Assembly (NCBI GenBank): GCA_028695255.1
Contig: JAQVJI010000005.1
Span: 1 to 40,199 of the forward strand
Direction of reading: 5' to 3'
DNA from: Chromatiales bacterium
GTDB lineage: Bacteria; Pseudomonadota; Gammaproteobacteria; Ectothiorhodospirales; Ectothiorhodospiraceae
Length of the DNA: 40,199 bases
Numbering within the stretch: the first letter of the stretch is position 1; each line of letters begins with the position of its first letter. The position numbers and the translations under genes are program-made. This document shows, in pieces, positions 1 through 40,199 of the stretch. The notes below the pieces were generated by a model. That model made no database searches, was not told the DNA's origin, and saw only the letters and a program-made list of their open reading frames with translations.

Positions 1-434
1 TCGCCCTGCGGCGCGACGCTTTCGAGGAAATCCGCCTCGCGCGAATCCGGCGGCGCGTGCAGGTTGAGACGCTTGTGTCCGGGACCACGGTCGCGGCCAT
101 TCTTCGTCAACGACTGGATGCGGGTATGGATGACTTCGAGTCCGGCCGTGCGGAAACCGTCCTGCAGACGCCGCACGTTCGGCAGCACCAGGGTTTCGAG
201 CCGGTCGAAGTAGTAGTCCTGCGACTCCGGCGGCACACCCGAACGTTCCGCATCGGCGAACACGCCGTAGCCGCGCGCCGCGTCGAGATATTGCAGATCG
301 ATGCACAACAGGGCCGCGTGATGCGTGCTGAACGCACGCACCAGACCGCGGTTGTCGATGAGGGTCTCGCGATAGGCCTCGCGCAGCGGATCGACGGCGT
401 CGTAATCCACCGGCGGACGGTTCAGTTCGCTCAT
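1..434 (-). CDS. Isochorismatase-like cysteine hydrolase (3' end outside window)
   Basis: The first 144 residues are visible; the C-terminus lies beyond base 1. The segment LLCIDLQYLDAARG carries the family's early catalytic Asp, and the middle (FDRLETLVLPNVRRLQDGFR, then EVIHTRIQS) matches the alpha/beta fold of isochorismatase-type amidohydrolases. The catalytic Cys and Lys-containing later motifs are off the window. Family members hydrolyse ureidoacrylate, biuret, N-carbamoyl compounds or nicotinamide. The gene starts 5 bp after the stop of the M20 amidohydrolase, so the two are co-transcribed and probably act on successive C-N bonds of one ureido or cyclic amide compound. The substrate is not readable from sequence. 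Confidence 0.85.
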   Translation of the reverse strand, partial: MSELNRPPVDYDAVDPLREAYRETLIDNRGLVRAFSTHHAALLCIDLQYLDAARGYGVFADAERSGVPPESQDYYFDRLETLVLPNVRRLQDGFRTAGLEVIHTRIQSLTKNGRDRGPGHKRLNLHAPPDSREADFLESVAPQG

Positions 435-439
435 GTTCT

Positions 440-1684
440 TCAGGCCTCGGAGGTGGCGAGTCGGATCAGCGTGTGCAGCGCCAGCGTGGCGCCGCGTTCG
501 ATGTCTTCCCAAGCGGTCCATTCCGCGCTCGAATGGCTGCGGCCTTCGATGCTCGGTACGAAGATCATGCCGGTGCGCGTGATGCCCGCCATGATCTGGG
601 CGTCATGCGCGGCACCGCTCGGCAGTTTCAGCGCCCGCAGGCCGAGCTGCTCGGCGCCGTCGGCGATGATCTGCACGAGTCCGGGATCGCAGCGCACCGG
701 CGCGATCTCGCTCAGCACGTTGAACTCGAACATCAGATCGCGGCGGCGCGCCAGCGCCGACAGCGTGCGGCGAAACGCATCGGCAAGGGCCGACAACGTG
801 TGCGCATCGGTGTCGCGCACGTCGAGCGAGAAGGCGGCGCGGCCCGGCACCGTGTTGGCCGCGCCGGGCGAGAGTTCGACCCGGCCGATGGTGGCGCGGC
901 TCTGCGGACCGCCGTGCTCCTCCAGGATGCGGTCGATCTCGCCGGCGAACTCGCACAGACCCTGGAATGCATCGCGGCGCATCGACATCGGCGTCGTACC
1001 GGCGTGGTTGGCCTCGCCGATCAGGTGCACGTCCCATTTGAACAGGCCCGTGATCGCCTCCACCACGCCGACCTGATGGCCGCCGCGATGCAGCACCGGG
1101 CCCTGTTCGATGTGCAGTTCGAGAAAGGCGTGCAGCGACTCGGGAGAACGGCGTGCGAACAGCGCCGCCTGCGCGTCGAGCCCCCAGGCCGCCATCGCCT
1201 GCGTGAGGGTGACGCCGTCGAGATCGCGCGCGCCGTGGATCATCGCCGGCGTGAGCTGACCGGCCAGCGCCTGCGATCCGAACAGGCCGCCGAAGCGGCC
1301 CTCCTCGTCGGTGAACGCGGCCACCTCCAGCGGATACCGCAATGCGATGCCGGACTCGCGCAATGCACGCAGGCATTCGAGACCGACCAGCACGCCGAGC
1401 GCGCCATCGAGCGGGCCGCCACCCGGCACCGTGTCGAGATGCGAGCCGATCATCACCGACGGCCGTTCGCCGTCCCAGCCGAGACGGCCGAACAGGTTGC
1501 CGGCGCCGTCCTCGAAGTAATCGAGCCCGGCGGCCTCGGTGCGTTCGCGGAACCAGTGGCGTGCCGCCAGATCGCCGTCGCTGAAGGCCATGCGATGGAT
1601 GCCGCGGTCCTCGTGCCGGCCGATCGCCGACAGTGCTTCGACGTCCGCGCGCAGACGCGCAAAGTCGATCGCGGGCACCGTCAT
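440..1684 (-). CDS. M20-family Zn amidohydrolase (N-carbamoyl amino acid hydrolase / allantoate amidohydrolase type)
   Basis: A 414-residue protein, usual length for the hydantoinase/carbamoylase branch of M20. Metal and catalytic motifs are complete: SHLDTVPGGGPLDG (His82, Asp93), FTDEEG (Glu127/Glu128), LELHIEQGPVL, NHAGTTPMSMRRDA (dimerisation-domain substrate motif) and SGAAHDAQ near the C-terminus. Such enzymes cleave N-carbamoyl amino acids, beta-ureidopropionate or allantoate, releasing ammonia and CO2. No signal peptide, so cytoplasmic. The start overlaps the FN3-like gene stop by 4 bp (ATGA) and the next gene follows after 5 bp. The neighbouring cysteine hydrolase supports a ureide or pyrimidine nitrogen-salvage role; the exact substrate is inference. 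Confidence 0.9.
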   Translation of the reverse strand: MTVPAIDFARLRADVEALSAIGRHEDRGIHRMAFSDGDLAARHWFRERTEAAGLDYFEDGAGNLFGRLGWDGERPSVMIGSHLDTVPGGGPLDGALGVLVGLECLRALRESGIALRYPLEVAAFTDEEGRFGGLFGSQALAGQLTPAMIHGARDLDGVTLTQAMAAWGLDAQAALFARRSPESLHAFLELHIEQGPVLHRGGHQVGVVEAITGLFKWDVHLIGEANHAGTTPMSMRRDAFQGLCEFAGEIDRILEEHGGPQSRATIGRVELSPGAANTVPGRAAFSLDVRDTDAHTLSALADAFRRTLSALARRRDLMFEFNVLSEIAPVRCDPGLVQIIADGAEQLGLRALKLPSGAAHDAQIMAGITRTGMIFVPSIEGRSHSSAEWTAWEDIERGATLALHTLIRLATSEA

Positions 1685-2130
1685 GCATGCCTCCGGGCGG
1701 GTACACCGCGCTCGCGCAGCACCGCATACACGAGTGCGACGAACACGAACAGACCCAGCAGAAAGAAGGCGCCCGCGCGACCGAGCGGGTGATGGCGCAC
1801 CTCGACCCGCGTCGGCGCACTCCAGACACCCGGCGTGCCATGCGCATCGAGCACGCGGATACGGTAGTGATATTCACCGTCGACACGTCCGCTCAGCAGG
1901 CTGGCGCGATCCGGACCGCGATAGATCACCCGCGCCGCCGTAAAATCGGCGGTGGTGGATTCTTCGAGCACGAAGTCGTTGCCGGGCGGGAGGTCCGCCG
2001 TCCAACTCAGGTGGTAGAAGCCGGCCGTCGCCAGTTCGTCTGAAGCCACGAGTCGTGGTGGCGCGGCTGCATGCGCGAGGGAAGCAGCCAGGCATCCGAC
2101 CAGCAACAGATTTGCAAGCAGAACGGGCAT
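1681..2130 (-). CDS. Small FN3-like protein with signal peptide and C-terminal membrane anchor
   Basis: 149 residues from the ATG at 2130, chosen because it begins the signal peptide (MPVLLANLLLVGCLAASLAHA) 10 bp after the marR stop; an in-frame extension to 2217 would run back through marR. Residues about 25-110 resemble one fibronectin type III domain (YHLSWTADLPPGNDFVLEES, then YHYRIRVLDAHGTPGVWSAP). A hydrophobic segment near residues 120-140 (FFLLGLFVFVALVYAVL) is followed by a basic tail. The predicted topology is an exported domain on a C-terminal inner-membrane anchor. Function unknown. Its place between a MarR regulator and a cytoplasmic amidohydrolase, with a 4-bp overlap to the latter, is odd. 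Confidence 0.75.
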   Translation of the reverse strand: MPVLLANLLLVGCLAASLAHAAAPPRLVASDELATAGFYHLSWTADLPPGNDFVLEESTTADFTAARVIYRGPDRASLLSGRVDGEYHYRIRVLDAHGTPGVWSAPTRVEVRHHPLGRAGAFFLLGLFVFVALVYAVLRERGVPARRHA

Positions 2131-2140
2131 CGCCCCTGCC

Positions 2141-2641
2141 TCAGGCCTCGTCGGCCAGCGGACGCAGCGCCGCCGCCTCGTCGGCCCGGTCGCCCATCGC
2201 CGCCAGGAGATCGGCAAGGCCGCGATCGAGGTCGGCCAGGATCTGCGGCGGCAGGCGCGTGAGCGCCTCGTTGACGCCGCCGCGCGCCGGCTGCGGTGCG
2301 CTTTTCACCAGCGCAGCACCCTCTCCGGTCAGAAACAGGCGCACCACGCGCTGGTCGCTGCCGGTACGCCGGCGTTCGATCAGTCGCTTGCGCTCCAGTT
2401 TGTCGAGCATGTTGGAGGCGGTTGAAGGATGAATCGACAGGCGTTCCGACAGATCGCCGACGCTGAGACCGGGGCTGCCGTCCAGTTCCCACAACGCCCA
2501 CAGTTGCGCCGAACTCACACCGCAGACCTTCTCGATGCGGCGCGAACCGTCCTGAATGGCGCGAAACAGGATGCGCAGACGGCGTACGATGGACTGCGCG
2601 TGATCTTCGTCGGCATGCGGCCGGACCAGCGATGGCTTCAT
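2141..2641 (-). CDS. MarR-family transcriptional regulator
   Basis: 166 residues from the ATG at 2641; the longer in-frame start at 2698 would cover the operator and promoter region and is rejected. The winged helix-turn-helix is clear: SSAQLWALWELDGSPGLSVG, SIHPSTASNMLDKLERKRLI (recognition helix), then a wing with RRRTGSDQRVVRLFLT. Long flanking helices provide the dimer interface typical of MarR. It is the first gene of a four-gene minus-strand operon and is divergent from sucrose synthase. A 19-bp perfect palindrome in the 74-bp gap suggests autorepression and control of both sides. The ligand cannot be told; amide/ureide compounds are a guess from the operon. Confidence 0.9.
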   Translation of the reverse strand: MKPSLVRPHADEDHAQSIVRRLRILFRAIQDGSRRIEKVCGVSSAQLWALWELDGSPGLSVGDLSERLSIHPSTASNMLDKLERKRLIERRRTGSDQRVVRLFLTGEGAALVKSAPQPARGGVNEALTRLPPQILADLDRGLADLLAAMGDRADEAAALRPLADEA

Positions 2642-2656
2642 GACGGATACCCTTTC

Positions 2657-2675
2657 GTACAAACTATTTTTGTAC
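2657..2675. promoter_or_regulatory. Candidate MarR operator overlapping the sucrose synthase promoter
   Basis: GTACAAA (2657-2663) and TTTGTAC (2669-2675) form a perfect 7-bp inverted repeat around CTATT, in an AT-rich island between the divergent marR and sucrose synthase starts. A -10-like TACAAT (2673-2678) for the rightward gene overlaps the right half-site, so bound dimer would block it. No good -35 is visible. MarR dimers commonly bind palindromes of this size; binding by this particular MarR is inferred from position. Confidence 0.6.
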
Positions 2676-2715
2676 AATAACACCTTTCCGAGACCCACAC
2701 CAAGCGGAGGACGCC

Positions 2716-5094
2716 ATGCTGAACCGTCTGCGCGACGAGCTGAAGCAGTACCGGGAGTTCGCGTACCTGTTCCTGCGCCGCGTACTGGAAACGCAGCGCC
2801 CGTTCATCCTGCGCTCCGACGTCCACGACCTGTATCGCGCCCTGTGCGAGGAGCGCGAACCACCGGCGGGCGACGGTGCACTCGGCCTGATGGTGGCCGA
2901 CACGCAGGAGATGGTGCTGGCGGCGCCATGGGTGTTCGTCGCGATACGACCGCGCGTCGGGCGCTGGCACTGGCTGCGGCTGCATGCGGATGCGCTGACC
3001 GTGGACGAGATCGGCGTCGGCGAATTCCTCGCCGCCAAGGAACGGCTGGTGGCGCCCGGCACCGACACGCGCCGGCTGCTCGAATTCGACATCGAACCGT
3101 TCAACCGCGAATTCCCGCGCATGCAGGAATCGCGCTCCATCGGCCGCGGCGTCGAGTTTCTCAACCGGCGCCTGTCGAGCCAGTTGTTCGACAGCCTGGG
3201 CCTCGGCTTCGAACAACTGTTCCAGTTCCTGCGCGAACACACGACCGACGGCCGTCAGCTCATGATCAACGACCGCATCGTCGACGTCGAGGAACTGCGG
3301 CGTGCGATCCGCGCGGCGGAAAAACGCCTGCGTCACCTGCCGGCCGGCACGCCCTGGAGCGAGATCGCACACGCGATGCAGGACCTGGGCTTCGAACCCG
3401 GCTGGGGCGACAGCGCAGGGCGTGCGATGGAAACCCTGCGGCTGCTGTCCGATCTGCTCGAAGCCCCGTCGCCCGAAACGTTGGAACGCTTTCTCGCGCG
3501 CATCCCGATGATCTTCAGCCTGCTGATCCTGTCGCCGCACGGCTTCTTCGGACAGGACAACGTGCTGGGCCTGCCCGATACCGGCGGTCAGGTGGTGTAC
3601 ATCCTCGATCAGGTGCGCGCACTCGAACGCGAAATGCGCACGCGCCTGCGCGAACAGGGCATCGACATCGAACCGCGCATCCGCGTCATTACGCGCCTGA
3701 TTCCGGAGGCACGCGGCACCACCTGCGATCAGCCGGAGGAAACGATCTCGGGCACCGTGGGCGCGAAGATTCTGCGCGTCCCCTTCCGCAACGCCGACGG
3801 CGAGGTGGTCAATCCGTGGATCTCGCGCTTCGCGATCTGGCCCTATCTGGAACGCTTCACCGACGACGTCGAGACGGTGGTGCGAGCCGATCTCGGCGGC
3901 CGGCCCGACCTGATCGTCGGCAACTATTCCGACGGCAACCTGGTCGCGACACTGCTGTCGGCACGCATGCAGGTCACCCAGTGCAACATCGCCCACGCGC
4001 TGGAGAAGACCAAGTATCTGTACTCCGACCTGTATTGGCGCGAGAACGACGCGCAATATCACTTCGCCTGCCAGTTCACGGCCGACCTGATCGCAATGAA
4101 TGCGGCCGACTTCATCATCACCAGTACCTATCAGGAGATCGCCGGCACCGACGACGACATCGGCCAGTACGAAAGCTATTCGGCCTTCACGCTGCCCGGC
4201 ATGTACCGCGTGGTGAAAGGCATCGAGGTATTCGACCCGAAATTCAACATCGTCTCGCCCGGCGCCGATGCCGATATCTACTTCCCGCACGGCGAAAGCG
4301 AGCGCCGCCTGGGCGGTCTGCACGGCGAAATCGAGTCCTTGCTGTTCGAGGACGGCCGCGCCGACACGCGCGGACGTCTGGCACAGCCGGGCCAACCGAT
4401 CATCTTCACCATGGCGAGGTTCGACCGGATCAAGAACATCACCGGTCTGGTGGAGTGGTATGCGATGAACCAACGCTTGCGCGAGACCGCCAACCTGGTG
4501 GTGGTCGGCGGTTACGTCGACCCCGGCCGTTCGAACGACCAGGAGGAGCAGGAGCAGATCCGGCACATGCACGCGCTGATGGACGAGCATGCGCTCGACG
4601 ATCGCGTGCGCTGGCTCGGCCTGCGTCTGGACAAGGTGCTGGCGGGCGAGCTGTACCGCTGCATCGCCGACCGCCGCGGCGTGTTCGTGCAGCCGGCACT
4701 GTTCGAGGCCTTCGGTCTGACGGTGATCGAGGCCATGATCTCCGGCCTGCCGACCTTCGCCACCCGCTACGGCGGTCCGCTGGAGATCATCGAGGACGGC
4801 AGTTGCGGCTACCACATCGACCCCAACCACGGCGATGCGGCAGCGGACATTCTGCTCGGCTTCTTCGAACGCTGCGCAGCCGATCCCGAGCACTGGCCGC
4901 GCCTGTCGCAGGCCGGCATCGCGCGCGTCAGGGCACGCTACACCTGGGACCTCTACGCCGAACGCATGATGACGCTGTCGCGCATCTACGGCTTCTGGAA
5001 ATATGTGACCAACCTGGAGCGTGCCGAGACGCGGCGCTATCTGGAGATGTTCCACGCGCTGCAATTCCGCCCGTTGGCGCAGGCGGTGGCCTGA
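2716..5094 (+). CDS. Sucrose synthase (GT4, SuSy)
   Basis: 792 residues, the normal size for bacterial and plant sucrose synthase (sucrose + NDP = NDP-glucose + fructose). The N-terminal regulatory part (about 1-270) precedes the GT-B core: [16 protein letters not shown] (donor/fructose-site loop), [46 protein letters not shown], and the GT4 E-x7-E pair Glu664/Glu672 in [13 protein letters not shown] followed by [10 protein letters not shown]. This full motif set separates it from sucrose-phosphate synthase, which is shorter and lacks the N-terminal extension. RBS GGAGG lies 6 bp upstream. No sucrose-phosphate synthase, phosphatase or fructokinase is adjacent. It converges on the HD-GYP gene with 13 bp between stops. 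Confidence 0.95.
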
Positions 5095-5107
5095 CGCGTC
5101 CCGCCGC

Positions 5108-8100
5108 TCAGACGCGCGGCGAACTGAACGTGAAGCTCCCGTCGCGGAACAGGCGCAGGCAGATGTCGACGACCTGCGGGTCGTAGCGCAGGCCGCGGCC
5201 CTGCTCGATCTCTTCGAGTGCCGCTTCCAGCGGCAGCGCCGGCCGATACGGGCGGTGCGAGGCCATCGCCTCGACCACGTCGGCCACGGCCAGGATGCGC
5301 GCTTCGAGACAGATCTCGTCGCCTTGCAGGCCATGCGGATAGCCGCTGCCATCCAGACGTTCGTGGTGCTGCACGACGACGTCGGCCACCGGCCACGGAA
5401 ATTCCACACCCTTGATGATCTCGTGCCCGACCACCGGGTGCGCCTTGATGATGTCGAACTCCGCATCGGACAGCTTGCCGGGGCGACTCAGGAATTCGGC
5501 CGGCACGTAGATCTTGCCGATGTCGTGGATCTCGGCCCCGAGCCGCAGGCCCTGCAGGCGTTGCGGCGGCAAGTCCATTGCGCGCGCGATCGCCACCGCG
5601 AGCTCCGCCACGCGCTGCTGATGGCCCGCGGTGTAGGGGTCGCGTTTTTCCACCGTCAGCGCGATCGCCTGGATGGTCTGCACCAGCGCCCGCTCCAGAT
5701 CGGCAGCGATGCGCAGGCGCTCGTTCTCGGCCACCTCCCGCTGACGACGCGTGCGCATCGCGGCGATGCCGAAGGCGAGGTCGTTGGCGAGTTCGGTGAG
5801 CAGCGCGACTTCGGCATCGTCGAAGGCGTTCGGTGCCGCCGCGCAGATAGACAACGCACCGAGGGTCGTTCCGTTCTCGCGCAACGGCAGCGCCATGATC
5901 GACCCGCAACGATGCCGGCGCGCCTCTTCCCGCCATTGGCCGGAGACCGTCACGCCGTCTGGCATGACGTCCACGTCGCCGACGATGACAGGTTCGCCAC
6001 GCTGCCAGGCCAGCACACCGGGATCGGCATCGGCCTCCAACAACCGCGTCGCGGGCACGGAGGCATCCGGTTCGCCCGCCGCCCACGCGATTGGACGCAG
6101 CGCCTCCGCACCCGCTTGCACCGTACCCTCCTGCACGGGATAACCCACCCAGGTCATCCGATAACCGCCGTTGCGGATCAGGACCTCGCATACGTCGTCC
6201 AGCAACTGCTGCTCCTCCGTCGCGCGCACCAACACCTCATTGCCACGGCTGATGGTGCGCAGGGCGCGGTTCAGACGGCGCAGCTCGCGCTCGGCATGAC
6301 GCACTTCGGTCACGTCCTGCACCGTGCCCAGCATGTGCACCGGGCGACCATCCGCATCGAAACTCACCTCGCCCCGCTCGTGCACCACGCGCTCCCTGCC
6401 GTTCGGCAGCAGGATGCGGTGATCGATCGCGTACGCCTGTTCGCGGCGCAGGGCGCGATCGACCGCCGCCTGCACCGCCTCGCGGTCGTCGGGATGCACA
6501 CGGTCGAGGAAGGCCTCGTAGGTGGCCGCGAACTGCTGCGGTTCGAGCCCGAAGATGCGGTAGATCTCGTCCGACCACGACAGATGACCGCCGACGATGT
6601 CCCAGTCCCAGTTGCCGAGCCGCGCGATGCGCTGCGCCTCCAGCAGACTCGCCTTGCTGCGCCGCTCTTCCGTCACGTCCTCCAGCACATGGATGGCGTA
6701 GCGCATGCCGCCGTCCTCGCCCTCGATACCAAACGAGCGCGACAGGTACACCGCAGCGCCCTGCACGACTTCGCTCACCGCCGTACCACCGAGGTGCCGG
6801 CACTCGGGCAATGGACCGTCGAGGCGCGGGAAGACCTCCCAATAGGGATGCCCCTCGATCTCGGCCATGGACTGGCCGGCACGTTCCACATAGGCGGGAT
6901 TGGCATGCACGAGGCGCATCTCGGCATCATGAATGAACACCGGGTCGGCGATGGCATCGAAGGCGTCGTGCCAGTCGCGCATCGCCAGTGTTTCGCGGCG
7001 ACGACTCTCCTCCAGTTCGGCCAGTGCCTCCCTCAGTTCGGCCGTACGCTCCTCGACGCGCCGTTCCAGCAAGGCGTGGGCCTCGCGCAGCGCAGCGTCG
7101 GCGTGCGCGATACGCCGGTTCACGCGCAGCACCGCGGCGCCGCCGACAGCGAACACGAGCAGCAACGATACCCCGCCGACGAACCACGGCCAGTACTGCC
7201 GCCACACCTCGGCCAGTCCGACCATGCCATATTCCGTGTACGCGCCCACATGCAGTTCGCGCATCAGCTCGTGCACCGGCTCGTAGTTGCGCGGCGTGGT
7301 CCATCCGGCGTTGCCGCCTCGCCGCGCCGCCTCGCTGTCGACCGGCATCGCGAGCAGCGCCGTCGCGACTTCGCGCGCCAGTTCCTCCGGCGTGTGCGGC
7401 AGCGCGGCGAAAGGCCACTCCGGATACAGCTCGGTGCTGCACAGCAGCTCGAACCCGGGGTGCCGGCGCGGTTCGATGACGCGATAGTCGGACAGTTCGA
7501 TCTTGCCTTCCGCCGCCATGCGTTCCAGCGTGTCGGTACGCACCGTCCCGGCGTCGACGAGACCGTCGCGTACGGCGTACACGACAGCATCGTGGGTACC
7601 GCCGAAACTCAGATCGAAATCGCGCTCCGGATTCAGGCCCGCACGATGAATCTCGCGCAGCGCGGCGAGATGACCGCCGAAGGAATACTCGTCCACGGCC
7701 ATGAAACGGCGGCGGCGCAGATCCCGGAAGGTTTGCAGGTCGACACGGTCGACGCGGGTGAAGACGACACCGCCGAAATCGCTGTATATGCCGTCACCGA
7801 CGCGATTGAGCAACGTCACCAGCCGCCGCGCACCGTAGCGTGCCTCCATTTCGGTATAGAAGAAGGAGTTCGCGAGCACGAAATCGACGCCGGCCTCGGC
7901 CACCTGCACGAACGGCTGCCGGAAATCCAGCGGTACGATGACGAACCGACGATCGGGAATGCGGTCGTTCAGATAGTCGGCGGTCGCCTGCCAGGCATCG
8001 ACCGCCTGTTCCGTACCACGCTTGGCCAGCACGCCGATGCGCACCTCGTCATCCGCCACCGCACCAGGCGGGCAGCCGAGCGCCGCCAGCAACAGGCAGC

Positions 8101-8134
8101 CCAGGAGGATGATTCGATGCCAGAACGAATGCAT
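5108..8134 (-). CDS. Receptor with PhnD-like periplasmic domain, two PAS, GAF and HD-GYP c-di-GMP phosphodiesterase domain
   Basis: 1008 residues. A signal peptide (about 1-27) is followed by a PhnD/phosphonate-binding-like periplasmic domain (about 28-290: VRIGVLAKRGTEQAVDAW, DFVLANSFFYTEMEARYG, GTHDAVVYAVRDGLVDAGTV). Then come one transmembrane helix (about 312-332), a coiled coil rich in Glu/Arg, PAS1 (about 380-500), PAS2 with PAC-like end (about 510-630), GAF (about 650-795) and HD-GYP (about 820-1000). HDIGK (His870-Asp871) and HHERLDGSGYP keep the metal ligands and GYP motif, so the phosphodiesterase should be active. Expected role: hydrolysis of c-di-GMP in response to a periplasmic oxyanion or other small ligand plus cytoplasmic signals. 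No kinase or GGDEF domain. Ligand unknown. Confidence 0.9.
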   Translation of the reverse strand: MHSFWHRIILLGCLLLAALGCPPGAVADDEVRIGVLAKRGTEQAVDAWQATADYLNDRIPDRRFVIVPLDFRQPFVQVAEAGVDFVLANSFFYTEMEARYGARRLVTLLNRVGDGIYSDFGGVVFTRVDRVDLQTFRDLRRRRFMAVDEYSFGGHLAALREIHRAGLNPERDFDLSFGGTHDAVVYAVRDGLVDAGTVRTDTLERMAAEGKIELSDYRVIEPRRHPGFELLCSTELYPEWPFAALPHTPEELAREVATALLAMPVDSEAARRGGNAGWTTPRNYEPVHELMRELHVGAYTEYGMVGLAEVWRQYWPWFVGGVSLLLVFAVGGAAVLRVNRRIAHADAALREAHALLERRVEERTAELREALAELEESRRRETLAMRDWHDAFDAIADPVFIHDAEMRLVHANPAYVERAGQSMAEIEGHPYWEVFPRLDGPLPECRHLGGTAVSEVVQGAAVYLSRSFGIEGEDGGMRYAIHVLEDVTEERRSKASLLEAQRIARLGNWDWDIVGGHLSWSDEIYRIFGLEPQQFAATYEAFLDRVHPDDREAVQAAVDRALRREQAYAIDHRILLPNGRERVVHERGEVSFDADGRPVHMLGTVQDVTEVRHAERELRRLNRALRTISRGNEVLVRATEEQQLLDDVCEVLIRNGGYRMTWVGYPVQEGTVQAGAEALRPIAWAAGEPDASVPATRLLEADADPGVLAWQRGEPVIVGDVDVMPDGVTVSGQWREEARRHRCGSIMALPLRENGTTLGALSICAAAPNAFDDAEVALLTELANDLAFGIAAMRTRRQREVAENERLRIAADLERALVQTIQAIALTVEKRDPYTAGHQQRVAELAVAIARAMDLPPQRLQGLRLGAEIHDIGKIYVPAEFLSRPGKLSDAEFDIIKAHPVVGHEIIKGVEFPWPVADVVVQHHERLDGSGYPHGLQGDEICLEARILAVADVVEAMASHRPYRPALPLEAALEEIEQGRGLRYDPQVVDICLRLFRDGSFTFSSPRV

Positions 8135-8239
8135 GAGCCGGAAATTTCAGACGAAGTCGACCGTTTCAGGATACGCCCGGCCGGATGGGGGAGAAAGTCT
8201 CGATGCGGACTGTCTGAGCACATTACGGGAGATTCCTAA

Positions 8240-8395
8240 CAGGATGTTGAAAAAGGGCTGTCCTGCCCTTTTTCAACGCGCCGCGTCCGGTACATGCCCG
8301 GACGCGGCTACGACGAATCAAACAGTTATGTGTTTGATTCGCGTGCGAGGCGTCCCTGCCTCGCCTTAGCAGGCTGTTTTTCAACAGCCTGCTAA
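8240..8395. repeat. Five-hairpin MITE-like element
   Basis: Five consecutive perfect inverted repeats fill about 150 bp: 8246-8258/8265-8277 (13 bp), 8280-8290/8298-8308 (11 bp), 8314-8324/8331-8341 (11 bp), 8345-8351/8358-8364 (7 bp) and 8366-8378/8383-8395 (13 bp). The outer ends are related: CAGGATGTTGAAAAA at 8240-8254 matches the reverse complement of 8377-8391 at 14 of 15 positions, so the unit has terminal inverted repeats. No coding capacity worth calling. Together with the flanks it fills the 352-bp gap between the divergent HD-GYP and SYLF genes; the remaining bases show only the SYLF RBS (AAGGAGG, about 8475). Probably a dispersed non-autonomous element; transcripts would fold strongly and may terminate here. 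Confidence 0.7.
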
Positions 8396-8486
8396 AGCCA
8401 GTCTTGTTGAAACCGGCACGGCCTGCCATGCTCATGCACCGGAATCCCATACCCGTTCCGGCCCCATTCATCCAAGGAGGAAAACC

Positions 8487-9047
8487 ATGTCCAAGCAGAC
8501 CAGATTCATCATGCACACTCAGGCCTTGGTGCTGTTGCTCATGCTGGCCTTCGCCCTGCCTCAGGCGCTGGCGGCCAGCGCGGCGGAGATCGATGCCAAG
8601 GTCGACCAGACGCTGGAGGAGTTCTACCGCCACACCAGCGCCGGCAAGAACCTCGCCGCCAAGGCACAGGGCGTGCTGGTATTCCCCGAGATCGTCAAGG
8701 CCGGCTTCGGTGTCGGCGGCGAATACGGCGAAGGCGCGCTGCGCGTCAAGGGCAAGACGGCCGATTACTACAGCATTGCCTCGGCCTCGATCGGACTCCA
8801 GTTCGGCGCCCAGTTGCGCAGCGTGGTGATCCTGTTCATGACCAAGGACGCCTACGACGGCTTCCGCAACACGGACGGCTGGAAGGCCGGCGTCGACGCC
8901 AGCGTCGCGGTCGCCACGCTCGGTGCCGGCGGCGAAATCTCGTCGGAAACCATCAAGGAACCGGTCATCGGCTTCGTGTTCTCGAACAAGGGCCTGATGT
9001 ACAACCTGACCATCGAAGGTTCGAAGATCACCAAACTCAGCCGCTGA
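8487..9047 (+). CDS. SYLF (YSC84-like) lipid-binding domain protein
   Basis: 186 residues with a Sec signal peptide (hydrophobic LVLLLMLAFALPQALA, cleavage around residue 30). The mature part matches the bacterial SYLF/YSC84 family: AAKAQGVLVFPEIVKAGFGV, GEYGEGALRV, YSIASASIGLQFGAQ and a C-terminal GLMYNLTIEGSKITKL. Members are exported and bind phosphoinositide-like or anionic lipids in vitro; the cellular role in bacteria is unclear. RBS AAGGAGG sits 6 bp before the ATG. The gene stands alone, with the hairpin element before it and a strong terminator after it. Confidence 0.88.
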   Translation: MSKQTRFIMHTQALVLLLMLAFALPQALAASAAEIDAKVDQTLEEFYRHTSAGKNLAAKAQGVLVFPEIVKAGFGVGGEYGEGALRVKGKTADYYSIASASIGLQFGAQLRSVVILFMTKDAYDGFRNTDGWKAGVDASVAVATLGAGGEISSETIKEPVIGFVFSNKGLMYNLTIEGSKITKLSR

Positions 9048-9065
9048 GCTGCCGTTCCCGAACCC

Positions 9066-9101
9066 AAGCCCCCGGCGCCCACGGGCGCCGGGGGCTTTTT
9101 T
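9066..9101 (+). terminator. Rho-independent terminator of the SYLF gene
   Basis: AAGCCCCCGGCGCC pairs with GGCGCCGGGGGCTT around a very short loop and is followed by a run of six T (9096-9101), 19 bp after the stop codon. A canonical intrinsic terminator on the plus strand. Confidence 0.9.
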
Positions 9102-9116
9102 GTGCCCGTAGCGGGA

Positions 9117-9145
9117 TTGTGTTCCGGGCGCGGCGACCCCATTCA
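9117..9145 (+). promoter_or_regulatory. Possible sigma-32-type promoter for hsp20-lon
   Basis: CCCCATTCA at 9137-9145 matches the heat-shock -10 (CCCCATNT) well. The expected -35 position holds only a poor match (TTG at 9117-9119). The position about 60 bp before an Hsp20-lon pair makes heat-shock control plausible, but the weak -35 keeps this tentative. Confidence 0.35.
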
Positions 9146-9205
9146 TAGGCGACGGATCTTTCCGTCCCATACCGTTTTCCCGCGCCCTTCAAGCGGAATT
9201 TACTC

Positions 9206-9604
9206 ATGACCCAACGCGATCTGGAAGCCCTGATGTGGTCCGAGGCCTGCCGCATGCTGGAACGGGCCGAGCGCATGCAGCGCAGCTATTTCCGCCCGCG
9301 GACGCAGCAGGCGTCGGCCTGGGAACCGCCGGTCGACATGTTCGAGACGGAAGATGCGCTGTGGATCGTGGTCGCCATGCCGGGCGTGACGTCCGAAAGT
9401 CTGAGCATACATTTCGATGCGAACGGCCTGCTGGTGCGGGGCGAACGCCGCCTGCCGGTCGCCGCCCATGGCGGCCGGGTACACCGGCTGGAGATCCCGG
9501 CCGGCGGCTTCCAGCGCCGTATCGCGTTGCCGGCAAGACCCTACGAACTCGCCGCGCAGGAATTGCGCGACGGTTGCCTCTACCTTGGCTTGCGCAAACT
9601 CTGA
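9206..9604 (+). CDS. Hsp20/alpha-crystallin family protein, short form
   Basis: 132 residues. The alpha-crystallin domain runs from about 40 to 130: WEPPVDMFETEDALWIVVAM, PGVTSESLSIHFDANGLLV, RGERRLP and the final strand LYLGLRKL. Small heat-shock proteins hold unfolding clients for refolding or degradation. This one ends at the last beta strand and lacks the C-terminal extension with the I-x-I/V motif normally used to build large oligomers. It lies 7 bp upstream of lon, so the two are surely co-transcribed; a client-handover role to Lon is inference. It is clearly different from the second Hsp20 at 29020. Confidence 0.88.
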   Translation: MTQRDLEALMWSEACRMLERAERMQRSYFRPRTQQASAWEPPVDMFETEDALWIVVAMPGVTSESLSIHFDANGLLVRGERRLPVAAHGGRVHRLEIPAGGFQRRIALPARPYELAAQELRDGCLYLGLRKL

Positions 9605-9611
9605 ACGATCC

Positions 9612-12002
9612 ATGAACGACCCGACCGCAAACCCGCCCGCGACCGACCGCGCCGAGACCAAACCGCGCGACGACGTATTGATCCTGCTGCCGGTACGCAA
9701 CACCGTGCTGTTTCCCGAGATGGTGATGCCGCTCGCCGTCGGCCGGCCGCGCTCGGTCGCCGCGGCGCAGGAGGCAGCGCGCCACCAGAAACAGATCGGC
9801 ATCATCATGCAACGCGATCCGCAGCTGGACGAACCCGGCGCCGACGATCTGCACCGCATCGGCACGGTCGCCAACATCCTGCGCTATCTCACGACCGAGG
9901 AGGGCCAGCACCATCTCGTCTGCCAGGGCGTACAGCGTTTCCGCATCGTCGAATTCGTGCAGGACCAGCCGTTCCTCGCGGCACGGGTGGAATACCTGGA
10001 GGAGCCGGTCGCCAGCGGGGCCGCCATCGATGCGCGGCTGCTGACGCTGCGGGAACGCGCCCTGGAGGCCTTGTCGCTGCTGCCGCAGACGCCGCAGGAA
10101 CTGGTCAACACGGTCGGCAACATCGACCTGCCGGGTGTGCTGGCCGACGTGATCGCCGGCTACATGGACATCCGGCCGGAAGAAAAACAACAGGTGCTGG
10201 AGGCACTCGACATCGGCGAACGCATGGACGCGGTGCAGAAATTTCTCGACTATCGCGTCGAGGTATTGAAGCTGTCGCAGAAGATCAGCCAGCGCACCCA
10301 GGAAAGCATGCAGGAGCGCCAGCGCGAGGCCATGCTGCGCGAGCAGATGCGTTCGATCCAGCAGGAACTCGGCGAGGCGGACGAAAAGGCGGAGGAGATC
10401 CGCACGCTCGGCGAAGCGATCGAAAAGGCCGGCATGCCGGAAGAGGTGAAGGCGCACACCGAGCGTGAACTGAAGCGTCTGGAACGCATGTCCGAGGCCT
10501 CGGGCGAGTTCTCGATGGCGCGCACTTACCTCGACTGGCTGATCGATGTGCCGTGGTCGAAGCTGTCCGAAGACAAGCTCGACATCGAGGCCGCGCGCCG
10601 CGTGCTGGACGAGGACCACTACGACCTCGACAAGGTCAAGCGGCGCATTCTCGAACACCTCGCCGTGCACAAACTCAATCCGCAGGGCAAGAGTCCGATC
10701 CTGTGCTTCGTCGGCCCGCCCGGCGTCGGCAAGACCTCGCTCGGCCAGAGCATCGCGCGCGCGATGGGCCGCGAGTTCGTGCGCGCGAGCCTGGGCGGCG
10801 TGCACGACGAGGCCGAGATCCGAGGCCATCGCCGCACCTACATCGGAGCCCTGCCCGGCAACGTCGTGCAGGGCCTGCGCAAGGCCGGCACGCGCAATCC
10901 CGTGTTCATGCTGGACGAGATGGACAAACTCGGCAGCAGCTTCCACGGCGACCCCTCGGCGGCGCTGCTCGAAGTGCTCGATCCGGAACAGAACGCAAGC
11001 TTCCGCGACAATTACCTCGGCGTGCCGCTCGACCTGTCGCAGGTCATGTTCATCGGTACCGCCAACCTGCTGGACAGCATCCCCGGCCCGCTGCGCGACC
11101 GCATGGAAGTCATCGAGCTGCCCGGCTACACGCGCGAGGACAAGATCGAGATCGCACGCCGCTATCTGATCGACCGCCAGCTCGATGCGGCCGGTATCAA
11201 GCCCGGGCAATGTACGCTCACCGACGCAGCGCTCGAACGCATCGTCGCCGATTACACGCGCGAGGCCGGCTGCCGCAACCTGGAGCGCCAGATCGGTGCC
11301 GTCGTGCGCAACGTTGCGGTGCGCATCGCCGAGGGCCGGATCGACGGCGCGCGCATCGATGCCGAGGACGTGCCGACGATCCTTGGCGCGCCGAAGTTCG
11401 AGAACGAACCGGCAATGCGCGTGAGCGTGCCGGGCGTGGCGACGGGTCTGGCCTGGACGCCGGTCGGCGGCGACATCCTGTTCGTCGAGGCCACGCGCAC
11501 GCCCGGCAAGGGCGGGCTGATCCTCACCGGCCAACTCGGCGACGTGATGAAGGAAAGCGCACAGGCCGCGCTGACGCTGATCAAGGCCAACGCCACACGC
11601 CTCGGGCTCGATCCGGCCGGTTTCGAAAAGCAGGACATTCACATCCACGTCCCGGCAGGTGCGATCCCGAAGGACGGTCCGAGCGCCGGCGTGGCACTTT
11701 ACACCACGCTCGTATCGCTGCTGACCGACCGCTGCGTGCGCCCGGACGTGGCGATGACGGGCGAGATCACGCTGCGCGGGTTGGTGCTGCCGGTCGGCGG
11801 CATCAAGGAAAAGGTGCTGGCCGCGCTCGCCGCCGGCATCCGTACGGTGCTGCTGCCCGCCCGCAACCGCAAGGACCTGGAGGACATCCCGGCCAAGGCG
11901 CGCGAACGGCTCGACATCCATTTTGTCGAACGCGTGGACGAGGCCGAAGCGCTGGCGCTGTCATCGGCCGCGCGCGAAACCGAACAGGCGGCCAATCCCT
12001 GA
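9612..12002 (+). CDS. lon: ATP-dependent protease Lon
   Basis: 796 residues from the ATG at 9612; the open frame extends further upstream but overlaps hsp20. N-terminal substrate domain begins LLPVRNTVLFPEMVMPLAVG. A long coiled-coil region (about 200-300) leads to the AAA+ module with Walker A GPPGVGKT (368-375), Walker B VFMLDEMDK and the sensor region. The LonA protease domain carries the Ser-Lys dyad Ser691 (PKDGPSAG) and Lys734 (GGIKEKVLA), 43 residues apart as in the E. coli enzyme. Complete and presumably active. Degrades misfolded and short-lived regulatory proteins in the cytoplasm. Second gene of an hsp20-lon unit, so heat-shock induction is likely. Confidence 0.98.
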   Translation: MNDPTANPPATDRAETKPRDDVLILLPVRNTVLFPEMVMPLAVGRPRSVAAAQEAARHQKQIGIIMQRDPQLDEPGADDLHRIGTVANILRYLTTEEGQHHLVCQGVQRFRIVEFVQDQPFLAARVEYLEEPVASGAAIDARLLTLRERALEALSLLPQTPQELVNTVGNIDLPGVLADVIAGYMDIRPEEKQQVLEALDIGERMDAVQKFLDYRVEVLKLSQKISQRTQESMQERQREAMLREQMRSIQQELGEADEKAEEIRTLGEAIEKAGMPEEVKAHTERELKRLERMSEASGEFSMARTYLDWLIDVPWSKLSEDKLDIEAARRVLDEDHYDLDKVKRRILEHLAVHKLNPQGKSPILCFVGPPGVGKTSLGQSIARAMGREFVRASLGGVHDEAEIRGHRRTYIGALPGNVVQGLRKAGTRNPVFMLDEMDKLGSSFHGDPSAALLEVLDPEQNASFRDNYLGVPLDLSQVMFIGTANLLDSIPGPLRDRMEVIELPGYTREDKIEIARRYLIDRQLDAAGIKPGQCTLTDAALERIVADYTREAGCRNLERQIGAVVRNVAVRIAEGRIDGARIDAEDVPTILGAPKFENEPAMRVSVPGVATGLAWTPVGGDILFVEATRTPGKGGLILTGQLGDVMKESAQAALTLIKANATRLGLDPAGFEKQDIHIHVPAGAIPKDGPSAGVALYTTLVSLLTDRCVRPDVAMTGEITLRGLVLPVGGIKEKVLAALAAGIRTVLLPARNRKDLEDIPAKARERLDIHFVERVDEAEALALSSAARETEQAANP

Positions 12003-12086
12003 GCCACGGGCCTGAGCCACAGGCGATCCGTGGGCAGGGTGTACAATGACGCCCTGTCCCTCCGTTTTTCATCGTGAAGCAAGCCC

Positions 12087-12395
12087 ATGAACCATATCAG
12101 CGACCCCGACCGGACCTATGACGATGCCGCCCATGAGGCGGTGGAGCTCGCCAACCGCCTCGCCGGCCAGGATACGGAGGCCGACCCCTGGGACATCGCC
12201 GACGGCCTGCTGGCCGGCGCCATCCACTACTGGCTCTATTCGCGCCAGCCCTGCGGCAATCCGCACTGCGAGGATTGTTCGGCGTACAGCACGGCGGAAC
12301 TGCGCGTGGCCGAGCTGAAAAAACTGGTCGAGCAACTCGCCTTCAACAGCGACTACTACCACACCCCGCACGACAGCAACGTCGGGCGCGCCTGA
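12087..12395 (+). CDS. Small hypothetical protein with a cysteine cluster
   Basis: 102 residues, no family recognised. N-terminal half is acidic and helical (DAAHEAVELANRLAGQ; DPWDIADGLLAGAIHYWLYS), then a cluster Cys56-x4-Cys61-x2-Cys64 (QPCGNPHCEDC) that could hold a metal ion, then an amphipathic helix (ELRVAELKKLVEQLAF). No signal peptide or membrane segment. A -10-like TACAAT (12042-12047) lies 40 bp upstream, without a clear -35. Codon use and GC content match the neighbours, so it is probably a real gene. It ends about 40 bp before a REP pair. Confidence 0.7.
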   Translation: MNHISDPDRTYDDAAHEAVELANRLAGQDTEADPWDIADGLLAGAIHYWLYSRQPCGNPHCEDCSAYSTAELRVAELKKLVEQLAFNSDYYHTPHDSNVGRA

Positions 12396-12433
12396 AACGC
12401 GTATCCATGCGCACACCGGCGGCGATCAGATCA

Positions 12434-12522
12434 TCGTAGGAGCCCGGCCCTCCGGGCGATTCGGGATCGAACGGAGACGCCGTGCCCACGACGCCATCGC
12501 CCGGAGGGCCGGGCTCCTACGA
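12434..12522. repeat. REPIN: inverted pair of GTAGGAGC-type REP sequences
   Basis: A 26-bp arm at 12434-12459 is repeated exactly, inverted, at 12497-12522, separated by 37 bp. Each arm has the head GTAGGAGC followed by an internal CCGG-CCCT-CCGG hairpin, the architecture of REP sequences mobilised in trans by REP-associated tyrosine transposases. It sits between two convergent genes, the usual place for such elements, and could act as a two-way terminator. Confidence 0.8.
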
Positions 12523-12536
12523 CACGAGAGAATGCG

Positions 12537-12791
12537 TCAGGCCAGAAAGGCCTTGATGATGAGGGCCACGATACCGCCGATCACCACGCCCATCATCCAC
12601 TTCAGCACCGCCAGTTCGGTGCGGATGGGCGACAGTTCCCGCTCGAGCGCGGCATCCAGATCGGCCTTGGTGACGAGTTGGTCCTGCGCCTCGGCGATGA
12701 CGCGCACGACCGCCTCGGCCTGATCCGGCGGAATGCCCGCAGCCTTGAGTCTGTCGACGAGTTTGAGGGTATCGAAAGTGACGGTCGTCAT
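12537..12791 (-). CDS. DUF1640-like coiled-coil membrane protein
   Basis: 84 residues. FDTLKLVDRLKAAGIPPDQA and QAEAVVRVIAEAQDQLVTK are typical of the DUF1640/CCDC90-like family. A coiled coil (about 25-65) is followed by one C-terminal membrane helix (WMMGVVIGGIVALIIKAF). The expected orientation is a cytoplasmic coiled coil with a tail anchor. Family members are small, widespread in proteobacteria and without firm function; the eukaryotic relatives include the mitochondrial calcium uniporter regulator. Monocistronic, upstream of the porin terminator region. Confidence 0.8.
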   Translation of the reverse strand: MTTVTFDTLKLVDRLKAAGIPPDQAEAVVRVIAEAQDQLVTKADLDAALERELSPIRTELAVLKWMMGVVIGGIVALIIKAFLA

Positions 12792-12864
12792 GGGGCAAGT
12801 TTAGCAGAAAGGAGCCCATCCGCCGACGATTGGACTCTTGTACCGCATTTCGATTCCGCAACGA

Positions 12865-12890
12865 GAAAGGGCGCCCGAAGGCGCCCTTTC
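12865..12890 (-). terminator. Intrinsic terminator of the porin gene
   Basis: GAAAGGGCGCC (12865-12875) and GGCGCCCTTTC (12880-12890) form an 11-bp perfect stem. On the minus strand the loop is TTCG, a very stable tetraloop, 30 bp after the porin stop. The T-run after the stem is short (TTTC within the stem end), so the efficiency is uncertain. Confidence 0.75.
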
Positions 12891-12919
12891 CTTGCTTCCC
12901 TGCGATCCGAAAATCTGGA

Positions 12920-13945
12920 TCAGAACTTGTGCACAATGCCGAAGCTCAAGCCAGAAGCGGTTTCACCGCCCGCGGCGGTCACCGCCTTGCCAAAGCCGCC
13001 GTTACCCAGCCGATAATTACCCATATCGTCGTTGTCAACAGCTGCATACACAGCGTACATTTCGGTGCGCTTGGAGAAGTTGTGACCCACGCCGATCGCG
13101 TACATGGTGGCGCCGTCTTCAGTGGTCAACTCATCCGCCTGACCGAACGCAGCAGCCAGATAGGTGGCACCCATCTTGAACTTGCCGCCCAAGTAGAAGG
13201 CATTGCGATCATTGGCGCCATCATCGGCATTTTCGAACACGCCGCCAATCGTGAAATCGCCGAAGCTATAGCTCGCACCGACCTTCATGCCCGTAACGTC
13301 GTCGCCGCCAGCACCCATCTCGTTGAGGCTTTCATACGCCATCGTCAGGTACAACGGACCGGCACTATAAGACACATTGGCGCTGTAGGCATTCTTGTCG
13401 TTGGCGGTCGCCGAAGGCATGTCATCGGCCAGGTCGGTCACGTAAGCCAGCGCGAAGCTCAGGCCGCCCATGTTCGGACTCAGGTAGGCGATAGCGCGGG
13501 GAGCACGGTTATCAAGAACGCGAAAACCGGTGGTCACCCCGCCGATATAGCCAATGACGGTGTTGTAGTCGCCGATCTTGTCGCCGAAAACGTCAATCTT
13601 GCCGGTAGACATCTTGTAGGGTGTGTCGTGGCGACCCATCACGGCCGTACCCCAGCCGCCGGCCAGACCGACGAAGCTGTTGCGGGTGGCCAGCTGGCCG
13701 CCGCCGCCGGTCAGGTCGGCGCCGGACTCGATCTGCCAGATGGCCTTCAGGCCATTGCCCAGGTCCTCGGAGCCCTTGAAGCCCAGACGCGAGGAGTTGG
13801 AGGAGAGCTGGTGAGAGCTGTTGTCACCGCTGTCCACGAAATCCAGAGAAACGTGGGCGACGCCGTAAATCTGAGTGTCGGCCAGGGCGGCGGCCGGAGC
13901 GGCCAGCGCGGCTGCAACCGCAATAGCAAGGACTTTCTTGTTCAT
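12920..13945 (-). CDS. Outer-membrane porin (Gram-negative trimeric porin family)
   Basis: 341 residues with a clear signal peptide (MNKKVLAIAVAAALAAPAAA, cleavage after ALA). Mature start DTQIYGVAHVSLDF, then alternating beta strands, SRLGFKGSEDLGNGLKAIWQ, the typical GGGGQLATRNSFVGLAGGWG segment and the loop-3 region beginning GRHDTPYK. It ends with YSFG...FGIVHKF, with the terminal Phe required for insertion by BAM. Length and strand pattern fit a 16-stranded general porin, forming passive channels for small solutes. A sharp promoter and a leader hairpin lie upstream and a terminator downstream, consistent with a highly expressed single gene. Confidence 0.92.
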   Translation of the reverse strand: MNKKVLAIAVAAALAAPAAALADTQIYGVAHVSLDFVDSGDNSSHQLSSNSSRLGFKGSEDLGNGLKAIWQIESGADLTGGGGQLATRNSFVGLAGGWGTAVMGRHDTPYKMSTGKIDVFGDKIGDYNTVIGYIGGVTTGFRVLDNRAPRAIAYLSPNMGGLSFALAYVTDLADDMPSATANDKNAYSANVSYSAGPLYLTMAYESLNEMGAGGDDVTGMKVGASYSFGDFTIGGVFENADDGANDRNAFYLGGKFKMGATYLAAAFGQADELTTEDGATMYAIGVGHNFSKRTEMYAVYAAVDNDDMGNYRLGNGGFGKAVTAAGGETASGLSFGIVHKF

Positions 13946-14331
13946 TCGTCAAACTCCCAGGAAGTTGTACACACTGTGGTCACGGAAAGCCATGGTCATG
14001 CAAATGACCCTGTTTTTATAACCCGACAGCTGGCCACGCGCAAGCTTTTTTCTGCAAAAAAGTCACACCAGAGGCCAGGTACTGTCCCTTTTCCACAACA
14101 CGCAGGCGTCCCGGCAGATGAAAATCCGGCCACAAACGATTCAATGTGGCACAAAATATACATTAAATACAATAAGCTATGATGGTTGACGCAGGAATGA
14201 TCGGCCATCGCGACGATTGGCGACGATTGGCGACGATATTGGGAGCGCAGCTGTTGTCTGTATGCAACAATTCACTCCCACGCCACACCTGACCTGCCAA
14301 CGGCGCATGCCGCGATGGCATCGACAGTCCC
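13946..14331. other. Intergenic region carrying the porin leader and promoter
   Basis: 386 bp without a convincing gene, markedly AT-richer than its surroundings. It holds the porin RBS (CTGGGAG, minus strand), a 6-bp stem with GCAA loop at 13994-14009, the promoter at 14015-14043 with A/T tracts just upstream, an AT-rich stretch at about 14145-14185, and 10-bp direct repeats (CGACGATTGG at 14211-14220 and 14221-14230, partial third copy to 14240). Short ORFs here lack RBS and coding character. Confidence 0.6.
14015..14043 (-). promoter_or_regulatory. Sigma-70 promoter of the porin gene
   Basis: On the minus strand, TTGCGC (14038-14043) and TATAAA (14015-14020) are separated by exactly 17 bp. 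Upstream A/T tracts (about 14044-14060) could serve as an UP element. Transcription should begin near 14008, giving a leader of about 62 nt that opens with the 13994-14009 stem-loop. Confidence 0.7.
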
Positions 14332-16368
14332 TCAGGAACACGGCCCCTCGGCATAACCCGGCGCATCGCAGATCGCCGCATTGCCCGGGTCCGACAGTGC
14401 TTCGAGATGCGCCGTACGCGCCTGCCCGATGCTTCCGCGCACAGCGACGGGCGCCATGTTGACGCTCAGCGGCGTCGGATCACGGCTCAGGCGCAGCTCA
14501 TACAACACCTTGTACGCGAACACGCGACGCACGTATTCGCGCGTTTCACCGAAAGGGATGAGTTCCGCCCAGACATCGGCCGGCACCTCGCCGTCGGTCG
14601 GCAACCACGAGCGTACCCGCGCGGCGCCGGCGTTGTAGGCCGCCGTCGCCAACATGGCGTGACCCTCGAACTCGTCCAGATTGCGGCGCAGATAATAGGT
14701 GCCGATACGAATGTTGCGCGCCGGATCCAGCAGTTCGCGGGGATTGGATACGCTCAACCCGACATGGCGGGCCATCGCGCGACCGGTGGCCGGCATCAGT
14801 TGCATCAGGCCCAGGGCACCGGCGGAGGAACGTGCATCCTGCATGAATGCACTCTCCTGCCGCAGAATCGCGAAGGGCCAGGCCGGATTGAGGCCCTGGC
14901 GGGAGGCCTCCGTGCGCACGAGGTTCTCGTGCGCGATCGGGAACCGCAGATCGATATCGTCGAACTGGCGTGCCCGTGCCGCCGTGAAGATCGCCCGGTC
15001 GTGCCAGCCCCAGATGGCGGCCAGCAATGCTGCGGCCTCCATGTCTGCGGCATCGAGCTGTCGCAGCACGTAATCCCATTCGCGCCGCGCTTCGGTCGTC
15101 CTTCCAAGATGGAGCAGTTCGCGCGCCCGGCGCATGCCGGGTTTCTGCTCCAGTATCTCGACCCGCCACACGGCAGGATTCGTCGCCCGGTGCGCGATGC
15201 GGTAGGGACGCCCGAGTCGGTCGGCCGCCAGAAACCCATAGAAATTGCGTTCGTCCGCCACCTGCGCAAACAGCTCGCGGGCGCTCGCCGCGTGCCCCGA
15301 GGCCTCCAGCGCACGCGCCTGCCAGTAGCGCCAGCCTTCCTCGGACCGAGTCTGGTCATCCATGGCCGCCACCGCCGCGGCAACTGCGGACCAGTCCTGT
15401 GCAGCCAGCCCGGCACGCACCTGCCATTGCCGCAGTTGTGCGTCGAACGCCTGTGCCGGCAGTTTCTCCAACCGTCCCAGCGCATCCGGGTGTCCCCGCA
15501 CGGCCAGCCGCAGTGCGATCTCCCGCTCGACCACGGCACGATCCTGCGGCGTCAGGCGGAACCCGGCGCCACGCGCATCCCATATCTGCGCGGCAAGCGC
15601 CGGGTCGCGGCGCGACAGACGGACGAGGCCATGCGTCAGCGCCGTTCCGGCCATCGCGTGCGCCCGCGCGTCCCATTTCACTTGCGACAGACGCTCGGGA
15701 TCGTGATGCAGTTCCAGCCAGCGATCCGCCCACGCGCGCTCGGCGGCGGGCAGGTCCCGGCGCAGGAAGCCCGCCAGCGCGGTCTGACTCTGCTCCAGCG
15801 CGAGACGGAAACGGCCCCATGCCAGATCGGCGGTCAGACGCCCGCTCTTGCGCCAGGCATCGAACACCGGATCGCAGGCATTCGGCAACGAACGACCGGT
15901 CAGCCAGAACGCGTCCAGATCCTCGAGCGCCTGGTCGCGCTGGCCGGTCTCCAGCAGCGCACGGCGGCGCAGGCAGGCGGCAGCCGGCGAGGCATCGTTT
16001 GTCTGATAGGCGAGAAATTCGCGCCAGCGCTTCTCGCGTGCCAGGCGATCCAGCCATGCCGAACGCAGACGGTCGGCCAGCAGCGACCCTTCGTGATCGC
16101 GCAGGAAGCGGTCGACTTCCGCCATCGACGCACTGGACAGCCGTGCGTCCAACTCGGCATGCACGAGATAGGGGTGAAGCGGATAGTCGCGGAGTTCGGC
16201 AAGACGACGTTCGAAACCCTGCCGATCCTTGCGTTGCAGGGCCGCCTCCGCCTCCACGAACAGCTTGCGCAGGGCCTCGTCCGAGCGTTGCGGCACGGCG
16301 GCTGCCACCGTGTTCGCAAGGACGGAGAGCGACGCCAGAATGACGAGCACGCGCAGCAAAGCAGACAT
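14332..16368 (-). CDS. slt: Soluble lytic murein transglycosylase (Slt70 type)
   Basis: 678 residues, close to the E. coli Slt70 length plus a longer tail. Signal peptide (about 1-23), then a long superhelical alpha-domain (about 30-460, rich in short helical repeats such as RDYPLHPYLVHAELDARL), a linker domain, and the C-terminal lysozyme-like catalytic domain: FAILRQESAFMQDARSSAGA with catalytic Glu505, GLMQLMPATGRAMA and ATAAYNAGAARV. It cleaves the MurNAc-GlcNAc bond of periplasmic peptidoglycan, forming 1,6-anhydro ends. RBS GGAGAT is well placed before the ATG at 16368. Confidence 0.95.
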   Translation of the reverse strand: MSALLRVLVILASLSVLANTVAAAVPQRSDEALRKLFVEAEAALQRKDRQGFERRLAELRDYPLHPYLVHAELDARLSSASMAEVDRFLRDHEGSLLADRLRSAWLDRLAREKRWREFLAYQTNDASPAAACLRRRALLETGQRDQALEDLDAFWLTGRSLPNACDPVFDAWRKSGRLTADLAWGRFRLALEQSQTALAGFLRRDLPAAERAWADRWLELHHDPERLSQVKWDARAHAMAGTALTHGLVRLSRRDPALAAQIWDARGAGFRLTPQDRAVVEREIALRLAVRGHPDALGRLEKLPAQAFDAQLRQWQVRAGLAAQDWSAVAAAVAAMDDQTRSEEGWRYWQARALEASGHAASARELFAQVADERNFYGFLAADRLGRPYRIAHRATNPAVWRVEILEQKPGMRRARELLHLGRTTEARREWDYVLRQLDAADMEAAALLAAIWGWHDRAIFTAARARQFDDIDLRFPIAHENLVRTEASRQGLNPAWPFAILRQESAFMQDARSSAGALGLMQLMPATGRAMARHVGLSVSNPRELLDPARNIRIGTYYLRRNLDEFEGHAMLATAAYNAGAARVRSWLPTDGEVPADVWAELIPFGETREYVRRVFAYKVLYELRLSRDPTPLSVNMAPVAVRGSIGQARTAHLEALSDPGNAAICDAPGYAEGPCS

Positions 16369-16511
16369 CGAATCAAATCTCCATTACCCGGCACGGTTCC
16401 CCGCATCCACCCCGTGGGACGAAGAATCCGGATTTCTTGAGAATTTACTTTAGATTGCACCTGCAACGCGCGCAATGAAAATCCGGAAACGCGGACATCA
16501 TCAGTGTTTCC

Positions 16512-17048
16512 CTACACCTCGCGCCAAACTCCGGGTTCGAGCCCATCCAAGGTCCAGGAACCGATGCGGTAGCGGATCAGCCGCAGCGTCGGATATCCCA
16601 CGGCCGCCGTCATGCGTCGTACCTGACGGTTGCGGCCCTCGCGCAGCGTGCATTCGATCCAGCTCGTCGGCACGCGCTTGCGAAAGCGTATCGGCGGCTG
16701 TCGCGACCACAGACCGGCCGGTTCGTCGATGCGCCGCACCCTGGCCGGCAGGGTCATGCCGTCCTTGAGCGGCACGCCCTGACTCAGGCGTTCCAGTGCC
16801 TGTTCGTCCGGCTCACCCTCGACCTGCACCCAGTAGGTCTTGCTCATCTTGTTGCGCGGATCGGTGATGCGGTGGATCAATGCACCGTCATCGGTGAGCA
16901 CCACCAGTCCCTCGCTGTCGCGATCGAGGCGACCGGCGGCGTACACCCCGGCGATCGGGATGAAATCGGCCAGAGTGCGACGGCCGGCACCGTCCGTGAA
17001 CTGCGTGAGCACGTCGAAAGGCTTGTTGAAGAGAATGACGCGGGCCAT
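16512..17048 (-). CDS. rluE: 23S rRNA pseudouridine synthase, RluE type
   Basis: 178 residues, the size of RluE and without the S4-like N-terminal domain of RsuA/RluB. It starts [19 protein letters not shown], typical of RluE. The RsuA-family catalytic motif [10 protein letters not shown] gives Asp42 as nucleophile; KTYWVQVEG and the [12 protein letters not shown] basic helix follow. RluE modifies U2457 of 23S rRNA in E. coli. It follows the exonuclease gene by 10 bp, so the two are likely co-transcribed with mdh upstream. Confidence 0.9.
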
Positions 17049-17058
17049 CCCGATTTCG

Positions 17059-18012
17059 TCACGTCGAATCGGCAGCGTATGGGCCGTTCAGGACCGCGTG
17101 TTCCCAGCGCTGGCGCCGTTCGGGGCTGAAATTCAGTTGCGCCATCGACTCGAGCAGGGCTGCGTCGTCGATGCCGGTCGGCAGCGTCGGCAGATCGGCC
17201 GGCACGTCCGCATCGCAGTGAATACCGGTCAGACGACGCGCCAACAATACCGTATCCCGATGCTCCTCGATCAATGCCATCAAACGCTTCGCCCCGCGCA
17301 GCTTCGCCTGCCCCAGCGCCGGCAGGTCCGACAACAGCCGATCGAGCGTATCGAAGCGGCGCAGCAGACGCGCCGCCGTCGCCATGCCGATGCCTGGTAC
17401 GCCGGGGATGTTGTCGGCCCGGTCGCCGGCCAGCGCCAACTGGTCGGCCACCTGGTCGGGGCGCACGCCAAGCGTGCGCTCCACACCCTTTGTATCGAGC
17501 ATGCGATCGCGCTGCGGCTCCCACCACAGATCGCCGGGACCGACGAGCTGGGTCAGATCCTTGTCGCCGGTGACCAGCAGCACACCCCGACCGGCCTGCC
17601 GCTCGCGCAGGGCCAGCGTGCCGATGACGTCATCGGCCTCGAAGTGCCGGCTCGCAAACTCGGACATGCCGAGCGCGCGCACGAACGCGCGGCACAGTCG
17701 GAACTGGCGCTTCAGGCTCTCCGGGGCCGGTGGACGATTGGCCTTGTAATCGGGGTAGAGGTCGCGGCGATGACTGGACAGCAGGCTGTCGTCGAAGGCA
17801 AAGACGATGCGCTCGGGTTGCAACTGGGTCAGCAGGCGGAACACGAAATCGCTGAATCCGAGCACGGCATTGCAAGGCTCACCCTCAGCGTCGACCAGCG
17901 TCGCCGGCAGCGTGCACCAGGCACGAAACACATAGATGCTCGAATCGACGAGTACGGTACGGCGCGGCGCGGCTTGCGTGTCCGCGGTATGGTTCGTGGC
18001 GGCAATCGACAT
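17059..18012 (-). CDS. 5'-3' exonuclease / flap endonuclease (XNI/ExoIX or PolA N-terminal domain type)
   Basis: 317 residues resembling the free-standing 5' nuclease domain of DNA polymerase I. Early acidic motif [32 protein letters not shown] with conserved Arg/Lys, [11 protein letters not shown] and [11 protein letters not shown] (metal-binding Asp/Glu), and the helix-hairpin-helix [20 protein letters not shown]. It should remove RNA primers or flaps, or process branched DNA. There is no polymerase domain. Compared with E. coli ExoIX (about 251 residues) it has an N-terminal and C-terminal extension and retains more of the Pol I-type metal ligands. Located 50 bp after mdh. Confidence 0.88.
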
Positions 18013-18062
18013 TCAGCTGATGCGTCCGTGCACGGTGGCGGTTGGCAAGCGACGGCGTGCGC

Positions 18063-18989
18063 TCATGTCTGGATGCGGGTGATGTCGGCGCGCACGCCGC
18101 CGATGGACTGGTCGAACATCGTGCGTTCTTCCGCGTTGAGGTCGAGTTCGACGATGCGTTCCATGCCACCCTTTCCCAGTACGCAGGGTACGCCCATCGC
18201 GACATCGTGCTCGCCGTACTCGCCTTGCAGGATCGCCACCGTTGGCAACACGCGACGGCGATTGAGCGCGATCGCATCCACCATCTCGGCGATCGCCGCC
18301 GCCGGGGCATCGTAGGCGCTGGAGGTCTGTTTCAAGGCCAGGATCTCGGCACCGCCGTGACGCGTCCGCTCCACCAGCTTGTCGATCGACTCGCGATCCA
18401 GGAACTGCTCGACCGGTATGCCGGCGATGGTCGAATAGCGCAGCATCGGCACCATCGCATCGCCATGACCGCCGAGTACCAGGGCCTGGATATCCTTGAC
18501 CGAGAACCCGGTCTTGAGTGCGATGAACGCCGCCATGCGCGAAGAATCGAGTACGCCCGCCTGACCGATCACGCGCGAGCGATCCCAGCCGCTGCGCTGC
18601 CAGGCGCGCCAGGTGAGCACGTCGACCGGATTGGAAACCACGAGCAGCATCGCATCCGGCGCGTGCACCAGCGCCGCATCGACGATCTCGTCCATGATCC
18701 GGACGTTGGTGTCCAGCACGTCGGAGCGCGACATACCGGGCTTGCGCGGCACGCCGGCGGTGACGATCACCAGCCCCGCACCCGAGATGAGCGACATGTC
18801 CGTACCGCCGGAGAGCCGCGTGTCGAAACCGAACAGCGGCGCCGTCTCCTGGATGTCGAGCGCGGCGCCTTCGGCCGCACCTTCGCGCACGTCGACCAGC
18901 ACCAGTTCGCGGCAGGTATCTTCCTTGGCCAGGAACTGAGCCGTCGACTCGCCCACACGACCGGCGCCGATGATCGCTATCTTTTCCAT
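18063..18989 (-). CDS. mdh: Malate dehydrogenase (NAD, LDH-like type)
   Basis: 308 residues. Rossmann motif IIGAGRVGES with Asp33 after the second strand (LVLVDV), favouring NAD over NADP. Substrate arginines appear in AGVPRKPGMSRSD (Arg82, Arg88) and LDSSRM (Arg151); catalytic His175 is in GGHGD. Arg82 in the mobile loop, where LDH has Gln, selects malate/oxaloacetate. This is the tetrameric LDH-like MDH class, not the enteric dimeric Mdh. RBS AGAGGAGAA is well placed. It lies downstream of malic enzyme on the same strand; the pair links malate to oxaloacetate and pyruvate. Confidence 0.95.
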   Translation of the reverse strand: MEKIAIIGAGRVGESTAQFLAKEDTCRELVLVDVREGAAEGAALDIQETAPLFGFDTRLSGGTDMSLISGAGLVIVTAGVPRKPGMSRSDVLDTNVRIMDEIVDAALVHAPDAMLLVVSNPVDVLTWRAWQRSGWDRSRVIGQAGVLDSSRMAAFIALKTGFSVKDIQALVLGGHGDAMVPMLRYSTIAGIPVEQFLDRESIDKLVERTRHGGAEILALKQTSSAYDAPAAAIAEMVDAIALNRRRVLPTVAILQGEYGEHDVAMGVPCVLGKGGMERIVELDLNAEERTMFDQSIGGVRADITRIQT

Positions 18990-19118
18990 CAGGGTTCTCC
19001 TCTATGACTCGCGTCTGTGTATCGCAGATCCGTTCAAGGAGCATAGACGGCGTTTGACGCAGCGCAACAAGCCATCGCTTGAATATCACCGCCGCCCCGG
19101 ATTTCGGCACACGACGTC

Positions 19119-19141
19119 GGGTATGCGGTATCTGCATACCC
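19119..19141. other. Hairpin between malic enzyme and malate dehydrogenase
   Basis: GGGTATGC (19119-19126) and GCATACCC (19134-19141) pair perfectly around a 7-nt loop, 19 bp after the malic enzyme stop and about 130 bp before the mdh start on the minus strand. No T-run follows, so it may be a weak terminator, a processing site or an operator. Confidence 0.4.
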
Positions 19142-19159
19142 GTTGCGTCGCAAGGACAT

Positions 19160-20380
19160 TCAGACGCGTGCGACGCCGCTGTCGACGGCGGCCTTGGCGA
19201 CGGCCGGCGGCACGACCTCGATCAGGCGCGGATCGAGCGGTTTCGGAATGATGTAGTCGGGTCCGAAGGCCAGCTCGTCCAGACGATAGGCGCGCAGCAC
19301 TGCCGACGGCACCGGCTCGTGCGCGAGCGCGGCGAGCGCGTGCACGGCCGCTTCCTGCATCGCCTCGTTGATGGTCGTCGCGCGCACGTCGAGCGCACCG
19401 CGGAAAATGAACGGGAAGCCGAGCACGTTGTTGATCTGGTTCGGGTAGTCGCTGCGGCCGGTCGCCATGATGATGTCGTCGCGGGTCGCGTGCGCGAGTT
19501 CCGGCGTGATCTCCGGATCCGGGTTCGACAGCGCGAAGATGATCGGCCGCGGCGCCATCGTCGCCAGCATCGAAGGCGTCATCAGGTCCGGGCCGGACAG
19601 GCCGACGAACACGTCCGCGTCCTGGCAGGCATCGCCGAGCGTGCGCTTGTCGGTATCGTTGGCGAAGATCAGCTTGTATTCGTTGAGGTCGTCGCGGCGC
19701 GTATGGATCACGCCCTTGCGGTCGACCATCAGGATGTTCTGCTTCTGCGCACCGAGCTTGAGCAGCAGACGCATGGAAGCGATGCCGGCGGCACCCGCGC
19801 CGACGCAGACGATGCGCGCATCCTCCAGGCGTTTGCCCTGGAGCTCCAGCGCATTGAGCATGCCGGCCGCGGTGATGATCGCGGTGCCGTGCTGATCGTC
19901 ATGGAAGACGGGGATGTCGAGTCGCTCACTCAGGCGGCGCTCGATCTCGAAGCAATGCGGCGCCGCGATGTCTTCCAGATTGATGCCGCCGAAACCACCG
20001 GCGATGCGCGCCACGGTGTTGATGAAATCCTCAGGCTCCTTCGCGTTGACCTCGATGTCGAACACGTCGATGTCGGCGAAGCGCTTGAACAGCACCGCTT
20101 TACCTTCCATCACCGGCTTGCTCGCCAGCGCGCCCATGTTGCCGAGCCCGAGCACCGCCGTGCCGTCGGTGATCACGGCCACCAGATTGCCCTTGTTGGT
20201 ATAGCGATAGGCGAGGTCCGGATTGCTGTTGATCTCGCGCACCGGCTCCGCCACGCCGGGGCTGTAGGCCAGCGACAGATCGTCCTGCGTTTCGGTCGGC
20301 TTGGTGACGGTGATGCCGATCTTGCCGGGCCGCGGTTCGGCGTGATAGGCGAGGGCGCGTTCTTTGAAGGCGTTTTTCAT
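19160..20380 (-). CDS. Malic enzyme, short NADP-type form
   Basis: 406 residues from the ATG at 20380 (CTGGAG about 12 nt upstream); a longer in-frame start at 20491 would run through a repeat and is rejected. Conserved blocks: LSLAYSPGVAEP (catalytic Tyr), LAYRYTNKGNLVAVITDG (catalytic Lys region), IDVFDIEVNA, FHDDQHGTAIITAAG (metal Asp), the nucleotide site VCVGAGAAGIA and FALSNPDPEI. It decarboxylates malate to pyruvate and CO2. It lacks the phosphotransacetylase-like C-terminal domain of long MaeB enzymes. Cofactor choice NADP versus NAD is inferred from family only. A 16-bp palindrome (20409-20424) sits in its leader. Confidence 0.93.
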   Translation of the reverse strand: MKNAFKERALAYHAEPRPGKIGITVTKPTETQDDLSLAYSPGVAEPVREINSNPDLAYRYTNKGNLVAVITDGTAVLGLGNMGALASKPVMEGKAVLFKRFADIDVFDIEVNAKEPEDFINTVARIAGGFGGINLEDIAAPHCFEIERRLSERLDIPVFHDDQHGTAIITAAGMLNALELQGKRLEDARIVCVGAGAAGIASMRLLLKLGAQKQNILMVDRKGVIHTRRDDLNEYKLIFANDTDKRTLGDACQDADVFVGLSGPDLMTPSMLATMAPRPIIFALSNPDPEITPELAHATRDDIIMATGRSDYPNQINNVLGFPFIFRGALDVRATTINEAMQEAAVHALAALAHEPVPSAVLRAYRLDELAFGPDYIIPKPLDPRLIEVVPPAVAKAAVDSGVARV

Positions 20381-20476
20381 GCTTGCAAGGACTCCAGGGA
20401 GGGGCGACGGACCCGCGCGGGTCCATCGACGCATCATAGCAGCCTGTCGGACGTGGGGCTGATCTACTGCGCAGGC

Positions 20477-20561
20477 GGGGGAACGGTCCAAATGTCCCCG
20501 ATTTTTCCTTACATGGAACCACCATGCGCGTCAAAATCGTGAACATTTGGACCGTTCTCCC
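20477..20561. repeat. Inverted-repeat element upstream of malic enzyme
   Basis: A 19-bp arm (20477-20495, including GAACGGTCCAAATGT) is repeated inverted at 20543-20561 with one mismatch, leaving a 47-bp loop. The arm continues into a GGGGACATTTGGACC-like sequence (reverse strand), reminiscent of repeats seen beside REP-associated transposases. With its flanks it fills the 252-bp gap between the thermonuclease stop and the malic enzyme start. No gene is visible here. Confidence 0.6.
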
Positions 20562-20632
20562 ACCATGCTCGCTACGATCGTCCAAGTCCGACAGGCTGCC
20601 AGGCAATGGCGGTTGGACCCGCCAGCGGTGAG

Positions 20633-21607
20633 TCAGTCGAATTGGAGATCGGCCGGATGGCGGATGCGCATGCGCGGCTGGTCGCGATGACGATACAGAC
20701 GACCGCGCGCGGTCACCTGCCTGCCTTCGAGCGTCTCGGGCTCCAACCCCGGAAAGTACTGCATGTCGTCGTGGTCGATGCGCAGCGCCAGCCCGCCCTT
20801 CAGGTTGAGCCACCATGACTGACGACTGCGCCCGACGCGTTCGACCTCGCCTTTCACGATGCGAAACCCATCGTTGCCCGGATCGAGTGCGGTGAGCAGT
20901 TCCTCGCGCACTTCGGTCGCCTCCCTCAGTACGCAACCACGCGGGTCGTTGAAGCAGGCGGCATCCCACACGCGGTACTCGACCAACGCCCACAGACCGC
21001 TGCGCGCATCGCGCGCCCGCGCCTCGGCACCGCGATAGCAACCCAGCCAGGCATCGTTCGGCGGCACAGTCAGCGCCACCGCGAGCCCCTGCTCCAGCAG
21101 CCACGCCGCGACCGGCCGGCCGTCGATAGCGAACGCATGCGCCAGAGTGCGGCCGTGGTGATCGAAGCGCTCGTGATCGAACACCAGCCGCAGTTCCCAT
21201 CCCTGCTCCTTGAGCAGCCTGGTCAATGCGGCCCGTGCATCCTCGGCGAAGGGTTCCGCCGGCCGCTCGTCACGACCGCGCTCGGGCGTGTCGAGGCCGA
21301 TCAGGCGCAGACGCCGACCGTCGACCAACTGCACCGTATCGCCGTCGTACACACGCTCGACCCGCAGCTGCTCGTGAAAGCGGACTGGCGGCGCGCAAGC
21401 GTCGGCCAGGGGCGCCGCCGACTCCACCGTCATCGATTCCACTGCCGGCGCGTCGACCGCCGTCCCGGCTTCTGGCGCAACGTCCGGCGATGCCTCGACC
21501 GGGACCGGTTCCTGTGCCCAGACATTCCAGCAGCAAAACGACAGCCAGACAAAAACGAAAAGGGCGCTCCAGGAGCGCCCTTTTCGGGATACGGCCGTTT
21601 CGAACAC
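20633..21607 (-). CDS. Exported thermonuclease-like (SNase) protein
   Basis: 324 residues from a GTG at 21607. No ATG follows rpmE in frame before the signal peptide (hydrophobic ALFVFVWLSFCCWNVWA, cleavage before QEP). A GTG at 21637, overlapping the rpmE stop as GTGA, is the alternative start (334 residues). A low-complexity Pro/Ala/Val linker leads to the SNase domain: VERVYDGDTVQLVDG, RRLRLIGLDTPERG (catalytic Arg/Asp), LVFDHERFDHHGRTLAHAF and LLEQGLAVALTVPPND. Then come a Cys-bearing segment and an OB-like C-terminal domain (RIVKGEVERVGRSRQSWWLN). Probably a periplasmic nuclease or nucleic-acid-binding protein. The rpmE terminator hairpin lies inside its first 20 codons. Confidence 0.75.
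   Translation of the reverse strand: MFETAVSRKGRSWSALFVFVWLSFCCWNVWAQEPVPVEASPDVAPEAGTAVDAPAVESMTVESAAPLADACAPPVRFHEQLRVERVYDGDTVQLVDGRRLRLIGLDTPERGRDERPAEPFAEDARAALTRLLKEQGWELRLVFDHERFDHHGRTLAHAFAIDGRPVAAWLLEQGLAVALTVPPNDAWLGCYRGAEARARDARSGLWALVEYRVWDAACFNDPRGCVLREATEVREELLTALDPGNDGFRIVKGEVERVGRSRQSWWLNLKGGLALRIDHDDMQYFPGLEPETLEGRQVTARGRLYRHRDQPRMRIRHPADLQFD
21548..21586 (-). terminator. rpmE terminator, inside the thermonuclease coding start
   Basis: On the minus strand, a 13-bp stem (CGAAAAGGGCGCT, 21574-21586, with AGCGCCCTTTTCG, 21556-21568 region) around a 5-nt loop is followed by TTTTTG. It stands about 50 bp after the rpmE stop and has the shape of a strong intrinsic terminator, yet is translated as SRKGRSWSALFVF in the downstream gene. 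Confidence 0.75.
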
Positions 21608-21633
21608 CGTCGTGACCGGAGATGTCCGGCCGA

Positions 21634-21840
21634 TCACTGCACGCCGTAGCGCCGACGGAACTTGTCCACCTGACCGCCGCTGTCGACCATCTTCTGCTTG
21701 CCGGTGTAGAACGGGTGGCAGCTGGAGCAGACTTCGACCTGCAGATCCTCGCCCCGGAAGGTGGAACGGGTCTTGAACGTGTTGCCGCAGCTGCACGTCA
21801 CGTTGATTTCGTGATACTCGGGGTGAATGTCGGGCTTCAT
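21634..21840 (-). CDS. rpmE: 50S ribosomal protein L31 (zinc-binding C+ form)
   Basis: 68 residues from the ATG at 21840 ([12 protein letters not shown], the family start). VTCSCGNTF and [16 protein letters not shown] hold the four cysteines of the zinc-ribbon-like C+ type, which stores zinc and is replaced by a Cys-free paralogue during zinc limitation in many bacteria. Length and C-terminus ([11 protein letters not shown]) are normal. It has its own promoter and a leader of about 130 nt with a stable hairpin; terminator overlaps the next gene. Confidence 0.97.
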
Positions 21841-21920
21841 CGCTTGAATCCTCAAATGCCGGTCCACCGAACCATCTGGCGGTGGCCGCGCGCCGAAAAA
21901 ATCGTCGTTTCGATCCGCAC

Positions 21921-21946
21921 CCTGCCAAGCACGCCCCCTTGGCAGG
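21921..21946 (-). promoter_or_regulatory. Stem-loop in the rpmE leader (possible L31 autoregulatory structure)
   Basis: CCTGCCAAG (21921-21929) and CTTGGCAGG (21938-21946) pair perfectly around an 8-nt loop within the predicted rpmE 5' leader. L31 leaders that bind the protein are known as RNA families in several bacterial groups. Whether this one matches the gammaproteobacterial model needs a covariance search. Confidence 0.4.
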
Positions 21947-21980
21947 TATCCCGCGCAGGCAGCGGACGGAAAGGGCGTGC

Positions 21981-22009
21981 ACTATACGGGAATCGGCCTC
22001 GCACGACAA
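21981..22009 (-). promoter_or_regulatory. Sigma-70 promoter of rpmE
   Basis: On the minus strand, TTGTCG (22004-22009) and TATAGT (21981-21986) are 17 bp apart. Transcription would start near 21974, giving a leader of roughly 134 nt before the rpmE ATG. Confidence 0.65.
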
Positions 22010-22446
22010 GCGATGTAGGCATATGATGGCGCCGCCTGGTAATGATCCCGGAAAGTCCATCAGGAGACGCGCCCTCGCTTGATCCCGGCGCAGGGTCGTA
22101 CCGCGGTCGGCCCGGATACCTTCGGTCGGTGGTTCAGCATGTCCTTGGTGCCGGCTGTGCCACCAGGGACATCGGTAGGAATTTCCTTAAATCCTTGCCT
22201 GCAAAAGAAAACGCCGGTTTTCCACAGAACCTGTGGAAAAGTATGTGGAAGAAATGGGATCAAGCGCCCCAATGTGGCGTCAAAGTTACACCGCCGTTAA
22301 ACTGGCGAAAAAATCACCACATCACCAAGTTATTGTAATTTAAGATTTTTTAAACAAGCCTCGCGACCACCGGCGGACATGAACTGATGCACGGCAACAA
22401 ATCCCCAACCGCTGGCAGGGCATGTGCATAAAGCGCGCCTTCACGC
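22010..22446. other. Intergenic region between rpmE and rimO with palindromes
   Basis: About 435 bp without a supported gene. ATGTCCTTGGTG (22139-22150) pairs with CACCAGGGACAT (22161-22172) with one G-U-type position. A perfect palindrome TTTTCCACAG-AAC-CTGTGGAAAA spans 22218-22240. AT-rich sequence runs from about 22305 to 22355 and probably includes the rimO promoter, though no clear -35/-10 pair stands out. Short ORFs across it have no RBS and no family resemblance. Confidence 0.5.
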
Positions 22447-23796
22447 ATGAAATCCAATCCCAAGTCAAGACCTCCCCATCAACCGACCATCGGTTTCGTA
22501 AGCCTCGGCTGCCCCAAGGCCCTGGTGGATTCCGAGCGTATCCTGACCCGCCTGCGTGCCGAAGGTTACGGCCTATCCGGCAGCTACGAGGGGGCCGACC
22601 TGGTGGTGGTCAACACCTGCGGCTTCATCGACAGCGCGGTGACCGAATCCCTCGATGCGATCGGCGAGGCGCTGGCGGAGAACGGGCGCGTGATCGTCAC
22701 CGGCTGCCTGGGCGCACAGGACGGGCGGGTGCTGGAGGCCTACCCCGAGGTACTGGCCGTGACCGGCCCGCATGCCTACGAGGCGGTGATGCAGGCGGTA
22801 CACGATCATCTGCCGCCGCCGCAGGACGCGCATCTGAGCCTGTTGCCACCGCAGGGTATCCGCCTGACGCCGCGGCATTACGCCTATCTCAAGATCTCCG
22901 AGGGCTGCAATCACCGGTGCAGCTTCTGCATCATCCCGGGCCTGCGCGGCGATCTCGTGAGCCGACCGGTCGGCGAGGTGCTGGGCGAGGCGCAGACGCT
23001 GGCCGAGGCGGGCGTGCGCGAGCTGCTGGTGGTGTCGCAGGACACCGGTGCCTACGGCGTCGACCTGCGCTATCGCACCGGGTTCTGGGACGGACGCCCG
23101 GTGAGGACGCGTTTGCAGGACATGGCGGAGGCGCTGGCGCAGATCTCGGATCGCTACGGCATGTGGGTGCGCCTGCACTACGTCTATCCCTATCCGCACG
23201 TCGACGACCTGATCCCGCTCATGGCCGACGGCGGCATCCTGCCCTACCTGGACGTGCCGCTTCAGCACGCGAGTCCACGCGTGCTGAAGGCGATGGGCCG
23301 GCCGGCCGCGACGGAAAAGATGCTCGACCGCATCCACGCCTGGCGCGGCACCTGCCCCGACCTGACCATCCGCAGCACTTTCATCGTCGGTTTCCCCGGC
23401 GAGACGGAAAGCGAGTTCGAGGAGCTGCTGGCGTTTCTGCACGCGGCGCAACTCGACCGCGTCGGCTGTTTCGCCTATTCGCCGGTCGAGGGCGCGGCGG
23501 CGAACGCACTGCCGGACGCGGTTCCGGAGGAACTGAAGCAGGAACGCCTGGCGCGCTTCATGGCGGTGCAGGAGGCGATCAGCGCCGAACGCCTGCGGCG
23601 GCGCATCGGCGAGACGCTCACCGTACTGGTGGACGAGATCGAGGGGAAAGTGGCCATCGCGCGCAGCGCGGCGGATGCGCCGGAAATCGACGGCATCGTC
23701 TACGTGCAGGGCGGGACACCGCGGATCGGCGAGTTCATGCAGGTGCGCATCACCGACAGCGACGCCCACGACCTGCACGCCGCGGCCGTGGACTGA
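22447..23796 (+). CDS. rimO: Ribosomal protein S12 methylthiotransferase RimO
   Basis: 449 residues. The N-terminal MTTase domain has cysteines 22, 58 and 87 ([22 protein letters not shown]) for the auxiliary cluster. The radical-SAM motif is Cys154-x3-Cys158-x2-Cys161 (CNHRCSFC). A C-terminal TRAM domain (about 380-445) ends in [13 protein letters not shown]. The LVDSE and IIPGLRG signatures separate RimO from MiaB. It adds a methylthio group to Asp88 of ribosomal protein S12. The start follows the family consensus; its RBS is weak. Convergent with rof, 13 bp between stops. Confidence 0.96.
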
Positions 23797-23809
23797 CCCG
23801 CAAGGGCCA

Positions 23810-24052
23810 TCAGTCCATCACGACGGCGTCCCGGATGCGGTCCAGCCGCAGCACGTGGCGATGCCCGGCGAGCGTCAGCGCGATCATGAACTCGGCGTGA
23901 TTGCGCGTGCGCAGATCGATCGGCGTCAGGTTTTCCAGCCGGTGCAGACCCCGACCGTCGACCCAGTGCACGCGCAGCGAATGACCGCGCATGATCGCCA
24001 GTTCGTAGCGGCTGTAGATCTCGCACGAGATCGGTTCATAGTCTTTGTTCAT
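23810..24052 (-). CDS. Rho-binding antiterminator, Rof/YaeO family
   Basis: 80 residues from the ATG at 24052; an earlier in-frame ATG at 24076 would overlap hemW by 4 bp and is the alternative. YEPISCEIYSRYELAIMRGH and the beta-barrel segments RVHWVDGRGLHR, TRNHAEFMIALTLAGHRHVL and RLDRIRDAVV match the Rof fold. In E. coli this small acidic protein binds Rho's primary RNA site and reduces termination. The Rof start follows the hemW stop by about 20 bp on the same strand. Confidence 0.82.
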   Translation of the reverse strand: MNKDYEPISCEIYSRYELAIMRGHSLRVHWVDGRGLHRLENLTPIDLRTRNHAEFMIALTLAGHRHVLRLDRIRDAVVMD

Positions 24053-24072
24053 CGACCAGCCCCCCCGGTCCG

Positions 24073-25242
24073 TCATCCCCCGCCTTCGTCAGGCAGGAAC
24101 AAGGCAAGCAAGTCATTCAGAAACCGTCGCCCGAGCGCGGTCGGCACCAGGCGCCCGTCCTCCAGCCTCAGCAGGTCCCTCGCCTGCGCCTCGCCGAGAC
24201 CCGGCTCCAGCATCGCCGCCGTCACGCCGGCATGTGCCTCGCACAGCGCCAGATCGATGCCCTCGACCAGACGCAGACCGTTGAGCATCAGCTCGAAGGC
24301 CCGCTCGGCCGGCCCGACCTCGCGCTGCTGCGTCCTCGCCGCGCCGGCCAGCGCCGCCGCCGCATAGCGTTCCGGGTCACGCGGTTTGGCGTAGCGCAGG
24401 ATGCGCCCCTCGGCCGGCAGGCTCAGCTTGCCGTGGGCGCCGGCGCCGATACCGAGATAATCGCCGAACTGCCAGTAGTTCAGATTGTGCCGGCAACACC
24501 CACCCGGCCGCGCCCAGGCCGAAACCTCGTACTGAGTATAGCCATGCGCGGCGAGCGCGTCGGCGCCCTCCTCGTGCATGCGCCAGAGGTCGTCGTCCTC
24601 CGGCAACGCCGGTGGCCGGGCGTGGAACAGGGTGTTCGGTTCCAGCGTGAGCTGATAGCGCGACAGATGCGGCGGCGCCAGCGCGACCGCCCGTTCGAGA
24701 TCGGCCAGAGACTGCGCCGGCGTCTGGCCGGGCAGGCCGTACATGAGATCGAGATTGAAATTATCGAAACCGGCCGCCCGCGCCGCCTGCGCCGCCCGCC
24801 GCGCCTCGTCGGCCGAATGCACGCGACCGATGCGTGCCAGCAGCGTATCGTCGAAGCTCTGCACGCCGATCGACAGGCGGTTCACGCCGGCCTCGCGATA
24901 GCCCTCGAAACGCCCCTGCTCGACCGCCCCCGGATTGGCCTCCAGCGTCACCTCGGCGTCCGGCCGCAGCGGCAGGCGTGCGCGAATGCCGCTCAGCAGC
25001 CGATCAACGGCCGCGGCCGACAGCAGGCTCGGCGTACCGCCGCCGATGAACAGGCTGTCGAGACGCCGTCCCCACACCTGCGGCAACTCGGCTTCGAGGT
25101 CGGCCAGCAGGGCATCGACGTAGCGCACCTCGGGCAGCGCGCCCGCGAGCGCATGCGAGTTGAAATCGCAGTAGGGGCATTTGCGCAGGCACCAGGGCAC
25201 GTGCACGTACAGCGACAGCGGTGGCAGTTGCAATGTCGTCAT
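24073..25242 (-). CDS. hemW: HemW, radical-SAM heme chaperone
   Basis: 389 residues. The radical-SAM motif YVHVPWCLRKCPYCDFNSH has Cys18, Cys22 and Cys25; GGGTPSLL, LEANPG, RLSIGVQSFDD, DLMYGLPGQT and LTLEPNT are the HemN/HemW blocks. The C-terminal wing (RAFELMLNGLRL) is present. It lacks the N-terminal extension and extra Cys of true HemN coproporphyrinogen dehydrogenase, so heme trafficking is the likely role. Normally it follows rdgB; here an oppositely oriented EF-hand gene separates them. Confidence 0.94.
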   Translation of the reverse strand: MTTLQLPPLSLYVHVPWCLRKCPYCDFNSHALAGALPEVRYVDALLADLEAELPQVWGRRLDSLFIGGGTPSLLSAAAVDRLLSGIRARLPLRPDAEVTLEANPGAVEQGRFEGYREAGVNRLSIGVQSFDDTLLARIGRVHSADEARRAAQAARAAGFDNFNLDLMYGLPGQTPAQSLADLERAVALAPPHLSRYQLTLEPNTLFHARPPALPEDDDLWRMHEEGADALAAHGYTQYEVSAWARPGGCCRHNLNYWQFGDYLGIGAGAHGKLSLPAEGRILRYAKPRDPERYAAAALAGAARTQQREVGPAERAFELMLNGLRLVEGIDLALCEAHAGVTAAMLEPGLGEAQARDLLRLEDGRLVPTALGRRFLNDLLALFLPDEGGG

Positions 25243-25353
25243 CCAGGAAATCGATCGAGAACTGGCTCAAGAAATCGTGCAGCTGGCCGACAACGGATCC
25301 AAGAACCCGTTTCCAGCGGAAGCGCGACATCGCACTTCCCGAGGAGTGTACCC

Positions 25354-26265
25354 ATGATTCCATCGCTTGCCGCCGCCAGCCAGTACGCCAACCTGCCCGC
25401 GCGCCTGGACGCGCTCGCCGAGGACCAGTCCCGCATGGCCGAGATGCTGGACCGCATGGACCAGGAGATGGAAAGCGACGTCGACTACCAAATTTTGCGC
25501 AAGACCCTGAGCTTCGACGAATCGGCGCCGAGCGAGCCTTCAGCCGCCTCCGGCGGTGACGCGGCGGCACCGGAGATCCGGACCGCCAGCGCACCCACAC
25601 AATCCCTCGAAAACAGCAGCTTCCGGCTGGAAATCGAATCCGAACGCACCACCACCCTCAGCATCGACGCCACCGTCAGCGGTCCGGACGGCGAATTCCG
25701 CATCCGCCTGGAGGCCGTGCACCACGAGCGATTCTCGCTGCGCCTCGAAGCGCAACAGGAAGTCCGCAAGTCCGATCCCCTGATCCTCGACCTCGACGGC
25801 AACGGCATCCAGACCACCGGCGTCGACGACGGCGTCCGGTTCGATCTCACGGGCGACGGCAGGCAGGAGCAGGTGAGCTTCGTCGCCGGCAACGACGCCT
25901 TTCTCGCACTCGACCGCAACGGCAACGGCAGCATCGACAACGGCAAGGAACTGTTCGGCGACCAGCACGGCGCCGCGCATGGCTTCGCGGAACTGGCGAA
26001 ATTCGACGACAACGGCGACGGAGTGATCGACGCCGGCGACGCGGCATTCTCGAAGCTGCGCCTGTTCAGCCTGAACGAGGACGGTTCGCAGAATCTGCGC
26101 GGTCTCGAAGACGCCGGCATCCGCGCCATTCATCTCGACCACGACAACACCAACATCCGCCTCAACGCCTACGACACGATCGCACAGAACGGCCGCTACG
26201 AACGCGAGGATGGCGGGATCGGACAGGCCGCCGACGTGCTGCTCGGCTATCGCGCCGTGGCCTGA
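25354..26265 (+). CDS. EF-hand-like calcium-binding protein
   Basis: 303 residues from the ATG at 25354 (GAGGAG RBS 8 nt before); the open frame upstream is the hemW shadow. No signal peptide. N-terminal helix (PARLDALAEDQSRMAEMLDR), an Ala/Ser/Pro linker, a beta-rich part, then three Asp/Asn loops: LILDLDGNGIQTTGVDDG, ALDRNGNGSIDNGKELFGD and FDDNGDGVIDAGDAAFSKL. These motifs are those found inside large RTX/VCBS-type secreted proteins, here in a compact stand-alone form ending with a short NTNIRLNAYDTIAQNG tail. Possibly type I secreted or a calcium-dependent cytoplasmic protein; function unknown. It stands alone between the divergent hemW and convergent rdgB. Confidence 0.85.
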   Translation: MIPSLAAASQYANLPARLDALAEDQSRMAEMLDRMDQEMESDVDYQILRKTLSFDESAPSEPSAASGGDAAAPEIRTASAPTQSLENSSFRLEIESERTTTLSIDATVSGPDGEFRIRLEAVHHERFSLRLEAQQEVRKSDPLILDLDGNGIQTTGVDDGVRFDLTGDGRQEQVSFVAGNDAFLALDRNGNGSIDNGKELFGDQHGAAHGFAELAKFDDNGDGVIDAGDAAFSKLRLFSLNEDGSQNLRGLEDAGIRAIHLDHDNTNIRLNAYDTIAQNGRYEREDGGIGQAADVLLGYRAVA

Positions 26266-26275
26266 ACGGATTCCC

Positions 26276-26875
26276 TCACACGGCGCCGCGGGCGCGCAGG
26301 CCTTCGACCAGTTTGCGCAGCGCCTGGCCACGATGGCTGAGCGCATTCTTCTGCTCGGCCGACAGCTCGGCCGAGGTGCAGCCCTGCGCCGGCAGGAAGA
26401 ACAGCGGGTCATAACCGAAGCCGCCTTCGCCGTAGGGCGTCGTCAGCACCTGGCCTTCCCATACGCCCTCCGCGATCAGCGGCGCCGGGTCCTCGGCATG
26501 GCGCAGATGCACCATGACGCAACGGAAACGCGCCGTGCGCGCCGGCTCCACCACACCATCCAGCGCCGCGATCAGGCGTGCGTTGTTATCGGCATCACTG
26601 GCGCCGGGGCCGGCATAGCGCGCCGAATAGATGCCGGGCGCGCCGTTGAGTGCATCCACCTCGATGCCCGAGTCGTCGGCCACCGCCGGCAGGCCAGTGT
26701 GGGCGGCGGCGTTGCGCGCCTTGATGATCGCGTTCTCGACGAAAGTGAGCCCCGTTTCCTCCGCCTCCGGCACGCCGAAATCGGCCTGCGGCAGGATCTG
26801 GATGCCGGAACCGGCCAGCATCTCCGACAGTTCACGCACCTTGCCGCGGTTACCGGTCGCAAGCACGATTTTCAT
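26276..26875 (-). CDS. rdgB: XTP/dITP pyrophosphatase (RdgB/HAM1)
   Basis: 199 residues from the ATG at 26875, the family start (MKIVLATGNRGKVREL). ENAIIKARNAAAHTGLPAVA, DDSGIEVDALNG, GIYSARYAG, GYDPLFF and the C-terminal SHRGQAL are all present. It hydrolyses dITP, XTP and ITP to monophosphates and keeps deaminated purines out of DNA. Convergent with the EF-hand gene, 10 bp apart; rph lies upstream across a degenerate repeat. Confidence 0.97.
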   Translation of the reverse strand: MKIVLATGNRGKVRELSEMLAGSGIQILPQADFGVPEAEETGLTFVENAIIKARNAAAHTGLPAVADDSGIEVDALNGAPGIYSARYAGPGASDADNNARLIAALDGVVEPARTARFRCVMVHLRHAEDPAPLIAEGVWEGQVLTTPYGEGGFGYDPLFFLPAQGCTSAELSAEQKNALSHRGQALRKLVEGLRARGAV

Positions 26876-26889
26876 AAGCCGACACGCTC

Positions 26890-27047
26890 CGAATGTGATT
26901 GTTTGCCACAACGGGCACAGAGATCACAGAGAAAAAACCCCCTGAGCAAAACTGCCAAGGACGCCAAGATATCCGGAAAAATGCGTATCGCAACCTGACT
27001 TCCTTGGCGGTTCAGATTTTTCTCAGATGTCCCGCTCTCAAAATCTT
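26890..27047. repeat. Degenerate dispersed repeat between rph and rdgB
   Basis: The sequence contains GGGCACAGAGATCACAGAG (about 26912-26930), then AACTGCCAAGGA (26950-26961), and an inverted copy TCCTTGGCGGTT (27001-27012) matching at 11 of 12 positions. It is less GC-rich than its neighbours. CACAGAG...GCCAAGGACGCCAAG patterns recur in many bacterial genomes as short non-coding repeats. No RBS-backed ORF is present. Confidence 0.5.
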
Positions 27048-27764
27048 TCAGATCCCCAGGGCTGCGCGCTGGGCGGCATGAATGCCCGCGATGCCCTGGC
27101 GCGCGAGTTCCAGCATCGCGTTCAGTTCGTCCAGACGGAAGGCATGTCCCTCGGCCGTGCCCTGCACCTCGATGAAGGCGCTGGCGTCGTTCATGACCAC
27201 GTTCATGTCGGTCTCGGCATTCGAGTCCTCGGCATAGTCGAGGTCGAGCACCGGCACGCCCTGGTAGATGCCGACCGACACTGACGCAACAAGTCCGTGC
27301 AGCGGATCGCGCTTGAGCAGACCCTTTTTCTGCAACCCGGCGATGGCGTCGTGCAACGCGACGAAGCCGCCGCTGATGGATGCGGTGCGCGTACCGCCGT
27401 CGGCCTGGATGACGTCGCAGTCGACGGTGATCTGGCGTTCGCCGAGCGCCTCCAGATCCACCGCCGCACGCAGCGAACGACCGATCAGACGCTGAATCTC
27501 CAGCGTGCGGCCGCCCTGCTTGCCGCGCGCCGCCTCGCGGTGCGTGCGTTCGCCGGTGGCGCGCGGCAGCATGCCGTATTCGGCCGTGATCCAGCCCTTG
27601 CCCTTGCCTTTCAGGAACGGCGGCACGCGTTCGTCGACCGAGGCGGTGCAGATCACCTTGGTATCGCCGAACTCGACCAGCACCGACCCCTCCGCGTGTT
27701 TGGTGTAGTGACGGGTGAAGCGCAGGGGGCGCAATTCGTCGGGCGCGCGGCCGCTCGGTCGCAT
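27048..27764 (-). CDS. rph: RNase PH
   Basis: 238 residues from the ATG at 27764, preceded by [27 protein letters not shown] is the family start; [63 protein letters not shown] and [14 protein letters not shown] hold the phosphorolytic site. It trims 3' ends of tRNA precursors using phosphate. A TATAAT -10 on the minus strand at 27796-27801 serves it. First gene of the rph-rdgB-hemW block. Confidence 0.97.
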
Positions 27765-27795
27765 GGGTATCTCCTGTAGTGGGGGCAAATGGGGC

Positions 27796-27801
27796 ATTAT
27801 A
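27796..27801 (-). promoter_or_regulatory. -10 element of rph
   Basis: Perfect TATAAT on the minus strand, 32 bp upstream of the rph ATG; the -35 region is poor. The site lies in the 72-bp gap shared with divergent yicC. Confidence 0.5.
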
Positions 27802-27836
27802 GCCGTCATATCCGACTAACGACGGCGGGAAACCAC

Positions 27837-28703
27837 ATGATCCGCAGCATGACGGGCTTTGCACGCAGCGAAACGACCGGCGAACAGGGCTCGCTGACCT
27901 GGGAATTGCGCAGCGTCAACCACCGCTATCTCGAAATCGGCCTGCGCCTGCCGGAGCCGCTGCGCGACCTCGAAGGTGCGGTACGCGAACGCATCCAGCA
28001 ACGGCTCGGCCGCGGCAAGCTCGACGCCAGCCTGCGCTACGCCGCGCCGGCGACTGCGAACGCCGAACTGGCGCTCGACGAGGACCGCGCCAAGGCCGTC
28101 ATCCATGCCTGCGCGCTGCTCGAAGGCTGGATGAGCAATGCCGCCCGCACCCAGGCCATCGAGGTGCTGGCCTGGCCCGGTGTCGTGCGCGAGGCGGAGC
28201 GCGACCTGACGGCCGTGCGCGAACAGGCGCTCGGTCTGCTCGATCAGGCACTCGAACAGATGATCGAGGCGCGTGGTCGCGAAGGCGCCCATCTGCGCGA
28301 CCTGCTGCTGGCCCGGACCGAGGGCATCACCGTACTGGTCGAGCGCATCCGCGAGCGCCGGCCGCAGGTGGTGCAGGGTCTGCGCGAAAAGCTGCTCGCC
28401 CGCATCGCGGAATTGAAGGTCGACGTCGACGCCGGTCGTCTGGAACAGGAGATCGCCATCCAGGCGCAGCGGCTCGACGTCGCCGAGGAACTCGACCGGC
28501 TCGACGGCCACGTCAAGGAACTCGCCGCGACGCTCGACCGCGACGAACCGATCGGCCGCCGTCTCGACTTCCTGATGCAGGAGTTCAACCGCGAGGCCAA
28601 TACGTTGAGTTCCAAGTCCAACGACCTCGACACCACCCGCGCGGCGGTGGAACTCAAGGTGCTGATCGAACAGATGCGGGAGCAGGTGCAGAACCTGGAA
28701 TGA
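27837..28703 (+). CDS. yicC: YicC family protein (YicC/YloC-like endoribonuclease)
   Basis: 288 residues from the ATG at 27837, since MIRSMTGFARSE is the invariant family start. ELRSVNHRYLEIGLRLPEP, an internal coiled coil (about 150-230) and the C-terminal block GRRLDFLMQEFNREANTLSS with SKSNDLD complete the family pattern. E. coli YicC is reported as an endoribonuclease acting on small RNA. It is divergent from rph, as in many gammaproteobacteria, and overlaps DUF2835 by 4 bp (ATGA). Confidence 0.94.
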   Translation: MIRSMTGFARSETTGEQGSLTWELRSVNHRYLEIGLRLPEPLRDLEGAVRERIQQRLGRGKLDASLRYAAPATANAELALDEDRAKAVIHACALLEGWMSNAARTQAIEVLAWPGVVREAERDLTAVREQALGLLDQALEQMIEARGREGAHLRDLLLARTEGITVLVERIRERRPQVVQGLREKLLARIAELKVDVDAGRLEQEIAIQAQRLDVAEELDRLDGHVKELAATLDRDEPIGRRLDFLMQEFNREANTLSSKSNDLDTTRAAVELKVLIEQMREQVQNLE

Positions 28704-28927
28704 GCATGGCGGTGGATTATTTCTTTTATCTCGACATCCCCGCCGAGGAATATTTGCGCTATTACAGTGGACGGGCATCCGCCGTCGTGGTGCGGGCGAA
28801 CAACGGATTGAGGGTCCGGTTTCCGGCCTCGGCCATACGCCGCTTCGTGACCCGCGACGGCATTCAGGGCCGTTTCCATCTCAAGGTTGACGAGAACAAT
28901 CGGTTGCTAAGCCTGGAGCGGGTCTGA
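28700..28927 (+). CDS. DUF2835 family protein
   Basis: 75 residues. YFFYLDIPAEEYLRYYSGRA, ASAVVVRANNGLRVRFPAS and GIQGRFHLKVDENNRLLSLE match the small DUF2835 family found in gammaproteobacteria. The core looks like a PilZ-unrelated small beta domain with no catalytic motif. Translationally coupled to yicC by a 4-bp overlap. Function unknown. Confidence 0.88.
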   Translation: MSMAVDYFFYLDIPAEEYLRYYSGRASAVVVRANNGLRVRFPASAIRRFVTRDGIQGRFHLKVDENNRLLSLERV

Positions 28928-28942
28928 CCGCACGACCGACGG

Positions 28943-28970
28943 CTTGAAATCCGCGCGGGCGCCCTCATTC
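28943..28970 (+). promoter_or_regulatory. Sigma-32 heat-shock promoter of hsp20
   Basis: CTTGAAA (28943-28949) is a perfect heat-shock -35; CCCTCATTC (28962-28970) is close to the CCCCATNT -10 at 12-13 bp spacing. It lies about 50 bp before an Hsp20 gene with a strong RBS, exactly where a heat-shock promoter is expected. Confidence 0.75.
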
Positions 28971-29019
28971 CTTGTGGCACGAACCACTCTACTTTTGCCG
29001 CATCAGGAGGTAAGCAATC

Positions 29020-29454
29020 ATGGCCATCGTTCGTTATGATCCCTGGAGTCTGATCAGCCAGCTCTCGCGCGAGCTCGATCGCGCGCATGGCGTGCCCGAG
29101 CGCGACGAATCGACCAGCGCGTCGAGCGACTGGGTCCCGGCGGTAGACATCCGTGAAGAAAAGGACGCCTACGTCCTGCATGCCGACGTCCCGGGCGTCG
29201 ATCCGAAGGACATCGAGGTCCACATGGAGAATGGCGTGCTCACCATCCGCGGTGAGCGCCAGTCCGAGACCAAGGAAGAGCGCGAAAACTACAAGCGCAT
29301 CGAGCGCGTGCGCGGCAGTTTCTACCGCCGCTTCACGCTGCCGGACACCACCGACGCCGACAAGATCAGCGCCAAGAGCGTCAACGGCGTGCTCGAGGTG
29401 CGCATCCCGAAGCAGGAGAAGGTGCAGCCGCGGCGCATCTTGGTCGAAGGCTGA
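29020..29454 (+). CDS. Small heat-shock protein, Hsp20 family
   Basis: 144 residues, canonical bacterial class-A-like sHSP: WVPAVDIREEKDAYVLHADV, PGVDPKDIEVHMENGVLTI, RGERQSE, RVRGSFYRRFTLPDTTD, SVNGVLEVRIPK and the C-terminal RRILVEG holding the I-x-V oligomerisation motif. It holds denatured proteins for DnaK/DnaJ/ClpB refolding. RBS AGGAGGT is 10 nt before the ATG. Followed by a terminator and then cbpA, giving a chaperone block. Confidence 0.96.
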   Translation: MAIVRYDPWSLISQLSRELDRAHGVPERDESTSASSDWVPAVDIREEKDAYVLHADVPGVDPKDIEVHMENGVLTIRGERQSETKEERENYKRIERVRGSFYRRFTLPDTTDADKISAKSVNGVLEVRIPKQEKVQPRRILVEG

Positions 29455-29527
29455 TGCGTTCACCACCTGGCCCCGCCGCCGGGCGGGGCCAGTGCGGAAC
29501 GCCGGCCCGCAGTTCCAGGAACGTCCC

Positions 29528-29557
29528 GCGCCGCGTCATACGCGGCGCTTTCGTTTT
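29528..29557 (+). terminator. Terminator after hsp20
   Basis: GCGCCGCG (29528-29535) pairs with CGCGGCGC (29541-29548) around TCATA and is followed by TTTCGTTTT. A second GC-rich stem without T-run (29467-29492) precedes it. Confidence 0.75.
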
Positions 29558-29573
29558 GGGGTAAGTTAACCGA

Positions 29574-30473
29574 ATGGAATACAAAGACTATTACAAGCTG
29601 CTCGGCGTCGAGCGCGGCGCCGATGCCGACGCGATCAAGAAGGCCTACCGCAAACTGGCGCGCAAGTACCATCCGGACGTCAGCAAGGAAAGGAACGCCG
29701 AGGAACGCTTCAAGGAAATCAACGAGGCCTACGAGGTGCTCAGCGATCCGGAGAAGCGCCGCATGTACGACCAGCTCGGCGGCAACTGGCGCGCCGGGCA
29801 GGAATTCCGTCCGCCGCCGGGCTGGGAGGATGCCTTCGCCGGCACCGACGGCGCGGCCAACGGTTTCAGCGATTTCTTCGAGAGCCTGTTCGGCGGCGGT
29901 TTCCGGCGCGGCGCAAGACCTGGTGCCAGCGGCGGCGGCGTGCGCCGCCGCGGCGCAGACCAGCACGCGCGCCTGGAAATCGACCTCGAACTGGCGGTCG
30001 GCGGCGGCAGCGAGTCGGTGCGCCTGGCCAATGGCCGCACGCTCCAGGTCAAGATCCCAGCCGGCGTCACCGACGGCCAGAAGATCCGCCTGACCGGTCA
30101 GGGCGGCGCCGGCGCCGGCGGTGGTCCGAGCGGCGATCTTTATCTCGAAATCGGCATTCGTCCGCACCCGCACTTCAAGCTCGATGGTCGCGACCTGCTG
30201 CTGAATCTGCCGATCACGCCCTGGGAGGCGGCGCTCGGCGCCACCGTCACCGTACCGACGATGGGCGGCAAGGTCGACCTGAAGATTCCCGCCGGTTCGC
30301 AGTCCGGCCGCAAGCTGCGCCTCAAGGGCCGCGGCCTGCCGGGTGCGACGCCCGGCGACCAGTACGTCGTGTTGCAGATCGCCACGCCGCCGGCACAGAC
30401 CGACAAGGCACGCGAGTTCTACGAACGCATGCGACGCGAGTTCAGTTTCGATCCGCGCGCGCATCTGGGTTGA
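29574..30473 (+). CDS. CbpA-like DnaJ co-chaperone (no zinc finger)
   Basis: 299 residues. J-domain 1-70 with HPD at 33-35 (KYHPDVSK), a Gly/Phe-rich linker (about 75-130: FFESLFGGGFRRG), then two DnaJ C-terminal beta domains (LEIDLELAVGGGSESVRL to LKLKGRGLPG) without the CxxCxGxG zinc repeats. This is type II, like CbpA. It stimulates DnaK ATPase and delivers clients; the E. coli homologue also binds curved DNA. Its partner modulator CbpM is not adjacent. Confidence 0.94.
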   Translation: MEYKDYYKLLGVERGADADAIKKAYRKLARKYHPDVSKERNAEERFKEINEAYEVLSDPEKRRMYDQLGGNWRAGQEFRPPPGWEDAFAGTDGAANGFSDFFESLFGGGFRRGARPGASGGGVRRRGADQHARLEIDLELAVGGGSESVRLANGRTLQVKIPAGVTDGQKIRLTGQGGAGAGGGPSGDLYLEIGIRPHPHFKLDGRDLLLNLPITPWEAALGATVTVPTMGGKVDLKIPAGSQSGRKLRLKGRGLPGATPGDQYVVLQIATPPAQTDKAREFYERMRREFSFDPRAHLG

Positions 30474-30490
30474 AGGTCACGTCTCCGGCT

Positions 30491-30518
30491 GAACTTTCCC
30501 GACCGGCGGCAAGTCTGT
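30491..30518 (+). promoter_or_regulatory. Candidate sigma-E promoter of the DegQ-type protease
   Basis: GAACTT (30491-30496) and TCTGT (30514-30518) are 17 bp apart, close to the GGAACTT-N16-TCTGA pattern of the envelope-stress sigma factor. The predicted start is about 30525, 32 nt before the ATG. HtrA/degP and mucD genes are known members of this regulon in related bacteria. Confidence 0.55.
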
Positions 30519-30556
30519 AACAGCCGTCACCCGAACATCTTCCGAGGCCCCTGCAC

Positions 30557-31945
30557 ATGCGTCGAAATACGGTGCTGAACGCACTTGTTGCCCTGTCCAT
30601 CCTGCTGCTCCTGCCCACGTTCGCATCGGCGCGCCTGCCCACTGCGGTTCCAACTGCCACCGGCTCCCAGGAACTGCCGAGCCTCGCGCCGGTGCTCGAA
30701 CGCACCATTCCGGCGGTGGTCAACATCGCCACCCGCGGCCGCGTGGTGGAACAGAACCCGCTGCTCGACGACCCGTTCTTCCGTCGCTTCTTCGGCGGCC
30801 CGCAACAGGGACCGCGCGAACGCCAGACGCAGGGCGCCGGTTCCGGCGTCATCATCGACGCGGCCAAGGGCTACGTGCTCACCAACCAGCACGTCGTCGG
30901 CGGCGCCGACGAGATCGTCGTGACGCTGCACGACGGCCGCCGTCTCGACGCCAAGATGATCGGCGCCGACCCGGCCACCGACCTCGCCGTGATCCAGGTC
31001 GAAGCCAAGGACCTGACCGCGCTGCCGCTCGCCGACTCCGACGCCCTCAGGGTCGGCGACTTCGTGGTCGCCATCGGCAATCCCTTCGGGCTCGGCCAGA
31101 CGGTCACCTCCGGCATCGTCAGCGCGCTCGGCCGCAGCGGACTCGGCATCGAATCCTACGAGGACTTCATCCAGACCGACGCCTCGATCAATCCCGGCAA
31201 CTCGGGCGGCGCACTCGTGAACCTGCGCGGCGAACTGATCGGCGTCAACACCGCCATCCTGTCGCGCGGCGGCGGCAACATCGGCATCGGCTTCGCGATC
31301 CCGGTCAACATGGCGCGCGAGGTGATGTCGCAACTGGTCGAACACGGCGAGGTGCGCCGCGGCCGGCTCGGCGTCGGCGTGCAGGACCTGACGCCGGAAC
31401 TGGCGCAGGCCTTCGGCATCGAGCGCAGCCAGGGCGTGGTGATCACCCAGGTCGAACCCGGCACGCCGGCCGACCGCGCCGGACTCAAGGCCGGCGACGT
31501 GGTGGTGAGCGTCAACGACCGCGCGGTGCGCAATGCCGCCGACATGCGCAACATCATCGGCCTGCTGCGCACCGGCTCAAAGGTGCAGATGGAAGTGCTG
31601 CGCGACAAGACGGCGAGACAGATCACTGCCGTGGTGGAGGAAGTGCCCGCCGCCAGCATCGAAGGCTCGAAACTGAATCCGCGGCTCGGCGGCGCCGAAC
31701 TCGCCGACATCGTCGAATCCTCGCCGCTGTACGGCAAGGTGAGCGGCGTGCTGGTGGCGGCGGTCGCCGCCGACAGCGCCGCCGCGCGCGCCGGACTGCG
31801 GCCGGGCGACGTGATCGTCTCCGCCAACCGGGTGGAGGTGAAGACGCTGGCGCAGTTGCGTGAGGTGCTCGGAAAGAACGGCGGGAATGGCGTGCTGCTC
31901 AACCTGCGCCGCGGCGAGGCGGCGATGTTCCTGCTGTTGCAGTAG
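30557..31945 (+). CDS. Periplasmic serine protease DegQ/DegP/MucD (HtrA family)
   Basis: 462 residues. Signal peptide (about 1-26), trypsin-like domain with catalytic His112 (TNQHVVGG), Asp142 (ATDLAV) and Ser216 (GNSGGA), an LA loop with FFRRFFGG, then PDZ1 (about 270-360: LGVGVQDLTPELAQAFG) and PDZ2 (about 375-460: GVLVAAVAADSAAARAGLRP). It degrades and chaperones misfolded envelope proteins. Length and LA-loop size fit DegQ/MucD better than E. coli DegP. It stands alone, convergent with moaE across a REP-like hairpin. Confidence 0.95.
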   Translation: MRRNTVLNALVALSILLLLPTFASARLPTAVPTATGSQELPSLAPVLERTIPAVVNIATRGRVVEQNPLLDDPFFRRFFGGPQQGPRERQTQGAGSGVIIDAAKGYVLTNQHVVGGADEIVVTLHDGRRLDAKMIGADPATDLAVIQVEAKDLTALPLADSDALRVGDFVVAIGNPFGLGQTVTSGIVSALGRSGLGIESYEDFIQTDASINPGNSGGALVNLRGELIGVNTAILSRGGGNIGIGFAIPVNMAREVMSQLVEHGEVRRGRLGVGVQDLTPELAQAFGIERSQGVVITQVEPGTPADRAGLKAGDVVVSVNDRAVRNAADMRNIIGLLRTGSKVQMEVLRDKTARQITAVVEEVPAASIEGSKLNPRLGGAELADIVESSPLYGKVSGVLVAAVAADSAAARAGLRPGDVIVSANRVEVKTLAQLREVLGKNGGNGVLLNLRRGEAAMFLLLQ

Positions 31946-31990
31946 AAACGACGGCGGACGCGAGGGGAGGGCACTACGTCGACACCTCGC

Positions 31991-32014
31991 TTCGCGGCTG
32001 CCGCCGCTCCCACA
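31991..32014 (-). repeat. Single REP-like sequence
   Basis: On the minus strand the sequence reads TGTGGGAGCGGCGGCAGCCG followed by CGAA: the head GTGGGAGC plus a GCGGC-GGCA-GCCGC hairpin (31994-32007). The same architecture as the paired REPs at 12434-12522, with a different stem. It lies in the 78-bp gap between two convergent genes. Confidence 0.55.
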
Positions 32015-32023
32015 GGCCCCCAA

Positions 32024-32461
32024 TCAACCCGGCGTGTTCTGTTCCACCCAACGCTCGTCGCCCGCGGCGAGCGTTTCCTTTTTCCAGAACGGCGCACGGT
32101 GCTTGAGCTCTTCCATCAGATAGCGGCAGGCCTCGAAGGCCGCCGCGCGATGCGCCGACCACACGGCCGTCAGCACGATCGGATCGCCCGGCCCCATCGG
32201 CCCCACACGATGCACCACCAGGCATTCCAGCACCGGCCAGCGCGCCTTGGCCTCGTCGATGAGCTTTTCCAGATACTTGTCGGTCATGCCCGGATAATGT
32301 TCGAGCGTCATCGCCCGCACGTCGTCGCCCTCGTTGAACTCGCGCATCGTGCCGACGAAGCTCGCGCAGGCGCCGAACCGGCCGGCTGGCAACTCGCGGG
32401 CCTGAAATTCGCTCACTTCGCGCCAGGGATCGAAGGCCTGTTCACGCACGTAGGCCGGCAT
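32024..32461 (-). CDS. moaE: Molybdopterin synthase catalytic subunit MoaE
   Basis: 145 residues from the ATG at 32461, 1 nt after the moaD stop. [59 protein letters not shown] and [20 protein letters not shown] with the catalytic Lys region are all present. It transfers sulfur from MoaD thiocarboxylate to cyclic pyranopterin monophosphate, forming molybdopterin. The C-terminal WVEQNTPG is typical. Confidence 0.96.
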
Positions 32462-32462
32462 C

Positions 32463-32696
32463 TCAGCCACCCGTGACCGGCGGGAAGAAGGCCACCTCGT
32501 CGCCGTCCTTGAGCGGATGATCGGGGTCGGCGTATTCCTGATTGACCGCCACCAGCGTGCGTTCCGGCAGTTCGCGCAGACCAGCGATGCGGCGGCGCAA
32601 ATCCGCCACGGTTTGCAGGCCTTCCGTTTCCAGTTGCTCTTCGTCGAGGCCGAGCCGCTCACGCAGGCTGGCGAAATATCGAACGGTAATGGACAT
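32463..32696 (-). CDS. moaD: Molybdopterin synthase sulfur carrier MoaD
   Basis: 77 residues of the ubiquitin-like fold: [32 protein letters not shown] and [14 protein letters not shown], with the terminal Gly-Gly that is adenylated and thiocarboxylated. First gene of the minus-strand moaDE pair, divergent from moaC. Confidence 0.96.
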
Positions 32697-32747
32697 GATG
32701 GACGCGAAACTCCAAGATACGGGCGGAACGGGACAAGATTACAGTTT

Positions 32748-33224
32748 ATGACCACTCTGACGCATTTCAATTCGAAAGGCGAAGCCCACATGGTCGACGT
32801 GGGCGCCAAGGACAACACCCATCGCATAGCCGTCGCCGAGGGCCGCATCGGCATGCGCGCCGCGACCCTCGATCTGATCCGCCAGGGCGGACACAAGAAG
32901 GGCGACGTGCTCGGCATCGCGCGCGTGGCCGGCATCATGGGCGCCAAGCGCACGGCCGACCTGGTCCCGCTCTGCCATCCCATCGCGCTCACGCGCGTGG
33001 AACTCGAACTCGACACCGAGACCGATCCACCGGCGGTGCACTGCCGCGCCACGGCCGAGACACGCGGCCAGACCGGCGTCGAGATGGAGGCGCTGACCGC
33101 CGTCCAGGTGGCGCTGCTGACGGTCTACGACATGTGCAAGGCGGTCGACCGCGGCATGACCATCGAGGGCGTGCGCCTGTTGCGCAAGTCCGGCGGCAAG
33201 TCGGGAGACTGGCAGGCCGACTGA
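32748..33224 (+). CDS. moaC: Cyclic pyranopterin monophosphate synthase MoaC
   Basis: 158 residues from the ATG at 32748; the frame is open further upstream but covers moa[20 protein letters not shown] is the family start; [20 protein letters not shown] and [20 protein letters not shown] carry the active-site residues. With MoaA it converts GTP to cyclic pyranopterin. Divergent arrangement with moaDE over a 51-bp gap means a shared promoter region. moaA and moaB are not in the window. Confidence 0.96.
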
Positions 33225-33249
33225 GCCGCCTGCTGTGGCCGAGCCGACC

Positions 33250-34266
33250 ATGAGCGCAACGCACGCGACCGCGGCCACCCGCCCACGGCGCCGTATCGCC
33301 CGCCTCCTGCTGGTCGCGGCGCTGCTGCTGGTGCTGCTGACGATCGGACTGCTGGCGCTGTTCGTCCTGACCTTCGATCCCAACGCCTATCGCGAACGCC
33401 TGGTCCAGACGGTGCACGAACGCACCGGGCGCACGCTCGTCGTCGACCGACCGATCGGCTTCACGCTGTTCCCGCGCCTCGGCATCGAACTCGACGACGT
33501 CCGGCTCGGCAACGCACCGGGCTTCGGTGACGAAGCCTTCGCGCATCTGCGACGTGCCGAGTTGTACGTCGATCTCGTCGCCCTGCTGAAACGGCAGATC
33601 AAGATCGACGCCCTGCACATCGAGGGCCTGTCGATCGATCTGCTGCGCGACGCCGAAGGCCGCGGCAACTGGGAAGACCTGCTGTCGACGTCGCCATCCG
33701 GCGATACGCCGGCACACAGCACGAGCCCGCCGGACTTCGAACTCGGCCAGGTCGACATCGTCGACGCAAGGCTGCGCTGGCGCGACCAGACCAGCGGCGC
33801 CCACTACGAGATCGATCCGTTCGCGCTCGAACTCGACACCCTGCATCCGGGACGCCCGGCCGTGCTCGGCCTCGAACTCACGCTGCACGACCATGTGCAC
33901 GAGTGGACGCTGCCGCTCGCGCTCAAGGCCCGGCTCGCGCTCGAACCGAAAGACGCATCCATCGTGCTCGACGAACTCGCACTCGATACGCCCGGCGGTC
34001 GCATCGAAGGGCACATCGCGATCCGCGATCGGGCACTGCGCTTCGATCTGCGCGCCGCCACGCTCGCTCTCGATCCGCTGCTGCCGCCGTCCGACGATGC
34101 ACCGACGGCGCTGGAGGACGTCACTGTCCCCGACCTGCCGCTGGCGATGCTGCGCGGCCTCGACGTCGCCGGTCGGCTCGGCATCGAACGCCTGCGATTC
34201 AAGGACATGGAAATGATCGACGTCCGGCTCGACGTCGACGAACCCGCCGCAATGGAAGATCGATGA
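33250..34266 (+). CDS. AsmA family protein, unusually short (C-terminal region missing)
   Basis: 338 residues from the ATG at 33250 (a GTG at 33235 is also possible). N-terminal membrane helix (ARLLLVAALLLVLLTIGLLA), then the AsmA pattern FDPNAYRERLVQTVHERTGR, RLGIELDDVRLGNAPGFGDE, HLRRAELYVDLVALLKRQIK and GRGNWEDLL. AsmA proteins are inner-membrane-anchored, periplasmic, repeating-beta-groove proteins tied to lipid transport, and those linked to mutY normally run to about 650-750 residues. This one stops just after the segment LRGLDVAGRLGIERLRF-KDM, where the C-terminal half should begin. The next gene overlaps by 4 bp, leaving no relic. Confidence 0.85.
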   Translation: MSATHATAATRPRRRIARLLLVAALLLVLLTIGLLALFVLTFDPNAYRERLVQTVHERTGRTLVVDRPIGFTLFPRLGIELDDVRLGNAPGFGDEAFAHLRRAELYVDLVALLKRQIKIDALHIEGLSIDLLRDAEGRGNWEDLLSTSPSGDTPAHSTSPPDFELGQVDIVDARLRWRDQTSGAHYEIDPFALELDTLHPGRPAVLGLELTLHDHVHEWTLPLALKARLALEPKDASIVLDELALDTPGGRIEGHIAIRDRALRFDLRAATLALDPLLPPSDDAPTALEDVTVPDLPLAMLRGLDVAGRLGIERLRFKDMEMIDVRLDVDEPAAMEDR

Positions 34267-34838
34267 TGCTGCGCGCGTGCCTGCTCATGTTGCTGTTCGC
34301 CTGCACCGCCGTGGTGGCCGGCGAACCCGACATCGACGTCGATCACGACGGCGTCCGCACCTTCAGCGTGCGCGTCGAGGCCGAAATCCAGACCGGCAAG
34401 ATCGCACTCGATGCGGTCATGCACGACTACGGGCAACTGCACCGCATGTTCCCCCTGGTGCCGAGCAGCCGCGTCCTCGCGCGGCCCGACGCACACTCGG
34501 CGCGCGTGCGCGCCAACCTCAAGGGCTGCGTCCTGTTCGTCTGCCGCGAACTGCGCCACGTGGTCGACGTGCGGCGCCTGCCGAACGGCGACGGCGAGGC
34601 GCGCAGCGTACCGAGTCTGAGCGACTTCGAGTCCGGCGAACTGCACTGGCGCACCGAAGCCCTGTCCGAACATCGCACACGCCTGCACATGGACGGCCGC
34701 ATACGCCCACGCTTCTGGCTGCCGCCGATCATCGGTCCGGCCCTCGTGCGTCACAAGCTGGCGGTCGAGATCGGCAGGACCGTACAACGCCTGGAACAGG
34801 CCGCGCAGGCACTGCCGGCACCGGCGACGGATCACTGA
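34263..34838 (+). CDS. Exported SRPBCC/START-like protein
   Basis: 191 residues with a signal peptide (MLRACLLMLLFACTAVVAG). FSVRVEAEIQTGKIALDAVM, HDYGQLHRMFPLVPSSRVLA and the amphipathic C-terminal helix (VEIGRTVQRLEQAAQ) suggest a helix-grip SRPBCC (polyketide-cyclase/START-like) fold, which binds hydrophobic ligands. It also has LKGCVLFVCRELRH with two Cys. Start overlaps the asmA stop (ATGA), so translation is coupled; mutY follows after 17 bp. A periplasmic lipid-binding partner of AsmA is a reasonable inference. Confidence 0.75.
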   Translation: MMLRACLLMLLFACTAVVAGEPDIDVDHDGVRTFSVRVEAEIQTGKIALDAVMHDYGQLHRMFPLVPSSRVLARPDAHSARVRANLKGCVLFVCRELRHVVDVRRLPNGDGEARSVPSLSDFESGELHWRTEALSEHRTRLHMDGRIRPRFWLPPIIGPALVRHKLAVEIGRTVQRLEQAAQALPAPATDH

Positions 34839-34855
34839 TCACTGATTACCACCAC

Positions 34856-35926
34856 ATGACCGGCTTCGCCAAACGCCTGATCGCCTGGCAGCGCCGCCAC
34901 GGCCGCCACGACCTGCCCTGGCAGCAGGCGCGCACGCCCTATCGCGTGTGGGTGTCGGAGATCATGCTGCAACAGACCCAGGTCGCGACCGTCGTCGGCT
35001 ATTTCGAGCGCTTCATGCAGCGTTTTCCCGACCTGCCGACGCTCGCCGCCGCACCGCTCGACGACGTGCTTGCCCACTGGTCCGGACTCGGCTATTACAG
35101 CCGCGCACGCAACCTGCACCGCGCGGCCCGGATCGTCGCCGAGGACCACGACGGCGAACTGCCGACCGACGTCGACGCCTTGCAGGCACTCCCCGGCATC
35201 GGCCGCTCCACCGCCGCCGCCATCCTCGCGCTCGCCCACGACCGGCGCCATGCGATCCTCGACGGCAACGTCAAGCGCGTGCTCGCGCGCCACGCCGCCA
35301 TCGACGGCTGGACCGGTGCGCCCGCCGTACTGCAAACCCTCTGGACACTCGCCGAACAACGCACGCCCGCGCGCGACGTCGGCATTTACACGCAGGCGAT
35401 CATGGATCTCGGCGCCACCATCTGCACCCGCAGCCGTCCGGCCTGCGAAGACTGCCCCGTCAACGACGATTGCGCAGCGCTCGCGACCGACCGCGTACAC
35501 GCGCTGCCCACCCCGCGCCCACGCCGCGCAGTGCCGCTCAAACGCACGCACATGCTGCTGATCCGCAGCGACGATCGCGTGCTGCTGCTGCGCCGTCCGC
35601 CCGCCGGACTGTGGGGCGGACTGTGGGGCCTGCCCGAGGCGGAGGACACCGAAAACGCCGTCGAGCAATGCCGTGCACTGACCGGCAGACCACCGGCCCG
35701 CATCGCTGCCTGGCCGGCCTTCACGCACGTCTTCACCCACTTCCGGCTCGAAATCACGCCGCTGCTGCTCGACGCCGACACCCGCAATACCCGCGCCGAT
35801 CGCGTGATGGATACGACCGACCGCGTCTGGTATAAAACCGGTTCCACTCCACCCGGCGGCCTCGCCGCCCCCGTGACCCGGCTGCTCGCGCGGCTGACCC
35901 AGACAGAGGAAGAGATACGACGATGA
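34856..35926 (+). CDS. mutY: Adenine DNA glycosylase MutY
   Basis: 356 residues. Catalytic Glu35 ([11 protein letters not shown]), helix-hairpin-helix [13 protein letters not shown], catalytic Asp136 ([12 protein letters not shown]) and a [4Fe-4S] site Cys190-x6-Cys197-x2-Cys200-x5-Cys206. The C-terminal NUDIX-like domain (about 225-345: [20 protein letters not shown]) recognises 8-oxoG. It removes adenine mispaired with 8-oxoguanine. Overlaps yggX by 4 bp, the standard gammaproteobacterial arrangement. Confidence 0.97.
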
Positions 35927-36195
35927 CCCGCATGGTGAAATGCGTTCTGCTCGGCACCGAGGCCGAAGGCCTGGAGCGTCAACCCTACCCCGGCGAACTC
36001 GGCAAACGCATCCTGGAGAACGTCTCCAAGGAAGCGTGGCAACGCTGGCTGCGCCAGCAGACGATGCTCATCAACGAATACCGCCTGACCCCGGTCGACC
36101 CGAAGGCACGCAAGTTCCTGGAAGAGGAAATGGAAAAGTTCTTCTTCAGCGGTGGCTCCACCGCGCCGCAGGGCTTCGTCCCGCCGAAGTCCTGA
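35923..36195 (+). CDS. yggX: Fe(2+)-trafficking protein YggX
   Basis: 90 residues. [40 protein letters not shown] and [15 protein letters not shown] match YggX throughout, including the conserved Cys7. It protects iron-sulfur clusters from oxidative damage and is thought to handle labile iron. Translationally coupled to mutY, whose own Fe-S cluster makes the pairing sensible. Confidence 0.97.
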
Positions 36196-36228
36196 CGCCA
36201 CAAAACAACACGCCCCGGCAAACGCCGC

Positions 36229-36257
36229 TTGACGCCGGGGCGCGGCATCGCTTTAAT
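36229..36257 (+). promoter_or_regulatory. Promoter of tRNA-Phe
   Basis: TTGACG (36229-36234) and TTTAAT (36252-36257) are 17 bp apart and followed by a GC-rich discriminator (CGCCCC), the kind found in stringently controlled stable-RNA promoters. Predicted start near 36265, about 27 nt before the tRNA. Confidence 0.75.
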
Positions 36258-36291
36258 ATCGCCCCTTCGCGCCCGACCGGCGCAGCCAGAC

Positions 36292-36367
36292 GGCCAGGTA
36301 GCTCAGTTGGTAGAGCAGGGGATTGAAAATCCCCGTGTCGGCGGTTCGATTCCGTCCCTGGCCACCA
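36292..36367 (+). tRNA. tRNA-Phe (anticodon GAA)
   Basis: 76 nt with a 7-bp acceptor stem (GGCCAGG/CCTGGCC), D-arm GCTC-AGTTGGTA-GAGC, anticodon stem GGGGA/TCCCC around TTGAAAA with GAA at 36325-36327, T-arm with GGTTCGATTCC and encoded CCA. Own promoter and terminator. Confidence 0.98.
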
Positions 36368-36374
36368 CACATCG

Positions 36375-36404
36375 ACGCCCAACCGATCCCGGTTGGGCGT
36401 TTTT
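36375..36404 (+). terminator. Terminator after tRNA-Phe
   Basis: ACGCCCAACC (36375-36384) pairs with GGTTGGGCGT (36391-36400) around GATCCC and is followed by a T-rich tract ending TTTTTC. Confidence 0.9.
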
Positions 36405-36442
36405 CTTTGCGGATTCCGTGTGCCGCGCATGGCATGCAACAG

Positions 36443-37153
36443 TCATCCGAACCCGAACCGCCGACGGACGCGACGCCCTAGCCCGACGACCCGGCTCAGT
36501 GTCGACACCAGTCCCGACGGCAGGCGGAGACCTCGGATCATGCGCACCAGCCTGAACTGACGAATTTTCTGTTTCACGCCGTTCGGTCCCACGGTGCAGT
36601 TGGCGTGATAGATGGACATGCGCGCGGGCGGCGGCCATCCGTGACTCCGCGCCGCGAATTCGTCGGGCAGGAGTTCCCAGTTGATCGCCGCGCCCTCCCG
36701 CAGCATCTCGTTGACGATCGCCTGTTCGTTCCTGTCGGGTTCGTGCACCAGACGCGTACCCAGATCCTCGAAGAAACCCCGCACTTCGTCGCAGCAGCGC
36801 ATGAGCATGAATCCCGTGTTCACCTCGCGGCCGGTGGCGTGTTCCCGCTGGAAAAAGACATGGGTCGCTCCGGCATGCGCGACGACGTCTTCGAGCGCCC
36901 GGGGTGCCCGCTCGAAGAACAGGATGTCCACGTCTGACCACAGGATCCATGATCCGTCGTTGTCGCGGATCGACCGAATCAGGCTTGCGATCTTGTCGCG
37001 AATGCACTGGAGGAAATCGACGCCCAGGAAATCGCCGCAGCCTGCGATTTGCAGCGGCAAGGCCACCAATTCGAGATCACTTGGCAGCGATGGCAGAAAC
37101 CAGTCACGCAGGAGCACCTCGTGACTCGGGGTGTAGACGCAATACAGCTTCAT
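36443..37153 (-). CDS. Nucleotide-diphospho-sugar-transferase-like glycosyltransferase
   Basis: 236 residues from the ATG at 37153 (GGGAG RBS; MKLYCVYTPSHEVLLRDWFL). A GT-A-type fold is suggested by IRDKIASLIRSI, the D-x-D motif in WILWSDVDILFF (metal-NDP-sugar binding), TGREVNTGFMLMRC and NEQAIVNEML. It resembles the nucleotide-diphospho-sugar transferase domain group whose members act on polysaccharides or proteins. A basic C-terminal tail (GLGRRVRRRFGFG) could contact membrane or RNA. No signal peptide. The region upstream shows no partner gene; acceptor unknown. Confidence 0.75.
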   Translation of the reverse strand: MKLYCVYTPSHEVLLRDWFLPSLPSDLELVALPLQIAGCGDFLGVDFLQCIRDKIASLIRSIRDNDGSWILWSDVDILFFERAPRALEDVVAHAGATHVFFQREHATGREVNTGFMLMRCCDEVRGFFEDLGTRLVHEPDRNEQAIVNEMLREGAAINWELLPDEFAARSHGWPPPARMSIYHANCTVGPNGVKQKIRQFRLVRMIRGLRLPSGLVSTLSRVVGLGRRVRRRFGFG

Positions 37154-37453
37154 CGTGGTGTGACTCCCAATATCCGTAACGGGTTTGTCATGGTCTCTGT
37201 CCCTGGCCGGCTTCGCACCACACTCGTCGCATCTCGCGCCGAACTCGTTTCGAGGTCGTGCGCGCATCCGGCGGCAAGGAGGCGACGCCGGCCAGTTGGG
37301 AACCTGGTAAACCGGCACTCAAGCCGGGCCTCGATCTGGTCGGCTAGACGACGTTCCTCACCCGCCCGCGCCAACAAAGAACCCCGCCACAGGGGCGGGG
37401 TTCTTTGTTGGCGCGGGCCTTATCGAGCCAGGGACATTATGACACCGCGCCAG
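37154..37453. other. Intergenic region with a perfect 25-bp hairpin
   Basis: 300 bp without a supported gene. 37364-37388 and 37394-37418 are exact inverted copies of 25 bp around a 5-nt loop. On the minus strand it stands 36 bp after the stop of the membrane-protein gene and contains TTCTTTGTT within the arm, so it probably works as a terminator. The rest (37154-37363) holds only the glycosyltransferase RBS and nothing else I can name. Confidence 0.6.
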
Positions 37454-38224
37454 TCACGGGCGGGGGTGAAACGCACCACTCACCAGCAGTCTGCCCGCCC
37501 ACCACATCACGCCGATCACCAGCAGCGGCAGGATCAGGGTCTGCATCAGGAACACCACGGCCAGACGGATGGTGCTTTCGACGATGCGGGCGGCGTACTG
37601 CTTCAGGTCGTCGATGTTCTTCTGGAATTCCCACCAGCGATTCTGCTCCCCTTCGAGCGTGCGCAGCGTGGCCGCCGAACCTTCGATCGCCTGCTGGCTG
37701 CTGTGATAGTCCTCGGCCATGAACTGGCGATAGGTCAGGTCGCTCGTGAGCGCCGCGACCGGCATGATGAAGCGCACCAGCAGCAGGGCGATCACGATGC
37801 GCGACAACCCGATCGGCGGCGTTCGTCCGCGCAGATGGACCACCGCCCACCCGACGGCCGTCACGGTCAGCAGCGCGGACATGACCCAGGACGCGCCGAT
37901 TTTCATCAACAGCAACTGCACGCCGAAGGCGATGCTCGCCGCCAGCATCAGGCTGGAGAACTGTTCGATGAGGTCGTTGATCGGAGCCAGCACCTGCCCC
38001 GGCGTCAGCGTGACGCCGACGAACATGCTCGCCTGCACCTCGGTGCCGGCCACGACCGACACGGCGGCATTGAGCGTACGCGCGGTCGCGAAGCTGATGG
38101 CCGCGCGCTTGAGCCCGGCCTCCGCCTGTTCGGTCGCCAGTCGATCCAACGGTTCCATCCACGCAACAGCAGCGAAAATCACCAACAACAGCGGCACGAG
38201 GCCGCGTCCGAGAAGGCGTTTCAT
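37454..38224 (-). CDS. Membrane protein of unknown function
   Basis: 256 residues, no family named. N-terminal hydrophobic segment (LVPLLLVIFAAVAWM), a soluble part (TARTLNAAVSVVAGTEVQAS), then hydrophobic segments near 88-110, 115-130, 145-160 and 222-245, and a central coiled coil (about 170-215: SSQQAIEGSAATLRTLEGEQ). TLTPGQVLAPINDLIEQFSS looks conserved in character and could be a channel or transporter-associated loop. Probably an inner-membrane protein with periplasmic loop. Monocistronic, terminated by the 25-bp hairpin. Confidence 0.7.
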   Translation of the reverse strand: MKRLLGRGLVPLLLVIFAAVAWMEPLDRLATEQAEAGLKRAAISFATARTLNAAVSVVAGTEVQASMFVGVTLTPGQVLAPINDLIEQFSSLMLAASIAFGVQLLLMKIGASWVMSALLTVTAVGWAVVHLRGRTPPIGLSRIVIALLLVRFIMPVAALTSDLTYRQFMAEDYHSSQQAIEGSAATLRTLEGEQNRWWEFQKNIDDLKQYAARIVESTIRLAVVFLMQTLILPLLVIGVMWWAGRLLVSGAFHPRP

Positions 38225-38306
38225 ATCGATATCCTCTCCGTACGAAAGACGCGAACCGGATCATGCTCGCAACCTCGCACCGCGCCCATCGGTCGGCACA
38301 AGGAAG

Positions 38307-40199
38307 TCATGGCCGCGCTTCGCACCAGTTCCGCCACATCTCGCGCCAGGCCGCTTCGAGGTCGCGCGCGAAGGCCGCACCATCGCACAGCGGTGATGCG
38401 GCCATGCGTTCGCGCAGGGTGTTGCGCAGCTCGGTGCGGCGTTCGCGGTCGCGGGCGAGCGCGGTCGCGAGTTCGACGAATGCATCGGCATTCGGTGCGA
38501 TCAATTCGGGAAACCCGGCGTTGGTGAGATGGCTGACCGAGTGGCGTGCGCAGAAGCGATCGCCGTCGCCGCGCGTGATGACGGGCACGCCCATCCACAG
38601 CGCCTCCAGCGTGGTGAGACCGCCGGCGTAGGGAAAGGTATCGAGCGCGACGTCGACGCGCGCATAGGCGGCGAGCAGTTCGGCGTGCGGCGCCTTGCCT
38701 TCGAGGATCAGGCGTTCGGGCGCGAGACCGGCGTCCTCGAACAGACGTCGCAACCAGGCCTGGCGGTCCGGGTTGTCGCCGCCGGCGTACTTGATGAGCA
38801 GGCGCGAACCCGGCACGGCGTCGAGCACGCGCGTCCACAACGCGGCGACCTCGGGGTTGATCTTGATGAGGTTGTTGAAGCTGCCGAAGGTGATGCGGCC
38901 CTCCTGCTCTTCGGGCGGCGGCGCGACGGGCGGCGCGTAGTCGGGCGCCTGATAGCAGATGTAGTCGTTCGGCAGGCGCATGATGCGCTCGGTGTACAGC
39001 GCCTCGCTGCCGGGCGGAACGTGCCAGCGGTCGGCGATCAGCCAGTCCATGGTCGACAGGCCGGTGGTGCCGACGTAGCCGGCCCAGGTCGCCTGCACGG
39101 GTGCGGCGCGCATGGCGAACACCGGCAGGCGGTTGCCGTCGGTGTGACCCGAGAGATCGAGCAATACGTCGACGCGGTCGGCGCGGATGCGCTCGGCGAG
39201 TTGCGCGTGATCGAGGTCGGCCACGTCGTGCCAGACATCGCAGGCGGCGCGCAGACGTTCGGTGTATTCATCGGGCTTGCCGCGGCTCGACCAGGCGACG
39301 ATGCGCAGGCGTTCGCGGTCGAGATGCGGCAGCACGCCGGCGAGGAAGAAACCCACCGGGTGGCGACCGAGATCGGCCGAGACGAGGCCGACCGTCAGCG
39401 GACGTTCGGGATCGCGATCGACGTCGTCGAATGGCCGGCGATGCGATGTCCAGACGGGTTCGAATACGTCGGCCCAGGCACGGTGCGCGTCGAGGATCGT
39501 CTGCGCCGTCTGCCGCGGGTCGCTTTGCAGCGCATACAGATAATTGCCATGTTGCGGCAGCCGTTCGTGGTCGCAGGCGATGGCCTGCCGATAGGCCGCG
39601 AGCCCCGCCTCGCGCCGGCCGAGATCGGTCTCGACGCTGCCGAGGTTGTACCAGGCCGCCGCGTGTCGCGGATCGAGTTCGACCACGCGCCGGAACAGTG
39701 TCGCCACCTCCTGCGACACGCCGCGCGCGTTGAGCAGACAGCCCAGATTCCAGTGCGCGTCGGCGTGTCGCGGATCGACGGCAATGGCCTTTCGATAACT
39801 CGCCTCGGCACCGACGTCATCGTCCTTGCGGCGCAACGCGTTGCCGAGATTGTTGTGCGCGTCGGCGAATTCCGGTGCAAGTTCGAGCGCGGTGTCCAGG
39901 TGTTCGATCGCCGCATCGAGCGCGTCGACGGCCAGTTCGCACACCGCCAGGTTGTTGAGCACCGCCGGATGGCGCGGATTGCGGACCAGCGCCTGACGGA
40001 AGGCGTCGATGGCTTCTTCGATCCGTCCCGCGTCGCGCAGCGTGTTGCCGAGGTTGTACCAGGCGTCGAGAAAATCCGGCTGGATCGCCAGTGCGCGGCG
40101 ATAGCTCGCCTCCGCCTCCACGCGCCGGCCGAGCGCCTTGAGCGCATTGCCGAGATTGCTGTGGGCAACCGCAAGGCCCGGCGCGAGCGCGAGCACGCG
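38307..40199 (-). CDS. TPR / O-GlcNAc-transferase-like (GT41) protein, 5' end outside window
   Basis: 631 codons are visible, still open at base 40199. The first part (about 1-225 of the visible frame) is a series of 34-residue TPRs (NLGNALKALGRRVEAEASYR type). After a linker comes the GT41 catalytic region: RPLTVGLVSADLGRHPVGFF, DVLLDLSGHTDGNRLPVFAM, QATWAGYVGTTGL, FGSFNNLIKINPEV, then DVALDTFPYAGGLTTLEALW and HLTNAGFPELIA. These are the residues used by SPINDLY/OGT-type enzymes to bind UDP-GlcNAc or GDP-fucose. Probable cytoplasmic protein O-glycosyltransferase; in several bacteria such enzymes modify flagellins or adhesins. The true start lies upstream. Confidence 0.88.
   Translation of the reverse strand, partial: RVLALAPGLAVAHSNLGNALKALGRRVEAEASYRRALAIQPDFLDAWYNLGNTLRDAGRIEEAIDAFRQALVRNPRHPAVLNNLAVCELAVDALDAAIEHLDTALELAPEFADAHNNLGNALRRKDDDVGAEASYRKAIAVDPRHADAHWNLGCLLNARGVSQEVATLFRRVVELDPRHAAAWYNLGSVETDLGRREAGLAAYRQAIACDHERLPQHGNYLYALQSDPRQTAQTILDAHRAWADVFEPVWTSHRRPFDDVDRDPERPLTVGLVSADLGRHPVGFFLAGVLPHLDRERLRIVAWSSRGKPDEYTERLRAACDVWHDVADLDHAQLAERIRADRVDVLLDLSGHTDGNRLPVFAMRAAPVQATWAGYVGTTGLSTMDWLIADRWHVPPGSEALYTERIMRLPNDYICYQAPDYAPPVAPPPEEQEGRITFGSFNNLIKINPEVAALWTRVLDAVPGSRLLIKYAGGDNPDRQAWLRRLFEDAGLAPERLILEGKAPHAELLAAYARVDVALDTFPYAGGLTTLEALWMGVPVITRGDGDRFCARHSVSHLTNAGFPELIAPNADAFVELATALARDRERRTELRNTLRERMAASPLCDGAAFARDLEAAWREMWRNWCEARP

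Follow-up and report, generated by a model that had tools for sequence, protein, structure and literature searches.

A short mobile element is situated between a pair of divergent reading frames (5108-8134 on the minus strand and 8487-9047 on the plus strand) of the window, that is, the whole stretch of 40,199 nucleotides that was analysed. Positions 8236-8395 read as CTAA, a 152-bp element and a second CTAA, and comprise the following features, with the strand given where one was assigned.

8236-8239: left target-site duplication CTAA, identical to bases 8392-8395
8240-8391: element proper, 152 bp, non-autonomous, without a transposase gene
8240-8254, plus strand: left terminal inverted repeat CAGGATGTTGAAAAA; such ends are also found on IS5-family transposons
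8246-8277: hairpin 1, stem of 13 bp, containing the inner part of the left terminal inverted repeat
8280-8308: hairpin 2, stem of 11 bp
8310-8344: hairpin 3, central, core stem of 11 bp with AATCAAACA, the most conserved sequence
8316-8328, plus strand: candidate site AATCAAACAGTTA resembling the IHF consensus, the sole match in the 40-kb window
8345-8364: hairpin 4, stem of 7 bp
8366-8395: hairpin 5, stem of 13 bp, containing the outer part of the right terminal inverted repeat and the right target-site duplication
8377-8391, minus strand: right terminal inverted repeat CAGGCTGTTGAAAAA; such ends are also found on IS5-family transposons
8392-8395: right target-site duplication CTAA

The initial annotation of this DNA, made from the sequence alone, had placed at 8240-8395 an element of five consecutive perfect hairpins whose outer 15-bp ends match at 14 positions. 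We confirmed that 14 of the 15 end positions are identical and that stems of 13, 11, 11, 7 and 13 bp are all present, with perfectly paired arms at 8246-8258/8265-8277, 8280-8290/8298-8308, 8314-8324/8331-8341, 8345-8351/8358-8364 and 8366-8378/8383-8395, respectively, and with three further base pairs beyond one bulged base in hairpin 3. The span had to be shortened to 8240-8391, as bases 8392-8395 are target-site duplication and not element; four bases of the right outer arm in hairpin 5 are therefore host-derived flank. The minimum free energy of the element was -99.1 kcal/mol (z = -11.9) when folded as RNA and -66.1 (z = -13.6) when folded as DNA, a level that none of 200 dinucleotide shuffles reached. 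Rfam returned no family for the element; the top match, CRISPR-DR6, scored 21 bits where the gathering score is 39. The candidate site at 8316-8328 was defined by WATCAANNNNTTR, which we take to be the IHF consensus, and a script count found this motif of the central hairpin retained in 41 of the 53 full copies of the element.

Copies, target sites and IS5-family ends

The genome that carries the window (own genome; assembly of 2.9 Mb in 265 contigs, 82% complete) contained 11 full copies of 151-152 bp with 86-100% identity, plus several fragments. Matches were obtained in 8 of 58 related genomes. The own genome is one of the eight and so is G051, a genome of another family, in which the end motif occurs in 48 + 53 copies. 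A scan of the central hairpin pattern over approximately 85,000 species returned 60 DNA stretches, and those that were read revealed the five-hairpin architecture in the metagenome-assembled genomes (MAGs) SZAS CTRL-102 (dozens of copies; SZAS below), SURF_13 and CSSed162cmB_233, together with a sixth hairpin in KW1-S15_96, in part in Acidiferrobacterales MAGs, and with other end hairpins in Thioalkalivibrio sulfidiphilus ALJ17. Related elements of this build are present in other gammaproteobacterial lineages. Matches in Clostridia, Flavobacteriales and Lactococcus were rejected as terminator-like chance matches. The central hairpin pattern had no match in viral contigs, and the plasmid collection contained IS5 ends only and no copy of the element. 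Element length was 150-152 bp in the own lineage and in three others. Hairpin 5 was also observed on its own (TTTAGCAGGCTGTTGAAAAACAGCCTGC), with no other part of the element, at L019 1501-1528 (G000:C240:49311-49338).

Terminal inverted repeats were retained in the full copies, and an exact 4-bp target-site duplication flanked 21 of the 53, compared to a mean of 6.9 and a maximum of 16 in 1000 shuffles. The tetranucleotide YTAR was present at the left end of 38 and at the right end of 37 of these copies. YTAR is the target motif of the IS5 family (PMC10359306). All 32 copies that were examined for their surroundings were intergenic, with no overlap with genes called by a simple codon model, and the neighbouring genes were convergent around 12 copies versus divergent around 3. 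For 11 of the 32, the YTAR target was the stop codon of the neighbouring gene, so that the duplication restores the stop; insertion into such stop codons accounts for both the intergenic position of the copies and their bias towards 3' ends. The full copy of the Thioalkalivibrio-group genome G009 was absent from the orthologous place in four relatives, where the flanks are only ~77% identical and contain another length change, so that a clean empty site is not discernible.

Intact IS5-family transposons with ends of the same type were found on a Mesorhizobium AR02 plasmid (duplications CTAG/CTAG and CTAA/CTAA), on Paraburkholderia pBPHY01 (CTAG/CTAG) as well as elsewhere in the class (TTAA/TTAA, CTAG/CTAG and others), and their transposase passed the NCBIfam model NF033581 for the IS5 family with 278 bits (cut-off 140). 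G009, which has a full copy of the element, also contained a decayed IS with CAGGCCGTTGAAAA ends that retains the C-terminal half of an IS5-type transposase (51% identical). The own genome, with 265 contigs and 82% completeness, yielded no IS5 transposase associated with these ends, nor did G051 or ten further genomes that were traced via hairpin-3 pattern matches. A direct search for an autonomous IS beside single ends was likewise negative in G055, G051 and the Thioalkalivibrio-group genomes. Searches with DUF772 and DDE_Tnp_1 mostly returned IS5/IS4-type relatives with other ends. A YTAR target is also known for IS701; as no DDE_5 (PF13546) transposase scored above the cut-off in 9 genomes, IS701 was rejected as a source.

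Because the element is multicopy, has terminal inverted repeats and a target-site duplication, shares its ends with an IS family and displays compensatory stem changes (see below), we conclude with a probability of roughly 0.9 that it is a miniature inverted-repeat transposable element (MITE) with IS5-family ends. From the partners in other genomes, we infer that it is mobilised in trans by an IS5 transposase. Such a DDE transposase, supplied in trans, would bind both CAGG(A/C)TGTTGAAAAA ends and insert the element at a YTAR tetranucleotide, whereby 4 bp are duplicated (CTAA at the window copy), and a host role at the window locus would not be needed. The same evidence upholds the MITE option of the initial annotation, including the further copies and the target-site duplication that it had proposed to look for, and the single copy that it had named as counter-evidence is not what the genome contains. 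It had also held that annotation as a known IS end would speak against its proposal: the ends are indeed IS ends, but the body is no IS. The autonomous partner that it anticipated exists as intact IS5 transposons elsewhere and as the G009 remnant, but searches of the own genome did not reveal one.

The enzyme that it had suggested, a transposase that reads hairpins, is not supported in the sense known from Y1 enzymes (RAYT or IS200-IS605 type). Consecutive hairpins are typical of Y1 substrates and the own genome has one RAYT-like gene; however, this sole candidate is flanked by its own, unrelated GTAGGGTGGGC... REPs, and the element has terminal inverted repeats and 4-bp duplications, with ends that are those of a DDE family. 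To our knowledge, Y1 elements have neither such repeats nor 4-bp duplications. With ends and YTAR target both indicating an IS5-family DDE transposase, movement by a Y1 enzyme is very improbable. The RAYT-like gene is located at L077 1360-1890 (G000:C77:32208-32549), and the REP repeats that flank it are of the GTAGGGTGGGCAAGCGAAGCATGCCCACGCGGA type.

Stem changes between lineages and among copies

We aligned 23 copies from four lineages together with the Thioalkalivibrio-group copy and found 24 of the 59 stem pairs to have changed on both sides. Such both-side changes amounted to 86 cells, compared to 25.8 after shuffling and 8-25 when the partners were slid, with a covariation score of 0.197 versus 0.085; the slide control preserves relatedness and the shuffle control does not, and both agree. 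Hairpin 1 had both-side changes in 4 pairs with 98.3% of cells paired between lineages, and hairpin 2 in 5 pairs with 83.4% of cells paired. Hairpin 4 reads GCGAGGC/GCCTCGC in the window and GCGATCC/GGATCGC in SZAS, at unchanged position and length. All five hairpins are kept in G051, where hairpin 2 is quite different (GCAACCGAAAA/TTTTCGGTTGC) and hairpin 5 is longer. The five-hairpin order thus persists in distant lineages while the stem sequences are largely rewritten, and the compensatory changes whose absence would have weighed against the initial annotation are present.

Differences among the copies of one genome were two to three times less frequent in stems than outside them (4.2 versus 9.8% in the own genome, 1.5 versus 4.6% in SZAS and 3.0 versus 8.6% in G051; p values of 7e-5, 0.007 and 4e-10 for the depletion in the three genomes). 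Variants common to several copies avoided stems. For variants confined to a single copy, which are mostly changes made after insertion, the depletion was not clear in the own genome (p value 0.35) or in G051 (p value 0.07), while those of SZAS were depleted from stems (p value 0.007, 16 changes only). As several-copy variants avoid stems and single-copy variants mostly do not, the pattern suggests that the structure is of more importance for propagation than at the site of insertion, though in SZAS selection in place may also have acted.

An alternative explanation is that the element is retained as an RNA useful to the host, for instance by serving between genes as an insulator, a terminator or a site of processing. 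The fold is very stable, the 32 examined copies all lie between genes with an excess of convergent over divergent neighbours, and the RNAs of ERIC and NEMIS elements affect neighbouring mRNAs (PMC2229807). However, targeting of YTAR stop codons (11/32) explains the intergenic position and the 3'-end bias, no terminator-like or promoter-like site was found, the window copy itself sits between divergent genes, and single-copy stem variants are mostly not depleted. Stem changes among copies compared inside genomes comprised 19 distinct G-U events versus 27 A-C events (p value 0.30), and this lack of a G-U excess gives no sign of selection on an RNA strand. A retained host RNA is improbable in our view, and the structured RNA that the initial annotation had offered as its second option is unsupported, given the absence of a G-U excess and the unclear constraint on single-copy stem variants.

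The paired changes may also have arisen without selection, if the hairpins of an IS5 MITE are functionless and template switching in replication homogenises their inverted-repeat arms. Among the copies of the own genome, the inner arm of hairpin 5 agreed with the right flank, which is host-derived, in 41 of 44 cells, compared to 33 after shuffling (P 0.0002). Three of these copies have a non-YTAR right flank (CGAA, CCAA or CCAG) that differs from the left duplication, yet still pairs; since these flanks no longer match the left duplication, the two arms probably underwent a joint change once the copy had inserted. Moreover, the hairpin-3 loop of copy L003 is inverted (GTAA for TTAC), and inversion of a loop has been published as a mark of template switching (PMC8604942), a process that is able to maintain hairpins (PMC8794818). 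As hairpin 5 and its flank changed together, mutation rather than selection maintains some of the pairing, and in the presence of such marks compensatory change by itself is no proof of selection. Against template switching as the sole cause, the flank effect was missing in G051 (P 0.23) and SZAS (P 1.0), and switching alone gives no account of the fixed number, order, spacing and 150-152 bp length in four lineages or of the avoidance of stems by several-copy variants. We regard functionless hairpins as a real possibility, somewhat short of even odds.

As part of our main reading, we propose that hairpins are kept since copies folding in DNA propagate better, and that template-switch repair of quasi-palindromes supplies many of the paired changes. 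Folding or bending, by cruciforms or at the central IHF-like site, may plausibly bring together the ends of an element whose length is close to one DNA persistence length. In a stronger form, which we consider rather unlikely, the hairpin array would be a working part of the MITE, its folded DNA (cruciform or single-stranded) bringing together or presenting the ends for an IS5-type DDE transposase, with the end hairpins as exchangeable cassettes and one core occurring under two IS5-type end sets. The usual view of DDE transposases is that they recognise double-stranded ends, without any requirement for the DNA between them. An array kept in number, order and length amid the turnover of its stems would mean either that DNA folding matters for the movement of very short elements or that template switching has maintained the palindromes without selection and left the array as its natural record, and the copies offer material at hand for telling selection apart from palindrome repair.

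Exchanged ends and related repeats

In L014, L052 and L053, the core of hairpins 2, 3 and 4 was framed by other end hairpins, with ends resembling GG(G)AAACGCTGA / GGGAAGC(A/G)CTGAACAAG, and L013 and L015 were hybrids with one end of each kind. The Lysobacteraceae copy L210 had related ends (GGCAACGCTGAAC / GGCAACACTGGAC) with a core of its own and a TTAG/TTAG duplication, and G006 contained IS5-family transposons whose ends, GGAAACTCTGAAAAAG or GGCATCTCTGAATAA, are comparable and whose flanks read CTAG. These few copies point to an exchange of ends around the hairpin core, and the end-swapped forms suggest a route by which MITEs could change their transposase. L018 was also listed with exchanged or hybrid terminal hairpins bearing another IS5-like end sequence.

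As a kind, such MITEs are already known: the element shares with IS5-family MITEs the IS5-family ends, the 4-bp YTAR duplication, a length of ~150 bp, the lack of a transposase gene and the intergenic position. It differs from IS5-family MITEs in general by its five independent hairpins, fixed in number and conserved in order and length, and we class it as a distinct variant on account of this conserved array. Folding into a single stem over the whole length is seen in most bacterial MITEs (PMC2229807). The ~140-bp MITEs of the Thioalkalivibrio sulfidiphilus group (L128-L147) likewise have CAGGCTGTTGAAAAA ends and CTAG/TTAA duplications, but form one long imperfect palindrome without the five-hairpin core. 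Correia/NEMIS, ERIC and BOX/RUP/SPRITE elements are also small structured mobile repeats between genes, and the 155-bp form of Correia carries an IHF site where the present element has an IHF-like candidate; their ends, organisms and internal structure are different. BOX elements are modular. REP/BIME sequences with RAYT resemble the element in their consecutive intergenic hairpins, but have no terminal inverted repeat or duplication, carry a GTAG tag and depend on a Y1 transposase, and the own genome has a separate REP/RAYT set. In the open literature, most subscription journals lying outside the scope of the search, we found no description of a conserved hairpin array with exchangeable end hairpins, and a search for the end sequences gave unrelated matches only.

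The window contains a second MITE at 20437-20603, which is ~160 bp long, forms one imperfect palindrome with CAGCCTGTCGGAC ends and has five full-length matches in the own genome (itself included) as well as partial ones.
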